From contig NZ_PYGC01000005.1 of NCBI RefSeq assembly GCF_003014495.1, positions 62,001 through 126,000 of the forward strand: a DNA stretch of 64,000 bases, read 5' to 3'. Positions 1 through 64,000 of the stretch are shown here, piece by piece. The translations under genes were made by a program, and so were the position numbers. Below the pieces are notes generated by a model. It was given only the letters and a program-made list of their open reading frames with translations. It had not been told where the DNA came from and did not search any database. This DNA is from Prolixibacter denitrificans (lineage in GTDB: Bacteria > Bacteroidota > Bacteroidia > Bacteroidales > Prolixibacteraceae). Within the stretch, counting starts at the first letter, position 1; each line of letters starts with the position of its first letter.

Positions 1-951
1 GATACAGAAGCCGTCGATGCTTTGCGTGTTAAGCACGATGAGCTTCTTAGCGAAATACAAAAAGTTATCTATGGTCAGGACGAGATTATTAAGGAAGTCC
101 TGATTTCCATTTTCAGTAAAGGGCATTGTCTGCTGATTGGTGTTCCCGGGTTGGCGAAAACGCTTTTGGTAAACACCATTGCCCGGGTACTTGGCTTGCA
201 TTACAAACGCATCCAGTTTACACCCGACCTGATGCCTTCCGATATTATCGGGACGGAAATTCTGGATAAAGACCGGGCATTCAAATTTGTCAAAGGCCCG
301 TTGTTCGCGAATATCATTCTTGCGGATGAAATCAACCGGACACCGCCGAAAACGCAGGCAGCTCTGTTGGAAGCCATGCAGGAAAAGTCGGTAACCTCTG
401 CCGGAACAAGCTATAAGTTGGAAGAACCTTTCTTTGTGTTGGCCACGCAGAATCCAATCGAGCAGGAAGGAACCTATCCCCTACCCGAAGCACAGCTCGA
501 CCGTTTTATGTTCTCCATCTGGCTCGATTATCCGGCTCACGAAGATGAAATGACTATCGTGAAGAACACCACTTCCGATTTTAAGAATGAAGCAAAGAAT
601 GTTATTTCGGCTGAAGAGATTCTTCATTTTCAGGAATTGATTAAACGTGTGCCCATCAACGACAACGTGCTACGATATGCTGTAACGCTGGCCGCCAAAA
701 CCCGTCCGGGAACCGAGCATGCACCGGCAATTACCAACGAATACCTGAAGTGGGGCGCTGGGCCAAGAGCATCACAATATCTTGTAACAGGAGCTAAAAC
801 CCACGCAGCGCTGCATGGTAAATACTCGCCCGATATCGAGGACGTAAAAGCGGTCGCGACGGCCATTCTACGCCACCGGATTATCAAAAACTACAAGGCG
901 GAAGCCGAAGGAATTGGTGTGGATGACATCATCGCACAACTCATGAAATAA
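1..951 (+). CDS. MoxR-family AAA+ ATPase (5' end outside window)
   Basis: AAA+ chaperone-like ATPase of the MoxR family, which usually activates or assembles membrane or metal-dependent proteins, often beside VWA-domain partners. The reading frame is open from base 1, so the true start lies upstream; the first possible internal start is TTG at 22. Counting from that TTG, Walker A is GVPGLAKT (about residues 40-47), Walker B lies in the segment ADEINRTPPKTQ, and sensor 1 is ATQNPIEQEG followed by the arginine-finger region LDRF. About 310 residues are present against a usual 320-335, so only a short N-terminal piece is missing. The OstA-like gene follows after 31 bases on the same strand and may be cotranscribed. 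Partner proteins, if any, must lie upstream. Confidence 0.93.
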   Translation, partial: DTEAVDALRVKHDELLSEIQKVIYGQDEIIKEVLISIFSKGHCLLIGVPGLAKTLLVNTIARVLGLHYKRIQFTPDLMPSDIIGTEILDKDRAFKFVKGPLFANIILADEINRTPPKTQAALLEAMQEKSVTSAGTSYKLEEPFFVLATQNPIEQEGTYPLPEAQLDRFMFSIWLDYPAHEDEMTIVKNTTSDFKNEAKNVISAEEILHFQELIKRVPINDNVLRYAVTLAAKTRPGTEHAPAITNEYLKWGAGPRASQYLVTGAKTHAALHGKYSPDIEDVKAVATAILRHRIIKNYKAEAEGIGVDDIIAQLMK

Positions 952-982
952 CCACATCTGCCACTAATTTGAAAAACCACGA

Positions 983-2671
983 ATGAAGCTACCGGCAACA
1001 TATCGAAATGCCTTTCTCTTTTTGATAACAGTTATTGCCCTGTTTTCACTGCAGTCCTACACACCTCAGTCGCAGCCGCAGAAAAAAAAGAGACGAATAG
1101 AACTGGATCATGCCGATAGCTTGATGTACAACGAGAAGATCGTCGCTGATGCACAACGTCTAATCGGACATGTGCGACTGCATCACCAGGGAATTGTCAT
1201 GATGTGTGACAGCGCCTATTCATACAATAGTAAAAACATGGTAGATGCCTTTGGAAATGTTCACATCATCCAGGGCGACACACTCAACTTATACGGACAA
1301 TACATCAATTACAACGGCGACACCAAAATGGCTAAAGTCCGTCGGGACGTTAAGCTTGTCAACAAAACCATCACCCTGACCACCGACTCGCTCGATTTCA
1401 ACATGAATACGAATATCGGGTATTATAATCACGGTGGAAAAATCGTCGATACGGCCAATGTACTGACCAGCTGGGTTGGCCGCTATTATGCCGACCGCGA
1501 TCTGTTTTTCTTCAAAGACTCGGTGAAGGTGACCAACAAGGATTTTGTGATGCACGCCGATACGTTGGAATATCAAAGTGAAAAAGAACGTGTCATCATT
1601 GTCGGCCCGACAACCATCGAAGGAACCAAAGAAAAAGGAAAGCTCTTCTCCAGAAGTGGATGGTACGATACACAGACGAATATTTCGGAGTTGTACAAAG
1701 ATTCGCGGCTCGAACGCAATGACCAGATTCTGGAAGGCGATACATTATACTACAACAAAACGACCGGCGACGGACGGGCTTTTCACAAGGTGAAGCTTAC
1801 CGACCTGAAGAACCACACCGTCATTACCGGGAAGCATGCCATTTACAACGAAGTCAGCGACAAAGCGATGGTGACCGATTCGGCGTTATTTATGCAGTAT
1901 TCCAAAAAGGATACACTGTTCATGCATGCCGACACGCTGCGTTCGGTTCCTGATACATCAGTAACTAAAGATACATTACGAACTAAAAAAGACGACAAGA
2001 AAATATTCCTGGCTTACTTTGGTGTGCGCTTTTACCGTGCAGACCTACAGGGCAAATGTGATTCACTGGCCTACCGGATGAAGGATTCAACCATCGAAAT
2101 GTACCATGATCCCGTATTGTGGTCGCAGAACAACCAGATGACAGCTGACGTGGTAAAAATGACGACGCACGAGAAATCACCGGATATCGTGAATATGGAG
2201 AACAATGCCTTCATCATTTCCGAAGAAGATTCGGCCAAATTCAACCAAATCAGCGGTAAAGACATGATCGGCTATATCCGGAACAACAATCTGTACAAAG
2301 TGGAAGTCAATGGGAATGGTCGCTCAATTTATTTCGCCAAGGATAAAGACAAATATATCGGTCTGAACCGTGTTGAAAGCAGTAACATCAATATTTATCT
2401 GACCGACGGGCACATGAACAATATCACCTTCATCAAACGTCCCGATGCCAAGATGCTTCCGTTAGACGACGTGAATACAAGTGAAACAATGTTAGAGGGA
2501 TTCAACTGGCGACCGAAAGAGAGACCCAAAAACAGGTACGACATTTTCCCCAAAGAGCAGGCCAAAAGAAAGAAAACACCAGGGAAGAAAGTATTGGAGC
2601 CAAAAGAAAAAGCGCAGAAACAAAACAAGATTGAATCTGCGCCCAAATCTCTTTTAAGGACACGTGACTAA
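983..2671 (+). CDS. OstA/LptA-like periplasmic protein
   Basis: 562-residue exported protein with an N-terminal hydrophobic signal segment (about residues 10-27) followed by repeated beta-strand units of the OstA/LptA type. Examples are the phrases LIGHVRLHHQGIVMMCDSA and GDTLNLYGQYINYNGDT, in which a short strand pair describing a gained or lost layer recurs. In Gram-negative bacteria this fold forms the periplasmic bridge that moves lipopolysaccharide to the outer membrane. Bacteroidota carry long OstA-like proteins of this size whose exact role is less clear. The C-terminus is lysine-rich and probably disordered. It follows the MoxR gene closely and converges on the small DUF2795 gene 12 bases further on. 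The family call is based on the repeat pattern and length; the transport role is inferred. Confidence 0.75.
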   Translation: MKLPATYRNAFLFLITVIALFSLQSYTPQSQPQKKKRRIELDHADSLMYNEKIVADAQRLIGHVRLHHQGIVMMCDSAYSYNSKNMVDAFGNVHIIQGDTLNLYGQYINYNGDTKMAKVRRDVKLVNKTITLTTDSLDFNMNTNIGYYNHGGKIVDTANVLTSWVGRYYADRDLFFFKDSVKVTNKDFVMHADTLEYQSEKERVIIVGPTTIEGTKEKGKLFSRSGWYDTQTNISELYKDSRLERNDQILEGDTLYYNKTTGDGRAFHKVKLTDLKNHTVITGKHAIYNEVSDKAMVTDSALFMQYSKKDTLFMHADTLRSVPDTSVTKDTLRTKKDDKKIFLAYFGVRFYRADLQGKCDSLAYRMKDSTIEMYHDPVLWSQNNQMTADVVKMTTHEKSPDIVNMENNAFIISEEDSAKFNQISGKDMIGYIRNNNLYKVEVNGNGRSIYFAKDKDKYIGLNRVESSNINIYLTDGHMNNITFIKRPDAKMLPLDDVNTSETMLEGFNWRPKERPKNRYDIFPKEQAKRKKTPGKKVLEPKEKAQKQNKIESAPKSLLRTRD

Positions 2672-2683
2672 ATAAAAACCTAT

Positions 2684-2905
2684 TTAATATTCATCTTCAT
2701 TGAAGAAGAAATCATCCTTGCTTGGATAATCAGGCCATATATCTTCTATGGATTCGTATACTTCGCCCTCATCCTCAATTTCCTGTAAATTCTCGATGAC
2801 CTCTAAAGGTGCTCCTGATCGGATAGCATAGTCGATCAACTCATCCTTGCTCGCAGGCCAGGGAGCATCCTCTAATTTTGAAGCTAGTTCCAATGTCCAG
2901 TACAT
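2684..2905 (-). CDS. Small acidic DUF2795-type protein
   Basis: A 73-residue, strongly acidic protein starting MYWTLELASKLEDAPWPASK. The pattern of a predicted short helix pair followed by an acidic tail rich in D and E (ending FFFNEDEY) fits the small DUF2795 proteins that are widespread in Bacteroidota and of unknown function. It has an ATG start and an AT-rich upstream region. It lies downstream of the cobalamin adenosyltransferase gene on the same strand (87-base gap) and converges on the OstA-like gene. Its conserved neighbourhood and full-length domain make a spurious call unlikely, but nothing in the sequence shows what it does. Confidence 0.8.
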   Translation of the reverse strand: MYWTLELASKLEDAPWPASKDELIDYAIRSGAPLEVIENLQEIEDEGEVYESIEDIWPDYPSKDDFFFNEDEY

Positions 2906-2992
2906 AATATTATTTAATTATATTATATTTTGCTTTTTCTGCGATTATAAGCATTTTTTTTTAAAACTTAATACCTAATTTTCAATCTTTTT

Positions 2993-3538
2993 TTAGGCTT
3001 TCCAGGCAATTTCATCCGCCCCTGTATCATATGATACCTTCCGGGATAAGACAAACAGGTAATCTGACAAACGGTTCAAATATTTAATTATTTCGTGCGG
3101 TATGTCGACATTTTGCGACAATTTATAGACATTTCGTTCAGCTCTGCGGCAAACTGTGCGCGCCAGGTGACAGTACGAAACCGGGTCATTTCCACCGGGA
3201 AGGATGAAATGTGTAAGCGCCGGAAGGTCAGCCAGAATCTTGTCCATCTCTTTTTCCAACTGTTTAACATCCTCGTCGCAACACGGAAGGTGCTCTTTGT
3301 TATCTACGCGATCGGTATCGGTGGCTAACCGGGCCCCTATTACGAATAATTTATTCTGAATCTGAATAAGTTCCTCTTTATCGGATTGCATGATATCCTG
3401 CGAACGAATCAAACCAATCCATGAGTTCAGTTCATCAACCGTTCCATAAGCTTCGAGCCGTAAATCAGACTTGGGAACTCGCGAGCCACCAATCAGTCCG
3501 GTAGTTCCGTCATCTCCGGTGCGGGTATATACACTCAT
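2993..3538 (-). CDS. PduO-type ATP:cob(I)alamin adenosyltransferase
   Basis: Transfers the adenosyl group of ATP to cob(I)alamin to form coenzyme B12, needed by enzymes such as methylmalonyl-CoA mutase. The 181-residue length is typical. The N-terminal ATP-binding motif YTRTGDDGTTGLIGG (residues 4-18) is near-canonical, and the helical core contains the conserved segments YGTVDELNSWIG and CRRAERNVYKL that bind ATP and cobalamin. It sits 18 bases downstream of the ABC-transporter ATPase gene on the same strand, so the two may be cotranscribed, although no functional link between them is evident. Start: ATG giving MSVYTRTGDDG, which matches family N-termini. Confidence 0.93.
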   Translation of the reverse strand: MSVYTRTGDDGTTGLIGGSRVPKSDLRLEAYGTVDELNSWIGLIRSQDIMQSDKEELIQIQNKLFVIGARLATDTDRVDNKEHLPCCDEDVKQLEKEMDKILADLPALTHFILPGGNDPVSYCHLARTVCRRAERNVYKLSQNVDIPHEIIKYLNRLSDYLFVLSRKVSYDTGADEIAWKA

Positions 3539-3556
3539 TTTGAAAAAGATTTAGCG

Positions 3557-4255
3557 TTAATAAATCGGATTACTGTTACGGTAATCGGCTTCAACCTCAC
3601 CATCCTTGAGTTTGATAATGCGATGTGCGTGCCGGGCAATATCTTCTTCGTGGGTAACCAGAATAATGGTATTTCCCAGTTTATGAATCTCGGCAAAGAG
3701 TTTCATTATCTCCTCCGAAATCTTCGAATCGAGGTTACCGGTCGGCTCATCCGCCAGCAAAATGGACGGGTGATTCACTAAAGCGCGGGCCACAGCGACG
3801 CGTTGACGCTGACCGCCCGACAACTCATTCGGTTTGTGCTCCACGCGATCTTCCAGGCCCACCTGAATCAACTGCTTCATCGCCTGCTTTTCTCGTTTTT
3901 TCCGGCCAATACCGGCATAAACCAGCGGCAACATTACATTCTCAAGGGCTGAATAACGAGGCAGCAAATTGAAGGTCTGAAATACAAAACCAATCTCATC
4001 GTTGCGTATCTCCGCCAGCCGATCGTCATCCAACGCCCCCACATCAATATCACTCAGATGATAAGAACCGGAAGTGGGCGTATCCAGACAGCCGATGATA
4101 TTCATCAACGTAGATTTTCCCGATCCGGACGCCCCCATAATGGTCACATAATCGCCCTTGTCTATCGATAGTGATACCGAGCGTAAAGCGTGGACCACCT
4201 GTGTTCCGACATAGTAGTTCTTAACGATGTTGTTGAGTTGAATGACTTTTTCCAT
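3557..4255 (-). CDS. ABC transporter ATP-binding protein, MacB/LolD-like
   Basis: A 232-residue stand-alone ATPase subunit of the LolD/MacB (DevA) group, which pairs with separately encoded FtsX-like permeases for lipoprotein release or efflux. Walker A is GASGSGKST (about residues 41-49), the Q-loop lies in [18 protein letters not shown], the signature is LSGGQRQR and Walker B is [13 protein letters not shown]; the H-loop histidine is in LVTHEED. No permease gene is adjacent in this window, so the substrate cannot be told. It lies between the methyltransferase-like gene (63 bases upstream) and the adenosyltransferase gene (18 bases downstream), all on the minus strand. Confidence 0.92.
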
Positions 4256-4318
4256 TTAACAGAATATTTCAACTTTATACAAAGTTAACGGAATTGCAAC
4301 GGTACATCCAATGCCTTG

Positions 4319-5080
4319 TTAATATCTTATCACAAAATTTTCCTTTTGCAAATCCGGAAGGCAGATAGCCAAACCTAAGGTAAAAAAATCGAGGGAGACA
4401 CGCACAAATTCGTTCGTTGTCAGTTCACTCCAAATTTCCTCCATCTCCTGAGACTGATGAATTCCATTTACCACGATTACTTTGGGCTTTTCGTCCGGAT
4501 TTCTGACAATATTCTGAATAACTTCGTGACACCGAACGGGATCTTCCGGGTAACTCAAAACAACGAAAGCGTCTTCCATATCCAACGAGGAAAAGTCAGG
4601 CAAACCTTCGTGTATCGTCACATTTTCAACCTCGGCGGTCTCGAGCAAATACTTTGTCACGGGCAGTAATTCCTTTTTCCCGTCATAATGATTCACCGAA
4701 ATACGACTATCCGCTTTCGCCAGATACAACGACGTCATTCCGGTAACCGGCCCAATGCAAACAATGTTCTTGGGCTGAAATTCGTTGATCAGCCGAAACA
4801 ACATCTTTCCATACTTCGGCAACAGGTCGAACCTTCTGACCAGCAACTTCAGCTTTTCCGGCACATCCTCATGCGTCGACGTACTTCCGGGAACTTTCAC
4901 ATTCGACCGCATCAACGATGCCCATACGCCATCAATCGTCTCATAGGCGTAATAATTTCCATCGTTTTCAATCACGTTTGTCAGCAATCCGAAAAGATAT
5001 GGAGAGTGAATTCCGTGTCCGCGACGGTGACGAGCATTGAGCCAATATGAAATTTGTCGTTTTAAGCGAAATAAGGACAT
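4319..5080 (-). CDS. SAM-dependent methyltransferase-like protein
   Basis: A 253-residue protein with a Rossmann-type core like class I methyltransferases. The segment KNIVCIGPVTGMTSLYLAKA (about residues 119-138) corresponds to motif I, with an acidic residue expected at the end of strand 2 (VNHYDGKKE). The N-terminus (HRRGHGIHSPYLFGLL) is typical of a Bacteroidota-specific group often annotated as O-methyltransferase-like. Its glycine motif is IGPVTGMTS rather than the usual GxGxG, so catalytic activity is not certain. It is probably the first gene of a minus-strand group with the ABC ATPase and adenosyltransferase genes. The recG gene is divergent, 100 bases away. Confidence 0.7.
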   Translation of the reverse strand: MSLFRLKRQISYWLNARHRRGHGIHSPYLFGLLTNVIENDGNYYAYETIDGVWASLMRSNVKVPGSTSTHEDVPEKLKLLVRRFDLLPKYGKMLFRLINEFQPKNIVCIGPVTGMTSLYLAKADSRISVNHYDGKKELLPVTKYLLETAEVENVTIHEGLPDFSSLDMEDAFVVLSYPEDPVRCHEVIQNIVRNPDEKPKVIVVNGIHQSQEMEEIWSELTTNEFVRVSLDFFTLGLAICLPDLQKENFVIRY

Positions 5081-5168
5081 AAACGGTTATTGAAAGGGTG
5101 CATTTCTTTCTCGCAAAAGTCAGGTTTTTCCTTCATTCCCGCGCACGAATCCAAGTATAATTTATTGT

Positions 5169-5176
5169 TATATTTG
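5169..5176 (+). promoter_or_regulatory. -7 promoter element of recG
   Basis: TATATTTG matches the Bacteroidota -7 consensus TAnnTTTG exactly. It ends only four bases before the recG ATG at 5181, which puts the expected transcription start at or next to the start codon. Confidence 0.6.
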
Positions 5177-5180
5177 CTTC

Positions 5181-7289
5181 ATGCCTGAATTTCTTGACCA
5201 AGATATCAAATTCCTGCCGGGAGTAGGTCCCAGGCGTGCCAGTTTGCTGAACAGTGAACTGAAGATTTTTACTTTCCGGGATTTGCTTTACTACTTTCCA
5301 TTCAAATATGTCGACCGGACCCGTTTTTACAACATCCGGGAAATCGATACCAAACTGCCATACATACAGGTAAAAGGCCGGATTACCGGCACCGAAGTAG
5401 TCGGAGAAGGACGTAGCCAGAGGCTCGTGGCATATTTTACCGATGGCACCGGAGTGCTGGAACTGGTCTGGTTCAAAGGCATCAAATACGTTCGTTCGTC
5501 TCTAAGCACGACCAAACAGTATGTCGTTTTTGGCAAACCGACCGAATTCAATGGGCAGTATAATATCGTTCATCCCGAACTGGAGGAAGCCGAAGACCAA
5601 CAAAGTAAGCATGCTCAAGGCTATATCCAGGCATTTTACAACACGACGGACAAACTGAAGAAGAGTTTTCTGAACTCGAAAGTGATTTTGAAGCTTCAGC
5701 AGAATCTTTTTCCCCTGGCAAAAGGAAAATTACGGGAAACGCTCCCCGCCTGGCTGGTGGAAAAGTACAACCTGATGTCGCTGCCCGAGGCCATTGGGAA
5801 TATTCATTTTCCGCAAAATCCGAATGCATTACGCAAAGCTGAATACCGTCTAAAATTCGAAGAGCTATTTTACATTCAGCTAAAAATACTCCATCTGAAA
5901 GCCGACCGGCAACAAAAATTCCGGGGACATCCTTTCACCATCATCGGTGATTACTTCAACGAATTTTTTCATAATCATCTCCCTTTCGAACTAACCGGAG
6001 CGCAAAAGCGGGTCATTAAAGAGATTCGGAAAGATGTGGGTTCCGGCAAACAGATGAACCGGCTGTTGCAAGGAGACGTGGGAAGCGGTAAAACCATGGT
6101 GGGATTGATGACGATGCTGATGGCGCTCGACAACGGGTTTCAGTCGAGCATGATGGCCCCGACCGAGATTCTGGCCAACCAGCATTATGCCTCCATCAAG
6201 AGATTTTTGGGCAACATGTCGGTAAACGTCCGCTTGCTCACCGGTTCCACAAAAAAATCGGAACGAAAAGAGATTCACGAACAGTTGGAAAACGGCGAGC
6301 TGCACATTCTGATTGGCACCCATGCGCTGCTCGAAGAAAAAGTGAAGTTCAAAAACCTCGGGATGGTCATTATCGACGAACAACACCGGTTTGGTGTAGC
6401 ACAGCGTGCGCGCTTGTGGCGAAAAAATTATGTTCCGCCTCATGTGTTGGTTATGACTGCAACCCCGATTCCGCGTACACTCGCCATGACCGTTTACGGC
6501 GATTTGGACGTTTCCGTCATCGACGAATTGCCTCCCGGAAGGAAACCGATTAAAACCATGCACTTCTTCGAAAATAACCGCAAGAAGGTGTATGATTTTA
6601 TGCGAAAAGAGATTGAAATTGGACGCCAGATTTACATGGTCTACCCGCTCATTTCCGAATCGGAAAAGATGGACTTCAAAAACCTGGAAGAAGGATATAA
6701 ACATATCAAAACCGCGTTTCCCGAGCCCAAATACCACGTGAGCATGGTGCACGGCAGAATGCGTCCGGCAGACAAAGATGCTGAGATGATGCGTTTCAAG
6801 AACGGGGAAACAAACATCATGGTGGCTACCACCGTTATTGAAGTAGGTGTGGATGTTCCCAATGCATCCGTGATGGTAATTGAAAGCACCGAACGTTTCG
6901 GTCTGTCGCAGCTTCACCAATTGCGCGGTCGTGTGGGACGAGGTGCAGAACAATCTTTTTGTATCCTGATGTCGAAATATAAGCTGGGAGCGGAAAGCCG
7001 GAAGCGCATCGAAACCATGGTAGCGACCAACGATGGATTCGAAATTGCCGAAGCCGATATGAAGCTACGCGGACCGGGCGATATTGAAGGAACGCAACAG
7101 TCGGGCATGGCTTTCGATATGAAGATCGCTAATATCGCCAAAGATGGTCAGATACTGCAATATGCACGCGATATTGCCACTGATATTTTGGATGACGATC
7201 CCACATTGGCCAAGCCCGAAAATAACCTGATGCGCAAACAATTGATTGCATTACGAAAAAACCACTTAAATTGGAGCTCCATAAGTTGA
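5181..7289 (+). CDS. recG: ATP-dependent DNA helicase RecG
   Basis: Superfamily 2 helicase that regresses stalled replication forks and branch-migrates Holliday junctions. The 702-residue length is normal. The N-terminal wedge/OB-fold region covers about residues 1-250, beginning FLPGVGPRRASLL as in other RecG proteins. The helicase core has Walker A in LLQGDVGSGKTM, the DEQH box in VIIDEQHRFGVAQ, motif III MTATPIPRTLAM, and motif VI QLRGRVGRG. The C-terminus carries the conserved LRGPGDIEGTQQSG segment. The promoter -7 box lies four bases upstream, suggesting a leaderless or nearly leaderless message. A histidine kinase gene follows after 46 bases. Confidence 0.97.
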   Translation: MPEFLDQDIKFLPGVGPRRASLLNSELKIFTFRDLLYYFPFKYVDRTRFYNIREIDTKLPYIQVKGRITGTEVVGEGRSQRLVAYFTDGTGVLELVWFKGIKYVRSSLSTTKQYVVFGKPTEFNGQYNIVHPELEEAEDQQSKHAQGYIQAFYNTTDKLKKSFLNSKVILKLQQNLFPLAKGKLRETLPAWLVEKYNLMSLPEAIGNIHFPQNPNALRKAEYRLKFEELFYIQLKILHLKADRQQKFRGHPFTIIGDYFNEFFHNHLPFELTGAQKRVIKEIRKDVGSGKQMNRLLQGDVGSGKTMVGLMTMLMALDNGFQSSMMAPTEILANQHYASIKRFLGNMSVNVRLLTGSTKKSERKEIHEQLENGELHILIGTHALLEEKVKFKNLGMVIIDEQHRFGVAQRARLWRKNYVPPHVLVMTATPIPRTLAMTVYGDLDVSVIDELPPGRKPIKTMHFFENNRKKVYDFMRKEIEIGRQIYMVYPLISESEKMDFKNLEEGYKHIKTAFPEPKYHVSMVHGRMRPADKDAEMMRFKNGETNIMVATTVIEVGVDVPNASVMVIESTERFGLSQLHQLRGRVGRGAEQSFCILMSKYKLGAESRKRIETMVATNDGFEIAEADMKLRGPGDIEGTQQSGMAFDMKIANIAKDGQILQYARDIATDILDDDPTLAKPENNLMRKQLIALRKNHLNWSSIS

Positions 7290-7335
7290 TAAGATTCCAT
7301 AACTTGAACTTTACCTGATTTGCTTTTTTCAACCG

Positions 7336-9186
7336 ATGAATAAAACGCTAAAAAATAACAACCAACGAAGCATATTTTACCGGTATTTTTTCACCTACGC
7401 CTTACTTTTTGGTGGTTTTGCCGCTCTGTTTTTTCTTCCCTACTTACGCATTCGCATTGACGAATTCATCGGTAACATCCAGCTACAGGAAAAAAACAAG
7501 ATTGCCGTTCAATACCGCAGTCTGCTTGACGACATTGCCTTCGTGGTAACCGATATCATGTTTCTCTCTCACGAAGAGCACATGAACGAGTATGTCAACC
7601 AACCCAATCCTCAGGATAAAAAAGCACTCGTTCGTGAGTTCAGTAACCTGATGATGCAAAAATCGTTTTACGATCAGATTCGGTTCATCGACCAAAATGG
7701 CATGGAACGTCTCCGGGTAAAAATGGACAAAGAAGGAAAACCTTATCAAGTGCAGGAAGATGGGATGCAAAACAAAGCCGACCAGGAATTTTTTCAGCAT
7801 ACCATTCGACTCAAACCTTACGAAGTATATCTTTCGCCACTTGACATGAACGTGGAGAACGGCAAAATCGAGCTTCCGCTGAAACCCATCATCCGGATTG
7901 CAACGCCCATTCCTGACAAAGACGGCACAGTGAAAGGTATTCTTGTTCTCAATCTGAATGCAGGCTATGCATTACGTAAATATATTGAAGGCGACGGAAG
8001 CCGGCAGGGAAATTCTCTTTTGGTTAATCGTTCGGGCTATTACCTGCTTCACCCCGACCCAACCAGAACCTGGTCGTTTATTAATGACGGAAATTCGCGC
8101 AAGACTTTCCGGGAGGATTTTCCAGAGGCTCACAAGAAAATATGGGCCGATAAAAACGGTCAATTCCGAAACGACGAAGGTCTTTTCACTTTCCAGACTT
8201 TACATCCGCTAACTCGAATCAAGGAAGTTTACCGGGCGTTGAACCTTCCGCTCGACAGCCTCCCGATATTTGGAGAATCCCAGGATTATCTTTTTAAAGT
8301 CATTTCGCATGTGCCTGAATCAAGAATAAAAGAAGGAGAAAGAAGAATTTACGGACGATTGGGAGCGCTCTTTTTAGCAGTGTTCGTTCTATTGCTTTTC
8401 CTGGCACGTTCTGTTGCTAAAACCCTGACTCACCGCAGGCTTTATGAGATAAAACTGAAACTCTCGGAAGAGGAATTGCGCAAAGCCAATGCGACCAAAG
8501 ATAAATTCATCAGCCTGTTGGCACACGACTTAAAGAATCCACTTTCGTCTATCATGGGTTTTGCCGAAGTTTTACAAAGCAAAGATGAAGCTTTCTCGGA
8601 AGAGCAACGCAGGAGTTTCGCCAAAGTCATTCGTCATTCGTCGCGCAGCATGGTCGATTTGATTGACGATGTACTCGACTGGTGGCATGCACAAAGCGGA
8701 ACTCTCGCCGTTCAGGCTGAGGAGTTCGACGTCAAGGAACTGGTAGAAGCCGTCCTGATTCTGCCAGCTGGCCAGGCCGAAAAGAAAGATATAACACTGG
8801 CAACCAACCTACAAGACGGAATGTATGCCTATGCCGACCCGAAAATGATTGCTACAGTCATCCGGAACCTGGTATCCAATGCTATCAAATTCTCGCATCG
8901 CGGAGGAGAGGTCATCATCAGCGCCCAAAAGACTCACCACCATGTATTAATTAGTATTCAAGACTTTGGGATAGGAATATCAGAATCCAACCAGAAGAAA
9001 CTATTCCAGGTGGGGCATAAATTTTATACCAAAGGAACCGAAAATGAATCGGGAACGGGGATTGGATTGATCCTGTGTAAAGAATTCCTGGAAAAAAACA
9101 ATAGCGCCATCGAAGTAGAGAGCGCCGAAAACAAAGGAACCATCTTCCGGTTCCGCCTTCCGGCGTCAGAGAATAGTAATACTTAG
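7336..9186 (+). CDS. Membrane sensor histidine kinase with periplasmic Cache-like domain
   Basis: A 616-residue two-component sensor. A first membrane segment lies at about residues 17-37 and a second at about 343-360. The 300-residue periplasmic region between them looks like a double Cache sensor (phrases IRFIDQNGMERLRV and NRSGYYLLHPDP are typical of ligand-binding Cache folds). The cytoplasmic kinase has the H-box LLAHDLKNPLSSIMGF with phospho-acceptor His397, the N-box RNLVSNAIKFSHRGG, and G boxes DFGIGIS and GTGIGLILCKEF. No response regulator gene is adjacent, so it is an orphan here. The ligand is unknown; Cache domains of this type usually sense small organic molecules. Confidence 0.9.
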   Translation: MNKTLKNNNQRSIFYRYFFTYALLFGGFAALFFLPYLRIRIDEFIGNIQLQEKNKIAVQYRSLLDDIAFVVTDIMFLSHEEHMNEYVNQPNPQDKKALVREFSNLMMQKSFYDQIRFIDQNGMERLRVKMDKEGKPYQVQEDGMQNKADQEFFQHTIRLKPYEVYLSPLDMNVENGKIELPLKPIIRIATPIPDKDGTVKGILVLNLNAGYALRKYIEGDGSRQGNSLLVNRSGYYLLHPDPTRTWSFINDGNSRKTFREDFPEAHKKIWADKNGQFRNDEGLFTFQTLHPLTRIKEVYRALNLPLDSLPIFGESQDYLFKVISHVPESRIKEGERRIYGRLGALFLAVFVLLLFLARSVAKTLTHRRLYEIKLKLSEEELRKANATKDKFISLLAHDLKNPLSSIMGFAEVLQSKDEAFSEEQRRSFAKVIRHSSRSMVDLIDDVLDWWHAQSGTLAVQAEEFDVKELVEAVLILPAGQAEKKDITLATNLQDGMYAYADPKMIATVIRNLVSNAIKFSHRGGEVIISAQKTHHHVLISIQDFGIGISESNQKKLFQVGHKFYTKGTENESGTGIGLILCKEFLEKNNSAIEVESAENKGTIFRFRLPASENSNT

Positions 9187-9360
9187 CATGCTTGCTTTTT
9201 TCAAAATCTTCCTAAAACCTGTATATCAACACCATTCATTCTCTCCTTATTTCGAATTATCTATATATCGAATTGTATATATTTTATTTAAAACAATGCT
9301 AAATTACCAATAGGTGTTTAAAGATATATACTCAATAATCTGATAGATAAAAAAGCTCGT

Positions 9361-9368
9361 TACATTTG
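9361..9368 (+). promoter_or_regulatory. -7 promoter element of the rnf operon
   Basis: TACATTTG matches TAnnTTTG exactly, 28 bases before the ATG of the RseC-family gene, the first gene of the rnf operon. The 210-base gap upstream is AT-rich and holds no gene. Confidence 0.6.
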
Positions 9369-9396
9369 CGGGAAAATTTTCTACCGTTTAGGAAAA

Positions 9397-9819
9397 ATGG
9401 AAAACAAGGGAAATATCTTCCATCGGGGAGTTGTAAAGTTTGCGGATGACCATCGGATAGTAGTTGGAATCGTTTCCCAGTCAGCATGTGTGTCATGTTC
9501 GGTTAATGGTTCGTGCAACATGTCCGATGTCAAAGAAAAGGAAGTGGAGATTGAGAGCTGGAAAGGCACCTATACAAGGGGAGAATTTGTCGAAGTTATT
9601 GCCAGCGAATCACAGGGGTTCCGGGCACTTTTTGTAGCATATATCCTGCCCCTTATCATACTTTTGATCACACTCATCGTTTTGCTTCAGACTACCGGCA
9701 ATGAATCGCTGGCAGCAGCAGCTTCTTTGGGTGTTTTGGTGCCTTATTACGGTATTTTATATCTCCTGAAAGAAAAAATCAAACAAAAACTGAATTTTAG
9801 TATTCGAAAACTGAACTAA
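9397..9819 (+). CDS. RseC/MucC-family SoxR-reducing system protein
   Basis: A 140-residue inner-membrane protein of the RseC/MucC family. The N-terminal cytoplasmic part carries four cysteines in the pattern CVSCSVNGSC (about residues 28-37), as expected for a small Fe-S or metal site, followed by two transmembrane segments at about residues 71-91 and 98-115. In Bacteroidota this gene regularly heads the rnf operon. In enterobacteria RseC works with the related Rsx complex to keep SoxR reduced, so a role in RNF function or maturation is plausible. rnfB starts 12 bases downstream. Confidence 0.87.
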   Translation: MENKGNIFHRGVVKFADDHRIVVGIVSQSACVSCSVNGSCNMSDVKEKEVEIESWKGTYTRGEFVEVIASESQGFRALFVAYILPLIILLITLIVLLQTTGNESLAAAASLGVLVPYYGILYLLKEKIKQKLNFSIRKLN

Positions 9820-9831
9820 ACCTCAGATAAA

Positions 9832-10719
9832 ATGAGCATTACACTGATTTACACTGTTGTTGTTCTCAGCGCCATCGGGATCATCGCAGCGATTATCCTG
9901 TACTACGTATCTCAAAAATTCATGGTTCACGAAGATCCGCGCATCGACCAGATCGAGGAAGCGCTTCCAAGCGCCAATTGTGGTGGTTGTGGATATGCCG
10001 GTTGTCGTGCTTTCGCCGAAGCCTGTGTGGAAGAAAACGAGTTGAGCAGCTTGTTTTGCCCGGTTGGTGGAAACGAATGCATGAACGAAGTTGCTAATAT
10101 TCTCGGCTTGGAAGCAGTACAGAAAGCTCCCAAGGTAGCTGTACTTCGTTGTAACGGAACATGCGACCATCGTCCGAAAACCAATCAATTCGACGGAGCC
10201 AAATCTTGTTCAGCCGCTTCTTCACTTTACAGTGGCGAAACCGCATGTGCTTTTGGCTGCCTGGGTTACGGCGATTGTGTGGATGTCTGCGATTTCGATG
10301 CCCTGCACATGAATCCTGAAACCGGTCTGCCGGAAGTCGACGATGAAAAATGTACCGCATGTGGTGCCTGCGTCGATGCCTGCCCGAAAGACTTGTTCGA
10401 GCTTCGCAAGAAGATGCCGAAAGACCGCAAGATTTACGTGGCCTGCCGCAATGAGGATAAAGGTGCCGCCGCCAAAAAAGCCTGCGACGTTGCCTGTATC
10501 GGTTGTAGCAAATGTTTCAAAGAGTGTCCGTTCGATGCCATTACCATGGAAAACAACCTGGCCTTCATCGATTCGGATAAGTGTAAGCTTTGCCGCAAGT
10601 GTGTCACTGTTTGTCCTACCAACTCCATCATCGAGGTAAATTTCCCACCAAGGAAAATCAAACCCGAGCAGGTAGCCGAGCCGACATCAGCTGGTCCCGA
10701 TTCAACAGATAAAGCCTAA
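9832..10719 (+). CDS. rnfB: RNF complex subunit RnfB (ferredoxin domains)
   Basis: Electron-input subunit of the RNF ferredoxin:NAD+ oxidoreductase that couples electron flow to Na+ or H+ translocation. It has one N-terminal membrane anchor (about residues 5-25), then the four-cysteine Fes domain ANCGGCGYAGCRAFAEAC, then cysteine clusters for several [4Fe-4S] centres, including CTACGACVDACPKDLF, CIGCSKCFKECPF and CKLCRKCVTVCPTNS. The 295-residue length is normal for the Bacteroidota form. It lies between the RseC-family gene and rnfC in one operon. Confidence 0.96.
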   Translation: MSITLIYTVVVLSAIGIIAAIILYYVSQKFMVHEDPRIDQIEEALPSANCGGCGYAGCRAFAEACVEENELSSLFCPVGGNECMNEVANILGLEAVQKAPKVAVLRCNGTCDHRPKTNQFDGAKSCSAASSLYSGETACAFGCLGYGDCVDVCDFDALHMNPETGLPEVDDEKCTACGACVDACPKDLFELRKKMPKDRKIYVACRNEDKGAAAKKACDVACIGCSKCFKECPFDAITMENNLAFIDSDKCKLCRKCVTVCPTNSIIEVNFPPRKIKPEQVAEPTSAGPDSTDKA

Positions 10720-10757
10720 GAACTAAACGAATAATTAACGATAAACTGGAGGTCAAC

Positions 10758-12095
10758 GTGTTAAAGACATTCAAAATGGGAGGTGTTCACCCGGCCGAGA
10801 ATAAATTGTCAGCCGGCAAAGCCATCGAAAAGCTTCCCCTCCCGAAAACCGTCAGTATTCCCGTTGCTCAACATATCGGTGCTCCCGCCACCGTAGTGGT
10901 TAAACGCGGCGACGAAGTCAAAGTCGGTACGGTAATCGCGCAAAGTTCGGGATTTGTATCCACCAATATCCATTCATCCGTTTCCGGGAAAGTGAAGAAG
11001 ATTGATGATGTAATGGATTCGTCCGGATACAAGAAAAAAGCAGTCATCATCGAGGTTGAAGGTGATGAATGGGAACAAGGTATCGATACTTCCGATAACC
11101 TGATTAAAGAAACTCACCTGGACGCCAAGGAAATAAATGCAAAAGTTCTGGCAGCCGGAATCGTCGGTTTGGGTGGAGCCACCTTCCCCACGCACGTGAA
11201 ATTGAGCCCGCCTCCGGGAATGACCGCCGAGGTACTACTCATCAACGGTGTGGAATGTGAACCTTACCTCACTTCCGACCATCGCCTGATGCTGGAAAAA
11301 GGCGCTGAAATTATTGTCGGCACCAAGCTCCTGATGAAAACGCTGGGCGTGAATAAAGCGGTAATTGGTATCGAAAACAATAAACCCGATGCGATTACCC
11401 GCATGCAGGAATTCACTGCCAACGAGCCGGAAATCTCAGTTCAACCGTTGAAAGTGAAATATCCGCAGGGTGGTGAAAAACAGTTAATCAAAGCCGTTAC
11501 CGGCAAGGAAGTTCCGTCAGGTGCACTGCCTATTGCTGTTGGTGCGGTGGTGAATAACGTAGGTACAGCTTTCGCCGTTTACGAAGCGGTGATGAAAAAT
11601 AAACCGCTGGTCGAGCGGGTGGTTACCGTAACCGGAAAATCGGTCAAAGAACCGTCAAACCTGATGGTGCGCATCGGAACACCGGTTACCGACCTGGTGG
11701 AAGCCGCTGGTGGCATGCCCGAAGATACCGGCAAAGTGATTAGTGGTGGCCCGATGATGGGACGCGCCGTTACCACACTCGAAGTTCCGGTAACAAAAGG
11801 AACGTCGGGTATTCTTCTCATCCGCGACGACGAAGCGAAGCGGAATGAGGTAGAACCTTGCATCCGGTGTGGTAAATGTGTGAATGTTTGCCCCATGGGA
11901 CTCGAGCCTTACCTGTTGATGACCATGTCGGAGAAGAAATTGTGGGAACGCAGCGAAGACCGTCATGTGATGGATTGCATCGAGTGTGGCTCTTGTTCCT
12001 TCACTTGTCCGTCTAACCGCCCGTTGCTGGATTACATCCGACTGGGAAAAGGAACGGTGGGCAAACTCATTCGGGCACGGAAATCACAGAACTAA
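10758..12095 (+). CDS. rnfC: RNF complex subunit RnfC (NADH/flavin and Fe-S subunit)
   Basis: Peripheral RNF subunit that binds NADH and FMN and carries two [4Fe-4S] clusters. The start is GTG at 10758, supported by a good ribosome binding site (GGAGG, 5 bases upstream) that is unusual for this phylum. The N-terminal barrel-sandwich region is followed by the Rossmann-like NADH/FMN region (segment LINGVECEPYLTSDHR). The C-terminal ferredoxin motifs are CIRCGKCVNVCPMGLEP and CIECGSCSFTCPSNRP. The 445-residue length is typical. Confidence 0.96.
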   Translation: MLKTFKMGGVHPAENKLSAGKAIEKLPLPKTVSIPVAQHIGAPATVVVKRGDEVKVGTVIAQSSGFVSTNIHSSVSGKVKKIDDVMDSSGYKKKAVIIEVEGDEWEQGIDTSDNLIKETHLDAKEINAKVLAAGIVGLGGATFPTHVKLSPPPGMTAEVLLINGVECEPYLTSDHRLMLEKGAEIIVGTKLLMKTLGVNKAVIGIENNKPDAITRMQEFTANEPEISVQPLKVKYPQGGEKQLIKAVTGKEVPSGALPIAVGAVVNNVGTAFAVYEAVMKNKPLVERVVTVTGKSVKEPSNLMVRIGTPVTDLVEAAGGMPEDTGKVISGGPMMGRAVTTLEVPVTKGTSGILLIRDDEAKRNEVEPCIRCGKCVNVCPMGLEPYLLMTMSEKKLWERSEDRHVMDCIECGSCSFTCPSNRPLLDYIRLGKGTVGKLIRARKSQN

Positions 12096-12133
12096 TCGAA
12101 TATTAATCAGACAAAACAAACGCAAAAATACCG

Positions 12134-13114
12134 ATGAATAAACTGCTAACCGTATCACCTTCCCCGCACGTACAGGGTGACGAGTCCATACGGAAAATCA
12201 TGTACGGCGTGGTACTGGCCATGTTACCGGCCTTCGCCATGTCGGTTATGTTTTTCGGCTGGAACAGCGTAAAGGTGACACTCATTGCCATAGCGGCGAG
12301 TGTATTCTTCGAATATGTAATTCAAAAGTATATCATGAAGGTCAAGCCTACGGTCGACGATGGTTCTGCTATCGTTACCGGGATTTTGCTGGCCTTTAAC
12401 GTACCGGTCGGATTGCCGGTGTGGCTCATTGTTCTGGGAGCATTGGTCGCCATTGGCGTAGGTAAAATGTCGTTCGGCGGACTGGGACAAAACCCGTTCA
12501 ACCCGGCATTGGTGGGACGTGTTTTCCTGCTTATCTCCTTCCCTGTTCAAATGACCACATGGACAGCCAACAAAGTTGTCGCTGACGGCTTCTCCGGTGC
12601 AACACCGCTCGGGCTGCTGAAAGAAGGATTGAAGAATGGCGAAACCATTCCCCAAATCACTTCCCAGCTTCCAAGTCATTTCGACCTCTTCTGGGGAAAT
12701 ATGAGTGGTTCGCTGGGTGAAATTTCCGCTGTTGCATTGCTACTAGGTGGTGTTTACATGCTTTGGAAGAAAATTATCAGCTGGCACACGCCGGTTGCCG
12801 TTTTGGGAACCATCTTCATTTTCGAAGGAATTTTATGGTTAGCCAATCCGGATCGTTTCATGGACCCGATGTTCCACCTGTTCACCGGTGGTGCCATGCT
12901 CGGAGCTATTTTCATGGCTACCGATATGGTTAGTTCGCCGATGACACATGTGGGACAATTAATTTTCGGAGTCGGTATCGGAATTATCACCGTACTCATC
13001 CGAAACTTTGGGGCGTATCCGGAAGGTATTTCCTTCGCGATTCTCATCATGAACGCGTTCACCCCGCTGATCAATGCCTATGTCAAACCTACTAGATTCG
13101 GGAGGGTTGCATGA
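12134..13114 (+). CDS. rnfD: RNF complex membrane subunit RnfD
   Basis: Integral membrane RNF subunit homologous to NqrB, with about nine to ten hydrophobic segments over 326 residues. The motif SGATPLGLLKEG (about residues 155-166) holds the threonine that carries covalently bound FMN in the family. GLGQNPFNPALVGR is the conserved loop near the first half of the fold. The stop codon overlaps the rnfG start by four bases (ATGA), showing tight operon structure. Confidence 0.96.
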   Translation: MNKLLTVSPSPHVQGDESIRKIMYGVVLAMLPAFAMSVMFFGWNSVKVTLIAIAASVFFEYVIQKYIMKVKPTVDDGSAIVTGILLAFNVPVGLPVWLIVLGALVAIGVGKMSFGGLGQNPFNPALVGRVFLLISFPVQMTTWTANKVVADGFSGATPLGLLKEGLKNGETIPQITSQLPSHFDLFWGNMSGSLGEISAVALLLGGVYMLWKKIISWHTPVAVLGTIFIFEGILWLANPDRFMDPMFHLFTGGAMLGAIFMATDMVSSPMTHVGQLIFGVGIGIITVLIRNFGAYPEGISFAILIMNAFTPLINAYVKPTRFGRVA

Positions 13115-13755
13115 TGGCTAAAAGAGAATCGAGTTTCATCAATATGCTGGTAACGCTGTTTGCCGTTACCTTCATCGCCTCTGCATCGCTTGGTCTGGTG
13201 AACGAAATGACCCGCGACGCCATTAAAAAAGCCAACATAAAGGCACAGGAAAAAGCCATTGCGTCGGTACTTCCCAAATTCGACAAGCTTGGAAAAAGTC
13301 TGATGGTACTTCCGAAAGACGGGCCCGATAGTCTGGAATTATTCCCGGCATACGATGCACAGGGAAAAGAAGTTGGAACCGCCGTTAAATCGTATACCAA
13401 CAAAGGTTTCTCAGGCCACTTCACCATCATGGTCGGCTTCAAACCTGACGGCACTATTTCCGGTTACGAAGTATTGCAACACCAGGAAACACCGGGACTG
13501 GGTTCCAAGATGGGCGAATGGTTCCGGAACAAGGATAAACCGAAACAGGATATCATCGGGAAAAATCCCGGTAAGGTAAATTTCCACGTATCGAAAGACG
13601 GTGGAGATATCGACGCGATTACAGCGGCTACCATTTCATCGCGCGCATTTCTGGATGCTGTGCGCAGAGCGTACAACACCTGGAAAAATGAATCGGATGG
13701 AATGAGCGGCTCGAAAACCAAAAACGAAGCTCAAACGGAAGGAGGTAACTCATGA
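13111..13755 (+). CDS. rnfG: RNF complex subunit RnfG (FMN-binding)
   Basis: Membrane-anchored periplasmic flavoprotein of RNF, homologous to NqrC. A single N-terminal membrane segment lies at about residues 10-28, and the FMN-binding domain contains [15 protein letters not shown], where the threonine of the S/T-x-A-T motif takes the covalent [14 protein letters not shown] is another conserved FMN-domain loop. A GGAGG site lies five bases before the ATG at 13111, and the gene overlaps both its neighbours by four bases. Confidence 0.95.
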
Positions 13756-14336
13756 ATCAGATGAAAAACTTCACCAAAGGATTCCTGAAAGAGAATCCTG
13801 TATTTGTACTCCTGCTGGGAATGTGTCCCACACTCGGGGTCACCTCATCTGCTATCAACGGGATGGGCATGGGATTAGCCACCACGTTTGTGTTGGTGAT
13901 GGCCAATTTCGTGGTATCGTTGGTGAAAAGCGGTATTCCGGACAAAGTTCGTATCCCGAGTTTCATCGTTATCATAGCTACTTTCGTAACCATCGTTCAG
14001 CTGACCATGCAGGCTTACCTGCCATCGCTGTACGAAAGTCTGGGACTGTTCATCCCGCTTATCGTGGTCAACTGTATTGTGCTGGGACGTGCTGAAGCTT
14101 TTGCATCGAAAAATACTGTCTGGTCGTCCATCGTCGACGGTTTGGGCATGGGACTGGGTTTCACATTCGCACTGACGTTATTAGGTGCTGTTCGTGAGTT
14201 CCTCGGAAGCGGAAAGGTTTTCGGATTAACCATTTATCCGGAACATTACGGCAGCCTGATTTTCGTACTAGCTCCCGGAGCATTTATCGCGCTGGGTTAC
14301 CTGATTGCCCTCATCAATAAACTCAAAAAAGCCTGA
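13752..14336 (+). CDS. rnfE: RNF complex membrane subunit RnfE
   Basis: A 194-residue six-helix integral membrane protein homologous to NqrD. The N-terminal half-channel motif is [16 protein letters not shown], with the cysteine that helps ligate the intramembrane Fe-S centre shared with RnfA. The second half repeat has [18 protein letters not shown]. It starts inside the end of rnfG and is followed 6 bases later by rnfA, its topologically inverted partner. Confidence 0.96.
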
Positions 14337-14342
14337 TAAGTT

Positions 14343-14915
14343 ATGCAATACATTATCATTATCATATCGGCCATTTTTGTCAATAACATCGTACTGGCAC
14401 AGTTCCTCGGAATCTGTCCTTTCCTCGGTGTTTCGAAAAAGACTTCAACCGCTATCGGTATGGCCGGAGCCGTTGCCTTTGTGATGACACTGGCAACCAT
14501 CGTGACCTATTTGATTCAGTACAATATTCTGGTGCCGTTGAACGTGGCCTACCTTCAGACCATTTCGTTCATCCTGGTGATTGCTGCGCTGGTTCAGCTG
14601 GTCGAAATCATCCTGAAAAAGGTAAGTCCTGCACTTTACCAGGCACTGGGCGTTTTCCTTCCGTTGATTACCACCAACTGTGCCATTCTGGGTGTGGCCA
14701 TTCTGACGATTCAGAAAGACTTTAACCTGATGGAAGGCGTAGTTTATGCCATCTCTACTGCTATCGGTTTTGGACTGGCGCTGGTGATTTTCGCCGGATT
14801 GCGCGAGCACCTCGACCTGATGAATGTACCGAAAGGTTTAAAAGGAACGCCTATTGCGCTGATTACAGCCGGTATTCTGGCCATGGCCTTCATGGGATTC
14901 TCCGGAATCGTTTAA
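14343..14915 (+). CDS. rnfA: RNF complex membrane subunit RnfA
   Basis: A 190-residue six-helix membrane protein homologous to NqrE and the inverted partner of RnfE. The conserved segments are NNIVLAQFLGICPFLGVSKK and LPLITTNCAILGVAI, each with the cysteine used in the intramembrane iron-sulfur centre. It is the last gene of the operon, followed by a strong intrinsic terminator, and with the other subunits completes a full RNF set (B, C, D, G, E, A). Confidence 0.96.
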   Translation: MQYIIIIISAIFVNNIVLAQFLGICPFLGVSKKTSTAIGMAGAVAFVMTLATIVTYLIQYNILVPLNVAYLQTISFILVIAALVQLVEIILKKVSPALYQALGVFLPLITTNCAILGVAILTIQKDFNLMEGVVYAISTAIGFGLALVIFAGLREHLDLMNVPKGLKGTPIALITAGILAMAFMGFSGIV

Positions 14916-14943
14916 GCCGAAAATTCATACAAATTCGATATAC

Positions 14944-14979
14944 AAAAGCTGCCTCGATGGATGTCGGGGCAGCTTTTTA
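14944..14979 (+). terminator. Intrinsic terminator of the rnf operon
   Basis: Stem AAAAGCTGCCTCGA pairing with TCGGGGCAGCTTTT (one T-G wobble), six-base loop, then a T-rich run. The run overlaps the last codon of the convergent HEPN-like gene. Confidence 0.85.
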
Positions 14980-15765
14980 TTTTTGTGACTCCTTTTTTTC
15001 GAAGTGTATTAAAATATCAGATAGATATTTTACAAATGACAAACAACGCAAGCTATTGGCCTCTGTTCCATACTCTGTATCTATCCCATGCATAACAACA
15101 TGCCTATTAAATTTTACTGGATATTGTTTTAAGCCTTCTTCGTGAGCCCCAATTGGCGATTGCTCTTTTATGGGAGCCATAAATATTGACAATGCCGTGC
15201 TAGAAATCTCAGACAACTCGGTAGTCATTTCAGGTAAATAATCTTGCTTCTTAATTTTTTTGAAGAATTTCTTCTTCGTATAGTCAAGGCATATTCCATC
15301 AGCCTGAGCTAACAATGCTGGTATCGAAACAAAATATTGCTTGTTATTTTGCGCTTGCTCGACTTGAGCAAATATAGCCTCTCTACTAGGATGCCTAGTT
15401 TTTAGTTTTTTAAAAATTTTATTCGTGTCCTCCCTAAAACGATTAATTAAATATTGATCTAGTTTCTCAATCTTGTCATCTTCAATTAAGGATGCAAGAT
15501 ACTCAGCAAGTCGTAAATCACTCCCAAAATCAAGATACCAACCATATTTAGCAAGCAAGACCAAATCACCAGGAGTATTTTTCAATAACTCAAATAATCT
15601 TTCTGTAAATTGTTGCGTCGCCCTCGCGACTCCATGTTCCTGTAGCTTTGCGAAAGGTCCCATTATCCCTTGAGACGAATTGCGACCACGGCTACCTAAT
15701 ATTTGTGACAAGCTCGCATCAATATACTTTTGAAACTCCTGAAAAGATTTCGTTATGTTATCCAA
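14977..15765 (-). CDS. Accessory protein with HEPN-like RX4H motif
   Basis: A 262-residue cytoplasmic protein, clearly richer in A and T than its neighbours. Near the C-terminus it has FNRHVVMHGIDTEYGT (residues 219-234), in which R221 and H226 form the R-X4-H signature of HEPN-type RNases; the segment after it (NSLRCLSFVKYLSDIL) looks like the closing helix. SIPALLAQADGICLDY (about 147-162) resembles a recurrent motif in uncharacterised proteins of the same type. HEPN proteins often serve as toxins or abortive-infection effectors, but this role is inferred here. The reading frame has no ATG or GTG before residue 35; TTG at 15765 is the best start and overlaps a TAGATTTG promoter-like box, so the N-terminus is uncertain or truncated. 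No antitoxin-like partner is adjacent. Confidence 0.6.
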   Translation of the reverse strand: MDNITKSFQEFQKYIDASLSQILGSRGRNSSQGIMGPFAKLQEHGVARATQQFTERLFELLKNTPGDLVLLAKYGWYLDFGSDLRLAEYLASLIEDDKIEKLDQYLINRFREDTNKIFKKLKTRHPSREAIFAQVEQAQNNKQYFVSIPALLAQADGICLDYTKKKFFKKIKKQDYLPEMTTELSEISSTALSIFMAPIKEQSPIGAHEEGLKQYPVKFNRHVVMHGIDTEYGTEANSLRCLSFVKYLSDILIHFEKKESQK

Positions 15766-15770
15766 ATCTA
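15763..15770 (-). promoter_or_regulatory. Possible -7 element overlapping the start of the HEPN-like gene
   Basis: TAGATTTG on the minus strand matches TAnnTTTG but overlaps the assumed TTG start. If it is used, translation must begin further downstream, the first in-frame ATG being at 15663. Confidence 0.3.
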
Positions 15771-15881
15771 GTATTTTTTTAAGTGTCCATTACTTATTAC
15801 AAAACAGAACTTCTTAGATATCCTTTGACTAACTCCTAAATTAACCATTTTTATGTTATTGAAGTCATAAGCTAATTCCAC

Positions 15882-15912
15882 AAAAAAAGGCCACCTCAAC
15901 CGAGGCAGCCTT
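15882..15912 (-). terminator. Intrinsic terminator of the S9 peptidase gene
   Basis: Minus strand: AAGGCTGCCTC, loop GGTT, GAGGTGGCCTT (11 pairs including two wobbles), followed by seven T. It lies 24 bases after the peptidase stop codon. Confidence 0.85.
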
Positions 15913-15935
15913 AACTATCTTATCAGGAAAAATCC

Positions 15936-18029
15936 TTATTTCAGGTATTTATCGAGCCAGTTGAAGAAGACCCGCTGCCACAGAATACCATCCTGTGCCT
16001 GCAATACCCAGTGACTTTCATTCGGGAAGTACAGGAACTCAGCAGGCAATCCGCGCAAGCGAGCTGCGTTAAAGGCTGCTTCGCCCTGCGTGTAAGGAAT
16101 CCGGTAATCATGTCCTCCGTGAATAACCAGAATCGGAGCATCCCAGTTCTGAACATACTTATGCGGAGAGAACTTGGCGTATGACTTCATCGCCACCGGG
16201 TTTTTGAAATCCCAGTACGAACCGCCCAAATCCCAGTTCACAAACCACATCTCTTCGGTGGTGGTGTACATCGCTTCCATGTTGAAGATACCATCGTGCG
16301 AAATGAAGGCTTTGAAGTAGCCGTTATTGTGTCCGGCCAGGTAGTAAACCGAGTAACCACCGAAACTGGCACCAACAGCTCCCAGACGGTTGTTATCCAC
16401 GTAGGGCTCTTTAGCGACATCTTTGATAGCCGACATATAATCGTCCATCGCCAGGCCACCGTAGTCGCCGGAGATTTCTTCGTTCCACTTGGTACCGAAA
16501 CCAGGCAATCCGCGACGGTTCGGGGCAACGATAATGTAATCGTTGGCAGCCATCATCTGGAAGTTCCAGCGGTACGACCAGAACTGACTAACCGTACTTT
16601 GGGGTCCGCCTTCGCAATACAGCAATGTCGGATATTTCTTGTTCGGATCGAAGTGCGGCGGATAAATTACCCACACCAGCTCCTTCTTGTTATCAACCGT
16701 TTTTACCCAACGTTTTTCCACCTTACCGAAAGTGAGCTGGTCGAGGTACTTTTTGTTGATATCGGTAATCTGTATCGCTTTTCCATCAGCAGGATTCACA
16801 CTGTACAGGTCCGCCGGATGTGACATCGAAACGCGCTGGCCAATGAGTTTATCTCCGGCGAGCATCACACTCTGATAGTTGTGTACTCCGTCGGTAATTC
16901 GGTGAATGCTGTCAGCCACTACGTCCAGCGAATACATTTCGTCAGTAGCGTGAATATCGGAAATGAAATAAATCTTCTTGCTATCGGCCGACCAAACCAG
17001 TCCGTTAGCATTCTGGTCGAAATCCTTGGAGTAATCTTTCTTATCTCCGGTAGCCAAATCGGCAATAAACAAGCGGTTTTTATCCGATTCGTAACCATCA
17101 TGCTCCATGCTTTCCCACGCCAGCTTTTTGCCGTCGGGCGAGAAAACAGGATTGATGTCGTAGCCCATCATACCTTTGGTATAGTTGATGGTTTCGCCAT
17201 TGGCAATATCATAGATGTAGATATCGGAATTGGTCGAAAGCGCATAAGCGCGGCCGACTTTCTTCTTGCAGGTGTAAGCAATCTTCTTTCCGTCGGGCGA
17301 GAAATTAATCTGCTCGATGCCACCAAATGGTTTCATCGGGGTATCGAAGCGTTCACCCTTCATGATATCGGTTCCGGCTACCACGTTATTCTCGTTGTAA
17401 TCGGTTACAAACACATGCTGGTAAGTATAATCGTGCCATTGATCCCAATGCACATACATCAGGTCTGTTTCCAGGCGAGCATCTGCTTTCGGAAGATCAG
17501 GAAACAAATCATGCACACTCTTGTCGAGCTTCACTGCTTTGATGTAAAGAATCCGGTCCTGGGTAGGCGCATACTTAAATCCGATGATGCCGCCATCGAT
17601 GTGTGAAACCTGATGTTTGGCAGAACCATCAGGGTTCATTTCCCACAACTGCGTGCTTCCCGATCTGGAAGAGAGGTAACCAATCTTCTTGCCGTCGGGA
17701 CGCCATTGCGGATTATATTCCTTCTCCGGTGTGTCGGTCAACTGCACCGGTGTACCTCCATCGGTGGAAACCGAATACAAATCGCGGTACGATTTATTTT
17801 CCGGGATATTGAAATAGGTTACAGCATACACGACCGATTTTCCATCGGGCGAAACTTCCGCTTCGCTCATTCGGCCAAACGACCAGAGCACTTCGGGAGT
17901 CATAATGTCGGAGGTCAGCTTGGGAACCTCAGGCACAAAATTCTTTTTCTCCACTTTCGGCGCTTTGGTGGTACAGGCCATCAGGCCGACCATTAATAGC
18001 GGAAGTGAAAAAAGAGCCAGTTTTTTCAT
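15936..18029 (-). CDS. S9-family prolyl oligopeptidase/dipeptidyl peptidase lipoprotein
   Basis: A 697-residue exported serine peptidase. The signal peptide ends in a lipobox (LMAC, Cys19), so it is probably anchored to a membrane facing the periplasm. Residues 50-430 form a beta-propeller with repeated WD40-like units (SPDGKSVVYAV, RPDGKKIGYLS, SPDGKKIAYTC). The C-terminal alpha/beta hydrolase domain has the nucleophile motif GASFGGYS (Ser555), Asp641 in HGGHDYRIP and His673 in ESHWVLQ. The closest known types are DPP5-like dipeptidyl or acylaminoacyl peptidases, which release short peptides. The gene has its own textbook promoter and terminator and so stands alone. Confidence 0.92.
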   Translation of the reverse strand: MKKLALFSLPLLMVGLMACTTKAPKVEKKNFVPEVPKLTSDIMTPEVLWSFGRMSEAEVSPDGKSVVYAVTYFNIPENKSYRDLYSVSTDGGTPVQLTDTPEKEYNPQWRPDGKKIGYLSSRSGSTQLWEMNPDGSAKHQVSHIDGGIIGFKYAPTQDRILYIKAVKLDKSVHDLFPDLPKADARLETDLMYVHWDQWHDYTYQHVFVTDYNENNVVAGTDIMKGERFDTPMKPFGGIEQINFSPDGKKIAYTCKKKVGRAYALSTNSDIYIYDIANGETINYTKGMMGYDINPVFSPDGKKLAWESMEHDGYESDKNRLFIADLATGDKKDYSKDFDQNANGLVWSADSKKIYFISDIHATDEMYSLDVVADSIHRITDGVHNYQSVMLAGDKLIGQRVSMSHPADLYSVNPADGKAIQITDINKKYLDQLTFGKVEKRWVKTVDNKKELVWVIYPPHFDPNKKYPTLLYCEGGPQSTVSQFWSYRWNFQMMAANDYIIVAPNRRGLPGFGTKWNEEISGDYGGLAMDDYMSAIKDVAKEPYVDNNRLGAVGASFGGYSVYYLAGHNNGYFKAFISHDGIFNMEAMYTTTEEMWFVNWDLGGSYWDFKNPVAMKSYAKFSPHKYVQNWDAPILVIHGGHDYRIPYTQGEAAFNAARLRGLPAEFLYFPNESHWVLQAQDGILWQRVFFNWLDKYLK

Positions 18030-18054
18030 TGTACAACAATTTTCTGATTTGACA

Positions 18055-18084
18055 CAAATTTAACCGGAATTATTATTTGGTCAA
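18055..18084 (-). promoter_or_regulatory. Promoter of the S9 peptidase gene
   Basis: On the minus strand, TTG (18082-18084), 19-base spacer, then TAAATTTG (18055-18062), matching the two-part Bacteroidota promoter. The ATG follows about 26 bases downstream. Confidence 0.65.
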
Positions 18085-18097
18085 GAACGGGCAAAAC

Positions 18098-18126
18098 AAA
18101 ACCCGCTATGTTACACAGCGGGTTTT
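18098..18126 (-). terminator. Intrinsic terminator of the NigD-like gene
   Basis: AAAACCCGCT pairs perfectly with AGCGGGTTTT across a nine-base loop; T runs flank both ends, so it could act in either direction. It lies after the NigD-like gene, just upstream of the peptidase promoter. Confidence 0.8.
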
Positions 18127-18164
18127 TGCTTTTTCTGTTTATGAACAATAAATAATCAACTCGG

Positions 18165-18872
18165 TCAGCTGCCGTAATGGTACGTCATAACCGGCTCCTG
18201 AACGGTCTGACCGTCATAGTTGGTGTAACGGACAATGAAATTAATTGAATCGTTGCCGGCTGCTTTCAGTGTTCCCAGCTTGAAGCTGACGATTCCCGAG
18301 GTGCGGTACGCCTGCTCGTCACCACGGGCATTATGCTTCAAATCGAGCATATACGGCTGGTCTACCCCATTTCCGGTTTCATCGTTCACCAGGTTAATGT
18401 AGTGTGTTGAACCAGCGGTGTAAAAGGCAATCTTCAGGTTCAGAATACTATCCTGCGACATCCAGATATCTTTCACATTGACCGGATCGTAGCCCATACT
18501 ATCAGCGGAAACCTTGGAAGCATTCGAAATGTTTTTGTAGAGAATTTCTCTTATATCGTTTACTTTTCCGTAATAGGTAAGCGAACCATCGCTATTGCTT
18601 TTGTCATCCAACGGATTGAAATTCACCCACACCCGCTGATTATTGTAAACATTGAAATAGGGAACCGATGTAGCCATCGGAACAAAGGAATCGCCGTTGT
18701 CCAGCTGAATCACGTATGAATTATCACTCGGATTCTCTTTCTGAACAACGCCCAGGCTGACGATGAAGTCGCCTACAGAGTATTTTCCGTCGTCATCCAA
18801 ATCACAGGATGTAACAAACACAGCCAGGAACGATGCGCCTAGCAGCAGTGTTAAAACCTTTCTCATATTCAT
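18165..18872 (-). CDS. NigD-like lipoprotein
   Basis: A 235-residue lipoprotein (lipobox ending at Cys23, then an acidic DLDDD stretch typical of surface-exported Bacteroidota lipoproteins). The N-terminal region DFIVSLGVVQKENPSDNSYV and the following two beta-rich domains match the NigD family, whose founding member lies in a nigericin-associated locus and whose function is unsettled. The terminal part (IVRYTNYDGQTV) looks like an Ig-type strand set. It is monocistronic, with a terminator after the stop. The family call is by pattern and length. Confidence 0.75.
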   Translation of the reverse strand: MNMRKVLTLLLGASFLAVFVTSCDLDDDGKYSVGDFIVSLGVVQKENPSDNSYVIQLDNGDSFVPMATSVPYFNVYNNQRVWVNFNPLDDKSNSDGSLTYYGKVNDIREILYKNISNASKVSADSMGYDPVNVKDIWMSQDSILNLKIAFYTAGSTHYINLVNDETGNGVDQPYMLDLKHNARGDEQAYRTSGIVSFKLGTLKAAGNDSINFIVRYTNYDGQTVQEPVMTYHYGS

Positions 18873-18968
18873 ACTTTTCTCTCTTTATTTAGCTCAAATT
18901 GTATAAACATGATACAAAAATCGTGTCAAAGGTTGCGTTGCAAAGCTTGCTATCAGATGTTTTTTAAC

Positions 18969-19000
18969 AAAAAAGGTCATTGCTTTACAACAACGACCTT
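18969..19000 (-). terminator. Intrinsic terminator of the threonine operon
   Basis: Minus strand: AAGGTCGTTG pairs with CAATGACCTT (one G-T wobble) across an eight-base loop, followed by T. It is placed 26 bases after the thrC stop. Confidence 0.8.
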
Positions 19001-19025
19001 CCGATATTTCAGATATAGGAAATTT

Positions 19026-20327
19026 CTATTCCGCGTGTTCCAGCAAATAAGCTTTAAATGTTTTGAACGAAGCGCCTAACGAATCAATCACACGTTCGTT
19101 GCGCAGGAAGTTCTCCAGGCGTTCGGGCATTGGGACGTTGCCCTGCCCGATGACACCTTCCACTGTTTCGGTAAATTTAGCCGGGTGAGCTGTTTCCAGG
19201 AAAATACCGGCTTCATCGGGTTGCAGGTTATCTTCCAGCGCCTGATACCCGGTCGTTCCGTGAGGGTCGAGCAAATAACCGGTCTCCTGATAAATGCGCC
19301 CTAACGTTTTGCGAATTTCTTCGTCGGTATACCGGGTTCCTGAGATATCAGCCCGGATGGCATCCACATCGTGGTTGTACAAATCGAGAATGCGGGCAAA
19401 GTTGCTCGGATCGCCCACATCCATGGCGTTAGCAATCGTAGCCACCGACGGACGTGGTTTAAATTCACCGGTTTTCAGGTATTCGAACACCACATCGTTG
19501 CGATTATTGGCTGCAATAAAACGGTGGACCGGAAGGCCCATTCGTTTGGCAAATAAGCCGGCGGTCAGGTTACCGAAGTTACCGCTAGGCACTGAGAAGA
19601 CCACTTTCTTGTCCTTCTCCGGAAGACGGGCCCATGCATTAAAATAGTAGAACGCCTGCGGCAGAAAGCGGGCTACGTTGATGGAGTTGGCCGAAGTCAG
19701 CGTCAGTTGCTTCTTCAGCTCATCATCCATGAAAGCTGATTTCACCAATCGCTGGCAATCGTCAAACGTACCGTCAATCTCCAGCGCTGTGATATTGTGT
19801 CCCAACGTGGTAAACTGTTTTTCCTGAATCTCACTCACCTTCCCTTTCGGGTACAGTACGTAAACGTGAATTCCGGGTACGTTGAAAAAGCCGTTGGCTA
19901 CCGCGCTGCCGGTATCTCCGGAAGTCGCCACCAACACGTTCACTCGTCCGTTTTGTTTTGCCAGGAAATAACCAAGCAAGCGGGCCATGAACCGCGCGCC
20001 AACATCTTTGAATGCCAGCGTTGGACCGTGAAAAAGTTCGAGCGAATAAATGGAATCACGCACATGCACCAGCGGCGCATCGAACGAGAGCGTATCAAAC
20101 ACAATCTCCTGCAAATCGGCTTCCGGAACATCTTCACCAAAGAAACGTTTCGCCACTTCGAAAGCAATTTCACGAAAAGTAAACGATTCCATCTCTTTGA
20201 AAAACCATTCCGGCAACGGAACAATACGTTCGGGCATGTACAATCCCCGATCAGGCGCGAGGCCTTCGGTTACGGCCGTGCGCAAATCAACTCTCGGTGC
20301 CTTTTTCTCTGTACTGTAATATTCCAT
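19026..20327 (-). CDS. thrC: Threonine synthase
   Basis: PLP-dependent enzyme converting O-phosphohomoserine to threonine, the last step of the pathway. The 433-residue length matches the longer class of ThrC. The PLP lysine is Lys107 in the motif GPTLAFKDVGARF, and the phosphate-binding region is VATSGDTGSAVANGF. It is the third gene of the minus-strand operon thrA-apgM-thrC, starting four bases after the apgM stop, and is followed by a terminator. Confidence 0.95.
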   Translation of the reverse strand: MEYYSTEKKAPRVDLRTAVTEGLAPDRGLYMPERIVPLPEWFFKEMESFTFREIAFEVAKRFFGEDVPEADLQEIVFDTLSFDAPLVHVRDSIYSLELFHGPTLAFKDVGARFMARLLGYFLAKQNGRVNVLVATSGDTGSAVANGFFNVPGIHVYVLYPKGKVSEIQEKQFTTLGHNITALEIDGTFDDCQRLVKSAFMDDELKKQLTLTSANSINVARFLPQAFYYFNAWARLPEKDKKVVFSVPSGNFGNLTAGLFAKRMGLPVHRFIAANNRNDVVFEYLKTGEFKPRPSVATIANAMDVGDPSNFARILDLYNHDVDAIRADISGTRYTDEEIRKTLGRIYQETGYLLDPHGTTGYQALEDNLQPDEAGIFLETAHPAKFTETVEGVIGQGNVPMPERLENFLRNERVIDSLGASFKTFKAYLLEHAE

Positions 20328-20330
20328 GAG

Positions 20331-21542
20331 CTATTCGATTCCAAGAAATTTCTTCATAAACTGGTTGCCTTTCACCGTGCCATAACTGCCTTTGGCCGCA
20401 GCTGGTTCCGAATATTCGGTCACCCCGTCGGGCATCTCCCCCGGACGATAAATCACAAATGGAATAGCGTCACGGGTGTGTGTCCGGATTTTCCACGGAG
20501 TTGGATGATCGGGCAACAAAGCCATCGCCACCGGCTCATCCATTTTGGCCGTTTCTTCCAACAGGAAACAAACCACGCGGTTATCGAGGTATTCGATGGT
20601 TTTCACTTTCAAATCGTAATCACCTTCATGACCCGCCTCATCACTCGCTTCGATATGAAGATAGACAAAATCGTGATCACGCAACGCATCGATCGTAGCC
20701 TGTGCCTTGCCTTCGTAATTCGTATCATACAAACCGGTAGCACCGTCCACTTTGATGACATCCATTCCGGCATACACGCCAATCCCCTGAATGAGATCGA
20801 CAGCCGAAATCACAGCTCCGGGACCAAGACCGTACATTTCCTGCAGGGTTTGCATTTTCGGTTTGTAACCGGGCGACCACGGCCATACCGACGTTGCCGG
20901 GTCTTTTCCTGCCTCTCTCCTTTTCCGGTTTACCGGATGATCGGCTAATATCTTTTGAGAATCCAGAATCAACTGACGAATCAACTCTGCTGTTTCTTTG
21001 CCTTCCGGCGATGAAGCTTCCGGCAATAAGCCAGCGAAAGGTTTCTCCGGCACATCGTGTGGAGGCACACATTTCACCATTTTATTTCCGCCTTTAATGA
21101 CGAGCAAATGACGGTAGGAAACGCCCGGATAAAAACGAACCTTATCGGTTCCCAGTTTTTCATTCAGATAATCAATCAGCTCGGCCCCTTCTTCAGTTCC
21201 AATATGTCCGGCCGAGTGGTTCTTCAGAATATCACCTTCTACACAAACCAGGTTGCAGCGCATCGCCAAATCATCAGGCTGAAGTTCCACTCCCATGCTG
21301 GCAGCTTCCAACACGCCACGACCTTCAAAAACGGCTTCCACGTCGTAGCCGAGTACTGCCATATTCGCCACCTCGCTTCCAGGATGCAACGACTCGGGGA
21401 TAGTCTTGAATAATCCGCTTTTCCCCATTTCCGCCAGCTTATCCAAATGCGGAGTTTTAGCGGCCATCAGCGGAGTGAGATTATTTTTGGAAGGATCGGG
21501 CAAATCAGCCATCCCGTCTCCAAGGATTACGATATATTTCAT
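20331..21542 (-). CDS. apgM: ApgM-type cofactor-independent phosphoglycerate mutase family protein, probable homoserine kinase
   Basis: A 403-residue member of the alkaline phosphatase superfamily, archaeal-type phosphoglycerate mutase (ApgM) branch. Metal-binding motifs include LGDGMAD (Asp9), NHSAGHIGTEEG, HIEASDEAGHEGD and PDHPTP. It lies exactly where homoserine kinase would be expected, between thrA and thrC, with a 4-base gap to thrC and 33 to thrA. No GHMP-type ThrB is present in this operon. In Bacteroidota this conserved arrangement has led to the proposal that the protein makes O-phosphohomoserine. That function is inferred from context; the fold assignment is firm. Confidence 0.85.
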   Translation of the reverse strand: MKYIVILGDGMADLPDPSKNNLTPLMAAKTPHLDKLAEMGKSGLFKTIPESLHPGSEVANMAVLGYDVEAVFEGRGVLEAASMGVELQPDDLAMRCNLVCVEGDILKNHSAGHIGTEEGAELIDYLNEKLGTDKVRFYPGVSYRHLLVIKGGNKMVKCVPPHDVPEKPFAGLLPEASSPEGKETAELIRQLILDSQKILADHPVNRKRREAGKDPATSVWPWSPGYKPKMQTLQEMYGLGPGAVISAVDLIQGIGVYAGMDVIKVDGATGLYDTNYEGKAQATIDALRDHDFVYLHIEASDEAGHEGDYDLKVKTIEYLDNRVVCFLLEETAKMDEPVAMALLPDHPTPWKIRTHTRDAIPFVIYRPGEMPDGVTEYSEPAAAKGSYGTVKGNQFMKKFLGIE

Positions 21543-21575
21543 TCTCTTTCTAATCTATTTTCAATTCCACATTCA

Positions 21576-24005
21576 TTATATATTCGAAACCTTGATCAAA
21601 TCGGCAAATACACCGGCCGCCGTAACCGCAGCACCAGCTCCGTATCCTTTGATTTGCATAGGGAATTCGTTGTACCGTTCGCTGGTCAGCAACACAATGT
21701 TGTTACTTCCTTCCAGGTCGAAGAACGGATGGTCTGGATCGACCACGCGCAAAGCAACTTCAGCCTGACCATCCTCGAATTTACCAACAAAGCGCCAGCG
21801 TTGGTTATTAGCGACCAATTCCTTCCGGCGTTGCTCAAATTCTTCATCCATCTCGTTGATCGTTTCCCAGAATTCATCCAACGATCCGTCGAAGTATTTC
21901 TGCGGGATGAACGATTCCATCTTCACATCTTCCTTCTCAATTTCGTATCCGGATTCGCGCGCCAGAATCACCAGCTTTCTAACCACATCGATACCGCTCA
22001 AATCGATTCGCGGATCGGGTTCGGCAAAACCTTGTTCCTTCGCCATCCGGATAGCCTGACTCAACGGAATCTCTTCGCTCAGTGTATTAAAAATGAAGTT
22101 CAGTGTTCCCGAGAGCACCGCTTCGATGCGTTGAATTCGGTCACCCGAACGTTGCAGATCGTTAATCGTTGAAATCAATGGAAGGCCGGCGCCCACGTTG
22201 GTTTCGAACAGGAACTTCACGCCTTTTTTGCTGGCCGTATCTTTCAGTTTTTTATATCGTTCAAAAGACGATGATGCCGCCACTTTATTGGCCGCCACTA
22301 CCGAAATGAAGTTGTCGATGATGTGGAAGTAGTGTTCAGCAATTTCCGCATTTGCCGTACAATCAACAAACACCGAGTTGAACATATTCAAATCAATCAT
22401 CTTCTGGCAAAAAGCCGACATATTCGACTTCTCTTCCGAAGACTTTAGCAGATTATCTACTTCGCTTACCTGGATACCGTCGCGATCGAAATACATTTTA
22501 CGTGAATTCGCCACGCCAGCCAGTTTAATTTTCAAACGATGTTCCCCCATCAAACGGGGTTGCTGTCGCTCAATCTGCTTCAGCAAATCGCGTCCAACGG
22601 TTCCAATACCGACGAGGAAAATATTCAGCTCGATGTAGGGTGACAGGAAGAACGACTCGTGCACTACGTTCAGCGTTTTCCGTAAATCCGAATGCTTCAC
22701 CACCCAGGAAATATTCTGCTCGGAAGCTCCCTGGGCTATCGCGACTACATTGATTCCGTTTTTCCCAATCGTATGAAACAGTTTTCCGGCAATACCAGCC
22801 GAATGCTTCATATGCTCACCAACAATCGCCACAATGGAAAGATTCTCTTCTACCGTGATTTTATTGATTCGTCCGGAAGCAATCTCTACAGCAAATTCAT
22901 TTTCGATGCCTTCCTTCGCCACTTCAGCACAGCCTGAATCAACCGCGAAGCTAATGGAGTTCTCAGAAGAAGCCTGCGAGATGAGGATCACATTGATCTC
23001 TTTCTGCGCCAAAACTCCAAAAATCCGGGAAGATATTCCGGTTACGCCAATCATACCCAGTCCCTGAACGGTTATCAGCGTGATGCCAGACATGGAAGAA
23101 ATTCCCTTAATGGGCCGATCTTTCCAGTCGGCTTCTTCCAATCCAATCAGTGTACCTTCCGCTTCAGGCGCCATCGTATTTTTTATCTGAACAGGAATTC
23201 CTTTTTTGTACACCGGCAAAATGGTCGGTGGGTAAATCACCTTCGCACCAAAGTGCGACAACTCCATAGCTTCCGAATATGTCAGCGATGGAATCGGATA
23301 TGCTTTACTGATGACGCGCGGATCGGCAGTCATAAAGCCATCCACGTCGGTCCAGATTTCGAGCTTTTCCGCGTCAAGTGCAGCGGCAAACAACGCCGCC
23401 GTATAATCGGAACCTCCTCGTCCGAGGGTTGTCATTACACCGTTCGATGAAGACGAGATAAAACCGGGAGCGACTGCCACATCTTTCAGGCTACTGCATT
23501 TTTCAGCAATCAATCGATAGGTTTTGTCCAAATCGACGTAAGCCCGGCCAAAATTTTCATCCGTTTTGATAACGGCAGCACTATCGATCAACTCTCCATC
23601 CAGAAATTCGCTAATCAATAAAGACGACATTCGTTCACCAAAACCGACAATTTTATCGAGGGTTTTCGGAGTCAGTTCATAAATCAGTGACACTCCTTGG
23701 AAAATTTTCTCCAGCTCTTCAAAATAAGGATGCAGTTTTGCGAGCACTCTATTCAATTGCTCGCCGGCAAAAAGTTGGCCAGCCATCTCTTCGTGCCGTG
23801 TTCGAATTGCTGATAAACCTGTTGTAAATTCTCCACCTTCGGCTGTTGTTCGAGCTGTCAGCAGCAACGTATCTGTAATGCCGCCAAGTGCCGATACCAC
23901 CACGATGACAGGGGTATTTTGTCCTTTTACAATCTCGCCGATTCTCCTTACATTTTCATGCGAACCGACTGACGTTCCTCCGAATTTCAAAATCTTCATG
24001 GGCAA
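21576..24005 (-). CDS. thrA: Bifunctional aspartokinase/homoserine dehydrogenase
   Basis: An 809-residue fusion catalysing the first and third steps from aspartate to homoserine. The aspartokinase domain begins ILKFGGTSVGS and has GRGGSDYTAALFA. A pair of ACT domains (about residues 310-460, segments GMIGVTGISSRIFGVL and EHMKHSAGIAGKLF) is where threonine normally inhibits. The homoserine dehydrogenase domain has the NAD(P) motif FLVGIGTVGRDLLKQI and the catalytic region LSGTLNFIFN, GFAEPDPRIDLSG. It heads the thr operon. I see no leader peptide or attenuator in the 99 bases between it and recA. Confidence 0.96.
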   Translation of the reverse strand: MPMKILKFGGTSVGSHENVRRIGEIVKGQNTPVIVVVSALGGITDTLLLTARTTAEGGEFTTGLSAIRTRHEEMAGQLFAGEQLNRVLAKLHPYFEELEKIFQGVSLIYELTPKTLDKIVGFGERMSSLLISEFLDGELIDSAAVIKTDENFGRAYVDLDKTYRLIAEKCSSLKDVAVAPGFISSSSNGVMTTLGRGGSDYTAALFAAALDAEKLEIWTDVDGFMTADPRVISKAYPIPSLTYSEAMELSHFGAKVIYPPTILPVYKKGIPVQIKNTMAPEAEGTLIGLEEADWKDRPIKGISSMSGITLITVQGLGMIGVTGISSRIFGVLAQKEINVILISQASSENSISFAVDSGCAEVAKEGIENEFAVEIASGRINKITVEENLSIVAIVGEHMKHSAGIAGKLFHTIGKNGINVVAIAQGASEQNISWVVKHSDLRKTLNVVHESFFLSPYIELNIFLVGIGTVGRDLLKQIERQQPRLMGEHRLKIKLAGVANSRKMYFDRDGIQVSEVDNLLKSSEEKSNMSAFCQKMIDLNMFNSVFVDCTANAEIAEHYFHIIDNFISVVAANKVAASSSFERYKKLKDTASKKGVKFLFETNVGAGLPLISTINDLQRSGDRIQRIEAVLSGTLNFIFNTLSEEIPLSQAIRMAKEQGFAEPDPRIDLSGIDVVRKLVILARESGYEIEKEDVKMESFIPQKYFDGSLDEFWETINEMDEEFEQRRKELVANNQRWRFVGKFEDGQAEVALRVVDPDHPFFDLEGSNNIVLLTSERYNEFPMQIKGYGAGAAVTAAGVFADLIKVSNI

Positions 24006-24044
24006 AATATTATGAATTATCAGCTATTCACTTGCACAAAGGTT

Positions 24045-24074
24045 AAAAAAAATCTGAACCGGGATTTCCCCGGT
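24045..24074 (-). terminator. Intrinsic terminator of bcp-recA
   Basis: Minus strand: ACCGGG, five-base loop, CCCGGT, then TCAGA and eight T. It lies 30 bases after the recA stop. Confidence 0.75.
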
Positions 24075-24104
24075 CCAGAATCACATGTATTTCTTAAGAA
24101 AAAT

Positions 24105-25127
24105 TTATTGCTCGACCGACGAAGTTATGGCTTCCAGAATTTTTGTTTCTAGTTCTTCAGCCAACTCCGGATTGTCCTTCAGCAAGTTCTTCACGCTTTC
24201 GCGACCTTGTCCGAGTTTTGTTTCTCCGTAGCTAAACCACGAACCACTCTTCTTAATGATGTTCAAATCAACACCCAGGTCAATAATTTCACCCGTTTTC
24301 GAAATTCCTTCACCATACATGATGTCGAATTCCGCTTTGCGGAAAGGTGGAGCTACTTTGTTTTTCACCACTTTTACACGTGTGTGGTTTCCCTGTACTT
24401 CTTCGCCATCTTTAATCTGACCGATACGACGGATATCCAGACGAACGGAAGCATAGAACTTCAGCGCGTTACCACCGGTAGTTGTTTCCGGGTTACCGAA
24501 CATCACGCCAATTTTCTCACGCAACTGGTTAATGAAGATACAGCAGGTTTTCGTACGACTGATATTACCCGTCAGTTTACGCAGCGCCTGCGACATCAGA
24601 CGAGCCTGCAAACCAACACGTGCATCACCCATTTCACCTTCAATTTCCGCTTTCGGAGTTAATGCAGCTACTGAGTCAATTACGACCAGGTCTACCGCTC
24701 CGGAACGAATCAGGTTGTCAGCAATCTCCAATGCCTGTTCGCCGTTGTCGGGTTGCGAAATCAACAACTCATCGATGTCCACATTCAATTTGCGGGCATA
24801 GAACGGGTCAAACGCGTGCTCCGCGTCAATGATGGCGGCGATACCTCCCTGCTTTTGTGTTTCAGCAATGGCATGAATCGCCAGCGTGGTTTTACCGGAT
24901 GATTCCGGCCCGTAAATTTCAATAACGCGACCTTTGGGGTAACCACCCACACCCAATGCCACATCGAGCGAGACAGAGCCTGACGGAATAGCCGGAACAT
25001 CTTCATGTGCACGGTCCCCCATACGCATAATAGAGCCCTTTCCGTAACTCTTCTCAATTTTGTCCATTGTCAGCTGAAGCGCTTTCAGCTTTTCCTTGTT
25101 TACATTCTGCTGTTCTTCTTTAGCCAT
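24105..25127 (-). CDS. recA: Recombinase RecA
   Basis: Strand-exchange recombinase and SOS co-protease. The 340-residue length is normal. Walker A is GPESSGKTT (residues 73-81), Walker B is [19 protein letters not shown], and the DNA-binding loop region contains [20 protein letters not shown]. It lies 21 bases downstream of bcp on the same strand and probably shares its promoter. I saw no LexA-type operator in the upstream region. Confidence 0.98.
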
Positions 25128-25148
25128 ATAATTAAGCGTAATTTAGTT

Positions 25149-25619
25149 TCAGAGGTTGAGTTCTCCGGCTATTTGTTTTGTGTGTTCCTTGGTTTTCACT
25201 TTCCGGAAGATTTTCTCAATAATCCCTTCTTCATTAATAACAAATGTGGTACGCAAAACTCCCATGTAAGTCTTGCCGTACATTTTCTTCTCGCCCCAGG
25301 CACCGTAGGCCTGCAAGAGCTCTTTGTCAGGATCAGAAATTAAATTGAATTTCAATCCAAACTTATCGATAAATTTCCGGTGTGATTGTTCGGAGTCGGG
25401 ACTGACTCCTACCACTTCATATCCTTTTGAAATCCAGTAATCGTAGTTGTCATTCAGGTCACAGGCTTCGGCAGTACATCCCGGCGTATTATCTTTCGGG
25501 TAAAAATACAGAATTAACTTCTTCCCTTTGAAATCATTGAGCGAAATAGTTTCACCTTCTTGGTTTTTACCTTTAAAATCAGGAGCTTTATCTCCTTCGT
25601 TTAGTTCTTTCATCGTCAT
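25149..25619 (-). CDS. bcp: Thioredoxin-dependent thiol peroxidase (BCP/PrxQ)
   Basis: A 156-residue atypical two-cysteine peroxiredoxin that reduces hydroperoxides using thioredoxin. The peroxidatic Cys48 lies in the motif NTPGCTAEACD, with the resolving Cys53 five residues later. The ATG used gives MTMKELNEG; a second ATG two codons on is equally possible. It has a good -7 promoter box 20 bases upstream and is the first gene of the bcp-recA pair. Confidence 0.95.
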   Translation of the reverse strand: MTMKELNEGDKAPDFKGKNQEGETISLNDFKGKKLILYFYPKDNTPGCTAEACDLNDNYDYWISKGYEVVGVSPDSEQSHRKFIDKFGLKFNLISDPDKELLQAYGAWGEKKMYGKTYMGVLRTTFVINEEGIIEKIFRKVKTKEHTKQIAGELNL

Positions 25620-25638
25620 AAATTTGGGCTGATTAATA

Positions 25639-25646
25639 CAAATATA
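25639..25646 (-). promoter_or_regulatory. -7 promoter element of bcp-recA
   Basis: TATATTTG on the minus strand matches TAnnTTTG exactly, 20 bases upstream of the bcp start. Confidence 0.6.
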
Positions 25647-25794
25647 CTTTAAAATAGGATCACCACATAAAACAGATTATTAAAAGTGGTGTTCAAATTG
25701 ATGACCGAGTTAGCGGAAAATAACCCAAAATTTGTATTTTTAACTCACGGACATCAATCGAAAAGAGCTTTTCACTCCCAAAGAGAAAAAAAAC

Positions 25795-27321
25795 ATGAAA
25801 CCAAAGCACCGGATTTTAAACGTTTTCTTTGTACTCACTTTACTCTTCATGTTGCCGTTGAATGTGTCAGCGCAACGGGAAAGAGATTTAGAGGCTAAGG
25901 CCGCTGATTATTTTCACGATCAGAATTATCAGGAAGCACTTCCGCTCTACAAAGAGTTGGTGAAGATGTATCCCGAAGATGAAGAACTCAATTACTGCTA
26001 TGGAGTTTCCATGGTAGAAACTGAGCATTATGGTCCCGATGCATGGAAAGCGCTGTTAACGGCTTCTCTCGGACGGGTACCGTCTGATGTTTATTTCTAT
26101 TTGGGAAAATGTTTCCATGCCGAGTCCGACTGGGATTTGGCCACAAAATACTATCAGCGTTTTGCCGATTATGGCCGGAATAAAGATTTGAAGCGGTTAG
26201 GATTACGTGAATACATGGATTTGTGTAGTCGAAAAATCAATCCGTTTAAGGCTGCCACCGCCGAGAAAAAACCGCAGAAAGACACGGTAAAACCGGTGGC
26301 AAATCAGGAAAAGCCGTCGTATGAATCATTCATCGCACTCACGGCAGAGCAAAAAAAGCACCATCCAGAACTCTTTACGGAGAATGCACAATCGGTAAAG
26401 CCCGAAAATATTGACAGCTCCAACAACGTACCGGTATCTGAAGTAACAGCAGAGCAAAAAGAAAAATACCCGCATTTGTTTGCTACCGAGAAGATCAACT
26501 CAGGAGAAGATTCCTCGAAAGAGATGACACCTCCTCCGTTTGCGCTACAGAAAAAAACATTCTCGCCACCTGCAGGATTGGATAACGCCTGGTTCAATTT
26601 CCAGGTGAACAGCCGTATCAAATACCATGAGCTGAAGGATTTCCGCACCCAGAAAGGAAAATCGATTTTCGCCAAAGGTTGGATTGCCAGTATCCGGCAA
26701 GACTCGTTGGCAGCAGCAACCCACCATTTGCGTAAAGAATACGAAGGTCAGGACCCGAAAGATAATGCCGCGCTGGCACAAAAAATTCTCGAGGCCGAGC
26801 AGCTTTCCTACAAATTAATGAGGGAAAGAGAAGATTACTTCCGCCAGGCCCGGCAAGCCGAGCAACAATACTGGGATGGTCAACCCGATAATGAAATTCA
26901 GCAATTTGCTGACACGCTTCAGAAAAAGCAGGCACAACATGTAAAAGAGCGGCAGGAAGCGTTAGCCGCCGAACAGCCGGCTCCTGCAGCAAAGCCTAAA
27001 CCGGTTGTCAAAAAGCCGGTTGTTACTCCACCCGCTGATCAAATAGAATACAGGGTTCAAATCGGTTCCTTCAGCAAAGGATTGCCGGCCTATATTCAGC
27101 GGTTGTACGACAAACTTTCAAAATTCAGGAAAATAGACCACTATACCGATGATAAAGGAATCGTTGTTTATACCGTAGGAAAACTCAGCGATTACCACGA
27201 TGCGGTCAACCTGAAAAAACAACTTCGGCAGGAAGGTGCCAGTGATGCATTTGTTGTTGCGTATAAGAACGGGGAAAGGATTAAAGTGACTGAAGCGCTG
27301 AAAATTCAGAAGGGTAAATAA
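25795..27321 (+). CDS. Secreted TPR and SPOR-domain protein
   Basis: A 508-residue exported protein with a signal peptide (cleavage after NVSA at about residue 26). Residues 27-150 form tetratricopeptide-like helices (YFHDQNYQEALPLYKELVKM, YFYLGKCFHAESDWDLATKY). A long low-complexity charged linker follows, rich in K, E and P, with the phrase AEQKKHHPELF repeated in variant form (AEQKEKYPHLF). The C-terminal domain (about 425-505, YRVQIGSFSKGLPAYIQ and VYTVGKLSDYHDAVNLKKQL) is SPOR-like. SPOR domains bind denuded peptidoglycan at division sites, so a cell-envelope role is likely. The gene is followed closely by clpS. Confidence 0.82.
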   Translation: MKPKHRILNVFFVLTLLFMLPLNVSAQRERDLEAKAADYFHDQNYQEALPLYKELVKMYPEDEELNYCYGVSMVETEHYGPDAWKALLTASLGRVPSDVYFYLGKCFHAESDWDLATKYYQRFADYGRNKDLKRLGLREYMDLCSRKINPFKAATAEKKPQKDTVKPVANQEKPSYESFIALTAEQKKHHPELFTENAQSVKPENIDSSNNVPVSEVTAEQKEKYPHLFATEKINSGEDSSKEMTPPPFALQKKTFSPPAGLDNAWFNFQVNSRIKYHELKDFRTQKGKSIFAKGWIASIRQDSLAAATHHLRKEYEGQDPKDNAALAQKILEAEQLSYKLMREREDYFRQARQAEQQYWDGQPDNEIQQFADTLQKKQAQHVKERQEALAAEQPAPAAKPKPVVKKPVVTPPADQIEYRVQIGSFSKGLPAYIQRLYDKLSKFRKIDHYTDDKGIVVYTVGKLSDYHDAVNLKKQLRQEGASDAFVVAYKNGERIKVTEALKIQKGK

Positions 27322-27429
27322 ATGTTTTTATTAACCAATGTCCTTTCTTTCCGTGAAATTTGGAAATTGTTACTAATTTTAATGGAAAGTAACCTGCGCA
27401 AGGTTCAGCATGTAAAACAGCAATTCCGC

Positions 27430-27705
27430 ATGGGAACACAGAAGAAAAAACAACATAGTGCAACAGAAGAGGTCGAGAAGGAAAAAAGATATTCGTTGTT
27501 TCTTCATAACGATGATTTCCATTCGTTCGATTACGTGATTGATGCGTTGATGGATATTTGTCACCACAGCACGCAACAGGCTACGCAGTGTACTTATCTC
27601 GTTCACTTTAAAGGCAAGTGCGACATAAAGCAAGGCTCCATGGAATATCTCAGACCTATGCGTCAGGCCCTGTCGGGAAGAAGCCTAAAGGCAACAATTA
27701 AATAA
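27430..27705 (+). CDS. clpS: ATP-dependent Clp protease adaptor ClpS
   Basis: Adaptor that delivers N-degron substrates to the ClpAP protease. The core is intact: RYSLFLHNDDFHSFDYVIDAL carries the Asn-Asp-Asp substrate pocket, and the later QCTYLVHFKGKCDIKQG matches the conserved histidine and cysteine region. The frame is open back to 27322, but the extra residues are hydrophobic and unlike ClpS. I prefer the ATG at 27430, giving 91 residues, the normal size; the ATG at 27382 is an alternative. Confidence 0.9.
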   Translation: MGTQKKKQHSATEEVEKEKRYSLFLHNDDFHSFDYVIDALMDICHHSTQQATQCTYLVHFKGKCDIKQGSMEYLRPMRQALSGRSLKATIK

Positions 27706-27741
27706 GCAATCAATTAATTATTCACCTACTTTCATACTCTA

Positions 27742-28221
27742 ATGACTATTCTGATCATACTGCTCCTCATCTTTCTGGGAATCGTTTTGTTACTTCTCGA
27801 ATTTGCTGTTATTCCCGGAATCACCATCGCAGGAATTGGAGGTATGGTGCTATTCGGTTACAGTATCTACCTGGCATTTGATACCTATGGCGTAGCCGCC
27901 GGAATAGGGACACTGCTTTTCATTATCATCCTCGTTCCGATATTGATGTTCAGGATTCTGAAAGGAAGACTCGGGGACAAAATGTCCTTGAAATCGACCA
28001 TTATCGGCAAAACCAATTTGATTGAAGACACCCGTTTCCATGCAGGCGACAAAGGAGTCACGGTTACCCGGCTTGGACCTATCGGGAAGGTGGAATTTGA
28101 CGGACAGGTAATGGAGGGGAAATCAATCGGCCCCATGCTGGATGCCGGCACCGAAGTTGAAATTGTAAAAGTTTTAAAGAATCAAATAATCGTTAAACCT
28201 ATAAAAAAAGAAGAGTTATGA
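27742..28221 (+). CDS. NfeD-like membrane protein
   Basis: A 159-residue membrane protein of the short NfeD type, without the ClpP-like protease domain of the long form. Two to three hydrophobic segments lie in residues 2-75 and the C-terminal OB-fold domain follows ([20 protein letters not shown]). Short NfeD proteins are coded next to flotillins and are thought to work with them in membrane microdomains. Here the stop overlaps the floA start by four bases, which supports that pairing. Confidence 0.88.
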
Positions 28222-29213
28222 TTCCAGGTACCGTGGGAATAATTGTCGGGATAGTCGTCCTGCTGATTATCTTCCTTTATTTTATACCGATTGGACTTTG
28301 GTTTTCAGCCATCGTATCAGGGGTAAGAATTTCTTTGATGCAACTATTCCTGATGCGCTTCCGTAAAGTTCCTCCGGGTGTGATTACCCGGGCGATGATT
28401 GAAGCGCATAAAGCAGGTTTGGGAGGAATCAAACGTGATTTACTCGAAGCTCACTACCTTGCCGGCGGACATGTTGCCAGCGTTGTACATGCACTGGTTT
28501 CTGCTGAAAAAGCAAACATCGATCTACCGTTTAATATGGCCACTGCTATCGACCTGGCAGGTCGTGACGTATTCGAAGCTGTTCAAATGTCGGTTAACCC
28601 GAAAGTAATCGATACTCCGCCGGTAACAGCCGTATCAAAAGACGGTATTCAGCTGATTTGTAAAGCCCGTGTAACCGTACGTGCTGCCATCAAACAGTTG
28701 GTGGGTGGAGCAGGTGAAGAAACCGTTCTCGCACGTGTTGGCGAAGGTATTGTATCGTCTATCGGTTCATCCTTCTCACACAAAGAGGTACTGGAAAATC
28801 CGGACTCCATTTCACGTGTCGTGTTGGAAAAAGGACTTGACGCCGGTACTGCTTTTGAGATTCTGTCAATCGATATTGCTGATATTGACATCGGTAAAAA
28901 CATCGGTGCTGTTCTGCAGATGGACCAGGCTGAAGCTGATAAAAATATTGCACAGGCGAAAGCTGAGGAACGCCGGGCCATGGCCGTTGCACTCGAACAG
29001 GAGATGCGTGCCAAAGCTCAGGAAGCCCGCGCCAAGGTTATCGAAGCAGAGGTTCAGGTACCACTGGCTATTTCAGAAGCCTTCAAAAACGGAAACCTCG
29101 GCATTATGGACTACATGAAATATAAGAACATCAATGCCGACACCGCTATGCGCGATTCGATTGCCAGAGATGAAAACAGCAGTTCATCTTCCGACAACAG
29201 TCAATCAGAATAA
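28218..29213 (+). CDS. floA: Flotillin-like protein FloA
   Basis: A 331-residue membrane-bound scaffold protein. An N-terminal hydrophobic hairpin (about residues 5-45) is followed by the SPFH/PHB domain, including [16 protein letters not shown]-like sequence ([20 protein letters not shown]), and then a coiled-coil region rich in A, E and K (about 230-280). The C-terminal tail is serine-rich. Length and order match bacterial FloA (YqfA) proteins, which organise functional membrane microdomains. It forms a pair with the NfeD gene and ends in a strong terminator. Confidence 0.94.
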
Positions 29214-29238
29214 TAAAGTCTATTCATACCTAAAGAAG

Positions 29239-29266
29239 AAGGAACGAAATATTTCGTTCCTTTTTT
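29239..29266 (+). terminator. Intrinsic terminator of nfeD-floA
   Basis: AAGGAACGAAAT pairs with ATTTCGTTCCTT, then T. It lies 26 bases after floA and isolates it from the repeat array. Confidence 0.88.
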
Positions 29267-29358
29267 ATGCGCATCACTTTTTTCGCAAAACCTCAACCTC
29301 GCAATCGTTTGCGAAATATTTTTAACATTGCCTTAATGAAATTTAGTGTTTTAGAACA

Positions 29359-29366
29359 TACATTTG
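29359..29366 (+). promoter_or_regulatory. -7 promoter element of sRNA copy 1
   Basis: TACATTTG. This copy lacks the TTAACA box and the AAACATGTTT palindrome found upstream of copies 2, 4 and 5. Confidence 0.55.
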
Positions 29367-29371
29367 TCATG

Positions 29372-29468
29372 TGATTTTTATTCATAGGTTTGGATTTAGT
29401 TAGTTTTTATTGGTTTAGTTAGTTTTAGTTAGGTTGGAAAAGGATAGATGCCCGTCTATCCTTTTTTT
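29372..29468 (+). ncRNA. Predicted sRNA, array copy 1
   Basis: Predicted RNA of about 97 nt from just after the -7 box to the T run. It contains TTCATAGGTTTGG, then three TTAGTTAG-type modules, then the terminator stem GGATAGA (29442-29448) with TCTATCC (29455-29461), a T-G closing pair, loop GCCC and seven T. It is the longest copy and has the most diverged promoter. Function unknown; the U/G-rich single-stranded body suggests base pairing with A/C-rich leaders. Confidence 0.7.
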
Positions 29469-29603
29469 ATTGTCAAAATCATTGCAAACTAACCAATTAC
29501 AAAACCCTCCTTCTCTTTTTCCTATGTCGGAAAGGGTGAGAAAGAAAGCCGAAAAAGAAGCGTTCCAAAACGATCATCTTTTTCATATTCTTTTAAAAGT
29601 AGC

Positions 29604-29637
29604 TTAACACAGAAACATGTTTTTCAGCATATATTTG
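29604..29637 (+). promoter_or_regulatory. Promoter of sRNA copy 2
   Basis: TTAACA (29604-29609), 20-base spacer, TATATTTG (29630-29637). The spacer holds the palindrome AAACATGTTT (29613-29622), a possible operator. Confidence 0.65.
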
Positions 29638-29642
29638 TAATA

Positions 29643-29724
29643 GATTTTTATTCATAGGTTTGGATTTAGTTAGTTTTATTGGTTTAGTTAGGTTGGAAAG
29701 GATAGATGCCCGTCTATCCTTTTT
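29643..29724 (+). ncRNA. Predicted sRNA, array copy 2
   Basis: Predicted RNA of about 82 nt with TTCATAGGTTTGG, two TTAGTTAG modules and the terminator stem GGATAGA (29700-29706) and TCTATCC (29713-29719) followed by five T. The body is identical to copy 3 apart from a two-base length change in the 5' T run. Confidence 0.75.
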
Positions 29725-29857
29725 CTTTTGCCTAAATTTTTCTGCCGACACCCACCTGTGAAAAATGGAAGATTTAAAAACAACTTGAAATATTGAATTG
29801 GATGGAAGAGATAATTGGTATGACTTATTATCGATTTAATCTTCTTTTAAAAGTGAC

Positions 29858-29891
29858 TTAACACAAAAACATGCTTTTCAGCATATCTTTG
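29858..29891 (+). promoter_or_regulatory. Promoter of sRNA copy 3
   Basis: TTAACA (29858-29863), 20-base spacer, TATCTTTG (29884-29891). The palindrome is altered to AAACATGCTT in this copy. Confidence 0.65.
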
Positions 29892-29896
29892 TAGTA

Positions 29897-29979
29897 GATT
29901 TTTTATTCATAGGTTTGGATTTAGTTAGTTTTATTGGTTTAGTTAGGTTGGAAAGGATAGATGCCCGTCTATCCTTTTT
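29897..29979 (+). ncRNA. Predicted sRNA, array copy 3
   Basis: Predicted RNA of about 83 nt with the same layout as copy 2: TTCATAGGTTTGG, two TTAGTTAG modules, terminator stem GGATAGA (29955-29961) and TCTATCC (29968-29974), then T. Confidence 0.75.
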
Positions 29980-30128
29980 CTTTTGCCTAAACTTTCCGGC
30001 GAGCCCGACATTACAATTCAAACCTAAAAATGCTCTTCACATTTCATAGAAATGTTGTCCAACGCAAGCAAAGGAAGCTTCCCTGCAGGAAAAATATTTC
30101 GACAATGTCTTTAATTTTTAAGAGATGC

Positions 30129-30162
30129 TTAACACTGAAACATGTTTTTCAGCATATATTCG
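30129..30162 (+). promoter_or_regulatory. Promoter of sRNA copy 4, with imperfect -7 box
   Basis: TTAACA (30129-30134), 20-base spacer containing AAACATGTTT (30138-30147), then TATATTCG (30155-30162), which departs from TAnnTTTG at one base. Promoter strength may be reduced. Confidence 0.5.
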
Positions 30163-30167
30163 CACCG

Positions 30168-30260
30168 ATTTTTCAAGCATAGGTTTGGAATTAGTTAGTT
30201 TTATGGATTAGTTAGTTTAGTTAGGTTGGAAAAGGATAGATCTCATCTATCCTTTTTTTT
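30168..30260 (+). ncRNA. Predicted sRNA, array copy 4 (diverged)
   Basis: Predicted RNA of about 93 nt. The start differs (AAGCATAGGTTTGG), there are three TTAGTTAG modules, and the hairpin loop has changed while the stem is kept and extended: GGATAGAT, loop CTC, ATCTATCC. Change of the loop with retention of pairing (the T-G pair of other copies becomes T-A) is evidence that the hairpin is under selection. Confidence 0.68.
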
Positions 30261-30369
30261 CATTAACAACATCAAGCCACATTGTGTCGCAAAAACACGA
30301 GCTGGCAAAGTGATGATTCCTGAATTGTAAGATTACTTCAAATCTTTTTAAAATATTTTTAAAAGTGGC

Positions 30370-30403
30370 TTAACACAAAAACATGTTTTTCAGCATATCT
30401 TTG
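30370..30403 (+). promoter_or_regulatory. Promoter of sRNA copy 5
   Basis: TTAACA (30370-30375), 20-base spacer with AAACATGTTT (30379-30388), then TATCTTTG (30396-30403). Confidence 0.65.
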
Positions 30404-30408
30404 TAGTA

Positions 30409-30493
30409 GATTTTTTATTCATAGGTTTGGATTTAGTTAGTTTTATTGATTTAGTTAGGTTGGAAAGGATAGATGCCCGTCTATCCTTTTTTT
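30409..30493 (+). ncRNA. Predicted sRNA, array copy 5
   Basis: Predicted RNA of about 85 nt with TTCATAGGTTTGG, two modules (the second preceded by TTGAT rather than TTGGT), terminator stem GGATAGA (30467-30473) and TCTATCC (30480-30486), then seven T. It ends 40 bases before the stop of the convergent SDR gene. Confidence 0.75.
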
Positions 30494-30532
30494 ATGTCCA
30501 AAATTTTGGAACGACTCAGAATGAGCTCAACT

Positions 30533-31987
30533 CTATTCAGCTGATTCAGGGCGAAAACGAACAATTCGACGAATCATTCCCCGGAAAATAAAAAAGTGAA
30601 AAGGTTTACTCAAATACCAGTATAAACGTCCAAACAATCCTCTCGGACGAAAAGTGGCCACCTGATAAAGCCAGGTATGTTCGTTTCCGCGAACCATCTT
30701 AAATTCCAGCCAAGCCTCGCCGGGCAGTTTCATTTCAGCAAAGAGCAATAATCGTCCCTCCTCTTTATCGGCATACAAAACCCGCCAAAAATCCAGCGCA
30801 TCGCCGTTTTTTATCTCGTTAGGAAGTCTCCGCCCACGTCGTAAACCGACACCTCCAACCAGCTTATCGAGCAGTCCGCGTAATCTCCAAAGCCAGTTAG
30901 CGTAATACCAGCCCCGCTCGCCACCAATTGACCAAATATTTTCAATTGCTGCCTTTTCTGATACATCTACTTTTTTTCTTTTTACATCTTTAAAACAACC
31001 AAAACGAGGTACCTCAATGTGCCTTGACAGGTTCCCCTTCAGACGGCCGCTTGCCAAAGCGTCCTTCCAACTCGAAATCACCATGTTCTGCTCAATCCGG
31101 TCGTAAGCCAGGTTCACGGCTTCTCGAAAGGCGATAGGTTGATGCCCGAGCATTTCTGACAATCGATTATCCTTACACACAACTTCCACTTTCATGCTGT
31201 CGACCAGATTAACGGCCAATTTGTATGATGTAGCCGTGACAAAATAAAGCCAATAGGATGACAAACGGGGCGTCATAACCGGAACGGTAACAATGTATCG
31301 TTTCAGTCCTCGTGCCCTGGCAAACTGAATCATCATTTCCCGGTAGGTAAGAATTTCCGGACCGCCAATATCAAAACGTTGATCGAAAAAACGCTCATCC
31401 AGCAAAACATGCGTCAGGTAATAAATAACGTCGCGAATGGCAATCGGCTGAGATTTGGTCAGTACCCACCGCGGCGTTAACATGAAAGGAAGTTTCTCAA
31501 CCAAATCGCGCATAATCTCAAACGAGGCACTTCCCGACCCCACAATAATTCCTGCTTGTAAAATGGTTGTATGATAGTCGCCTCCCGCCAGAATATCTCC
31601 GACTTTTTGCCTCGATTGCAAATGTTTCGAAAGCTTTTTATCGTTACTGATACCGCCAAGATAAATGACCTGTCGAACACCGATTTCTTCTGCGAACTTC
31701 CGAAAATTCATTGCGGTTTGAGCTTCCAGCACATCAAACGAATCGATGGACGAAGACATGGAATGTATCAGGTAATAGGCCACATCAATCCCGGTAGGGA
31801 ATTGCTCTACTGATTGAATACACAGAAAATCAATTTCCAGAACAGTAAGTTGATCCGAAGGCAGATTATTTGTTGTGAAGCGTTGTTTATCGCGTACACA
31901 GCAAACCACTTCATGTCCCTGTTCCAACAAAACCGGGAGAAGTCTTTTCCCAATATACCCTGTAGCACCAGTAAGTAATATCTTCAC
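30533..31987 (-). CDS. NAD(P)-binding SDR-family protein with DUF2867 domain
   Basis: A 484-residue two-domain protein. The N-terminal atypical SDR (NmrA-like) Rossmann domain begins KILLTGATGYIGKRLLPVLL with the GxxGxxG nucleotide motif. The C-terminal third (about residues 330-480) matches DUF2867, with the conserved phrases GGERGWYYANWLW, DALDFWRV and LFAEMKLPGEAWLEF. Bacteroidota and others carry this fusion, usually annotated as an SDR oxidoreductase of unknown substrate. Upstream lies a 300-base gap to the divergent metallophosphoesterase gene in which I see no gene and no clear promoter. Confidence 0.88.
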   Translation of the reverse strand: MKILLTGATGYIGKRLLPVLLEQGHEVVCCVRDKQRFTTNNLPSDQLTVLEIDFLCIQSVEQFPTGIDVAYYLIHSMSSSIDSFDVLEAQTAMNFRKFAEEIGVRQVIYLGGISNDKKLSKHLQSRQKVGDILAGGDYHTTILQAGIIVGSGSASFEIMRDLVEKLPFMLTPRWVLTKSQPIAIRDVIYYLTHVLLDERFFDQRFDIGGPEILTYREMMIQFARARGLKRYIVTVPVMTPRLSSYWLYFVTATSYKLAVNLVDSMKVEVVCKDNRLSEMLGHQPIAFREAVNLAYDRIEQNMVISSWKDALASGRLKGNLSRHIEVPRFGCFKDVKRKKVDVSEKAAIENIWSIGGERGWYYANWLWRLRGLLDKLVGGVGLRRGRRLPNEIKNGDALDFWRVLYADKEEGRLLLFAEMKLPGEAWLEFKMVRGNEHTWLYQVATFRPRGLFGRLYWYLSKPFHFFIFRGMIRRIVRFRPESAE

Positions 31988-32287
31988 GTTAATAGCTATT
32001 TTATTCAGTAAGTAGCAAAAACAACGTCAACCATTTATTAAACGTAAAATACCTGACGAAAGATTAATAAAAGAAGAAATCCGCGCCACCTCAACTAACA
32101 GTTGCACTTCAATAGAAAAGCGAAAGTATCAGTGTTATGCAGAAATTAACTCCATACTACATTGATATGACAGCTAGTATTCTGCTAACAATAACCTTTC
32201 GTTTTGTTCACCATACCGTCATATCGCCTTAACAGCCAAATCGCTGAACATGACTTAATTGCCATATGCGAATTTTGATTAAAACGT

Positions 32288-33139
32288 ATGACTAAACGAA
32301 GAAAAGTTGATCTGGTGGTTCTGTCCGACATTCACCTTGGAACCGGCGGAAGCCACGCTGTCGAATTGCTGAAATACCTTAAAAGCATTCGTCCCAAAAC
32401 CTTAATTCTGAACGGTGACATCATCGACATCTGGCAGTTCAGGAAACGTTATTTCCCAAAATCACACTTGAAAGTAATTAAGCATCTGCTGGGAATGGCG
32501 TCCAAGCGAACCACCGTGTATTACATTACCGGGAACCACGACGAGATGTTCCGTCGTTTCAGCGGACTGAAAATTGGCAAGCTGAAAATTGTCAACCAAC
32601 TGGAGCTGGACCTGGACGGGAACCGCAGCTGGTTTTTCCACGGCGATGTTTTCGATGTGGTAATGCAATATTCCAAATGGCTGGCCAAACTCGGAGCAAT
32701 CGGATACGATACCTTGATTTGGCTAAATACAAAAGTCAACTGGATCAACCGTCAATTCGGATTTGAACCCGTTTCCTTCTCAAAAAAGGTGAAAAACTCG
32801 GTGAAAGGTGCGGTTAAATACATTAACTCTTTCGAAGACACGGCTGCATCGTTAGGTGCGCGGAAAGGATACAAAAACATCGTCTGCGGCCACATTCACC
32901 ACCCCGAAATCAAAGAACTGGAATTCCCGCAAGGAAATATCACTTACCTGAATTCCGGCGACTGGATTGAAAACCTCACCAGCCTGGAGTACAACGATGG
33001 CGAGTGGAAGATTTTCAGTTTCCGTGACGACTTCGTGGAGGAAGACGGCTTTACTCCAAATGAGCGGGAACAGCTAGTCGATTTCGACCCGAAAGAATTA
33101 TTCCAGATTCTGTTAAACGAATTTCAAGCGGAAGCGTGA
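32288..33139 (+). CDS. LpxH-like calcineurin-type metallophosphoesterase
   Basis: A 283-residue phosphoesterase with the five binuclear metal motifs: SDIHLG (Asp14, His16), NGDIID, GNHDE, HGD and GHIHHPE. The family includes UDP-2,3-diacylglucosamine hydrolase (LpxH), which acts in lipid A synthesis, but stand-alone members of this subgroup (YbbF-like) lack proven substrates. Its last four bases overlap the GTG start of the next gene, a glycosyltransferase, so the pair probably acts on one cell-surface glycolipid or polymer. The ATG at 32288 matches family starts. Confidence 0.86.
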   Translation: MTKRRKVDLVVLSDIHLGTGGSHAVELLKYLKSIRPKTLILNGDIIDIWQFRKRYFPKSHLKVIKHLLGMASKRTTVYYITGNHDEMFRRFSGLKIGKLKIVNQLELDLDGNRSWFFHGDVFDVVMQYSKWLAKLGAIGYDTLIWLNTKVNWINRQFGFEPVSFSKKVKNSVKGAVKYINSFEDTAASLGARKGYKNIVCGHIHHPEIKELEFPQGNITYLNSGDWIENLTSLEYNDGEWKIFSFRDDFVEEDGFTPNEREQLVDFDPKELFQILLNEFQAEA

Positions 33140-34209
33140 AAGTTCTCTACGCCATACAAGGAACCGGAAACGGCCATTTGAGCCGGGCACGGGACATTAT
33201 TCCGGTAATCGAAGAATATGCTCAGCTCGACATCCTGGTCAGCGGAACGCAAGCTGAAGTAGAGTTGGGACATCCGGTTAAATACCGGAAAAAAGGACTG
33301 GGCTTTGTCTTCGGTAAAAACGGAGGAATCGATATCCTGAGCACTTATCGCGATGCCGACATTTCAAGCCTGATGAAGGAGATTAACACCCTTCCGGTAG
33401 AAAACTATGACCTGGTCATTAACGATTTCGAACCAGTTTCGGCATGGGCTTGTCGCCGAAAAAAAGTGCCGTGCATTTCCCTTAGTCACCAGGCTTCGTT
33501 GCTGAGCAAGAAAGTGCCCCGTCCGAAAAAGAAAGATCCCGTAGCTACTTTCCTCCTGGAAAACTACGCTCCGACCGATTTCCAGCTGAGTTTTCACTTT
33601 GCTTCGTACGATGAAAATATCTTCACTCCCGTTATCCGTAAGCAAGTCCGGAACACTGAGCCTGACGACAAAGGACACTATACGGTGTATCTTCCGGCAT
33701 TCGAAGACAAGAAGCTGATAAAAAAGCTTTCGGCATTTAGTGACACCCGTTGGGAAATTTTTTCGAAGCATACCCGGTCCACTTATCAGAAGGAAAACAT
33801 CACAGTTCGCCCTGTTTCGAACGAGGCATTTCTGAAAAGCATGGCTGAATCGACAGGCGTACTTTGCGGAGCCGGTTTTGAGACTCCGGCAGAAGCCTTA
33901 TTCCTGGACAAGAAATTGATGGTAGTTCCCATGAAAGGTCAGTATGAACAGCAATGCAATGCAGCTGCACTGAGACAGATGGGTGTACCTGTTATCAAAA
34001 ATCTAAAAGAAAAGAATCTGCCGAAGATTGGTGAATGGTTAACGAATGGCAAGCCCATTCCGGTTTTCTACCCCGACCAAACGCGGACTATCGTGAAGCA
34101 GATATTCGAAGAATACATCTGGATGCTCAAAGATAACGAGCCCGAAAACAATTTACTGATTAGAGAATATTATCGCACCAACACACCCGAATATGAAACA
34201 ACCGAATAG
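33136..34209 (+). CDS. Glycosyltransferase-like protein (MJ1255/VC2487 type)
   Basis: A 357-residue GT-B-fold protein. The start GTGA overlaps the preceding stop. The N-terminus MKVLYAIQGTGNGHLSRARD carries the GTGNGH nucleotide-sugar loop, and the C-terminal half has GVLCGAGFETPAEALFLDKK followed by KGQYEQQCNAAAL, the pattern seen in MurG-like and UDP-sugar transferases. Proteins of this group are commonly annotated as a glycosyltransferase of unknown substrate. It is coupled to the metallophosphoesterase gene. A bidirectional terminator follows. Confidence 0.82.
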   Translation: MKVLYAIQGTGNGHLSRARDIIPVIEEYAQLDILVSGTQAEVELGHPVKYRKKGLGFVFGKNGGIDILSTYRDADISSLMKEINTLPVENYDLVINDFEPVSAWACRRKKVPCISLSHQASLLSKKVPRPKKKDPVATFLLENYAPTDFQLSFHFASYDENIFTPVIRKQVRNTEPDDKGHYTVYLPAFEDKKLIKKLSAFSDTRWEIFSKHTRSTYQKENITVRPVSNEAFLKSMAESTGVLCGAGFETPAEALFLDKKLMVVPMKGQYEQQCNAAALRQMGVPVIKNLKEKNLPKIGEWLTNGKPIPVFYPDQTRTIVKQIFEEYIWMLKDNEPENNLLIREYYRTNTPEYETTE

Positions 34210-34287
34210 CCGACTTAATTGAGACGAAGCAACACACACAGTCCCTCCTATTTATTTATCAAATAACAGTAATCCATTTTCCCGTAC

Positions 34288-34320
34288 AAAAGCTGCCCGG
34301 AATCTCCCTCCGGGCACTTT
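34288..34320. terminator. Bidirectional terminator
   Basis: AAAAGCTGCCCGGA and TCCGGGCACTTTT form a strong seven-pair GC core (GCCCGGA/TCCGGGC) with A and T flanks, between the convergent glycosyltransferase and multi-PAS kinase genes. Confidence 0.75.
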
Positions 34321-37300
34321 TACATCCGACTGTTTCCTGCCAAAGGAATTGTGAAGTAAAAAACCGAACCTTTTTCCGGAACCGATTCCACACCAATTTG
34401 TCCGCCCATCAGTTGTACCAGGCTTTCGGCTATGCTAAGGCCTAATCCGGTTCCCGCGATAGCTTGCTTCTGGGCGCTCACGGTCCGGTAAAAGCGTTCG
34501 AAAATCTTTTTCTGATCTTCTTTTCGAATGCCCATTCCCGTATCGCGGACGAAAAAGCGTGCCTCGCTTTCCTCGATGGCGTAGCCTATTTCAATCGTTC
34601 CTTCCCGGGTATATTTGATGGCGTTAGAGAGGAAGCTTGACATGACCTGCCGGATCTTCTCACGATCAGCAGTCAAACGCTCCTGCCCGACTGTATTTGG
34701 AAGTCTTTTAAGCAGAGCTATGGGCTTACTCCTCACTTCGCGACGGAACGATAGGTGCAAGTCTTCCAGGAGCTCGGATGGGCAAAAATCTGTTTCTTTC
34801 AACGGAATTGCTTCCGTATCCAGGCGGGAGACAGCCATCACATCGTCGATAATGTTCAGCAAATGGTCTGCATTTGAATTGATAATACGAACAAACTGTC
34901 CACGTTCTTCCGAGTCGATATGCTCCTCCAGCAAATTGGTAAAACCAACAATAGCGTTCATCGGCGTTCTGATTTCGTGGCTAATATTAGCCAGGAAAGC
35001 CGATTTCAGCTTATCTCCTTCCTCTGCCTGCTCCTTTGCTTTCACTAGCGCTCTTTCCATTTGCTTGTACTCGGTAATATCGGTCACAACACCTTTAAGG
35101 CGGGTAAGTACGCCATTTTCGAACAACGGAACGATACGATTATTTAACCACCGGTATTGGCCTCCCGGAAGAACGATTCGCACCTCTTCCTCAATCATCT
35201 GCTTCTCAATCTTCAGTCGCTCAAAGGTTTTCTTCACCAAGTAGTGATCGTCTGGCAATAATCGATCGAGGAATTCACGGTAGGATACCCCGTCTTCTCT
35301 CGAATCCATTCCAAATATGCTGTTGCAGTTTTCCGACACATGTAAGGTCTCGTTAACCAAATCGTACTCCCAGTCCCCCATCCGGGCAATTTCCTGTGCC
35401 TCTCTAAGCGATGCCTCACTTTTCTTCAGCTCGTTCTCAGCCCGCTTCTTATCGGTCACATCTTCCATGATAACGATGTACTGAGTAATTTCACCGGCAT
35501 CGTTGGTAATGGGCGATATTGTTACGTTTTCCCAATAAAAGCTGCCGTTCTTTTTACGGTTCAAAAACTCACCTTTCCACTCCTTCCCCTGTCTTAAAGA
35601 AGAGAGCATTGCATGGAAATCTTCTTCCGGAAGGTGCCCCGGATTCATAATTCTCGGACTTCGGCCCTTAACATCTTCCAACGAATATCCGGTTAAGGCC
35701 GAAAAACGAGGATTGACATACTGTATCAGACCATCGGCACCGGTAATCACAAAGGAAGCCGGACTCTGCTCGACCGCAACACTTAAGGTCATCAACATCT
35801 CCTCAGCCTTTTTGCGGGGCGTAACATCGTGCACAATGGCGTGCACCATAGGTTTACCACGAAGAATAATAGGGCCGCTAAATACCTCCACATCACAGGT
35901 GGAATGATCCGCTTTCCGGTGCTTAAACTCGTAGTGATTATGCGTTGAATAATCGACCTGATGCAACCGGTCTCTTATTTCGTTGGGGGAAAGTGTATTG
36001 ATATCCGCAATATTCATCGAAGTGAGCTCTTCGTATGTCCATCCATAGAACTCGACTGCCGCATGATTGGCATCGACGATATTTCCGTTGTTCTTGTCAA
36101 TCAAAAACATAACTGCATGATTATTACTGAACAGAGTACGATAACGCTCCTCGCTTTCATGCAAAGCTTTCAGCGCTTTATTTCGTTCGGTCACATCAGT
36201 TGCCAGAACCAAACGCGCGGGGCGGCCATTAAAAGTGAGGCGATGAGAACTGATCGCAACGCTAATAATTTCCCCGTTTTTCTTTTTGTGTCGCCACTCT
36301 CCGGCCCAGTCGAAGTCGTCCTCATGTCTTCCCAAATCGACCATCAACTGTGGAACATCTTTTTGCGGACGGATATCTTGTATCGTCATCGACAGAAATT
36401 CTGCCCGTGAGTATTTATAATGTCTTACAGCGGCATTATTTACTTCAATAAAACGGTAGGTCTCCAGGTCATAAATCCACATGGGATGCGGATTATTCTG
36501 AAACAGGTATTTATACTTTTGCTTACTCTCGACGAGTGCATTTTCCGCTTTCTTCTGTTCCGTGATATCTTCTACGCTGGCCCAAATATATTTAACCCCT
36601 TTTTCGATCATAATCTGACCTTTGAGCCTCACAGGCACGTGATGCCCGTCTTTGTGGATATATTCCTTCTCATATGGTCCGAAGTGCCCCAGATGAGAAA
36701 GACTATTCAGCTGCTCCTCTTCATCTTCACGGTACACCGAGGGCGTCAGTTCCCAATAGGTCAATTGCAACGCTTCCTCCCGCGTATAACCGATAATCCC
36801 GAGCATGGCCGGATTCATATCAACCAGTCTTCCGTCGAGCGTCGTCAACATCAGGCCAATCGAAGTCAGATTAAACAGGTTACGATTGTACTTCTGACTC
36901 TCCTTAAACTTCTCTTCCGCTTCCTTTCGTTCCGTGATATCCATCACGATGCCCTCGAGGGCAATCAACTCGCCGTCGCCGTTGTAAATTCCACTTCCCT
37001 GCTCCCAAACCCATTTAACCTTTCCATCAGCCGAACGAATTTGATATTCCCTCCGGAAAACACTGTTCTCTTCGATAGCCTTTTGCCAATCGCTTTCTAA
37101 CGATTCCCTGTATTCTTCAAGGATTAATTCCTTAAACGATACAACCCGGTTATCCAGCAGCTCTTCCGGTTGGTATCCAGTCAGGTTCACACATCCCGGA
37201 CTCACATATTTCATAGTCCAGTCAGCGTTGTTGAGGCAACGATAAATCAAGCCGGGAACATGACCAAGAAGAGAAGAATACAACCGAATATTATCCAGTG

Positions 37301-37877
37301 CAGAAATATCCGGTGGTGAGGCGGCTTCATCAGCAATCTGCTGGTTTCCACGCTCATTCGATGATTTTTCAACTGTCCGATCAACCAACAGAGCCAACAC
37401 CGGAGCCATCTTATTCAATTGCTGAAAACTATCGTCTTCGATAGTAGCATCGTCGGGAATGCCCCAAAACAAGAGCATTCCATTCAAACCATTCCCGGCC
37501 AGAATGGGAAGACACAATGCCGGAAACACTTCCTCCGGAAGCGCCACTCCATCCGAAGTCGCGTTTTCCTTCGAAGAGATTATCCGGGGCTTTCGATGGT
37601 TGCTCCATTGATGTATGACCGGGAACCAATCAGGAACGTTGTTATCTGGCGCGATAACAGAAAGGTTGGAAAAAACAATGTCAAATTCTTTCCCCCCGGA
37701 ACGGGATAAAACCGATATAGCCCGGGCGTTTGCTAAATTCTGAAGAAAAGATAATAACGACATCGAGAAAGAACCGTCTCTCGAAATAATTGCCAGAAAA
37801 TCATCAAAGGCCTTTTCAGCAATATCGCTGTCGTTTTGCATCAGGTCAGCTTCCGGGGTTACGTTTTTCATCATCAT
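34320..37877 (-). CDS. Six-PAS cytoplasmic sensor histidine kinase
   Basis: An 1185-residue soluble kinase with no membrane segments. An N-terminal GAF-like region (about residues 20-175) is followed by six PAS/PAC units starting at about 205, 325, 455, 580, 700 and 830, each ending in a motif like VMDITERKEAEE. The HisKA domain has LANISHEIRTPMNA with phospho-acceptor His967. The HATPase has SSFLSNAIKYTREG, RDTGMGI and GTGLGLSIAESLV. There is no receiver domain and no adjacent response regulator, so it is an orphan kinase. PAS ligands cannot be told from sequence. Confidence 0.92.
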   Translation of the reverse strand: MMMKNVTPEADLMQNDSDIAEKAFDDFLAIISRDGSFSMSLLSFLQNLANARAISVLSRSGGKEFDIVFSNLSVIAPDNNVPDWFPVIHQWSNHRKPRIISSKENATSDGVALPEEVFPALCLPILAGNGLNGMLLFWGIPDDATIEDDSFQQLNKMAPVLALLVDRTVEKSSNERGNQQIADEAASPPDISALDNIRLYSSLLGHVPGLIYRCLNNADWTMKYVSPGCVNLTGYQPEELLDNRVVSFKELILEEYRESLESDWQKAIEENSVFRREYQIRSADGKVKWVWEQGSGIYNGDGELIALEGIVMDITERKEAEEKFKESQKYNRNLFNLTSIGLMLTTLDGRLVDMNPAMLGIIGYTREEALQLTYWELTPSVYREDEEEQLNSLSHLGHFGPYEKEYIHKDGHHVPVRLKGQIMIEKGVKYIWASVEDITEQKKAENALVESKQKYKYLFQNNPHPMWIYDLETYRFIEVNNAAVRHYKYSRAEFLSMTIQDIRPQKDVPQLMVDLGRHEDDFDWAGEWRHKKKNGEIISVAISSHRLTFNGRPARLVLATDVTERNKALKALHESEERYRTLFSNNHAVMFLIDKNNGNIVDANHAAVEFYGWTYEELTSMNIADINTLSPNEIRDRLHQVDYSTHNHYEFKHRKADHSTCDVEVFSGPIILRGKPMVHAIVHDVTPRKKAEEMLMTLSVAVEQSPASFVITGADGLIQYVNPRFSALTGYSLEDVKGRSPRIMNPGHLPEEDFHAMLSSLRQGKEWKGEFLNRKKNGSFYWENVTISPITNDAGEITQYIVIMEDVTDKKRAENELKKSEASLREAQEIARMGDWEYDLVNETLHVSENCNSIFGMDSREDGVSYREFLDRLLPDDHYLVKKTFERLKIEKQMIEEEVRIVLPGGQYRWLNNRIVPLFENGVLTRLKGVVTDITEYKQMERALVKAKEQAEEGDKLKSAFLANISHEIRTPMNAIVGFTNLLEEHIDSEERGQFVRIINSNADHLLNIIDDVMAVSRLDTEAIPLKETDFCPSELLEDLHLSFRREVRSKPIALLKRLPNTVGQERLTADREKIRQVMSSFLSNAIKYTREGTIEIGYAIEESEARFFVRDTGMGIRKEDQKKIFERFYRTVSAQKQAIAGTGLGLSIAESLVQLMGGQIGVESVPEKGSVFYFTIPLAGNSRM

Positions 37878-38015
37878 GAAACAAGCGTCCAGGTTAGCAG
37901 GTTAAAGTTGGTAAGTTAATTAAAATCTTTATGTTGTCGAAAAAAAAAATCATTCCATATCTATGCTGTTCAACGGAACAGCTAATTTGGGATGACGAGC
38001 AACATATAAAAAAGG

Positions 38016-39650
38016 TTACTTTTCAGCAGCCAGTCGCTGATAAACTCCGTTCGTCCATCCAAAACCGTCCTGATTGGGATATTCGCCACCACCACCGGGC
38101 ACTTCCGGATTGACCACATTGTATTTCTCTTCCATGCGGTGATACTTGTGATAAACTTCCTCGTTCACCTTCATCCAGCGTTGTTTGATTTCGTTCGCCA
38201 ATGCGTTAAAATCATAATTGCGGAGTCCCTGAATGGTCATCCACTGCAGTGGTGCCCAGCCGTTGGGTGAATCCCATTGCTGACCGGTATTATAGGGTGT
38301 CGTGGCCACTCCACCTGCCTTCAGCAACTCGTCCTCAACCATTTCCTTTATTCCGGCAGCCTGTTCGGCGGAAGCCATGTGGAAGAAAAGAGGATAAACA
38401 GCGGCCAGCGAAACAATGCCTGTCTGTTTTCCCGTGGTATAATCGTAGTCGAAATAGTATCCTTTATCAGCATTCCAGCAATAGCGGTTCAATGCCTCCA
38501 GCCGATTCTGTGCTTTTTGCTCATACCGGGCAAAGGAAGTTGAATCGCCCTTCAGCTTGTAAGCGTAAGCAATGGTCTTTTCCATGTTGTACATCAACGC
38601 ATTCAGATCGACCGGAACAATGTCTGTAGTATGCATGGTATACAAAGGAAAACTGCCATCAGGAGCTTCTTTCAGCCAACGGCTCGAGAAGTCCCATCCC
38701 GATTCAGCAGCCGATCGAATATCGCGGTACATTTTCAATGTATCCAGTGATGGATTAAGAGCCAATGCTTTTTTTACCGTCTGAACGTCTTCGCGATAAG
38801 CTTCCGAACGAGGAAAATCCCCTTTATCATAATACCTGTTCAACAAAGTTCCGCCATCCATCCGAACGACATGCCCACAAGCGGACTTGGCATCGTTAAC
38901 ATTATTGGCTCCGTGCATCCAAAACCGATATTCTTCAACCATGTAAGGCAAATAGTGCACATACACTGAGTCATCCTTTTTTAATCGTGCCAACAGGCTT
39001 ACCATCAATGCGAAGAAAGGTGGTTGCGACCGGGTGAGATAATACGTCCGGTTACCGTTCGGGATAAACCCAATGGTATCAATCAGGTAAGCAAAGTTAT
39101 CAATCATCGAGTTAATGATATCAACCCGACCATCGGTTGCCAGTCCCAACATGGTAAAATAGCTATCCCAATAGTACACTTCGCGGAAACGTCCGCCGGG
39201 CACTACATACATGTTAGGCAACGGAATAAGTGTTCCTGAATGGGCCACATCGGGTTGCCGCAACAATACCGACCACAGATTCCGGATATGTTCACGTATA
39301 GGCAATGTGTCTGGACTACTGATTGGATGATAGGTTGGGATAATGAAGTGCTTCTCCAAGAACTGCTTGAGCACTTTAGTATCATCCTTATCAGCAACCG
39401 TTTCATAGGCTTTTCGAATCTCCGCCGGAGATTCCTTCGGAACACAATCGACGAAAGTTTTACTGTCGGGGAAGATGTCGGACTTTTGTACATCGTAAAA
39501 TAATTGCCCATAAAGGGCCTGAGGCGTGCCAACATCGACGGGTTGAGGAGTTTGTTTCTGACAACTGGTTGCGGACGCAACCAATAGGGTTAACAACAGC
39601 CAGAAAAACGGTCGGTGGATTGCCTGCCGGAAAGCATAAGAATTTTTCAT
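38016..39650 (-). CDS. Trehalase (GH37), exported lipoprotein
   Basis: A 544-residue alpha,alpha-trehalase that splits trehalose into glucose. Both family signatures are present: PGGRFREVYYWDSYFTMLGL at residues 151-170 and QWDSPNGWAPLQW near residue 465. A hydrophobic signal ends at Cys30 (ATSC), so it is probably a periplasmic or surface lipoprotein. It has a possible promoter about 170 bases upstream and a nested inverted repeat in its leader. It is not in an operon with transport genes here. Confidence 0.95.
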   Translation of the reverse strand: MKNSYAFRQAIHRPFFWLLLTLLVASATSCQKQTPQPVDVGTPQALYGQLFYDVQKSDIFPDSKTFVDCVPKESPAEIRKAYETVADKDDTKVLKQFLEKHFIIPTYHPISSPDTLPIREHIRNLWSVLLRQPDVAHSGTLIPLPNMYVVPGGRFREVYYWDSYFTMLGLATDGRVDIINSMIDNFAYLIDTIGFIPNGNRTYYLTRSQPPFFALMVSLLARLKKDDSVYVHYLPYMVEEYRFWMHGANNVNDAKSACGHVVRMDGGTLLNRYYDKGDFPRSEAYREDVQTVKKALALNPSLDTLKMYRDIRSAAESGWDFSSRWLKEAPDGSFPLYTMHTTDIVPVDLNALMYNMEKTIAYAYKLKGDSTSFARYEQKAQNRLEALNRYCWNADKGYYFDYDYTTGKQTGIVSLAAVYPLFFHMASAEQAAGIKEMVEDELLKAGGVATTPYNTGQQWDSPNGWAPLQWMTIQGLRNYDFNALANEIKQRWMKVNEEVYHKYHRMEEKYNVVNPEVPGGGGEYPNQDGFGWTNGVYQRLAAEK

Positions 39651-39678
39651 ATTCTCTATTTTACTCCTAAATTGCCTT

Positions 39679-39744
39679 GTACCTACCCCACGTCGGGATA
39701 GTTTACCAAATTAATGATAACAGAACATTTGGGTAACCAGGTAC
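39679..39744 (-). promoter_or_regulatory. Nested inverted repeats in the trehalase leader
   Basis: GTACCT (39679-39684) pairs with AGGTAC (39739-39744), and inside it TTACCAAA (39703-39710) with TTTGGGTAA (39728-39736). It lies 29-94 bases upstream of the trehalase start: a possible operator or leader hairpin. The rest of the gap to 40143 shows nothing else clear. Confidence 0.3.
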
Positions 39745-39820
39745 GTTTGTTTCCTTAATCCAAAGCTTCCGGCAAAACTTTGTTTGCTCCTACAATACAT
39801 CCTACCAGAAACTTCTGAAC

Positions 39821-39828
39821 CAAAAATA
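39821..39828 (-). promoter_or_regulatory. Possible -7 element of the trehalase gene
   Basis: TATTTTTG on the minus strand fits TAnnTTTG and would give a leader of about 165 bases containing the nested repeats. Confidence 0.4.
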
Positions 39829-40143
39829 CGACATCTCAAGCAAAAAAAACAGCAGCAAGTAGAATTTCCAATGGCTCACTTTCCGTCTTCATGAATAAAC
39901 AATTATGTTATCAATTAAAAAACAGACCAATAGACGCTCTCACCGTTAATTCAACTTTATGTAAAAAACTTTCAATTCACTCTCCCCATGGTGAATCGCC
40001 AATTAACAAAAGCATAATATGAAACGCACGACCACGGAGGACAACATGAAGCGGGAATGACTAATTTTGAGGTTTCATTCCCCGGCTTAAAGATCTCGTG
40101 TTTTACGTTAAAGAACCAACCGGGAGAATGGAACTTCTTCTCT

Positions 40144-41442
40144 ATGCATACACCCGGAAACACACATTGGTCGAAAACCCTGAAGGGACTAAAGAATACC
40201 TTTCGTTCGCTGCAATACCGCAATTACCGGCTTTTCTTCGGGGGACAAAGCATCTCACTCATCGGTACCTGGATTCAGCGCATCGCCATGCCATGGTTGG
40301 TGTATCACCTGACCGGCTCAGTAGTTCTATTAGGTGTTGTCGGCTTTGCCGGACAGATTCCCACCTTCCTGCTGGCCTCCTATGCCGGTGTTATTACCGA
40401 CCGCCGGAACCGCTACCATATTCTGATTGCCACCCAGGTACTCGCCATGCTGCAGGCACTTACCCTGGCGCTGCTTTTCTTTCTGGGCATCATCCAGGTT
40501 TGGCACATCATTGCCCTCAGCATTTTGCTTGGCCTCATCAATGCATTCGATGTGCCCGCCCGGCAATCGTTCGTCATCGAAATGGTAGAGAAGAAGCAGG
40601 ACCTGGGCAACGCCATTGCGCTGAACTCCTCCATGGTGAACGGTGCCCGATTACTGGGCCCCTCCATTGCGGGCGTGTTGATTGCCGTTACCGGAGAAGG
40701 TGTTTGCTTCCTCATCAACGGGTTGAGTTACCTGGTGGTCATCGCGTCGTTGCTGAATATGAAAGTCACTCCGCGTCAAATCAGGAAAAAGACGACACGC
40801 ATCATCGAGGAACTGAAGGAAGGTTATCACTACACGTTTGGCTTTGCGCCCATCAAATCCATCATTCTGCTGCTGGCATTGGTCAGCCTGATGGGCATGC
40901 CCTACAATGTACTAATGCCGGTATTTGCCAAAGAGGTTCTTCACGGCGACTCACATACCTTTGGTTTCCTGATGGGCGCTTCAGGGCTGGGAGCCATTAC
41001 AGGCGCCATGTACCTGGCTTCGCGTAAGAATGTGATTGGCCTGGAACGACTGATTCCAGCAGCAGCTGCCGTTTTTGGACTGGGACTGATTGCCTTTTCG
41101 CAATCCCGGTTTTTCTGGTTGTCGATGCCACTGATGGTCATCACCGGCCTCGGGATGATGCTCACCATGGCCTCCAGCAACACGGTGATTCAAACCGTGG
41201 TCGACGACAGCAAACGTGGACGCGTGATGAGTTTTTATGCCATGGCTTTTATGGGTACTGCGCCTTTCGGTAGTTTATTTGCCGGCGCTGTAGCCAAAGC
41301 CGTCGGTGCCCCGCTGACGTTAACGATTGGCGGTGTAGCTGTTGTTCTGGGAGCCCTTCTGTTTGCCCGCCAACTTCCCAAAATCCGGGAAGGCATCTTC
41401 CCGGTGTACCGGGAAATGGGGATTCGCTCCGGAAAACAATAG
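40144..41442 (+). CDS. MFS transporter (EntS/DHA3-like exporter)
   Basis: Twelve hydrophobic segments over about 430 residues. The conserved MFS start is YRNYRLFFGGQSISLIGTWI, with the first loop motif YAGVITDRRNR. It is most like the enterobactin exporter and macrolide efflux (DHA3) group. The frame is open back to 40057, but residues before 40144 look non-native, so the ATG at 40144 (MHTPGNTHWSKTLKGLKN) is preferred. The substrate is unknown; the only neighbours are a trehalase and a small lipoprotein gene. Confidence 0.88.
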   Translation: MHTPGNTHWSKTLKGLKNTFRSLQYRNYRLFFGGQSISLIGTWIQRIAMPWLVYHLTGSVVLLGVVGFAGQIPTFLLASYAGVITDRRNRYHILIATQVLAMLQALTLALLFFLGIIQVWHIIALSILLGLINAFDVPARQSFVIEMVEKKQDLGNAIALNSSMVNGARLLGPSIAGVLIAVTGEGVCFLINGLSYLVVIASLLNMKVTPRQIRKKTTRIIEELKEGYHYTFGFAPIKSIILLLALVSLMGMPYNVLMPVFAKEVLHGDSHTFGFLMGASGLGAITGAMYLASRKNVIGLERLIPAAAAVFGLGLIAFSQSRFFWLSMPLMVITGLGMMLTMASSNTVIQTVVDDSKRGRVMSFYAMAFMGTAPFGSLFAGAVAKAVGAPLTLTIGGVAVVLGALLFARQLPKIREGIFPVYREMGIRSGKQ

Positions 41443-41539
41443 CCCCCATAAACATTTTCCCGGTTCAAGTACCCCAAACCTAATTTTTCATAAATTGGGA
41501 AAGCAAATTTGATTTTTCATTCTTTATACACTGTAAAAC

Positions 41540-42007
41540 ATGCCCAAGCAAAAGCCTCAAACATTAGTATTGAAAGTTATTTCGATTATTTTCATCAGCT
41601 TTCTGTTCTTTAGTTGCGATTCAAACCTTCTTCATAAAACTCCAATCGATAACTTCAAGGGAACATGGGAACTCCAGGGTAGAACCATGTTCGACGGAAT
41701 TAAAATCAAAATTACCGAGGATAAGAACGGCAATTTCGTGGGCAAAGTGGTTGAATTGAATAACAACAAATATGTCGACCTGTTTGTCAGCGTGGGAGAT
41801 ACATGGGTAACCGGCATCGGTCGCTCATCTAATTTTGAGTTTATTCTTACCGAAAGGAAAATTGCCAGTCAGTTGTTTTCACTGTACGGGCTGGATACCA
41901 CACAAGACTACGAAGTGAAATTTATTGACAATAATACATTTGGCCTTGGGACAGGCAGCGCTGATCCTGGCCAGTCATCCATCAGGTATATCCGGGTGAC
42001 ACCTTGA
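41540..42007 (+). CDS. Small lipoprotein, unknown function
   Basis: A 155-residue predicted lipoprotein with a hydrophobic leader ending at Cys26 (FFSCDS). The mature part begins with NFKGTWELQGRTMFDGIKIK, a pattern of short beta strands around a GxW motif as in lipocalin-like lipoproteins of Bacteroidota. I do not recognise a named family. It has its own gap on each side and no clear partner. Confidence 0.65.
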   Translation: MPKQKPQTLVLKVISIIFISFLFFSCDSNLLHKTPIDNFKGTWELQGRTMFDGIKIKITEDKNGNFVGKVVELNNNKYVDLFVSVGDTWVTGIGRSSNFEFILTERKIASQLFSLYGLDTTQDYEVKFIDNNTFGLGTGSADPGQSSIRYIRVTP

Positions 42008-42153
42008 AAAGCTAAAAAACGATTAATGACTATAAAACCTCTTCGTTCATTATTCACTCAATCATAATATCCATACCATTAAAAATTTAAATTGACTCTA
42101 AATAGTTATTATGCTAACTTGAAGAGACAAATACCAGGATATAATCCTATTTT

Positions 42154-42164
42154 ACTAACTAAAT
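42154..42164 (+). promoter_or_regulatory. Candidate sRNA pairing site in the HU-like gene leader
   Basis: ACTAACTAAAT is the exact complement of ATTTAGTTAGT, present in array sRNA copies 1, 2, 3 and 5. It lies 11 bases upstream of the ATG at 42175, and AACCAA just after it can pair with the TTGGTT that precedes the second module. Confidence 0.35.
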
Positions 42165-42174
42165 TTTTAACCAA

Positions 42175-42567
42175 ATGAGTATCAATTACAAGGTGATACC
42201 GCGGAAAAATCCGGGTAATATTACCGCAGATCCCAAGTATTATGCGTCGATCAACAGCAAAGGACGCAGAAACAACCGCTACATTGCCAAGCAAATTGCC
42301 GACCGCTCTTCCCTCAACGAAATGGATGTATTATCGGTCATCGAAGGTTTCCTGCAAATTGTTCCCACAACCCTAACCGACGGCTATACTGTCGACCTGG
42401 GTGATTTTGGCACCATGAACCTGATAGCCAAAAGTCAGGCTGCCGAAACCGAAGAGGATTTTAACAGTAGTTTAATTGAAGGCGCTAAAGTAGCTTTCCG
42501 CCCCGGAAAGCTGTTCCGTAAAGAACTGAATGCCGCGGAATTCGTCAAACTCAACCACGCCGAATAG
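42175..42567 (+). CDS. HU-like DNA-binding protein (HU-HIG type)
   Basis: A 130-residue member of the HU/IHF fold, in the longer Bacteroidota group with extra N- and C-terminal residues. The central region RYIAKQIADRSSLNEMDVLSV and the following GFLQIVPTTLTDGYTVDLGD resemble the helix pair and arm of HU, and FRPGKLFRKELN is the typical end. These proteins bind DNA without strong sequence preference. The leader contains a match to the array sRNAs, and a hairpin and the seven-copy 22-bp repeat follow the gene. Confidence 0.85.
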   Translation: MSINYKVIPRKNPGNITADPKYYASINSKGRRNNRYIAKQIADRSSLNEMDVLSVIEGFLQIVPTTLTDGYTVDLGDFGTMNLIAKSQAAETEEDFNSSLIEGAKVAFRPGKLFRKELNAAEFVKLNHAE

Positions 42568-42595
42568 CATATAAAGGTTAATTGATTGGTTATCC

Positions 42596-42623
42596 TCGGG
42601 ACTTTAATAAAACAAGGTCCCGA
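42596..42623 (+). terminator. Hairpin after the HU-like gene
   Basis: TCGGGAC pairs with GTCCCGA (seven pairs, extended by T-G and T-A) across a loop of about ten bases. The 3' arm is the first unit of the 22-bp repeat. No proper T run follows, so termination is uncertain. Confidence 0.4.
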
Positions 42624-42769
42624 TCTAATTTCAAGAAAGTCCGGATCTTTTCACGACAAGGTCCGGATCTTTTTTGAAGAAGGTACCGATCTCCTTTCAA
42701 TCAGGTCCGGTCTTTTTTAAAAAAAGTCCGGACCTTCTTTCAATGAAGTCCCGATCTGGTTTACTCCAA
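42617..42769. repeat. Seven tandem 22-bp repeats
   Basis: Units begin at 42617, 42639, 42661, 42683, 42705, 42726 and 42748, with period 22 (once 21). The shared core is GTCCGGATCT followed by a T-rich then A-rich part (roughly TTTTTCAAGAAG). The core centres on the palindrome TCCGGA, kept or varied by one base in each unit. The period is not a multiple of three, so it is not coding. It lies between the HU-like gene and a small lipoprotein gene. Two helical turns per unit place all cores on one face of the DNA. Confidence 0.85.
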
Positions 42770-42878
42770 CTTTTAATCACCCAAAGGATTTCACAAAAAT
42801 CGCTGAAAAACAGGCACAAGAAATACACGCAACGAAATCATTCATCCCCGCATCTTACCGGTACCTAAACGAAACGCC

Positions 42879-43244
42879 ATGACTGGAAGAACCATCCTGC
42901 TCGGATTACTTTTATTCATCGCTGCACAACCGGGGTGCAAAAAAAACGATGACCTCCCCCCGGAGAAACAAATTCTGGGTGTGTGGGTATCGACCAGCAC
43001 AGAAGACATTCTCGATTTCACGGATGAAGATACTTTCTACAAATCGAACAAAAATATCCACGAACCCTATCGTTACCAACTCGAAAAAGATTCAATAGAA
43101 ATTCAGTACGTTGGAGAATCTTTCATTGCGGTACCCCCCACCAAACACAAATACACCATTAGCGGTAGCCGACTCACCATCGATTTCGCCAGTAAACATT
43201 GTTTTGGCTTTCCTACTGAACTTCTCACCTTCGTGAAAAGATAA
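42879..43244 (+). CDS. Small lipoprotein, unknown function
   Basis: A 121-residue predicted lipoprotein; the leader ends at Cys20 followed by KKNDD, a surface-export-like charged stretch. The mature part has ILGVWVSTSTEDILDF and KHKYTISGSRLTIDF, short strands in a lipocalin-like order. I do not recognise a named family. It starts about 110 bases after the 22-bp repeat array. Confidence 0.65.
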   Translation: MTGRTILLGLLLFIAAQPGCKKNDDLPPEKQILGVWVSTSTEDILDFTDEDTFYKSNKNIHEPYRYQLEKDSIEIQYVGESFIAVPPTKHKYTISGSRLTIDFASKHCFGFPTELLTFVKR

Positions 43245-43291
43245 GCAGTGCACATCTCTTCATTTCCCTTTTTTCAGAAATCTCTCTTTGT

Positions 43292-43323
43292 GCAACATTT
43301 AATTGTTGCGTACAAAATTTTGT
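43292..43323. promoter_or_regulatory. Two adjacent dyads upstream of the methyltransferase gene
   Basis: GCAACA TTTAAT TGTTGC (43292-43309) and the perfect palindrome ACAAAATTTTGT (43312-43323) lie side by side, directly in front of a -7-like box. They are likely repressor or activator sites. Confidence 0.45.
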
Positions 43324-43330
43324 AACTTTC
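43323..43330 (+). promoter_or_regulatory. Possible -7 element of the methyltransferase gene
   Basis: TAACTTTC, one base off TAnnTTTG, 28 bases before the ATG at 43359. Confidence 0.35.
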
Positions 43331-43358
43331 GCCCCTGAAACTTCGGAATATTCAGGCC

Positions 43359-43946
43359 ATGAGCAAACGAGAGAAAAAGGACATCGGCGGCAGGCTGGCC
43401 GGTAAAGGCGTGTTTCCCCACGAAATGGCTTTTACCCTGCTCATTCCCTTGCGGAATATGTTTCTCTCGCCCAGGCAGCTCATCAAACGACTCGAACTGA
43501 ATCCATCGTCCAAAGTACTGGAAGTAGGTCCCGGACCGGGCTATTTTAGCGTGAAAGTGGCAAAAGCCATTCCCGACGGCGAACTGGTACTGGCCGACAT
43601 TCAGCAGGAGATGCTCGATTATGCCAAAAAGCGTGTCGACAAACGGGGCCTCACCAACGTGTCGTATTCACTGTGCGACGGCAAAACGTTTCCTTTCCCC
43701 GACGAACATTTCGACCGCATCTTTTTGGTGACCGTCATTGGTGAAGTCGAAAACCAGCAAGCATACCTGAAGGAATTCCTCCGGATACTGAAAAAGGGCG
43801 GCATCCTCTCCATCTCGGAACTGGCGGGTGACCCGGACAAAATGAGCACCACTGAAATCAAGGCCCTCTGTGAAAACGCCGGATTCACGTTAGACAAAAT
43901 TCACGGTAACAAACGAAATTACACCGCCAATTTCCGAAAGGAATAA
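43359..43946 (+). CDS. Class I SAM-dependent methyltransferase
   Basis: A 195-residue methyltransferase of the UbiE/MenG-like group. Motif I is VLEVGPGPGYFSVKVA (about residues 53-68), the acidic strand-2 end is VLADIQQEML, and motif III is in HFDRIFLVTVIGEV. It is probably a small-molecule methyltransferase; the substrate is unknown. Its promoter region carries two dyads, suggesting specific regulation. Confidence 0.87.
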   Translation: MSKREKKDIGGRLAGKGVFPHEMAFTLLIPLRNMFLSPRQLIKRLELNPSSKVLEVGPGPGYFSVKVAKAIPDGELVLADIQQEMLDYAKKRVDKRGLTNVSYSLCDGKTFPFPDEHFDRIFLVTVIGEVENQQAYLKEFLRILKKGGILSISELAGDPDKMSTTEIKALCENAGFTLDKIHGNKRNYTANFRKE

Positions 43947-43959
43947 CACTCTTTCTTTG

Positions 43960-44027
43960 TGTAACTCCTCCGGAGTAACAAATCCCCTTACCAGCTTCGT
44001 CCTACAATACTTAATGCCCTACGGGCA
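43960..44027. repeat. REP-like element with two short hairpins
   Basis: TGTAACTCC TCC GGAGTAACA (43960-43980, one mismatch) and TGCCC TAC GGGCA (44015-44027) lie 34 bases apart in the gap between two plus-strand genes. Short GC-rich hairpins of this kind, often in pairs, are typical of REP-type repeats dispersed between genes. Only one copy is visible here. Confidence 0.4.
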
Positions 44028-44145
44028 AAAATTCTGCGTTGGACTCCTACTCTACTACTCTTCCATAACCTTATGCTATCAAACACATGCGGGTAATGAT
44101 GAAATCACATAACTATTTAAAAGGTTAAATATATTTTTACATGGA

Positions 44146-44177
44146 TAACTAAATCATAACCTTTAAATCAAACCTAT
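44146..44177 (+). promoter_or_regulatory. Candidate two-block sRNA pairing site in the leader of the gene at 44179
   Basis: TAACTAAATC (44146-44155) and CAAACCTAT (44169-44177) are complementary to consecutive parts of the array sRNAs (ATAGGTTTG then GATTTAGTTA, 19 bases without a gap in copies 1, 2, 3 and 5), with 13 leader bases looped out. The second block ends one base before the ATG, where pairing would block ribosome entry. Confidence 0.5.
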
Positions 44178-44178
44178 C

Positions 44179-45078
44179 ATGAGAATTACGGGAATTATCC
44201 TGCTGACTTTCTTGTCCTTCCAGTTGGCCGTAGCCCAAAATCTGAAACCCTACATCCTCGGGGTTGAATCAGCCGAAAGCGTGGCTGACCTCAAAGGAAG
44301 AGTGGCAACGAACCTGGAACAAAACGGCATTCAGGTTGTGGGACAATACGAACCGGCTGCCGATGCCAACCGCTGGCTGCTCGTTGTTACATCGCCGGAG
44401 TTGCAAAAAGCGGTGGAAACCGTTGGCGGCCTCACCGGCTTTGCTTCCACACTACGCGTAGCCATTACGAAAGAAGACGGCAAGACGCTGGTCACTTATA
44501 CCAATCCGGAATATTGGGGAAACGCATACTTCCGCGATGATTACAATAAAGTAGCGTCCGATTATGCCGCATTAACAGCTCACCTGGAAAGCGCCATGAA
44601 AGCGACCGGCACTTTCGTGGGAAAACCATTCGGCTCGGAAAAAGGATTGTCGATAAAAGACCTGCACAAGTACCACTACATGATCGGGATGCCCCGCTTT
44701 GACGACACGGTAGAACTGGGTGAATTTGATAATTACCAAACAGCGTTGAATAAAGTCAACTCATCAGTCGATAAAGGCGTGCCGAATGTAAAAGAGGTGT
44801 ACAAAGTGGCCATTCCCGGCAAGGATTTAACCCTGTACGGATTTGCCCTTTCGGGAGAAGACGGCGAAAGCGATTTCCTCCCGACCATCGACATTAGCCA
44901 ACCAAAGCATACCGCTTTTCTGCCATACGAAGTGCTGGTGGACGGCAACCAGGTGTTGATGTTGCACGGCCGGTACCGGATTGCGCTCTCATTCCCCGAC
45001 CTGACCATGGGAATCTTCACCAAAATCATGTCGACCCCGGGCAACATCAAAGATATGCTGGAACAACTGACAGAATAA
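44179..45078 (+). CDS. Secreted protein with DUF302-like region
   Basis: A 299-residue exported protein with a signal peptide (cleavage near VAQ, about residue 19). The region from residue 34 (ESVADLKGRVATNLEQNGIQVVGQYEP) resembles the DUF302 fold, often found in single or double copies in periplasmic proteins. The remainder has no family I recognise. The leader carries a two-block match to the array sRNAs, so this is the best candidate target in the window. A strong terminator follows, so it is monocistronic. Confidence 0.7.
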   Translation: MRITGIILLTFLSFQLAVAQNLKPYILGVESAESVADLKGRVATNLEQNGIQVVGQYEPAADANRWLLVVTSPELQKAVETVGGLTGFASTLRVAITKEDGKTLVTYTNPEYWGNAYFRDDYNKVASDYAALTAHLESAMKATGTFVGKPFGSEKGLSIKDLHKYHYMIGMPRFDDTVELGEFDNYQTALNKVNSSVDKGVPNVKEVYKVAIPGKDLTLYGFALSGEDGESDFLPTIDISQPKHTAFLPYEVLVDGNQVLMLHGRYRIALSFPDLTMGIFTKIMSTPGNIKDMLEQLTE

Positions 45079-45125
45079 CCATTCGAAACCAACTACCTAC
45101 CTATGACGATACCCTATTTAGGGGC

Positions 45126-45160
45126 AAAGGCCAGTGAATTCACTTTCGCTGGCTTTTTTT
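45126..45160 (+). terminator. Intrinsic terminator of the gene at 44179
   Basis: GCCAGTGAA pairs with TTCGCTGGC (one T-G) across a six-base loop, followed by seven T. Confidence 0.85.
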
Positions 45161-45243
45161 ATACTCTTTAACGCTCTCACCGAAACTTAGCTTGCCAACT
45201 GCTCGTTATGAGGAAAGATTACTCCTGATAAAACGAAGTTATT

Positions 45244-45960
45244 ATGATTCGGACAGAAACAATTACTTACCACGATGCAGACCAGACCTTCGAAGGGAAA
45301 ATCAGTTGGGACGATTCCCTTAACGGGAAAAAACCGGGCATTCTCATTGCCCATGCTTTCGGCGGTCAATCGGATTTCGAAACCGGCAAGTCGGTCGAAC
45401 TCGCAGAACTGGGCTACGTTGGAATGGCTATCGATATTTACGGAAAAGGGCGCCGGGCTTCCAATCCGGAAGAAGCCGCTAAGCTAATGGCCGAGTTCAA
45501 CAACGATCGCGCCTTGCTGCTGAAACGGATGGAGCTTTCGCTGAAAACGCTGCGGAACCATCCGGAAGTAGATGTAACAAAAACAGGCGCTATCGGATTT
45601 TGCTTCGGCGGAAAATGTGTACTCGACCTGGCCCGGTCGGGAGCCGATGTAAAAGGCGTTGTGAGCTTCCACGGCATGTTTGATAAACCCGGTCTTCCGG
45701 AAGAAAATCCAATAAAAGCTTCGATCCTCGTGCTGCACGGCTGGGAAGATCCAATGGCAAAACCCGAAATGTTCGTTGAGTTTGCCAATGAAATGACCGA
45801 AAGAAAGGCCGACTGGCAGATGCACGCCTTTGGACATACCGGGCATGCGTTCACCAATCCAAAAGCCAATGCACCCGAAAGAGGATTATTTTATCAACCC
45901 ACATCGAGTAAACGAGCATGGAAAGCCATGGCTGACTTCTTTGAAGAGATGTTTGTATAA
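45244..45960 (+). CDS. Dienelactone hydrolase family protein
   Basis: A 238-residue alpha/beta hydrolase of the DLH family. The nucleophile is cysteine (Cys120) in the motif GAIGFCFGGKC, with Asp169 in LHGWEDPMAKPE and His201 in GHTGHAF completing the triad. The family acts on lactones or activated esters, but most members have no assigned substrate. It stands alone, with a bidirectional terminator after it. Confidence 0.93.
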   Translation: MIRTETITYHDADQTFEGKISWDDSLNGKKPGILIAHAFGGQSDFETGKSVELAELGYVGMAIDIYGKGRRASNPEEAAKLMAEFNNDRALLLKRMELSLKTLRNHPEVDVTKTGAIGFCFGGKCVLDLARSGADVKGVVSFHGMFDKPGLPEENPIKASILVLHGWEDPMAKPEMFVEFANEMTERKADWQMHAFGHTGHAFTNPKANAPERGLFYQPTSSKRAWKAMADFFEEMFV

Positions 45961-45964
45961 AAAT

Positions 45965-46000
45965 AAAACAGGGCAGCATGCAAAATCACTGCCCTGTTTT
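45965..46000. terminator. Bidirectional terminator
   Basis: AAAACAGGGCAG pairs perfectly with CTGCCCTGTTTT across a 12-base loop, between convergent genes ending at 45960 and 46042. Confidence 0.88.
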
Positions 46001-46041
46001 CATCGATTCAATTACACATCTGAGTTCTGAAATTCTATTTT

Positions 46042-46806
46042 CTACATACCTTTTGCCTTCACCGACAAATCTTTCCGCCACTGAACCACATAACCATAAA
46101 CATCTGAATAACTATTCACGAGTTTGTCACGTACCATTTTTGCTTTCTCTTCTCCCAAAACGCGTTTGGTAAAATCTCTCCACTTTTCTTTCGGTCCTTC
46201 CATTTCTGCCCAGTTTTTATAGGGAAAAACGAGATCAACGACCAATGCTGAACCTCCGTTAACATTCCAGATGACACTATAATAGTCCTTTCTCCCCTCC
46301 TTTTTAATCGCGTCACCATACGCTTTAATGGCATTATAGAAATCCATTCCATGCCCGGGGTTCAACTTATAGGCGTATACCTGAATAAGATTCATCTCGT
46401 CGCCATTGGGATACCAATTCACAAGCGACGTATCATTGGCTGATATTTCGCTCGTAATTTTGGCTATGTACGGGCTTACATTCTTTACAAACTCAGCGGA
46501 TCCCTTAGCATTAAAATCCTCGTAGCTATCGAAATCAGCCCAGCTATGACCGCCTGAACGGATAATGAAATCTCCCATGTTCTTGCCATTTAGCACCTGA
46601 TAAATATTCCAGTTCCAGGGATCGCCATTGTCCATCCGCCATTGAGCATGTTGCTTCAGAGCCGTTTGAAAAGCTCCACTTTCACCATCTTTTACTTTGA
46701 CATAATATACCTTAGCCAAATTCTTCGACTGGGCAAACAAATCATTTGCTGTAAGGCCGAACATAAAAACGACCATTAAACCAATTAGCAGTGTCCTTTT
46801 TTTCAT
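46042..46806 (-). CDS. Secreted protein, unknown function
   Basis: A 254-residue exported protein with a signal peptide (cleavage near LFAQ, about residue 26). The mature part has two similar halves (KNLAKVYYVKVKDGESGAFQ and MNLIQVYAYKLNPGHGMDF), suggesting a duplicated dimeric alpha/beta-barrel fold, as in small monooxygenase-like proteins. I do not recognise a family, and no catalytic residues can be named. It is separated from its neighbours by a terminator and by a 76-base gap. Confidence 0.7.
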   Translation of the reverse strand: MKKRTLLIGLMVVFMFGLTANDLFAQSKNLAKVYYVKVKDGESGAFQTALKQHAQWRMDNGDPWNWNIYQVLNGKNMGDFIIRSGGHSWADFDSYEDFNAKGSAEFVKNVSPYIAKITSEISANDTSLVNWYPNGDEMNLIQVYAYKLNPGHGMDFYNAIKAYGDAIKKEGRKDYYSVIWNVNGGSALVVDLVFPYKNWAEMEGPKEKWRDFTKRVLGEEKAKMVRDKLVNSYSDVYGYVVQWRKDLSVKAKGM

Positions 46807-46882
46807 AATGCTTCTATTTTGGTTACTTGTTGAAATAAAAATCTTTTATCGCATATAGATTCGGGCATGAACGAGTATGCTT

Positions 46883-47188
46883 CTAAGCCCAACGAGAGCC
46901 TATCTTATCCAATCCAGCTTGTCCCAATTCTTCGGGGCTCATCACCACATGAAATTCCACTTTGGCTTCAAATGCCAGGAACCAGGGTTCTGCCAAGGCA
47001 GGAATCATCGAAGGTTTTTCCAGATTAGCCAGGATAACTACAGCCCGTAGACCTTCCAATTCAGTGAAATAAGCTGCTTCCGGTTTTGTTTCGTCCAGGA
47101 TGGTTTTCATTTTCGACTCAACACTTCCGTCTCCGACTGCAGCATTAAATTTTGCGTGCGGCACCCGGACAATCATCATGATACGCAT
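46883..47188 (-). CDS. Small cytoplasmic protein, DUF3303-like
   Basis: About 101 residues from the ATG at 47188, which has a good ribosome binding site (AAAGGAG) on the minus strand; the frame is open further upstream but the extra residues look non-native. MRIMMIVRVPHAKFNAAVGDG and the later VVILANLEKPSMIPALAEPW fit the ferredoxin-like fold of small DUF3303/GYD-type proteins. The function is unknown. It lies 81 bases after the HNH gene on the same strand. Confidence 0.65.
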   Translation of the reverse strand: MRIMMIVRVPHAKFNAAVGDGSVESKMKTILDETKPEAAYFTELEGLRAVVILANLEKPSMIPALAEPWFLAFEAKVEFHVVMSPEELGQAGLDKIGSRWA

Positions 47189-47269
47189 GATCCATACTCC
47201 TTTCTTTTGGTTAAACATTCCCTTATCAACCTTCCGGAAGCAAAGCACCTAAGACAAAGCCTGCAGACT

Positions 47270-47839
47270 TTACAGCCGGTGAGGTGTGTAATTGTTCGCG
47301 GCATACGATGCCAGCTCTTCGTCAATTTTCGAAACGCGGGCTACTGCGGTCGTAATTTGTTCGCGGGTCAGAATTCCGCCTTCCGAGGGAACTCCGGCAA
47401 TAGCCAGCCATAATGGGAACGAGATGGTATGGATGCCGGTATATTTCAACCGGTGGTGCTCCCGGCACAAAACCACCAGGTTACGCGCATCGTCGGGAGT
47501 GTCAAGAAATTTTTTGGTTTTTGAGAGTTCTGTTAAGTACTGATGTAGTTTTTCGGGGTCGTCGGCCGAAGCGATGTAATCTTCGTCGTAAAATTCTATA
47601 GCGTTGAGAATATTGGTTACTTTTCTGGGGGAAAGCGCATTCCAGAAGGCCCATTCAAAAACGTGATGAACTTCCCGGTATTCCTTCTTTCCACATACCC
47701 AACAGGGTGCACCGCATTCATCACGTATCAGTTTTTTATTCTTTCGGAAAAGAGATGACTCTCTTCGTTCGTTATGTGCCGGTATCCAGTATTGTTCTTC
47801 GAACGTACCTTTTTTAAAATGCTCAACCAGCTTCGACAT
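47270..47839 (-). CDS. HNH-type nuclease-like protein
   Basis: A 189-residue protein with a zinc-knuckle HNH core: CWVCGKKEYREVHHVFEWAF (about residues 46-65) and the second half NLVVLCREHHRLKYTGIH (about 120-137). The CxxC...CxxxH pattern is complete and the second histidine-rich part is typical, so nuclease activity is possible. It has a strong AGGAGG ribosome binding site, unusual for this phylum. It is divergent from an IntI-like recombinase gene, with a shared dyad between them. It may be an accessory defence-type or housekeeping gene; the substrate is unknown. Confidence 0.75.
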   Translation of the reverse strand: MSKLVEHFKKGTFEEQYWIPAHNERRESSLFRKNKKLIRDECGAPCWVCGKKEYREVHHVFEWAFWNALSPRKVTNILNAIEFYDEDYIASADDPEKLHQYLTELSKTKKFLDTPDDARNLVVLCREHHRLKYTGIHTISFPLWLAIAGVPSEGGILTREQITTAVARVSKIDEELASYAANNYTPHRL

Positions 47840-47857
47840 ATAGTGCCTCCTCCTTTG

Positions 47858-47883
47858 GGTTCGTATTTAATTGTTAACGAACC
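47858..47883. promoter_or_regulatory. Dyad between HNH and IntI-like genes
   Basis: GGTTCGT (47858-47864) pairs with ACGAACC (47877-47883) across 12 bases that are AT-rich and partly palindromic. It could serve as an operator for either gene. It does not show the GTTRRRY/RYYYAAC core of an attC site. Confidence 0.4.
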
Positions 47884-47982
47884 TATTAAATATACGACAC
47901 TAAACAGAGGCCATCAATAGGTCAATAAAAAGCATAGTATGAGATATATCGTCAGAAGGTAGCATTTTGATGGATAATAGCT

Positions 47983-47990
47983 TAGATTTG
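47983..47990 (+). promoter_or_regulatory. -7 promoter element of the IntI-like gene
   Basis: TAGATTTG matches TAnnTTTG, 27 bases before the ATG at 48018. Confidence 0.5.
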
Positions 47991-48017
47991 TAGTAATATG
48001 CACAAAATGGTTATCCC

Positions 48018-48977
48018 ATGGAGCACACTGAGTTTTTAGATGAAGTCAGGGATATCATCCGCGAAAACCATTTCAGCAGCAGCACCGAAAAGAGTTATCT
48101 CGGCTGGATATACCGCTTCATCATCTTCAATAACAAGCAACACCCCAAGGAAATGGGGCCACGCGAGATAACAAAATACCTCGACTACCTAACCACCAAA
48201 CGCAACGTTTCCCCTTCGACCCGTAACCAGGCACTCAACGCACTTACGTTTCTTTACAACAAAGTCCTCAATATCTCTCTGGATGATTTCCATTCCAGAC
48301 ACTTTAAAATCAACAAAAAACTACCGACCATTTTGACTCGTGAAGAGGTGCAGGAGATTCTGAACGACCTGCAGGGAGAGTTCCGGTTGATGGCTTCGTT
48401 GATTTACGGCAGTGGTTTGAAACTGAACGAATGTCTGCGCTTACGTATTCGTGATATCAATATAGAGAAAGAAGAAATCATTGTCCGGGACGAAAACAAC
48501 GAGATTGACCGAAAGACCTTGTTGCCCTCGTTACTCATTCCACGATTATCCAGGCAAATTCAGAAAATCAGTATCCAATTCGAAGAAAACAAGTTAATCC
48601 CCGGTTTTGCAGGTACTAACCTTCCGGAAAACATCCGCAACACTCATCCGGAAGTAGAGATGGAATGGGACTGGCAATACCTTTTTCCTTCCGGAAAACC
48701 GAACACCGAAAACGGAACTGAAAAGCTCTTTCAACATCACATCCATGAAAATTATCTGCAAAAAGCAGTAAAAGAAGCAGCACGGCATACCGGAATTTCC
48801 AAACATGTTTCCTGCTATACTTTCCGGCATAGCTTTGCCACTCACCTTTTAGAAGACGGTTATTGCATCGAAACGGTTCAACGATTGCTGGGACACAAAG
48901 ACATTCGGAATACCATGGTATACAAGCAAGTACTCAACAACAATCAATTCACTGTGCGAAGCCCGCTTGATATATAA
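48018..48977 (+). CDS. IntI-type tyrosine recombinase with altered catalytic residues
   Basis: A 319-residue recombinase in the integron-integrase family. It has the SAM-like N-terminal domain, the IntI-specific insert (EWDWQYLFPSGKP, about residues 216-228) and the terminal VRSPLD, both typical of IntI. Catalytic positions are changed: Arg-I is Lys135 (YGSGLKLNE), the beta2 Lys is Ile163 (NEIDRKTLLP), and the His of HxxR is Tyr267 (CYTFRHSF). Arg270, His293 (LLGHKD) and Tyr302 (VYKQVL) are kept. Three of six active-site positions are therefore non-canonical, so activity may be lost or changed. No attI or attC was found nearby. Confidence 0.85.
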   Translation: MEHTEFLDEVRDIIRENHFSSSTEKSYLGWIYRFIIFNNKQHPKEMGPREITKYLDYLTTKRNVSPSTRNQALNALTFLYNKVLNISLDDFHSRHFKINKKLPTILTREEVQEILNDLQGEFRLMASLIYGSGLKLNECLRLRIRDINIEKEEIIVRDENNEIDRKTLLPSLLIPRLSRQIQKISIQFEENKLIPGFAGTNLPENIRNTHPEVEMEWDWQYLFPSGKPNTENGTEKLFQHHIHENYLQKAVKEAARHTGISKHVSCYTFRHSFATHLLEDGYCIETVQRLLGHKDIRNTMVYKQVLNNNQFTVRSPLDI

Positions 48978-49007
48978 TTACACTAACATCTGAACGGATA
49001 TCTCGCA

Positions 49008-50270
49008 TTACACGTGAGTAGATTCACCTACTTTTCTCGCGCCAAATGTAGGAAGAGGTTCTTCCATCTCGATATATTTTAAAATTTGTTCAGCCCGGTG
49101 GACTTTTTTACCCGCTCGATGAACGATATTCTGAGCAAAGTTGATAATCCCTTCGCATCCCGCCTCCTCAAAAATGGAGAGCAAACGAGAATTTTCATGT
49201 ATATCTGAATTGACAAATGAACTCAACTTACACAAGTTTAAATAGTCAACATCCTCTTTTGTTAAGCCGGTGATGGAGGAGAGTCTCTTTTCTTCCGGCG
49301 CTCCACTCTGCGTTACCAACAAAAATGTCCGGATAATCAGTTTTGCTTCTATTAAGTCGGCCACCAGATATCCCAGCTTAAAGTTGTCCATTCTGTATTC
49401 AATGAGATATTTATTATGTCCTATCTCTCGAATAACGGGATTCATGCATGAATCAACGACAAACAGATGAATATCACCTGAATTTACCATATCCAGTCTT
49501 TCTTTCAATCGGATAAGTGCATGCTTCTGTATATAAATTTCCGTATTTTCCTGAACTCCGTATAAATCAAGCTTCAGTTCTCTCGTAGGAATCGTTGCAG
49601 GATTAAATTTACGAGTCACCCAACCGACCTGATAAACTGGACGATTAAGGCTGTCAATATTAACGGATATTCTGGGACTTATGATCTCGCCAACCCTAAA
49701 CACGCCATAATATTTACCACCATTATGCTTGTGATCAGACCATTCAAAGCGGACCGGATAGTGATTTTGATCGAGCCCGGAGAGATATACTGTACATAAG
49801 TAAAGCACCTTAGTTAAATTATTCTCAAAAAAATCTTCGTTGTATATTTTTCCCATGAATGGCCCTATCTCATCTCTGATTTGTTGAATTCCGGGGAAAA
49901 AGTCTTTCTCTCCTATCACAAACCCATAATGAACAGTCAATCCAATTGTCAGATAATCATACATGTTCATTCGTATGTTATCATTTGGCACATCGAAATA
50001 ATAATCTTTCAAAATAGCGTAGACCGTTTCATTCATGATTTTCGTATTCTCGCCGGATATAAATACTCCCTCTTCCGACAACACTTTAGGAGCCATTAAC
50101 CGGTTCTGATAGAGAAGGTTCATATAATATATCGGGATCAGTTTAAAGAGATGCTCTTTCTCAGCAACGGTAAAAAATTGTTTGACTTTCCGGTAAAACT
50201 TTTTGCGCAACTCAGCTTGTTCCTGCCTTTGTTGTTGTGCCGATGGTCGTTTTTTTCTTCGCTTCGACAT
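49008..50270 (-). CDS. 420-residue protein, unknown function
   Basis: A soluble 420-residue protein with a lysine/arginine-rich N-terminus (MSKRRKKRPSAQQQRQEQAE) that could bind nucleic acid. The rest is a mix of predicted helices and strands, with IYIQKHALIRLKERLDMV (about 245-262) reading like a conserved core, and no membrane or signal segments. I do not recognise a family. Base composition is AT-rich. It converges on the IntI-like gene with a 30-base gap. The leader has a nine-base match to the array sRNAs at 50279. The ATG at 50268-50270 is the first in frame. Confidence 0.7.
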   Translation of the reverse strand: MSKRRKKRPSAQQQRQEQAELRKKFYRKVKQFFTVAEKEHLFKLIPIYYMNLLYQNRLMAPKVLSEEGVFISGENTKIMNETVYAILKDYYFDVPNDNIRMNMYDYLTIGLTVHYGFVIGEKDFFPGIQQIRDEIGPFMGKIYNEDFFENNLTKVLYLCTVYLSGLDQNHYPVRFEWSDHKHNGGKYYGVFRVGEIISPRISVNIDSLNRPVYQVGWVTRKFNPATIPTRELKLDLYGVQENTEIYIQKHALIRLKERLDMVNSGDIHLFVVDSCMNPVIREIGHNKYLIEYRMDNFKLGYLVADLIEAKLIIRTFLLVTQSGAPEEKRLSSITGLTKEDVDYLNLCKLSSFVNSDIHENSRLLSIFEEAGCEGIINFAQNIVHRAGKKVHRAEQILKYIEMEEPLPTFGARKVGESTHV

Positions 50271-50278
50271 GGGAAATG

Positions 50279-50287
50279 AGTTAGGTT
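50279..50287 (-). promoter_or_regulatory. Candidate sRNA pairing site in the leader of the 420-aa gene
   Basis: Minus-strand AACCTAACT, complementary to AGTTAGGTT of the array sRNAs, 8 bases upstream of the start codon. Nine bases only, so chance is possible. Confidence 0.25.
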
Positions 50288-50462
50288 AAATGCAATTTTA
50301 CCTCTCCATATCGCATATCGAAATTTCAGCGTTGGTCAGTTAAACGACTGGAGAAGGTTAGGTTTCTCCTGAATTTAATAATTAAAGTGCTAAATCGTTC
50401 AAATTGTATTGCAAAACATATAGAAATCAAGACATAAAAACTCACACGCCATGCTGATTGAG

Positions 50463-50533
50463 AAAAAAAAGCTGGCTACTGATATGATATCAAGTATCGT
50501 CAACAGCCAGCTATTCATTTCCAAACCTATGAA
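50463..50533 (-). ncRNA. 3'-UTR element with the sRNA 12-mer and a terminator (DUF2202 gene)
   Basis: On the minus strand, TTCATAGGTTTGG (50521-50533) is followed by the terminator stem AGCTGGCT/AGCCAGCT (50505-50512 and 50470-50477) and eight T. The 12-mer TTCATAGGTTTG is identical to the 5' core of the array sRNAs and to a second site at 51551. About 71 nt from the 12-mer to the T run. It may be a 3'-UTR-derived sRNA, or a shared mRNA 3'-end element. No perfect promoter lies in front (closest: TAGCTTTC). Confidence 0.55.
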
Positions 50534-50605
50534 GAAAGCTACTAGCTCAGTGTTTAATGAAAGCCCTGAAACATTTATCGATGAAATGTTGCGGGCGGTA
50601 AAATA

Positions 50606-51265
50606 TTATTGCCCGATAATCGCATTATAGGCATCGGCATCCATAACCTGCGGCTCGTAAGTAATTCCCAAAGATGCCAGATTACGAACGAAAGCGCGAA
50701 GGTGGTTGGTGGAACCTTTTAATAAATTGGCATAAACTATTTCTACGTTAGCATTTCCTACCTTTTCCAGCCAGTTATTCAAATCGACAATGTCAGTCTC
50801 TTCGATTAATGCCCCAACTTTCAGCGCCTCTTCCAAACTGACTTCTCCTTGTATTATCAAATCAGCATACAATTGAGCCAATGTTTCATTAACGAAAACA
50901 CCAAGCTCATCAGAAGCCGGATTTATGACATTGTAACCATCAATCAGGAAAAGGACTGCATCCATGTGCCGTTGTTCACTATTTGAAATATTGCTAAATA
51001 CTTTAAGTCCATAAAGATCGTTCATCTCAAGATAAACGTCCCGAGCCATTTTTTCTTCTTCGATCATGAATTGCAAACTGGCAACTTCTTCGTCAGTCAG
51101 ATCACCAGCTAAATTGCCATCATCATCAATTATTAAAGAGAGTGCTTTTACCTCAGAAGCCTGAACTTCATCGGCAGATACAGAGGGGTTTTCGCTACAG
51201 GAGGTTACGATAATTAGTGCGGCTATTGCAAGGAATGCAATAAAGAAACTCGTTTTTTTCATCAC
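50606..51265 (-). CDS. DUF2202 lipoprotein, ferritin-like fold
   Basis: A 219-residue lipoprotein (Cys23 in TSCSENP). DUF2202 motifs are present: SLQFMIEEEKMARDVYLEMN (about residues 64-83), SNSEQRHMDAVLFLIDGYN and the later NLLKGSTNHLRAFVRNLA, the glutamate and histidine pattern of a four-helix ferritin-like bundle. Its partner or substrate is unknown; members of this family are often found with metal or stress genes. A terminator region with the sRNA-like 12-mer follows the gene, and a 15-nt inverted repeat lies upstream. Confidence 0.85.
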   Translation of the reverse strand: MMKKTSFFIAFLAIAALIIVTSCSENPSVSADEVQASEVKALSLIIDDDGNLAGDLTDEEVASLQFMIEEEKMARDVYLEMNDLYGLKVFSNISNSEQRHMDAVLFLIDGYNVINPASDELGVFVNETLAQLYADLIIQGEVSLEEALKVGALIEETDIVDLNNWLEKVGNANVEIVYANLLKGSTNHLRAFVRNLASLGITYEPQVMDADAYNAIIGQ

Positions 51266-51303
51266 AACTGATTTTAAGTTCGACTACAAATAATTCAAAA
51301 GAT

Positions 51304-51378
51304 GCAGCATTTGCAGAGTCTCAGCTCCGTCGTCGGCAAACAACTATTTAACAGTGAGTTATTCTCAGCAAATGCTAC
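51304..51378 (-). promoter_or_regulatory. Long inverted repeat upstream of the DUF2202 gene
   Basis: GCAGCATTTGCAGAG (51304-51318) and CTCAGCAAATGCTAC (51364-51378) are complementary at 13 of 15 positions with 45 bases between. It lies 39-113 bases upstream of the DUF2202 start: operator pair or leader hairpin. The remainder of the 318-base gap to 51583 holds the terminator of the GH30 gene. Confidence 0.4.
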
Positions 51379-51502
51379 ATTTTTTCAGTGTACCGCATGA
51401 GACGAATTTTACCCTACACCAATTGGAAAATAATCTTCTATAAATCAGTTCTCTCCCGTTAAAATCTATCTTTTAGGTAAAAAATTATCCTTCAGTGGAA
51501 AT

Positions 51503-51562
51503 AAAAAAAGCTGACAACAGATACTTCGATATCCGTCGTCAGCTGACTTGCAAACCTATGAA
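51503..51562 (-). ncRNA. 3'-UTR element with the sRNA 12-mer and a terminator (GH30 gene)
   Basis: On the minus strand, TTCATAGGTTTG (51551-51562) lies 21 bases after the GH30 stop. It is followed by an almost 15-pair stem (AGCTGACGACGGATA with TATCTGTTGTCAGCT) and seven T. The arrangement and the hairpin ends resemble the element at 50463-50533, so these two are related. The terminator ends the polysaccharide locus transcript. About 60 nt long. Confidence 0.6.
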
Positions 51563-51583
51563 ATCCTGTTTGTCTACATATAC

Positions 51584-53044
51584 TTAGTACACCAGCGTTT
51601 GAATGGCATGCGCCGGTATTTCCAGGTGTGTTTCCGCTTGTCCTACAATCAGGTTGTAAGTAACCGGGCTGTCGGAACCATTCATCACCACCGTGGCCAT
51701 CTTTCCGTCTTTATTCAGGAAAGAAGTACTGAGCAGTGTACTCCGGCTGGAAGCCGTACTGATGCGCTTCGCTCCCGGATGAATGAATTTTGAGAAATGA
51801 CCGATATAGTAATAAGCCGGCGTGAAAATCAGTTCGCCGGTTCGGGTATCGGCATGCACGGGCGCAAAACAGAAATTCCCCACATGATTCGGACCGCCAT
51901 TCTGATCGAGGAGAATATTCCAGTCAGTCCAGCCTACCGTTCCGTTATTGAAATCGTGAATCATATTGCTTCCGTAGCGCTCGGCATTCGACCAGCGCTG
52001 GTATCCTTCCGGCGTAAAGGCCTCGTTACACCCTTCGGTGAACAACAGGTTCTTATCAGGATAAGATTCCTTCACTACTTGCTCATTGTCCCATTTGGGT
52101 TTCGCGCCGGTCCAGGTTTCGTACCAGTGCATTCCCATTCCCCATGCATATTTAGCCGCATCCGGATCACCGAAAATGGTGTTGGCGCGGTCGACCATTA
52201 AATCGCGGTTGTGGTCCCAGACAATGATTTTTTTGTCACCGAACCCAGCTTTTTCCATGGTCGGACCAAGGAAGTTTTTCAGGAAATCGCGTTCCTCTGC
52301 AGCTGTATATACACATGACTCCCAAGTCTGCACAGCCATCGGCTCATTTTGAATGGTGATTCCCCATATCGGAATTCCTTCTTTCTGGTATGCCTGAATA
52401 AACTTCACGTAGTAGTTGGCCCATGCCTGATCATACTCCGGAAGCAATTTTCCGCCGTGCAGCAAACTCTTGTTGCTTTTCATGAAAGCCGGCGGACTCC
52501 ACGGACTGGCAAACAAAACCATGTGACCGCCAGCCTCGGCAATCGCTCTTTTAATCATCGGAATACGATATTTCATGTCGTGAGCTACCGAGAAAGTTTT
52601 CAGATCTTTATCCCCATCTTCCACGTAAGTGTAACTCTCGCTACTAAAGTCGCAACTACCAATATTCGTCCGCATCAGCGAATAATCGATACCACTTTTT
52701 CCGTAATAAGCCACCAACAATTCCTTCTGTTTATCAGCCGGAAGCTGAGCAAACACTTCTGCTGAAGCATCGGTTATAGCACCACCAATTCCCAGGAATG
52801 ACTGGAAAGATTTCTTCGGGTTAACGAAAATGGAAATTTCCGTTTCTTTGGGTTGAATAGCTTTCTGAAAGCTCGATTCACCGGTATGAGCCAGGCGCAG
52901 ATTGGTATCTTTCGCCGTAGTGAATACCTCAATTTTCTTTCCGTTGGTCGAAAAATCAGGTGCGGTCGTGTCTTTCTTTTCCTGAACTGGCTGAGCGCAC
53001 GACCAGGCCAAAAAGACAGTAACAATTATTAAGGAGTACTTCAT
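51584..53044 (-). CDS. GH30 glycoside hydrolase, exported lipoprotein (first copy)
   Basis: A 486-residue glycoside hydrolase of family GH30. A lipoprotein signal ends at Cys16. The general acid/base is Glu234 (TIQNEP) and the nucleophile Glu337 (LLFTEGCNE), both in the expected context, with the barrel segment GIGGAITDASAEVF near residue 85. GH30 members of Bacteroidota polysaccharide loci include beta-1,6-glucanases and related glucosidases. It is the last gene of the SusC/D operon, 21 bases after the second GH30 gene, and its 3' end has a strong terminator. Confidence 0.92.
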   Translation of the reverse strand: MKYSLIIVTVFLAWSCAQPVQEKKDTTAPDFSTNGKKIEVFTTAKDTNLRLAHTGESSFQKAIQPKETEISIFVNPKKSFQSFLGIGGAITDASAEVFAQLPADKQKELLVAYYGKSGIDYSLMRTNIGSCDFSSESYTYVEDGDKDLKTFSVAHDMKYRIPMIKRAIAEAGGHMVLFASPWSPPAFMKSNKSLLHGGKLLPEYDQAWANYYVKFIQAYQKEGIPIWGITIQNEPMAVQTWESCVYTAAEERDFLKNFLGPTMEKAGFGDKKIIVWDHNRDLMVDRANTIFGDPDAAKYAWGMGMHWYETWTGAKPKWDNEQVVKESYPDKNLLFTEGCNEAFTPEGYQRWSNAERYGSNMIHDFNNGTVGWTDWNILLDQNGGPNHVGNFCFAPVHADTRTGELIFTPAYYYIGHFSKFIHPGAKRISTASSRSTLLSTSFLNKDGKMATVVMNGSDSPVTYNLIVGQAETHLEIPAHAIQTLVY

Positions 53045-53065
53045 CTGGTTTTATTTATTGTTCGA

Positions 53066-54511
53066 TTACCAAATATACGTTCCCACAGCGCCTCCTGCAA
53101 GTGCACTACTCACCGTTTCTTCGCCAAGTTTCATATTGAATGTCTGGGTAACCGAAGCATCGTTCAAAACAATCAGGACGGTTGAACCGTCGGGTGTTAC
53201 GAAAGCCACATTAGGCAGGTTATCAGGTTGATTGCTCGAGATACGTTTTGAGCCCGGACGAACAAATTTGGACGCATGAGCGATGATGTAGTACGCCGGA
53301 TTCCGAGTGACGTTATCGCCATCGATGGTTAATGCTCCCAAACACTGCGAACAACCTCCATCGGTGTGTGGTTCCAGGCTTGAATTCGCTGCCAGGTTCC
53401 ATTCCAGAACGGTTTTGCACCAGTTCCGGCTCGCGCCGATGATCAGTTCGCGGGTGTGCCATTTCAAATCGCTCGGAAAGTCGCCCGGAGCACCAATCCA
53501 CTGCTCGGTAAAATACAGGTTCTTTTCAGGATAGCTGTTATGCAAAGCAGCCAGACTGTTGATAGAACCGGCATAAAGATGGAACGCTGCACCATCGACA
53601 TATTTCGAAGCATCGGCATCGTTGTATATCTCCGCCGGGTAATCGGTTCGATCGCAGTTATGATCGTAAACAATAATCTTCGTCTGAATTCCTGCCGTCT
53701 GAAAAGCAGGCCCGAGGCTGGTTTTGATAAACGCCGCCTGCTCCGAGGCCGGCATGTACATGCTCGGATTGTTTCCGTCATGCAGCGGTTCGTTCTGAAT
53801 GGTAATGGCATCGATGGTAATTCCTTCCTGCGCCATCCCTTCAATATATTTCACAAAATATTTCGCGTAAGCATCGTAATATTCCGGTTTCAGGCTTCCG
53901 CCAACGGAATTGTTGTTCGTTTTCATCCACAGCGGCGCCGACCAGGGCGAACCCAGTATTTTGATATTTGGATTGATTGTCAGAATTTCTTTCAGAACCG
54001 GAATCAAATATTGCCGGTCGGGAGCCAACGAAAAATGGTCCATGTTGACATCCGTTTCACCGGAAGGTAAGTCGTCGTATGAAAATACGGAAGCATCCAA
54101 ATCGGAAGCTCCGATGCTGATACGAAGGTAGCTGATGCCAATATTATTGTCGTTGTCATCAAACAACTCTGTCAGCAAAGCGTGTCGTTTGGCAGCCGAC
54201 ATGTTGTAAAGATGCATCGCGCTTCCACCGGTCAGGGCGAAACCAAAGCCATCCATGGTCTGAAATGATGTCGATGGATCAATTTCAATCGTTGGCAAAT
54301 TACTGTTCGTCGACTCGGTTACACTGTTTTCCTGCGGTGTAAACAACACCGATTTATCAGGCTTAGTCAGATAGAAAGATACATCTACCGGCACCGAAGG
54401 AGGTGGTGGTGCAGGAGTTTCCTCTTTTTTGTCGTTACACCGCCATCCCATCACACTCAACGTCAGCAGTGCAGCCAATCCAACCGTTAATTTTCTCTTT
54501 CCAACCATCAT
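53066..54511 (-). CDS. GH30 glycoside hydrolase, exported lipoprotein (second copy)
   Basis: A 481-residue GH30 enzyme, clearly diverged from its neighbour. The signal ends at a possible lipobox Cys25, followed by a proline-rich linker (PAPPPPSVP). Catalytic residues are Glu241 (TIQNEPLHD) and Glu336 (LYFTEQWIG), and MDGFGFALTGGSAMH is the start of the barrel. Two dissimilar GH30 copies side by side suggest that one trims and one cleaves the same beta-glucan. A stable hairpin lies between it and susE. Confidence 0.9.
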   Translation of the reverse strand: MMVGKRKLTVGLAALLTLSVMGWRCNDKKEETPAPPPPSVPVDVSFYLTKPDKSVLFTPQENSVTESTNSNLPTIEIDPSTSFQTMDGFGFALTGGSAMHLYNMSAAKRHALLTELFDDNDNNIGISYLRISIGASDLDASVFSYDDLPSGETDVNMDHFSLAPDRQYLIPVLKEILTINPNIKILGSPWSAPLWMKTNNNSVGGSLKPEYYDAYAKYFVKYIEGMAQEGITIDAITIQNEPLHDGNNPSMYMPASEQAAFIKTSLGPAFQTAGIQTKIIVYDHNCDRTDYPAEIYNDADASKYVDGAAFHLYAGSINSLAALHNSYPEKNLYFTEQWIGAPGDFPSDLKWHTRELIIGASRNWCKTVLEWNLAANSSLEPHTDGGCSQCLGALTIDGDNVTRNPAYYIIAHASKFVRPGSKRISSNQPDNLPNVAFVTPDGSTVLIVLNDASVTQTFNMKLGEETVSSALAGGAVGTYIW

Positions 54512-54527
54512 TCAATTCGTTAAGTAA

Positions 54528-54549
54528 CCAGGTGGCCGAAACCACCTGG
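54528..54549 (-). other. Intercistronic hairpin between susE-like and GH30 genes
   Basis: CCAGGTGG pairs perfectly with CCACCTGG across a six-base loop, on the minus strand, 16 bases upstream of the GH30 start. No T run follows. It may slow RNA decay or set a lower GH30 dose relative to the transport proteins. Confidence 0.5.
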
Positions 54550-54561
54550 CTTTATTTCAGT

Positions 54562-56295
54562 TTAGTTTTTGACAAACTGGTAAGTCCCTGTTTGATAGTC
54601 ATCACTCACAACAATCGTTGCCGTATAGTTACCATCAGCAGTCAGATTATCAAAGTTCTGTCCTCCGTTATTGGTCATTGTGCCACTCAGAGCCGAAGGA
54701 TCATCGGCACCAAACTGTATATCCCAAGGTGAGTTGAATTTCATCAGGTAACCTGCTTTCAGGTCTGCTGTTACCGTAAAAGTATAAGGATGAACGTAAG
54801 TCATCACAAACTCATCGCGGGTATCCCAGTTCGACCAGTGGAACAACTTCATGTTGTAATAGTACCAGCTCAAACGGGCAGTTGAAAAATCGAAGTTCAG
54901 TATGTAAGCCTGATCCTTTTCAACCGTCATACCTCCGGCGCCTTCCGACAAGTCAGATGTTCCGGCCACCTTATCGGCAGTAGGATTATCAGAAGCTCCC
55001 ACATTTCCGCTCAACGCGTAACTGGTCCCAGAACCATCGGATGCACTGTTCAGGGTATACGTAACGCTACTTTGCAATGCCAGATAAGTACCCGAAGTAA
55101 AGGTATCACCATCTTTGGTCAGTTCCTTCATCATTGTTCCATCAGCGAACAGGTAAAGGTGATCTGGTGTCGCAACTGGGCCTGCAGCATTCGGATCACG
55201 CTCAATGGTGTAGGTATACGGATCGTTGGACAAGTCGAGCGTGAAGATGCACTGCCCCGACAACGTTGACTGGTCATCCTCAAAAGAGATACCCAGCTCA
55301 TTTCCTTCCGATTCCATGATGAGCGAATTATCAGTACCGACAATGTGCTTCAGCAGATAGCCCCAGTCGCCGTTAGCGCGGAATACAAATCCACCTTTAT
55401 CGAGCAGATTGATGCTGCCTTTCCAGACACCGCCGCCCTGGTATTGCAGAGGTTCGTCACCTCCCCAACCGCCGTCAATGATACCACCAACAACGCTCCA
55501 TTTATCAATCTTCAGTAATGAATAGGTGTTGTTATCCAAATCAACCGAGATACGGTAAACGGCTGAATCGGGAGCAGCAATCGCGGTACCTGATTTCACC
55601 AGGTTTCCATCAGAACCACCATATTGATGAGCCGGCAGACTCGTAGCGCTGAAGAATTTAAAGGCTTTTCCTTTATCCAGATGAGTATAGGCTTCGTAAC
55701 GGTTCAGTCCGTTTCCATTGGCATCTTTCAAACGACGCATCGGAATCGCTTTCGACAAATCCGTGCCGGTCTCAGTAGCTTCTCCTGAAACATACAGCGA
55801 AGTTGGAATAATCTCGTGCTGGAAACGTGTTACCAGCAAATCACCCGATGAGTAAGTACTTTTACTCAAACAACTGGCAACGACGGCCCAGGTCACTTTC
55901 GATTCGGCATCCGCCGGATAACCGGCCAGTGACATCGCCTCATTCAGCTGACTGAATGTAATAGACGCAGTAAGTCCGGTTCCACTATTGGCCGCTTTCA
56001 CGGAAAGAATCGGTGTATCGAAATTAGTCGAACCAGCGGTGTCGATAACAACCGAATAGTAAACGCCAAAACCAGCAGTAGAAGATGCACCGGTCCAGGT
56101 AAACACAATGGTAGAATCGGGTTTATTCTCATCCAGAACAATGGATGAATTCGCCGCTGGAGAAACAATGGCAGGATCACTTAACTTCCAGTTTCCTTCC
56201 GGCGCAAGATTATCTTTTTCGGTGCACGACCATCCGGCAAACAACAGCACGATGATGGTGAGCAATAAACTATATCTTGTTTTCATTTTTTTCAT
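54562..56295 (-). CDS. SusE/SusF-like outer membrane glycan-binding lipoprotein
   Basis: A 577-residue lipoprotein (Cys24 after a hydrophobic leader, then charged residues). The N-terminal SusE domain (IVSPAANSSIVLDENKPDST) is followed by several beta-sandwich units, with aromatic-rich loops such as DGGWGGDEPLQYQGGGVWKG and LKIDKWSVVGG that could bind glycan. SusE/F proteins hold starch or other glucans at the cell surface without cleaving them. It is the third gene of the locus after SusC and SusD. Confidence 0.85.
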   Translation of the reverse strand: MKKMKTRYSLLLTIIVLLFAGWSCTEKDNLAPEGNWKLSDPAIVSPAANSSIVLDENKPDSTIVFTWTGASSTAGFGVYYSVVIDTAGSTNFDTPILSVKAANSGTGLTASITFSQLNEAMSLAGYPADAESKVTWAVVASCLSKSTYSSGDLLVTRFQHEIIPTSLYVSGEATETGTDLSKAIPMRRLKDANGNGLNRYEAYTHLDKGKAFKFFSATSLPAHQYGGSDGNLVKSGTAIAAPDSAVYRISVDLDNNTYSLLKIDKWSVVGGIIDGGWGGDEPLQYQGGGVWKGSINLLDKGGFVFRANGDWGYLLKHIVGTDNSLIMESEGNELGISFEDDQSTLSGQCIFTLDLSNDPYTYTIERDPNAAGPVATPDHLYLFADGTMMKELTKDGDTFTSGTYLALQSSVTYTLNSASDGSGTSYALSGNVGASDNPTADKVAGTSDLSEGAGGMTVEKDQAYILNFDFSTARLSWYYYNMKLFHWSNWDTRDEFVMTYVHPYTFTVTADLKAGYLMKFNSPWDIQFGADDPSALSGTMTNNGGQNFDNLTADGNYTATIVVSDDYQTGTYQFVKN

Positions 56296-56429
56296 TGGTT
56301 GTTTGAAAGAGACATGGTCCGGGCGTCACCATAAATGCCCTTAATTCGCTGCTCTCCATTCCGGAGAATACAACCGGCAACCACCTTTCCATGTCCTTTC
56401 ATGTCACATAAATATCTATATCACCCTAT

Positions 56430-57920
56430 TTACAAAGGATTCTGAACCAGTTGCGGGTTCCGGTCCAGTTCCTGCTGCGGAATCGGGAGCAGTGTTTTGG
56501 CTTCCGTTACATTGTACTGGGTTGGTTGACCGGTTCTCAGGTCAATTTCCTGCAGGTTGTTCATGGTCGAAACCACCAGGTTGTGACGTTTCAGGTCATC
56601 CCAACGTTGTCCTTCCTGGGCCAACTCCAGACGGCGTTCGTTCAGAATCGCCGTACGCAAGGCATCTTTCGTAGCCGTTTGCGCGGCAGTCAGTGGTGCC
56701 AGGTTTACGCGGGCGCGGATTTTATTTACCTCAGCAGCTGCATCGGTCAAGTCACCGGTTTCGTTCAAAGCTTCTGCTTTCAGCAAGACAATGTCTCCGT
56801 AACGAAGAATGTACAACCGGTCGGTACTGGCCCATCCCATCGCGTTTTTCATTTTATAAGCGAACGGAATGCTGCTACCTTTGGCATTTCCCCAGTATTC
56901 ATCAATCCAGTCGTTTACTTTTTCGAAAATAACGCTGGCATTTTTCCGCACCACATCACCTTCCGCATCGTAAGCATCAATCAGGTTGTGTGATGGAACG
57001 ACAAACTTCCGCCAGTTGTCTCCTGTCAATGACGGAGGCAACATCAACTGCGGTGCCCAGTTACCTTCACTTCCTCCGGTGAACTGCACTTCCAGAATCG
57101 ATTCGGCATTGTTGTAATGGTTACCATCAAACAGGTCAGCGTAGTTGTCCAGCAAACGATAATTGGCTGAGCTCGCTTCTACTTTGGCAATGTATTCCAA
57201 TGCTTTTGCATAATCATGCGAGGGTTCCTGCATACAGGCTTTCGCGGCAAGCGCATAGGCGGCACCGGCAGTTGCGCGGGCTTTGTTGACTGTCGCATCA
57301 CTTCCGTACGTATCCGGTAAAAGTTTGCCTGCTTCATCCAGATCTTTCAGAATCTGAGCATACACTTCTGCCTCCGTAGCGCGAGGCAACTGTACTTTAC
57401 CCGGATCGGTCGTTGTCGTCGACTCGAGTACCAGTGGCACCCCGCCCCAGTTTTTGACCAGGTTGTAATAGTGCAATGCTCTCAGGAATAAAGCTTCGCC
57501 TTTAATTTGCTGTCTGCGCTCATCCGTCAACTTCGGATCGGTAACATCCTGAATTCGGTCAAGCACAGTATTGGCTTTCAGAATCCCGTTGTACAACTCT
57601 GACCACCAAGACAACACACGGCTATTGGTTGGAGTGATGTTAAACAGATCAATAGCAAAGATTTCCGGGTTATCACCACCCGCATAGTCGTTATCGGTCC
57701 TAACATCTTCGAGTAAAATCTGGTCCCAGATGTAGTAAGACGATGATTGAAAAGTTTCGTACGAACCGGTCAGGGCTGCTTCGATCTGATTGGCAGTAGA
57801 ATACGCACTACTGGTCGTCTCTTCCGAGATGGGAGTCAAATCGAGATAGTTGTCACAGGCAGCCGCCGAAAAGAGGATAGCTGCGCTGAGGATATATTTT
57901 TTGAATGAATGAAAATTCAT
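56430..57920 (-). CDS. susD: SusD/RagB-family glycan-binding lipoprotein
   Basis: A 496-residue lipoprotein (Cys22 in AACDNYLDL) with the SusD helical domain, including TPR-like segments (GEALFLRALHYYNLVKNWGGVP) and the terminal PIPQQELDRNPQLVQNP typical of the family. SusD forms a lid over the SusC pore and binds oligosaccharide. It starts 13 bases after SusC, so the two are cotranscribed. Confidence 0.94.
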   Translation of the reverse strand: MNFHSFKKYILSAAILFSAAACDNYLDLTPISEETTSSAYSTANQIEAALTGSYETFQSSSYYIWDQILLEDVRTDNDYAGGDNPEIFAIDLFNITPTNSRVLSWWSELYNGILKANTVLDRIQDVTDPKLTDERRQQIKGEALFLRALHYYNLVKNWGGVPLVLESTTTTDPGKVQLPRATEAEVYAQILKDLDEAGKLLPDTYGSDATVNKARATAGAAYALAAKACMQEPSHDYAKALEYIAKVEASSANYRLLDNYADLFDGNHYNNAESILEVQFTGGSEGNWAPQLMLPPSLTGDNWRKFVVPSHNLIDAYDAEGDVVRKNASVIFEKVNDWIDEYWGNAKGSSIPFAYKMKNAMGWASTDRLYILRYGDIVLLKAEALNETGDLTDAAAEVNKIRARVNLAPLTAAQTATKDALRTAILNERRLELAQEGQRWDDLKRHNLVVSTMNNLQEIDLRTGQPTQYNVTEAKTLLPIPQQELDRNPQLVQNPL

Positions 57921-57933
57921 ATCTCTATCTTTT

Positions 57934-60909
57934 TTAGAAAGTTATATTTAAACCAAAGATGATATTCCGGGTCTGCGGATAGGTACCATAGTCGATACCC
58001 TTTGCCGTATTGGAAGTTCCGAAGGCATTGACTTCCGGATCAAATCCCGAGTAGTTGGTCAATGTCCATAGGTTTTCTCCGGTGGCATAAACCTTCACAT
58101 TTTGCATCTTCACTTTGTCCGTCCATGCTTTCGGGAGCTGGTAACTCAGCGTAACCGATTTCAAACGGAGATAAGAACCATCTTCAATGAATCGGCTGGA
58201 AATACGCGAATTATCATAGCTACCCCAGCTGGCTTTAGGAATATCTGTCTGATCGCCGGGTTGTCTCCAGCGGCGCAGCACAGCAGTTGATTGGTTTTGT
58301 GGTCCGGTCATACCTTCGATTTCCATACGGGAAGCATTCAACATATCGTTCCCTTGCGAACCTTGCAGGAATACGGACAAAGACAGTGATTTATAGCTGA
58401 CGTTGTTGGTCATACCGTAAATGAATTTAGGATTGGCATCACCAATCACCACACGGTCGTCAGCCGAAGGAGTAAACGTGCTGGAGCCATCTTTAGCGAT
58501 GTAATAGGCATTACCGGTCTGCGGGTCAACTCCACCCCACACATAGCCGAAGAGTGTTCCCAACGGCAGGCCTTCTTTCACCAGGCTGGCATCGCCGCGG
58601 TTCGTAATGCTTCCTGCATAGATCTCTTGTCCAACCAAATCAACAACTTTATTCCTGTTGAAGGAGATATTGAAATTCGTTGACCAGTTGATGGCTTTCT
58701 TCACGTTGACGGTGGTAAGATTGAATTCCAAACCTTTGTTCTGCAGTTTACCTACGTTCTGGATAGCAGTATCGTATCCGGTACTACGGGGCAACGGTGC
58801 ATTCAGTAGCAAATCGCTGGTGTTCCGGATATAAGCATCAGCTGAAAACTGGATACGTCCGCGGAAAACAGACAAATCAAGACCTACGTTGGTCTGTTCC
58901 GACTGCTCCCATTTCAGGTTCCGGTTTTCTACCGAAGAAGGATACGTTCCGGGTAAAGTAGAACCACCGATGGGATAGTTGGCGCCGCTGGCCACACGTC
59001 CGAACCAGGCGTAGTTCGTAATCTGATCGTTACCGACGATACCCCAACCGGCACGCAATTTCAGGTCGTCGAGGAAACTCAGGTCCTGCATGAACGGTTC
59101 CTGCGAAATACGCCATCCGATGGATGATGACGGGAAATATCCCCAACGGTTGTCCGGACCGAAAACACTGGAAGCATCGGCACGGAAGTTAACAGTCAGC
59201 AGGTACTTGTCTCTGAAACTGTAGTTGATACGTCCCAGGAAGGAAGTATTCCGCTTTTTAGCCTTATCGGAAGAAGCCGCAATCATTTCAGAGCCACCAT
59301 TGGTTGTCTGAACACCGTTGCCAGAGAAATTGCGGGTTTCGATATGGGCATTTTCCCAGTAAAACTCCTGGATAACACTACCTGCTAACGCCTCAATTTT
59401 GTGTGAACCTAATGTTTTATTGAAGGTCAGGGTGTTATCCCAAATGTAGTAGCTGGTTTTATTGGTATTGTTAATTCCCTGTCCGTTCAAAGCACGACCG
59501 TAGCTGGTCAGGAACGGATCGAGGAAATAATCATAAATATCATTGCGATCATCGATACCCAGATTTGATTTGAAACTAAAATCCTTCAGGAAATCGATTT
59601 TAGCATACACATTACCCAGTATCCGCTGGCTTTTGTATTTGCGGTTCGAACCATCGGTGCTGGCAATCGGGTTTTCCCAGTTTTGGAACGGGTTGCTGGT
59701 AAACGTCCCATCCGGGTTATAAATGCCAATAACGGGAGGAGTTGTCAATGCACCAAGCAGAACACCGCCTTTATCGACACCCTGGTTGTCATTCACATCC
59801 ACATCCGAATAAACCGAGTAAGCCATGCGGGTTCCAACGGTCAGCCACTTATTCACTTCCTGGTCGAGGTTGATTTTGAAGTTGTAGCGGTTCATCTGAG
59901 CACTACGTACTGCACCAACCTGTTCAACCCATCCACCTGACATGTAGTAGGACGTTTTATTGCTTTTCCCGGAAACGGACAACTGATAATTCTGTGAACG
60001 ACCGTTCTGGAAAATCTCTTTCTGCCAGTCGGTGTTGTGAGTATACAACGACCAGTCAGTGTTTTTTCCCATTTCGGTCATCAGGTCGCGGTATTGCTCA
60101 CCGTTCAGTACCGGCAAGGTTCTCCATACCTGGGAGAAACCATTGTACACATCCAGTTTCACGGTCGGCCGATCAGTAGTTCCTTTATAGGTAGTAATCA
60201 ACACAACACCGTTGGCTCCCTGTGCACCATAAATAGCTGCCGAAGAAGCATCTTTCAGGATAGAAATACTCTGAATGTCAGCAGGGTTGATGGAACGGGT
60301 ATCGGTTGTCGGCACACCGTCAACCACATAAAGTGGCTCACTTCCAGCGGTAATAGAGTTCGTTCCGCGAATGCGAATACTAAATCCCTGGGAAGGTTTT
60401 CCCGAACTGGAAAGAACCTGTACACCGGCCGCTTTACCTTCGATGAGGGCTCCCATTTGAGTATTGGGACGCGAATCCATCTGTTTGGAATCGACCATGG
60501 CAACCGAACCGGTTACATCTTTTTTCTGCTGAGTACCATAACCAACCACCACCACTTCGTCGAGGCCCGTTACATTCTCTTCCATGGTCACATCAATGTT
60601 TGCGCGGTTGCCAATGCTCACGTCTTTGGTCTTCATACCAATAAAACTGAAAGTGAGTACTCCATCAGCAGGAATGTCTCCCGAAAGGGAATATTTTCCA
60701 TCAAAATTGGTGATAGTACCGGTTGATGTTCCTTTCACCATAACGGTCACCGAGGGAATAGGCTCCCCTGATTTGTCCGTCACAGTTCCTGTAATCGTTC
60801 GTTGCTGTGCATACGAACTTACCGACAGGAGCAATCCTGCCAGAAGGCATAAAACAGATTTATGCCAGAGACGAATTTTCAAGAACGTCATTGTTTTTTC
60901 TTTTTTCAT
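57934..60909 (-). CDS. susC: SusC/RagA-family TonB-linked outer membrane transporter
   Basis: A 991-residue TonB-dependent transporter. A signal peptide (about residues 1-34) is followed by a carboxypeptidase-regulatory-like domain (about 35-110, TVTDKSGEPIPSVTVMVKG), a plug domain (VVVVGYGTQQKKDVTGSVA and VRIRGTNSI-like RIRGTNSITAG), and a long barrel ending in IIFGLNITF. There is no anti-sigma-interacting STN domain, so it is not controlled by an ECF sigma pair. It is the first gene of the polysaccharide operon. The 563-base upstream region separates it from its probable regulator. Confidence 0.95.
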   Translation of the reverse strand: MKKEKTMTFLKIRLWHKSVLCLLAGLLLSVSSYAQQRTITGTVTDKSGEPIPSVTVMVKGTSTGTITNFDGKYSLSGDIPADGVLTFSFIGMKTKDVSIGNRANIDVTMEENVTGLDEVVVVGYGTQQKKDVTGSVAMVDSKQMDSRPNTQMGALIEGKAAGVQVLSSSGKPSQGFSIRIRGTNSITAGSEPLYVVDGVPTTDTRSINPADIQSISILKDASSAAIYGAQGANGVVLITTYKGTTDRPTVKLDVYNGFSQVWRTLPVLNGEQYRDLMTEMGKNTDWSLYTHNTDWQKEIFQNGRSQNYQLSVSGKSNKTSYYMSGGWVEQVGAVRSAQMNRYNFKINLDQEVNKWLTVGTRMAYSVYSDVDVNDNQGVDKGGVLLGALTTPPVIGIYNPDGTFTSNPFQNWENPIASTDGSNRKYKSQRILGNVYAKIDFLKDFSFKSNLGIDDRNDIYDYFLDPFLTSYGRALNGQGINNTNKTSYYIWDNTLTFNKTLGSHKIEALAGSVIQEFYWENAHIETRNFSGNGVQTTNGGSEMIAASSDKAKKRNTSFLGRINYSFRDKYLLTVNFRADASSVFGPDNRWGYFPSSSIGWRISQEPFMQDLSFLDDLKLRAGWGIVGNDQITNYAWFGRVASGANYPIGGSTLPGTYPSSVENRNLKWEQSEQTNVGLDLSVFRGRIQFSADAYIRNTSDLLLNAPLPRSTGYDTAIQNVGKLQNKGLEFNLTTVNVKKAINWSTNFNISFNRNKVVDLVGQEIYAGSITNRGDASLVKEGLPLGTLFGYVWGGVDPQTGNAYYIAKDGSSTFTPSADDRVVIGDANPKFIYGMTNNVSYKSLSLSVFLQGSQGNDMLNASRMEIEGMTGPQNQSTAVLRRWRQPGDQTDIPKASWGSYDNSRISSRFIEDGSYLRLKSVTLSYQLPKAWTDKVKMQNVKVYATGENLWTLTNYSGFDPEVNAFGTSNTAKGIDYGTYPQTRNIIFGLNITF

Positions 60910-61472
60910 AGGATTATTTGTTTACCTTCCAATGCATTATCAGGCTATCCGCGTGCATTATGCGATAACACATAACTTTCGCCCGCCCGTTGCCAGACGC
61001 AGCCAGACATTCAGATGCAATTCTTTGTCGTTACCGGCTTTAGATTTCCGCCGGAATAGCTGTATTCAACTCGAAAAGTTTATCGGAGTTTTTATCCCTC
61101 TTTGGTAGGCCTATGCTAGCCCCGTAACGAAAGGACAAAACAGGATGGTTTTACACACCGATGTGTTTAACGTCTTCTTCATAGCGATTGTAATTTTTAG
61201 TTAGCAATTGTGCCCAATTGGTTGTCTGACGGAATATCAAAATGCTCCGCCCGATTTTCAGGTTTTAAAGCGATGGTAAATAGAATGAGATTGGGAAGGA
61301 ATTGCGAATGACGGTAGGAAAAATATAGATAAAAGTGGAACCAGAAAAACAATTAACACCTCATTTTATGACACTTGCATCTCTCCGGAGATTCAAAAAA
61401 AGTGGATGGTTTAAACCGGAAATGAGTACAATTTCACTTCTTAGACACTAAAAAGGAAAAAATTTCAATCTA
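60910..61472 (-). other. 563-base non-coding region upstream of susC
   Basis: This gap between susC and the DUF6377 regulator must contain the susC promoter, but I see no perfect TAnnTTTG on the minus strand. It contains ACACA CCGA TGTGT (inverted repeat near 61154-61167). The minus-strand sequence CTAACTAAA (61196-61204) is complementary to the array sRNA modules, about 290 bases upstream of susC. Otherwise nothing recognised. Confidence 0.5.
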
Positions 61473-63128
61473 CTATTCGCGTGAAAATTCTCCGATTTTC
61501 ATCACGTAATCTTCAAAGTCGTCGCGGGGAACGACGGCCCGGTTTTTCACTTTCACCCGGTAATTATAAATGGTGTTTACCGAATAACGCAAAAGTTTGG
61601 CAATGGCCGCACTATCGGAAATTCCCAGCCGAATCAAAGCAAAAATTCGCAATTCGGTATTCAGCATTTCGCCTTTCTTCACGGTAATCTGCTCATCCTC
61701 TTTCAACAAGGCGTTGAATTCTTCCACGAAAGTGGGATAAATCTGCAGAAAGGTATGATCGAAATTGTCGTAAAACTCCCGGATTTCGTCTTCGATCAAC
61801 CGCTTCGATTTGGTTCGCTCAAACAGTTCCGACACTTCCCGGTCGGCAATTTGCTTGTTCACATTCCGGCGGAAGCCATCGAGCTTATCGATATAATCGG
61901 AACAAATGCTGAAGAAGCTGCCGATGTACTGCTCCTTCACATGATTCGATTCCGAAAGCTGGCTGTTCAACTCGTTTAGTTGAGTATTCGCTTCGGAAAG
62001 ATGGCCATTCAAATCACGAAGTTTCAAATTAACGGTCTGCAAATCCTTCCGGGCACGGGCCAGTTTCTTCACCTGGCTGTAAATAAACAATATGGAGAGC
62101 AACAACACCACAGACAGCAGACTAATGATAATAAGCAGGTTGCGCAGGTGTGCCTTTTGCTTGTCGCTTTTCTTTTGATAAGCTGCTGTCACCACCGGCA
62201 GAATGTTCGATATCTGCATGTACCGAAGCCGCGAGTTGAAATAAGCTGCATCTTCGAATGAGAACTTGATGTACTCGTAAGCCCGATCAATTTTATTTTG
62301 ATGGTAGAGGATTGTCGAAAGCGCCGCCATCGATGCATTATCTTTCACAGCAGCCCGGATATCGGACATCGCCGATAGAATCAGGTACTTTTCCCGCTGT
62401 TCGGTATTATTTTGTAGCTGATAGGACAAAGAACGATCGAACGTAATCATCGAATACTCGCGGGTTCCCATTTGCGTCATCGCCAAACGCTTGCTATTCA
62501 CCCAGCGGCACGAATCATATTCACCGGCATCCCGGTACTGTTTTTCCTCGATGGCCAGGTAAGCTTCCGAGTTTGGGTCGAGCAGCTTCACCACCGAATC
62601 ACGGTAGGCTTTATAGAGCTTGTAGTATTTACCTGCATTTTCCTTCACCTGGTTATATACGTTCAGGTCGGAATACACGTGCATGAAATCGTGGTAGTAA
62701 TTCGGTAATAGTTTTTCCGAAAGGTGTTTCCGATCGACTTCGTGCAAAATATCCAGCGCCTCTTTGTACCTGCCGGATGAAGCCAGAATTCCCGAAAGGT
62801 TAATACGGGTTTCATTCAGCATGGTTTTATTATCCAGGTCACGGGCCAGCTGAAAATTCAGGTCGATGTAATGAAGGGCCGAGTCGAAGTTGAACGGGAT
62901 ATACTCATCGAGGATGCGGTTGTTGATATAATACCGCTGAGACGAACTCAATCCCGGTTCATTGAGTAAGCTTTTGATGTTCTTTATCTTCTGCAGTTTT
63001 ACCTGCTCGTATTGCTTTCGCTGTTTCATGGTTAAATCCAATTGATGCAACAACGAATCAATCTCGCTGGCCATGGTCATCTGCCAGCTTCCTGCGAAAA
63101 GAATCAGTAACAACAGTAACTTCCTCAT
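61473..63128 (-). CDS. DUF6377-type membrane regulator with C-terminal HTH
   Basis: A 551-residue sensor-regulator. A signal peptide (about 1-20) is followed by a periplasmic helical TPR-like region, a transmembrane segment at about 326-349 (LLIIISLLSVVLLLSILFIY), a coiled coil (about 358-395, LRDLNGHLSEANTQLNELN) and a terminal helix-turn-helix of the LuxR kind (SDSAAIAKLLRYSVNTIYNY). Such proteins are common next to SusC/D operons in Bacteroidota and probably control them by sensing glycan fragments. It is transcribed in the same direction as the locus from its own promoter. Confidence 0.85.
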   Translation of the reverse strand: MRKLLLLLILFAGSWQMTMASEIDSLLHQLDLTMKQRKQYEQVKLQKIKNIKSLLNEPGLSSSQRYYINNRILDEYIPFNFDSALHYIDLNFQLARDLDNKTMLNETRINLSGILASSGRYKEALDILHEVDRKHLSEKLLPNYYHDFMHVYSDLNVYNQVKENAGKYYKLYKAYRDSVVKLLDPNSEAYLAIEEKQYRDAGEYDSCRWVNSKRLAMTQMGTREYSMITFDRSLSYQLQNNTEQREKYLILSAMSDIRAAVKDNASMAALSTILYHQNKIDRAYEYIKFSFEDAAYFNSRLRYMQISNILPVVTAAYQKKSDKQKAHLRNLLIIISLLSVVLLLSILFIYSQVKKLARARKDLQTVNLKLRDLNGHLSEANTQLNELNSQLSESNHVKEQYIGSFFSICSDYIDKLDGFRRNVNKQIADREVSELFERTKSKRLIEDEIREFYDNFDHTFLQIYPTFVEEFNALLKEDEQITVKKGEMLNTELRIFALIRLGISDSAAIAKLLRYSVNTIYNYRVKVKNRAVVPRDDFEDYVMKIGEFSRE

Positions 63129-63186
63129 TCTGCAAAATTAAAAAAACAATAGTAGGTCTTTGATACGGAAAATTAACAGTAGTCTT

Positions 63187-63194
63187 CAAATATA
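63187..63194 (-). promoter_or_regulatory. -7 promoter element of the regulator gene
   Basis: TATATTTG on the minus strand, 58 bases upstream of the start of the DUF6377 regulator. Confidence 0.5.
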
Positions 63195-63411
63195 CTTTAT
63201 TCGACAATAAGTGAATCGTTTAAATCAAACATAAAGGTCCGATTTTAGCCATCATGTCATCAAGCATATACACATCCAATCAATCATCAGGTATATTCAC
63301 AACATATTTTTTTATTTTCGTTGGTTATTTAGAATGACTCTCTCTAACACACCCCGTTAGATTGGAGCCAATACAGACGCATTTATTCATTCAAATTTTA
63401 AAACAGACAGA

Positions 63412-64000
63412 ATGAAACGACATCTTTCTTTTTTGCTGATTGCGCTGGCGGTTGTGATAACCTCCTGCAGCAACGGCAACAACGGCAAATCAGCCAATTC
63501 TAAAACCACCGATTTGAAGAACAACCCCTTTATGAAACCCAGCACCCTGCCCTACGGTGCTCCGGATTTCACCAAAATCAAAGACAGCGATTTTCAGCCT
63601 GCCATGGAGGAAGGCATGAAAGAACAACTGGCTGCCATTGAAAAAATTGCCAACAATCCGGAAGCTCCAACCTTTAAAAACACTCTGGTAGCCATGGAAA
63701 AAACCGGTCAACTGCTGAACCGTGTTTATGGCGTATTTAATCTGTTGGCAGGTGCCAATACCAATCCTACCATTCAGAAAATTGGCGAAGAAGAGGCGCC
63801 CAAGCTGGCAGCTCACCACGATGCCATTTACCTCAACAGCAAACTCTTCGAACGCGTAAAAACGATTTACAACGAGCGTGACACGTTGAATCTCGATCCG
63901 GAATCGAAAAAGCTGGTAGAGTATTACTATCAGCAGTTCCAACTGGCCGGAGCGAATCTTTCGGACGCCGATAAGGCGAAGTTGAAAAAACTGAACGAAG
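63412..64000 (+). CDS. dcp: M3-family peptidyl-dipeptidase Dcp-like, 3' end outside window
   Basis: The frame from ATG at 63412 runs to the window edge, so only about 196 residues are visible. A lipoprotein signal ends at Cys19 (TSCSNG). Mature sequence ETLPYGAPDFTKIKDSDFQPAMEEG-like (TLPYGAPDFTKIKDSDF) and GVFNLLAGANTNPTIQKI match the helical N-terminal part of Dcp-type zinc metallopeptidases that remove C-terminal dipeptides. The HEXXH site would be several hundred residues further on and is not in view. Confidence 0.85.
   Translation, partial: MKRHLSFLLIALAVVITSCSNGNNGKSANSKTTDLKNNPFMKPSTLPYGAPDFTKIKDSDFQPAMEEGMKEQLAAIEKIANNPEAPTFKNTLVAMEKTGQLLNRVYGVFNLLAGANTNPTIQKIGEEEAPKLAAHHDAIYLNSKLFERVKTIYNERDTLNLDPESKKLVEYYYQQFQLAGANLSDADKAKLKKLNE

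Follow-up and report, generated by a model that had tools for sequence, protein, structure and literature searches.

Prolixibacter denitrificans carries a family of predicted small RNAs (sRNAs), five of which are encoded in tandem on the + strand (29333-30491) of the window, the 64,000-nt stretch of DNA analyzed here (contig 5 positions 62001-126000 of the 4.73 Mb genome). With a probability of roughly 0.6, these redundant sRNAs block translation initiation on SusC mRNAs through seed pairing over the AUG. Each block would give rise to one trans-acting sRNA of about 83-96 nt. A seed at its 5' end (in copy 3, GAUUUUUUAUUCAUAGGUUUGGAU) would be followed by a body rich in U, A and G that carries UUAGUUAG modules, and the RNA would end in a Rho-independent terminator. 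This seed is antisense to the start region of many genes for SusC-type outer-membrane transporters in the genome (e.g., CAAAUCUAUGAAAAAA). A duplex spanning the AUG and the final bases of the 5' UTR would then block translation initiation on SusC operons, as FopS does in Bacteroides. Tandem copies with their own promoters would contribute dose and perhaps separate control.

The array in the window and its copies in the genome

All five blocks of the original prediction are present (Table 1), and its account of their anatomy is borne out. The -7 box conforms to TAnnTTTG in four copies and deviates in copy 4, and a -33 hexamer lies exactly 20 nt upstream of the box in all five (TTAACA in copies 2-5, TTAATG in copy 1). 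Each block closes with a strong terminator hairpin in the predicted folds, followed by a T run, which in copy 1 extends a few bases past 29466. The predicted 5' ends lie 4-5 nt past the -7 box, and the predicted lengths are 83-96 nt. Copy 4 is the most divergent of the five. The window has five + strand occurrences of CATAGGTTTGG, each inside a block, and a single one on the - strand; of the 13 + strand occurrences of TTAGTTAG, 12 are inside the blocks. Predicted folds of copies 1-3 have the two outer modules pairing weakly with each other while the first part of the seed stays free, indicating that the sRNA body is not wholly unstructured. The absence of an open frame also stands, as no ORF on either strand is conserved over the five copies: on the sense strand, ORFs either are short or overrun the terminator, and antisense-strand peptides are mostly unlike between copies, with copies 3 and 5 sharing the same 10 residues.

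Table 1. Coordinates of the predicted sRNA genes, their promoters and related genes in the window (E-values of sRNA genes are from the covariance model)
Feature	Coordinates	Strand	Details
floA, upstream neighbour	28218..29213	+	Pfam PF12127, E 9e-157
Promoter, copy 1	29333..29366	+	TTAATG, 20 nt, TACATTTG
Predicted sRNA gene, copy 1	29371..29466	+	three TTAGTTAG modules; terminator stem about 29438-29464; E 2.6e-12 (C5:91372-91466)
Promoter, copy 2	29604..29637	+	TTAACA, 20 nt, TATATTTG
Predicted sRNA gene, copy 2	29642..29724	+	two modules; terminator stem 29697-29722; E 1.1e-14
Promoter, copy 3	29858..29891	+	TTAACA, 20 nt, TATCTTTG
Predicted sRNA gene, copy 3	29897..29979	+	two modules; terminator stem 29952-29977; E 1.1e-14
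Promoter, copy 4	30129..30162	+	TTAACA, 20 nt, TATATTCG
Predicted sRNA gene, copy 4	30168..30257	+	three modules; terminator stem about 30230-30256; E 2.4e-11
Promoter, copy 5	30370..30403	+	TTAACA, 20 nt, TATCTTTG
Predicted sRNA gene, copy 5	30409..30491	+	two modules; terminator stem 30464-30489; E 2.3e-14
NAD-binding/DUF2867 gene, convergent, other flank of array	30533-31987	-	Pfam
SusC-family gene, predicted target	57934..60909	-	start region AATCCTATGAAAAAAG pairs with seed (predicted)

Conservation follows the transcribed unit. Mean ungapped identity between the window copies is 86% in the core and 27-29% at 80-180 nt upstream of it, in keeping with the claim that the inter-block sequence is unrelated; the promoters too are conserved among copies 2-5. 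In comparisons with three congeners, identity is 85-100% for the transcribed parts, 80-94% for the promoters and 50-86% for the spacers. The 5' core TTCATAnGTTTnG is near-constant in most rows of the covariance alignment. Its terminator helix is paired in 98.3% of cells (143 matches from 59 loci, 80 distinct). Both sides of the helix have changed in 157 cells, versus 34.7 in shuffles, with none of 500 shuffles reaching as many, in an alignment fitted to the model, which biases towards signal; sliding the helix abolishes the covariation.

The same matches support the promoter. After removal of repeats and of matches less than 75 nt from a locus end, the 143 matches were reduced to 110 distinct copies, 88 of which have TAnnTTTG, versus 143 of 2200 sites drawn at random from the same loci. 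The distance to CATA was measured in 91 copies, and in 87 of these the -7 box ends 15-17 nt upstream of it. A partly palindromic element, AAACATGTTTTTCAGCA (AAACATGCTTTTCAGCA in copy 3), lies between -33 and -7 in copies 2-5 (29610-29629 and the equivalent spacers of copies 3-5) and is lacking in copy 1. It is possible that this element is an operator.

The window array is part of a larger set. The genome contains 18 copies in five places, a total that leaves out a few weaker candidates: five in the window contig, two on contig 3, five each on contigs 2 and 8, and a single copy on contig 6. The tandem pair on contig 3 was found by a BLAST-type search as a sixth, weaker place. A covariance model (R1) built from this pair and the five window copies found further copies in the genome, including three of the five on contig 8. 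A second model, R2, built from the FopS-free alignment A3, recovered all five, the fifth at E 0.01; A3 itself holds four of them. The contig 2 array is located between an epimerase gene and an S-adenosylmethionine synthetase gene, and the contig 8 array between genes for a creatininase and an AhpC-type peroxiredoxin. Two similar tandem tRNA genes adjoin the contig 3 pair (L006 1819-2030). A possible extra copy on contig 9 (G000:C9:131430-131516, L089) has two CATA cores ahead of one terminator; it apparently lies just past the end of a reading frame and resembles the 3' UTR-derived FopS-14. The weakest model matches in the genome, which include antisense of susC starts (C8:19903, against L139), were rejected as copies.

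Sequence comparison gives good support to the original prediction of an sRNA family with redundant copies, each having its own promoter and terminator. LhrC1-5 of Listeria and Qrr of Vibrio are likewise encoded by several redundant sRNA genes, with hosts, seeds and targets other than those of the window array. Neither Rfam model matched the window at gathering score or was among the array's seven matches at E<=10. The Rfam search as a whole, run on the window at gathering score and on the array at E<=10, returned only chance-like matches.

Complementarity of the seed to SusC start regions

In antisense, the seed core corresponds to a translation start (CCTATGAA). Its other strand reads CTAACTAAA..CAAACCTATGAA, a plausible Bacteroidota gene start, and in the contig 2 and contig 8 arrays the antisense of the core runs on as ATGAAAAAA, Met-Lys-Lys. 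Several of the 30 SusC-family starts analyzed in the genome read ..CAAATCTATGAAAAAA (e.g., L117, L126, L131, L139). CTATG is found at the start of 17 of 30 SusC genes and 21 of 352 others (Fisher p 1e-11). Among the SusC starts (L110-L139), T occupies -1 in 26/30 and C occupies -2 in 18/30, a signature lacking in the other genes.

Predicted duplexes set the SusC class apart. Ten sRNA strings of the 18 genome copies were tested, and for all ten the predicted binding to the 30 SusC starts was stronger than that to 352 other genes (p 4e-3 to 2e-8). The SusC starts also surpassed 87 Met-Lys genes for the same strings (p 3e-2 to 9e-6). Shuffled sRNAs gave a difference between SusC and other genes of less than 0.8 kcal/mol (20 shuffles each, scored on every eighth background gene, the true strings on all). 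The preference resides in the first 24 nt, with an AUC of 0.78 for the window, 0.83 for the contig 2 type, 0.89 for a contig 8 type (C8b) and 0.78 for the contig 3 type. Shuffled seeds equaled the true seed in 1/60 cases for the window and 0/60 for each of the others, the shuffles being scored on every third background gene and the true seeds on all. The terminator part showed no SusC preference in this genome (AUC 0.35). The published FopS seed gave an AUC of 0.77 on the same genes. These tests took the first ATG of each ORF as the gene start, which is thus wrong for some genes, dropped ORFs under 100 aa or near stretch ends, and used energies that ignore mRNA structure; the SusC genes used were 30 of the 31 over the cut-off here, 30 of 47 in G031 and 30 of 31 in G375.

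Within the window, the SusC-family gene is predicted to form duplexes of -27.3 kcal/mol with copy 3 and -28.1 kcal/mol with a contig 2 sRNA. SusC genes account for only eight of the top 30 predicted duplexes in the genome, versus 2.4 expected by chance. Several of the strongest duplexes are formed with non-SusC genes, for example with leaders AAACTAACTAACCAACTGATGAAAAAAG and CGACTAACTAACAATTAACCTGATG, and the window gene starting at 42175 also ranks high. These sRNAs could, then, act by base pairing mainly on targets other than SusC, either a few mRNAs or a large number whose leaders are C/A-rich just before the AUG (ACTAACTAA). In Chryseobacterium the antisense of the whole core looks to be a genuine start region, and the module part separates SusC genes better than the seed does in a second genus, both of which are consistent with such targets. 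However, the SusC class stands out in the P. denitrificans genome against the 352 genes, the Met-Lys genes and the shuffled seeds, which makes a principal role at other mRNAs rather unlikely. Near-complete complements of the sRNA were not enriched in the genome (six non-sRNA sites versus ten for a control pattern); one long-complement site, C3:253034, is a plausible leader.

In the second genus (G031, genus g10) the seed alone separated SusC genes only weakly, with an AUC of 0.635 and 5/60 shuffles as good; the AUC was 0.75 (p 5e-6, a value obtained outside the shuffle control) for the whole region upstream of the terminator. SusC starts in G031 favor TTATG (12/30 versus 33/277 others), which fits the CATAA seed of that genome. 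G375, from another family, has the seed CATAGATTTAG and SusC starts with TTATG in 12/30 and CTATG in 0/30. A rule in which a seed base tracks the SusC base at -2 fits P. denitrificans (C) and G031 (T) and fails in G375 (G in the sRNA, T in SusC); given this mismatch, base-for-base matching of seed and SusC is not general. A T-rich SusC signature before the ATG is seen in G031 and is less strong in G375.

The modules and RRM-domain proteins

Modules are present in nearly all copies and vary in number. The original prediction took this variation to suggest several pairing sites per RNA, a view that finds no support in P. denitrificans. The first 24 nt carry the SusC preference in P. denitrificans, where the module part gives an AUC of 0.48 for the window, 0.55 for contig 3 and 0.57 for contig 2, with a slight SusC signal in C8b (AUC 0.60, p 0.04). 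The modules of G031 do discriminate SusC genes (AUC 0.70, 0/60 shuffles as good), better than the seed there. The modules may provide extra pairing with C/A-rich leaders, or may bind an RRM protein.

The second possibility can be taken further. CsrB and RsmY titrate CsrA, and they resemble the window sRNAs in having short modules repeated within one RNA; the module sequence differs. The UUAGUUAG modules might similarly dock RRM-domain proteins, the arrays serving as a sponge that titrates them, with base pairing secondary. Modules of variable number in nearly all copies, which contribute little if anything to SusC pairing in P. denitrificans, are consistent with such a role. The genome encodes three RRM proteins, one of them 3.4 kb from the contig 2 array. 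This protein (136 aa, G000:C2:311092-311502, L240 1593-2003) is encoded upstream of that array and has a Gly/Arg-rich tail; between its gene and the array lie the genes for a 654-aa protein that resembles DNA primase and for the epimerase. An RRM protein, RbpB, binds FopS, but in the portion of the FopS report available here it relieves repression by the sRNA (PMC11697453). Moreover, the seed, besides the modules, is nearly invariant and is antisense to start codons. A sponge as the main function is therefore unlikely. An RRM protein may help or antagonize sRNAs that would repress SusC translation.

Spread, relation to FopS and meaning

The family extends throughout the Prolixibacteraceae. Searched across genomes, as the original prediction had proposed, the covariance model found a match in 139 of 140 genomes of this family (E<=0.01), with up to 16 matches per genome, or up to 18 with R2 at E<=0.05. 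At least 25 of these genomes, counted by eye, have two or more copies within 1 kb. A relative of the window array is also present in P. bellariivorans. Given this spread and the covariance-model E-values of the five window copies (1e-14 to 2e-11 in the whole genome, by a model that the same copies helped build), the window array is not a product of chance.

G031 has five copies behind floA and nfeD, as in the window, and the floA-linked array has therefore probably kept its place between the two genera. No FloA-like ORF was found in the 9 kb listed near the array of G013 (genus g11), and this array rules out a general synteny behind floA. The remaining alternative, that the blocks are not RNA genes and represent a DNA repeat, a mobile element or an attenuator/terminator array, would suit near-identical tandem copies with terminator-like ends, but is highly improbable given the promoter at a fixed spacing, the covarying hairpin, the array behind floA in two genera, the lack of a transposase among ten neighbouring proteins in a Pfam search, and the lack of any match of copy 3 in phage or plasmid collections (E<=0.01), a mobile-element repeat being one of the ways in which the original prediction could have failed.

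Across the order, R2 matched 117 of 393 genomes at E<=0.05, including five from the Prolixibacteraceae; outside the family, 39 genomes matched at E<=1e-3 (by eye). Twenty-five order-level matches were read by eye, and five (L177, L180, L181, L189, L190) were rejected as relatives: they are U/A/G-rich RNAs lacking the TTCATA seed and are probably unrelated. The count of 117 is for this reason an upper figure. Four of the five rejected RNAs (L177, L181, L189, L190) are separate, similar RNAs (ATAGGTTTAGTGGTTAGTGTTTTTAGTTAGTAATTAGGG and a GC-rich terminator) from another family (f15). An exact-pattern match in Chryseobacterium was also rejected as an sRNA, since it resembles the start of a gene, where the whole core is read in antisense.

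The closest known sRNA is FopS, published in 2025 from Bacteroidaceae of the same order (Rfam RF04319) and represented in B. thetaiotaomicron by 14 paralogues, each about 65-70 nt long, that have a single-stranded seed at the 5' end, a terminator and a canonical promoter (PMC11697453). In the available text, FopS represses SusC translation at the start codon, and its R1' seed at the 5' end reads GTGTTTTTCATAGTATTAGATTTAAGGTTAACAAA as a 70% consensus (PMC11697453). The window family resembles FopS in a seed core, TTnTTCATAGnnTTnGATTTA, near the 5' start of the RNA; in a single-stranded 5' part followed by a terminator, as predicted and with the weak inter-module stem in copies 1-3; in a TAnnTTTG (sigma-ABfr type) promoter about 5 nt ahead of the 5' end, with TATATTCG in one window copy; in many redundant paralogues per genome (18 here); and in predicted pairing with SusC start regions. 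Unlike FopS, the window sRNAs are predicted to be 83-96 nt long, carry UUAGUUAG modules after the seed where FopS has AAGGUUAACAAA, and are encoded in tandem arrays whose copies in the window RF04319 does not recognize.

RF04319 had no match to the window array at E<=10 or to the contig 2 and contig 3 arrays at E<=1. Its best two matches in the genome are copies of the contig 8 array (37.3 and 31.6 bits, E 0.0012 and 0.015), and no copy reached the gathering score of 56 bits. Seven loci were compared with this model; five matched at 30-37 bits (E 0.03-0.47) and two, both from P. denitrificans, did not. RF04319 matched 8 of 14 control genomes at E<=10, exceeding the cut-off only in Bacteroides ihuae. 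Five true FopS genes from plasmid and phage records scored 75-79 bits with RF04319 and 12-20 bits with R2, for which they were the best match of the record in four cases and the second in one. These genes (L235-L239) are in plasmid-collection records of Bacteroides, Phocaeicola, Parabacteroides and Prevotella and in Bacteroides phage BX-TP2. Intermediates from other families (e.g., L167, L170) read AGATTTTTTTTCATAGATTTAGATTTGGTTAACAAAG, between the window family and FopS. Judged by such sequence features, the two likely share descent. The array is not filed as FopS, because its copies fall short of the RF04319 gathering score and differ in predicted length; by these measures it is FopS-like, not FopS.

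GibS of B. thetaiotaomicron has an R1 seed region in common with FopS and is a further point of comparison. It has a largely unstructured 5' part that pairs around start codons, according to the portions of two reports available here (PMC7366714, PMC11697453). As compared by description, GibS differs from the window array in being a single gene with a second seed (R2), another promoter type and other targets.

The original prediction knew of no such family in this clade. This holds for Prolixibacter and the Marinilabiliales: among the matches listed in a literature search on these names and on multicopy or tandem Bacteroidota sRNAs, in which subscription journals are thinly covered, none such was found outside Bacteroides. 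It does not hold for the order, to which FopS belongs. The kind of regulator is thus already known. What is new is the arrangement in tandem arrays, the presence of modules in the RNAs, the breadth of the family in the Prolixibacteraceae and the independent test of SusC complementarity.

It is possible, and we propose it tentatively, that FopS belongs to a wider class of anti-start-codon sRNAs, found throughout the order, in which the seed matches the start-region signature of SusC genes. In the Prolixibacteraceae this class would have grown into five-gene tandem arrays and about 18 genes per genome, and would have acquired repeated UUAGUUAG modules that are maybe a docking ladder for RRM proteins. 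Through its fit to the SusC start signature, the class would restrain glycan uptake in general at the level of translation.

The FopS work, in the text available, deals with the control of SusC translation by sRNAs in a single gut species (PMC11697453). An expanded tandem version, near-universal in another family and with likely relatives in further families, is an independent test system. The window family would also add to Rfam a group of RNAs not captured by the FopS model. With it, one could test whether sRNAs generally restrain SusC/PUL translation, why copies persist in such number, and how an sRNA family tracks the start-region signature of its targets.
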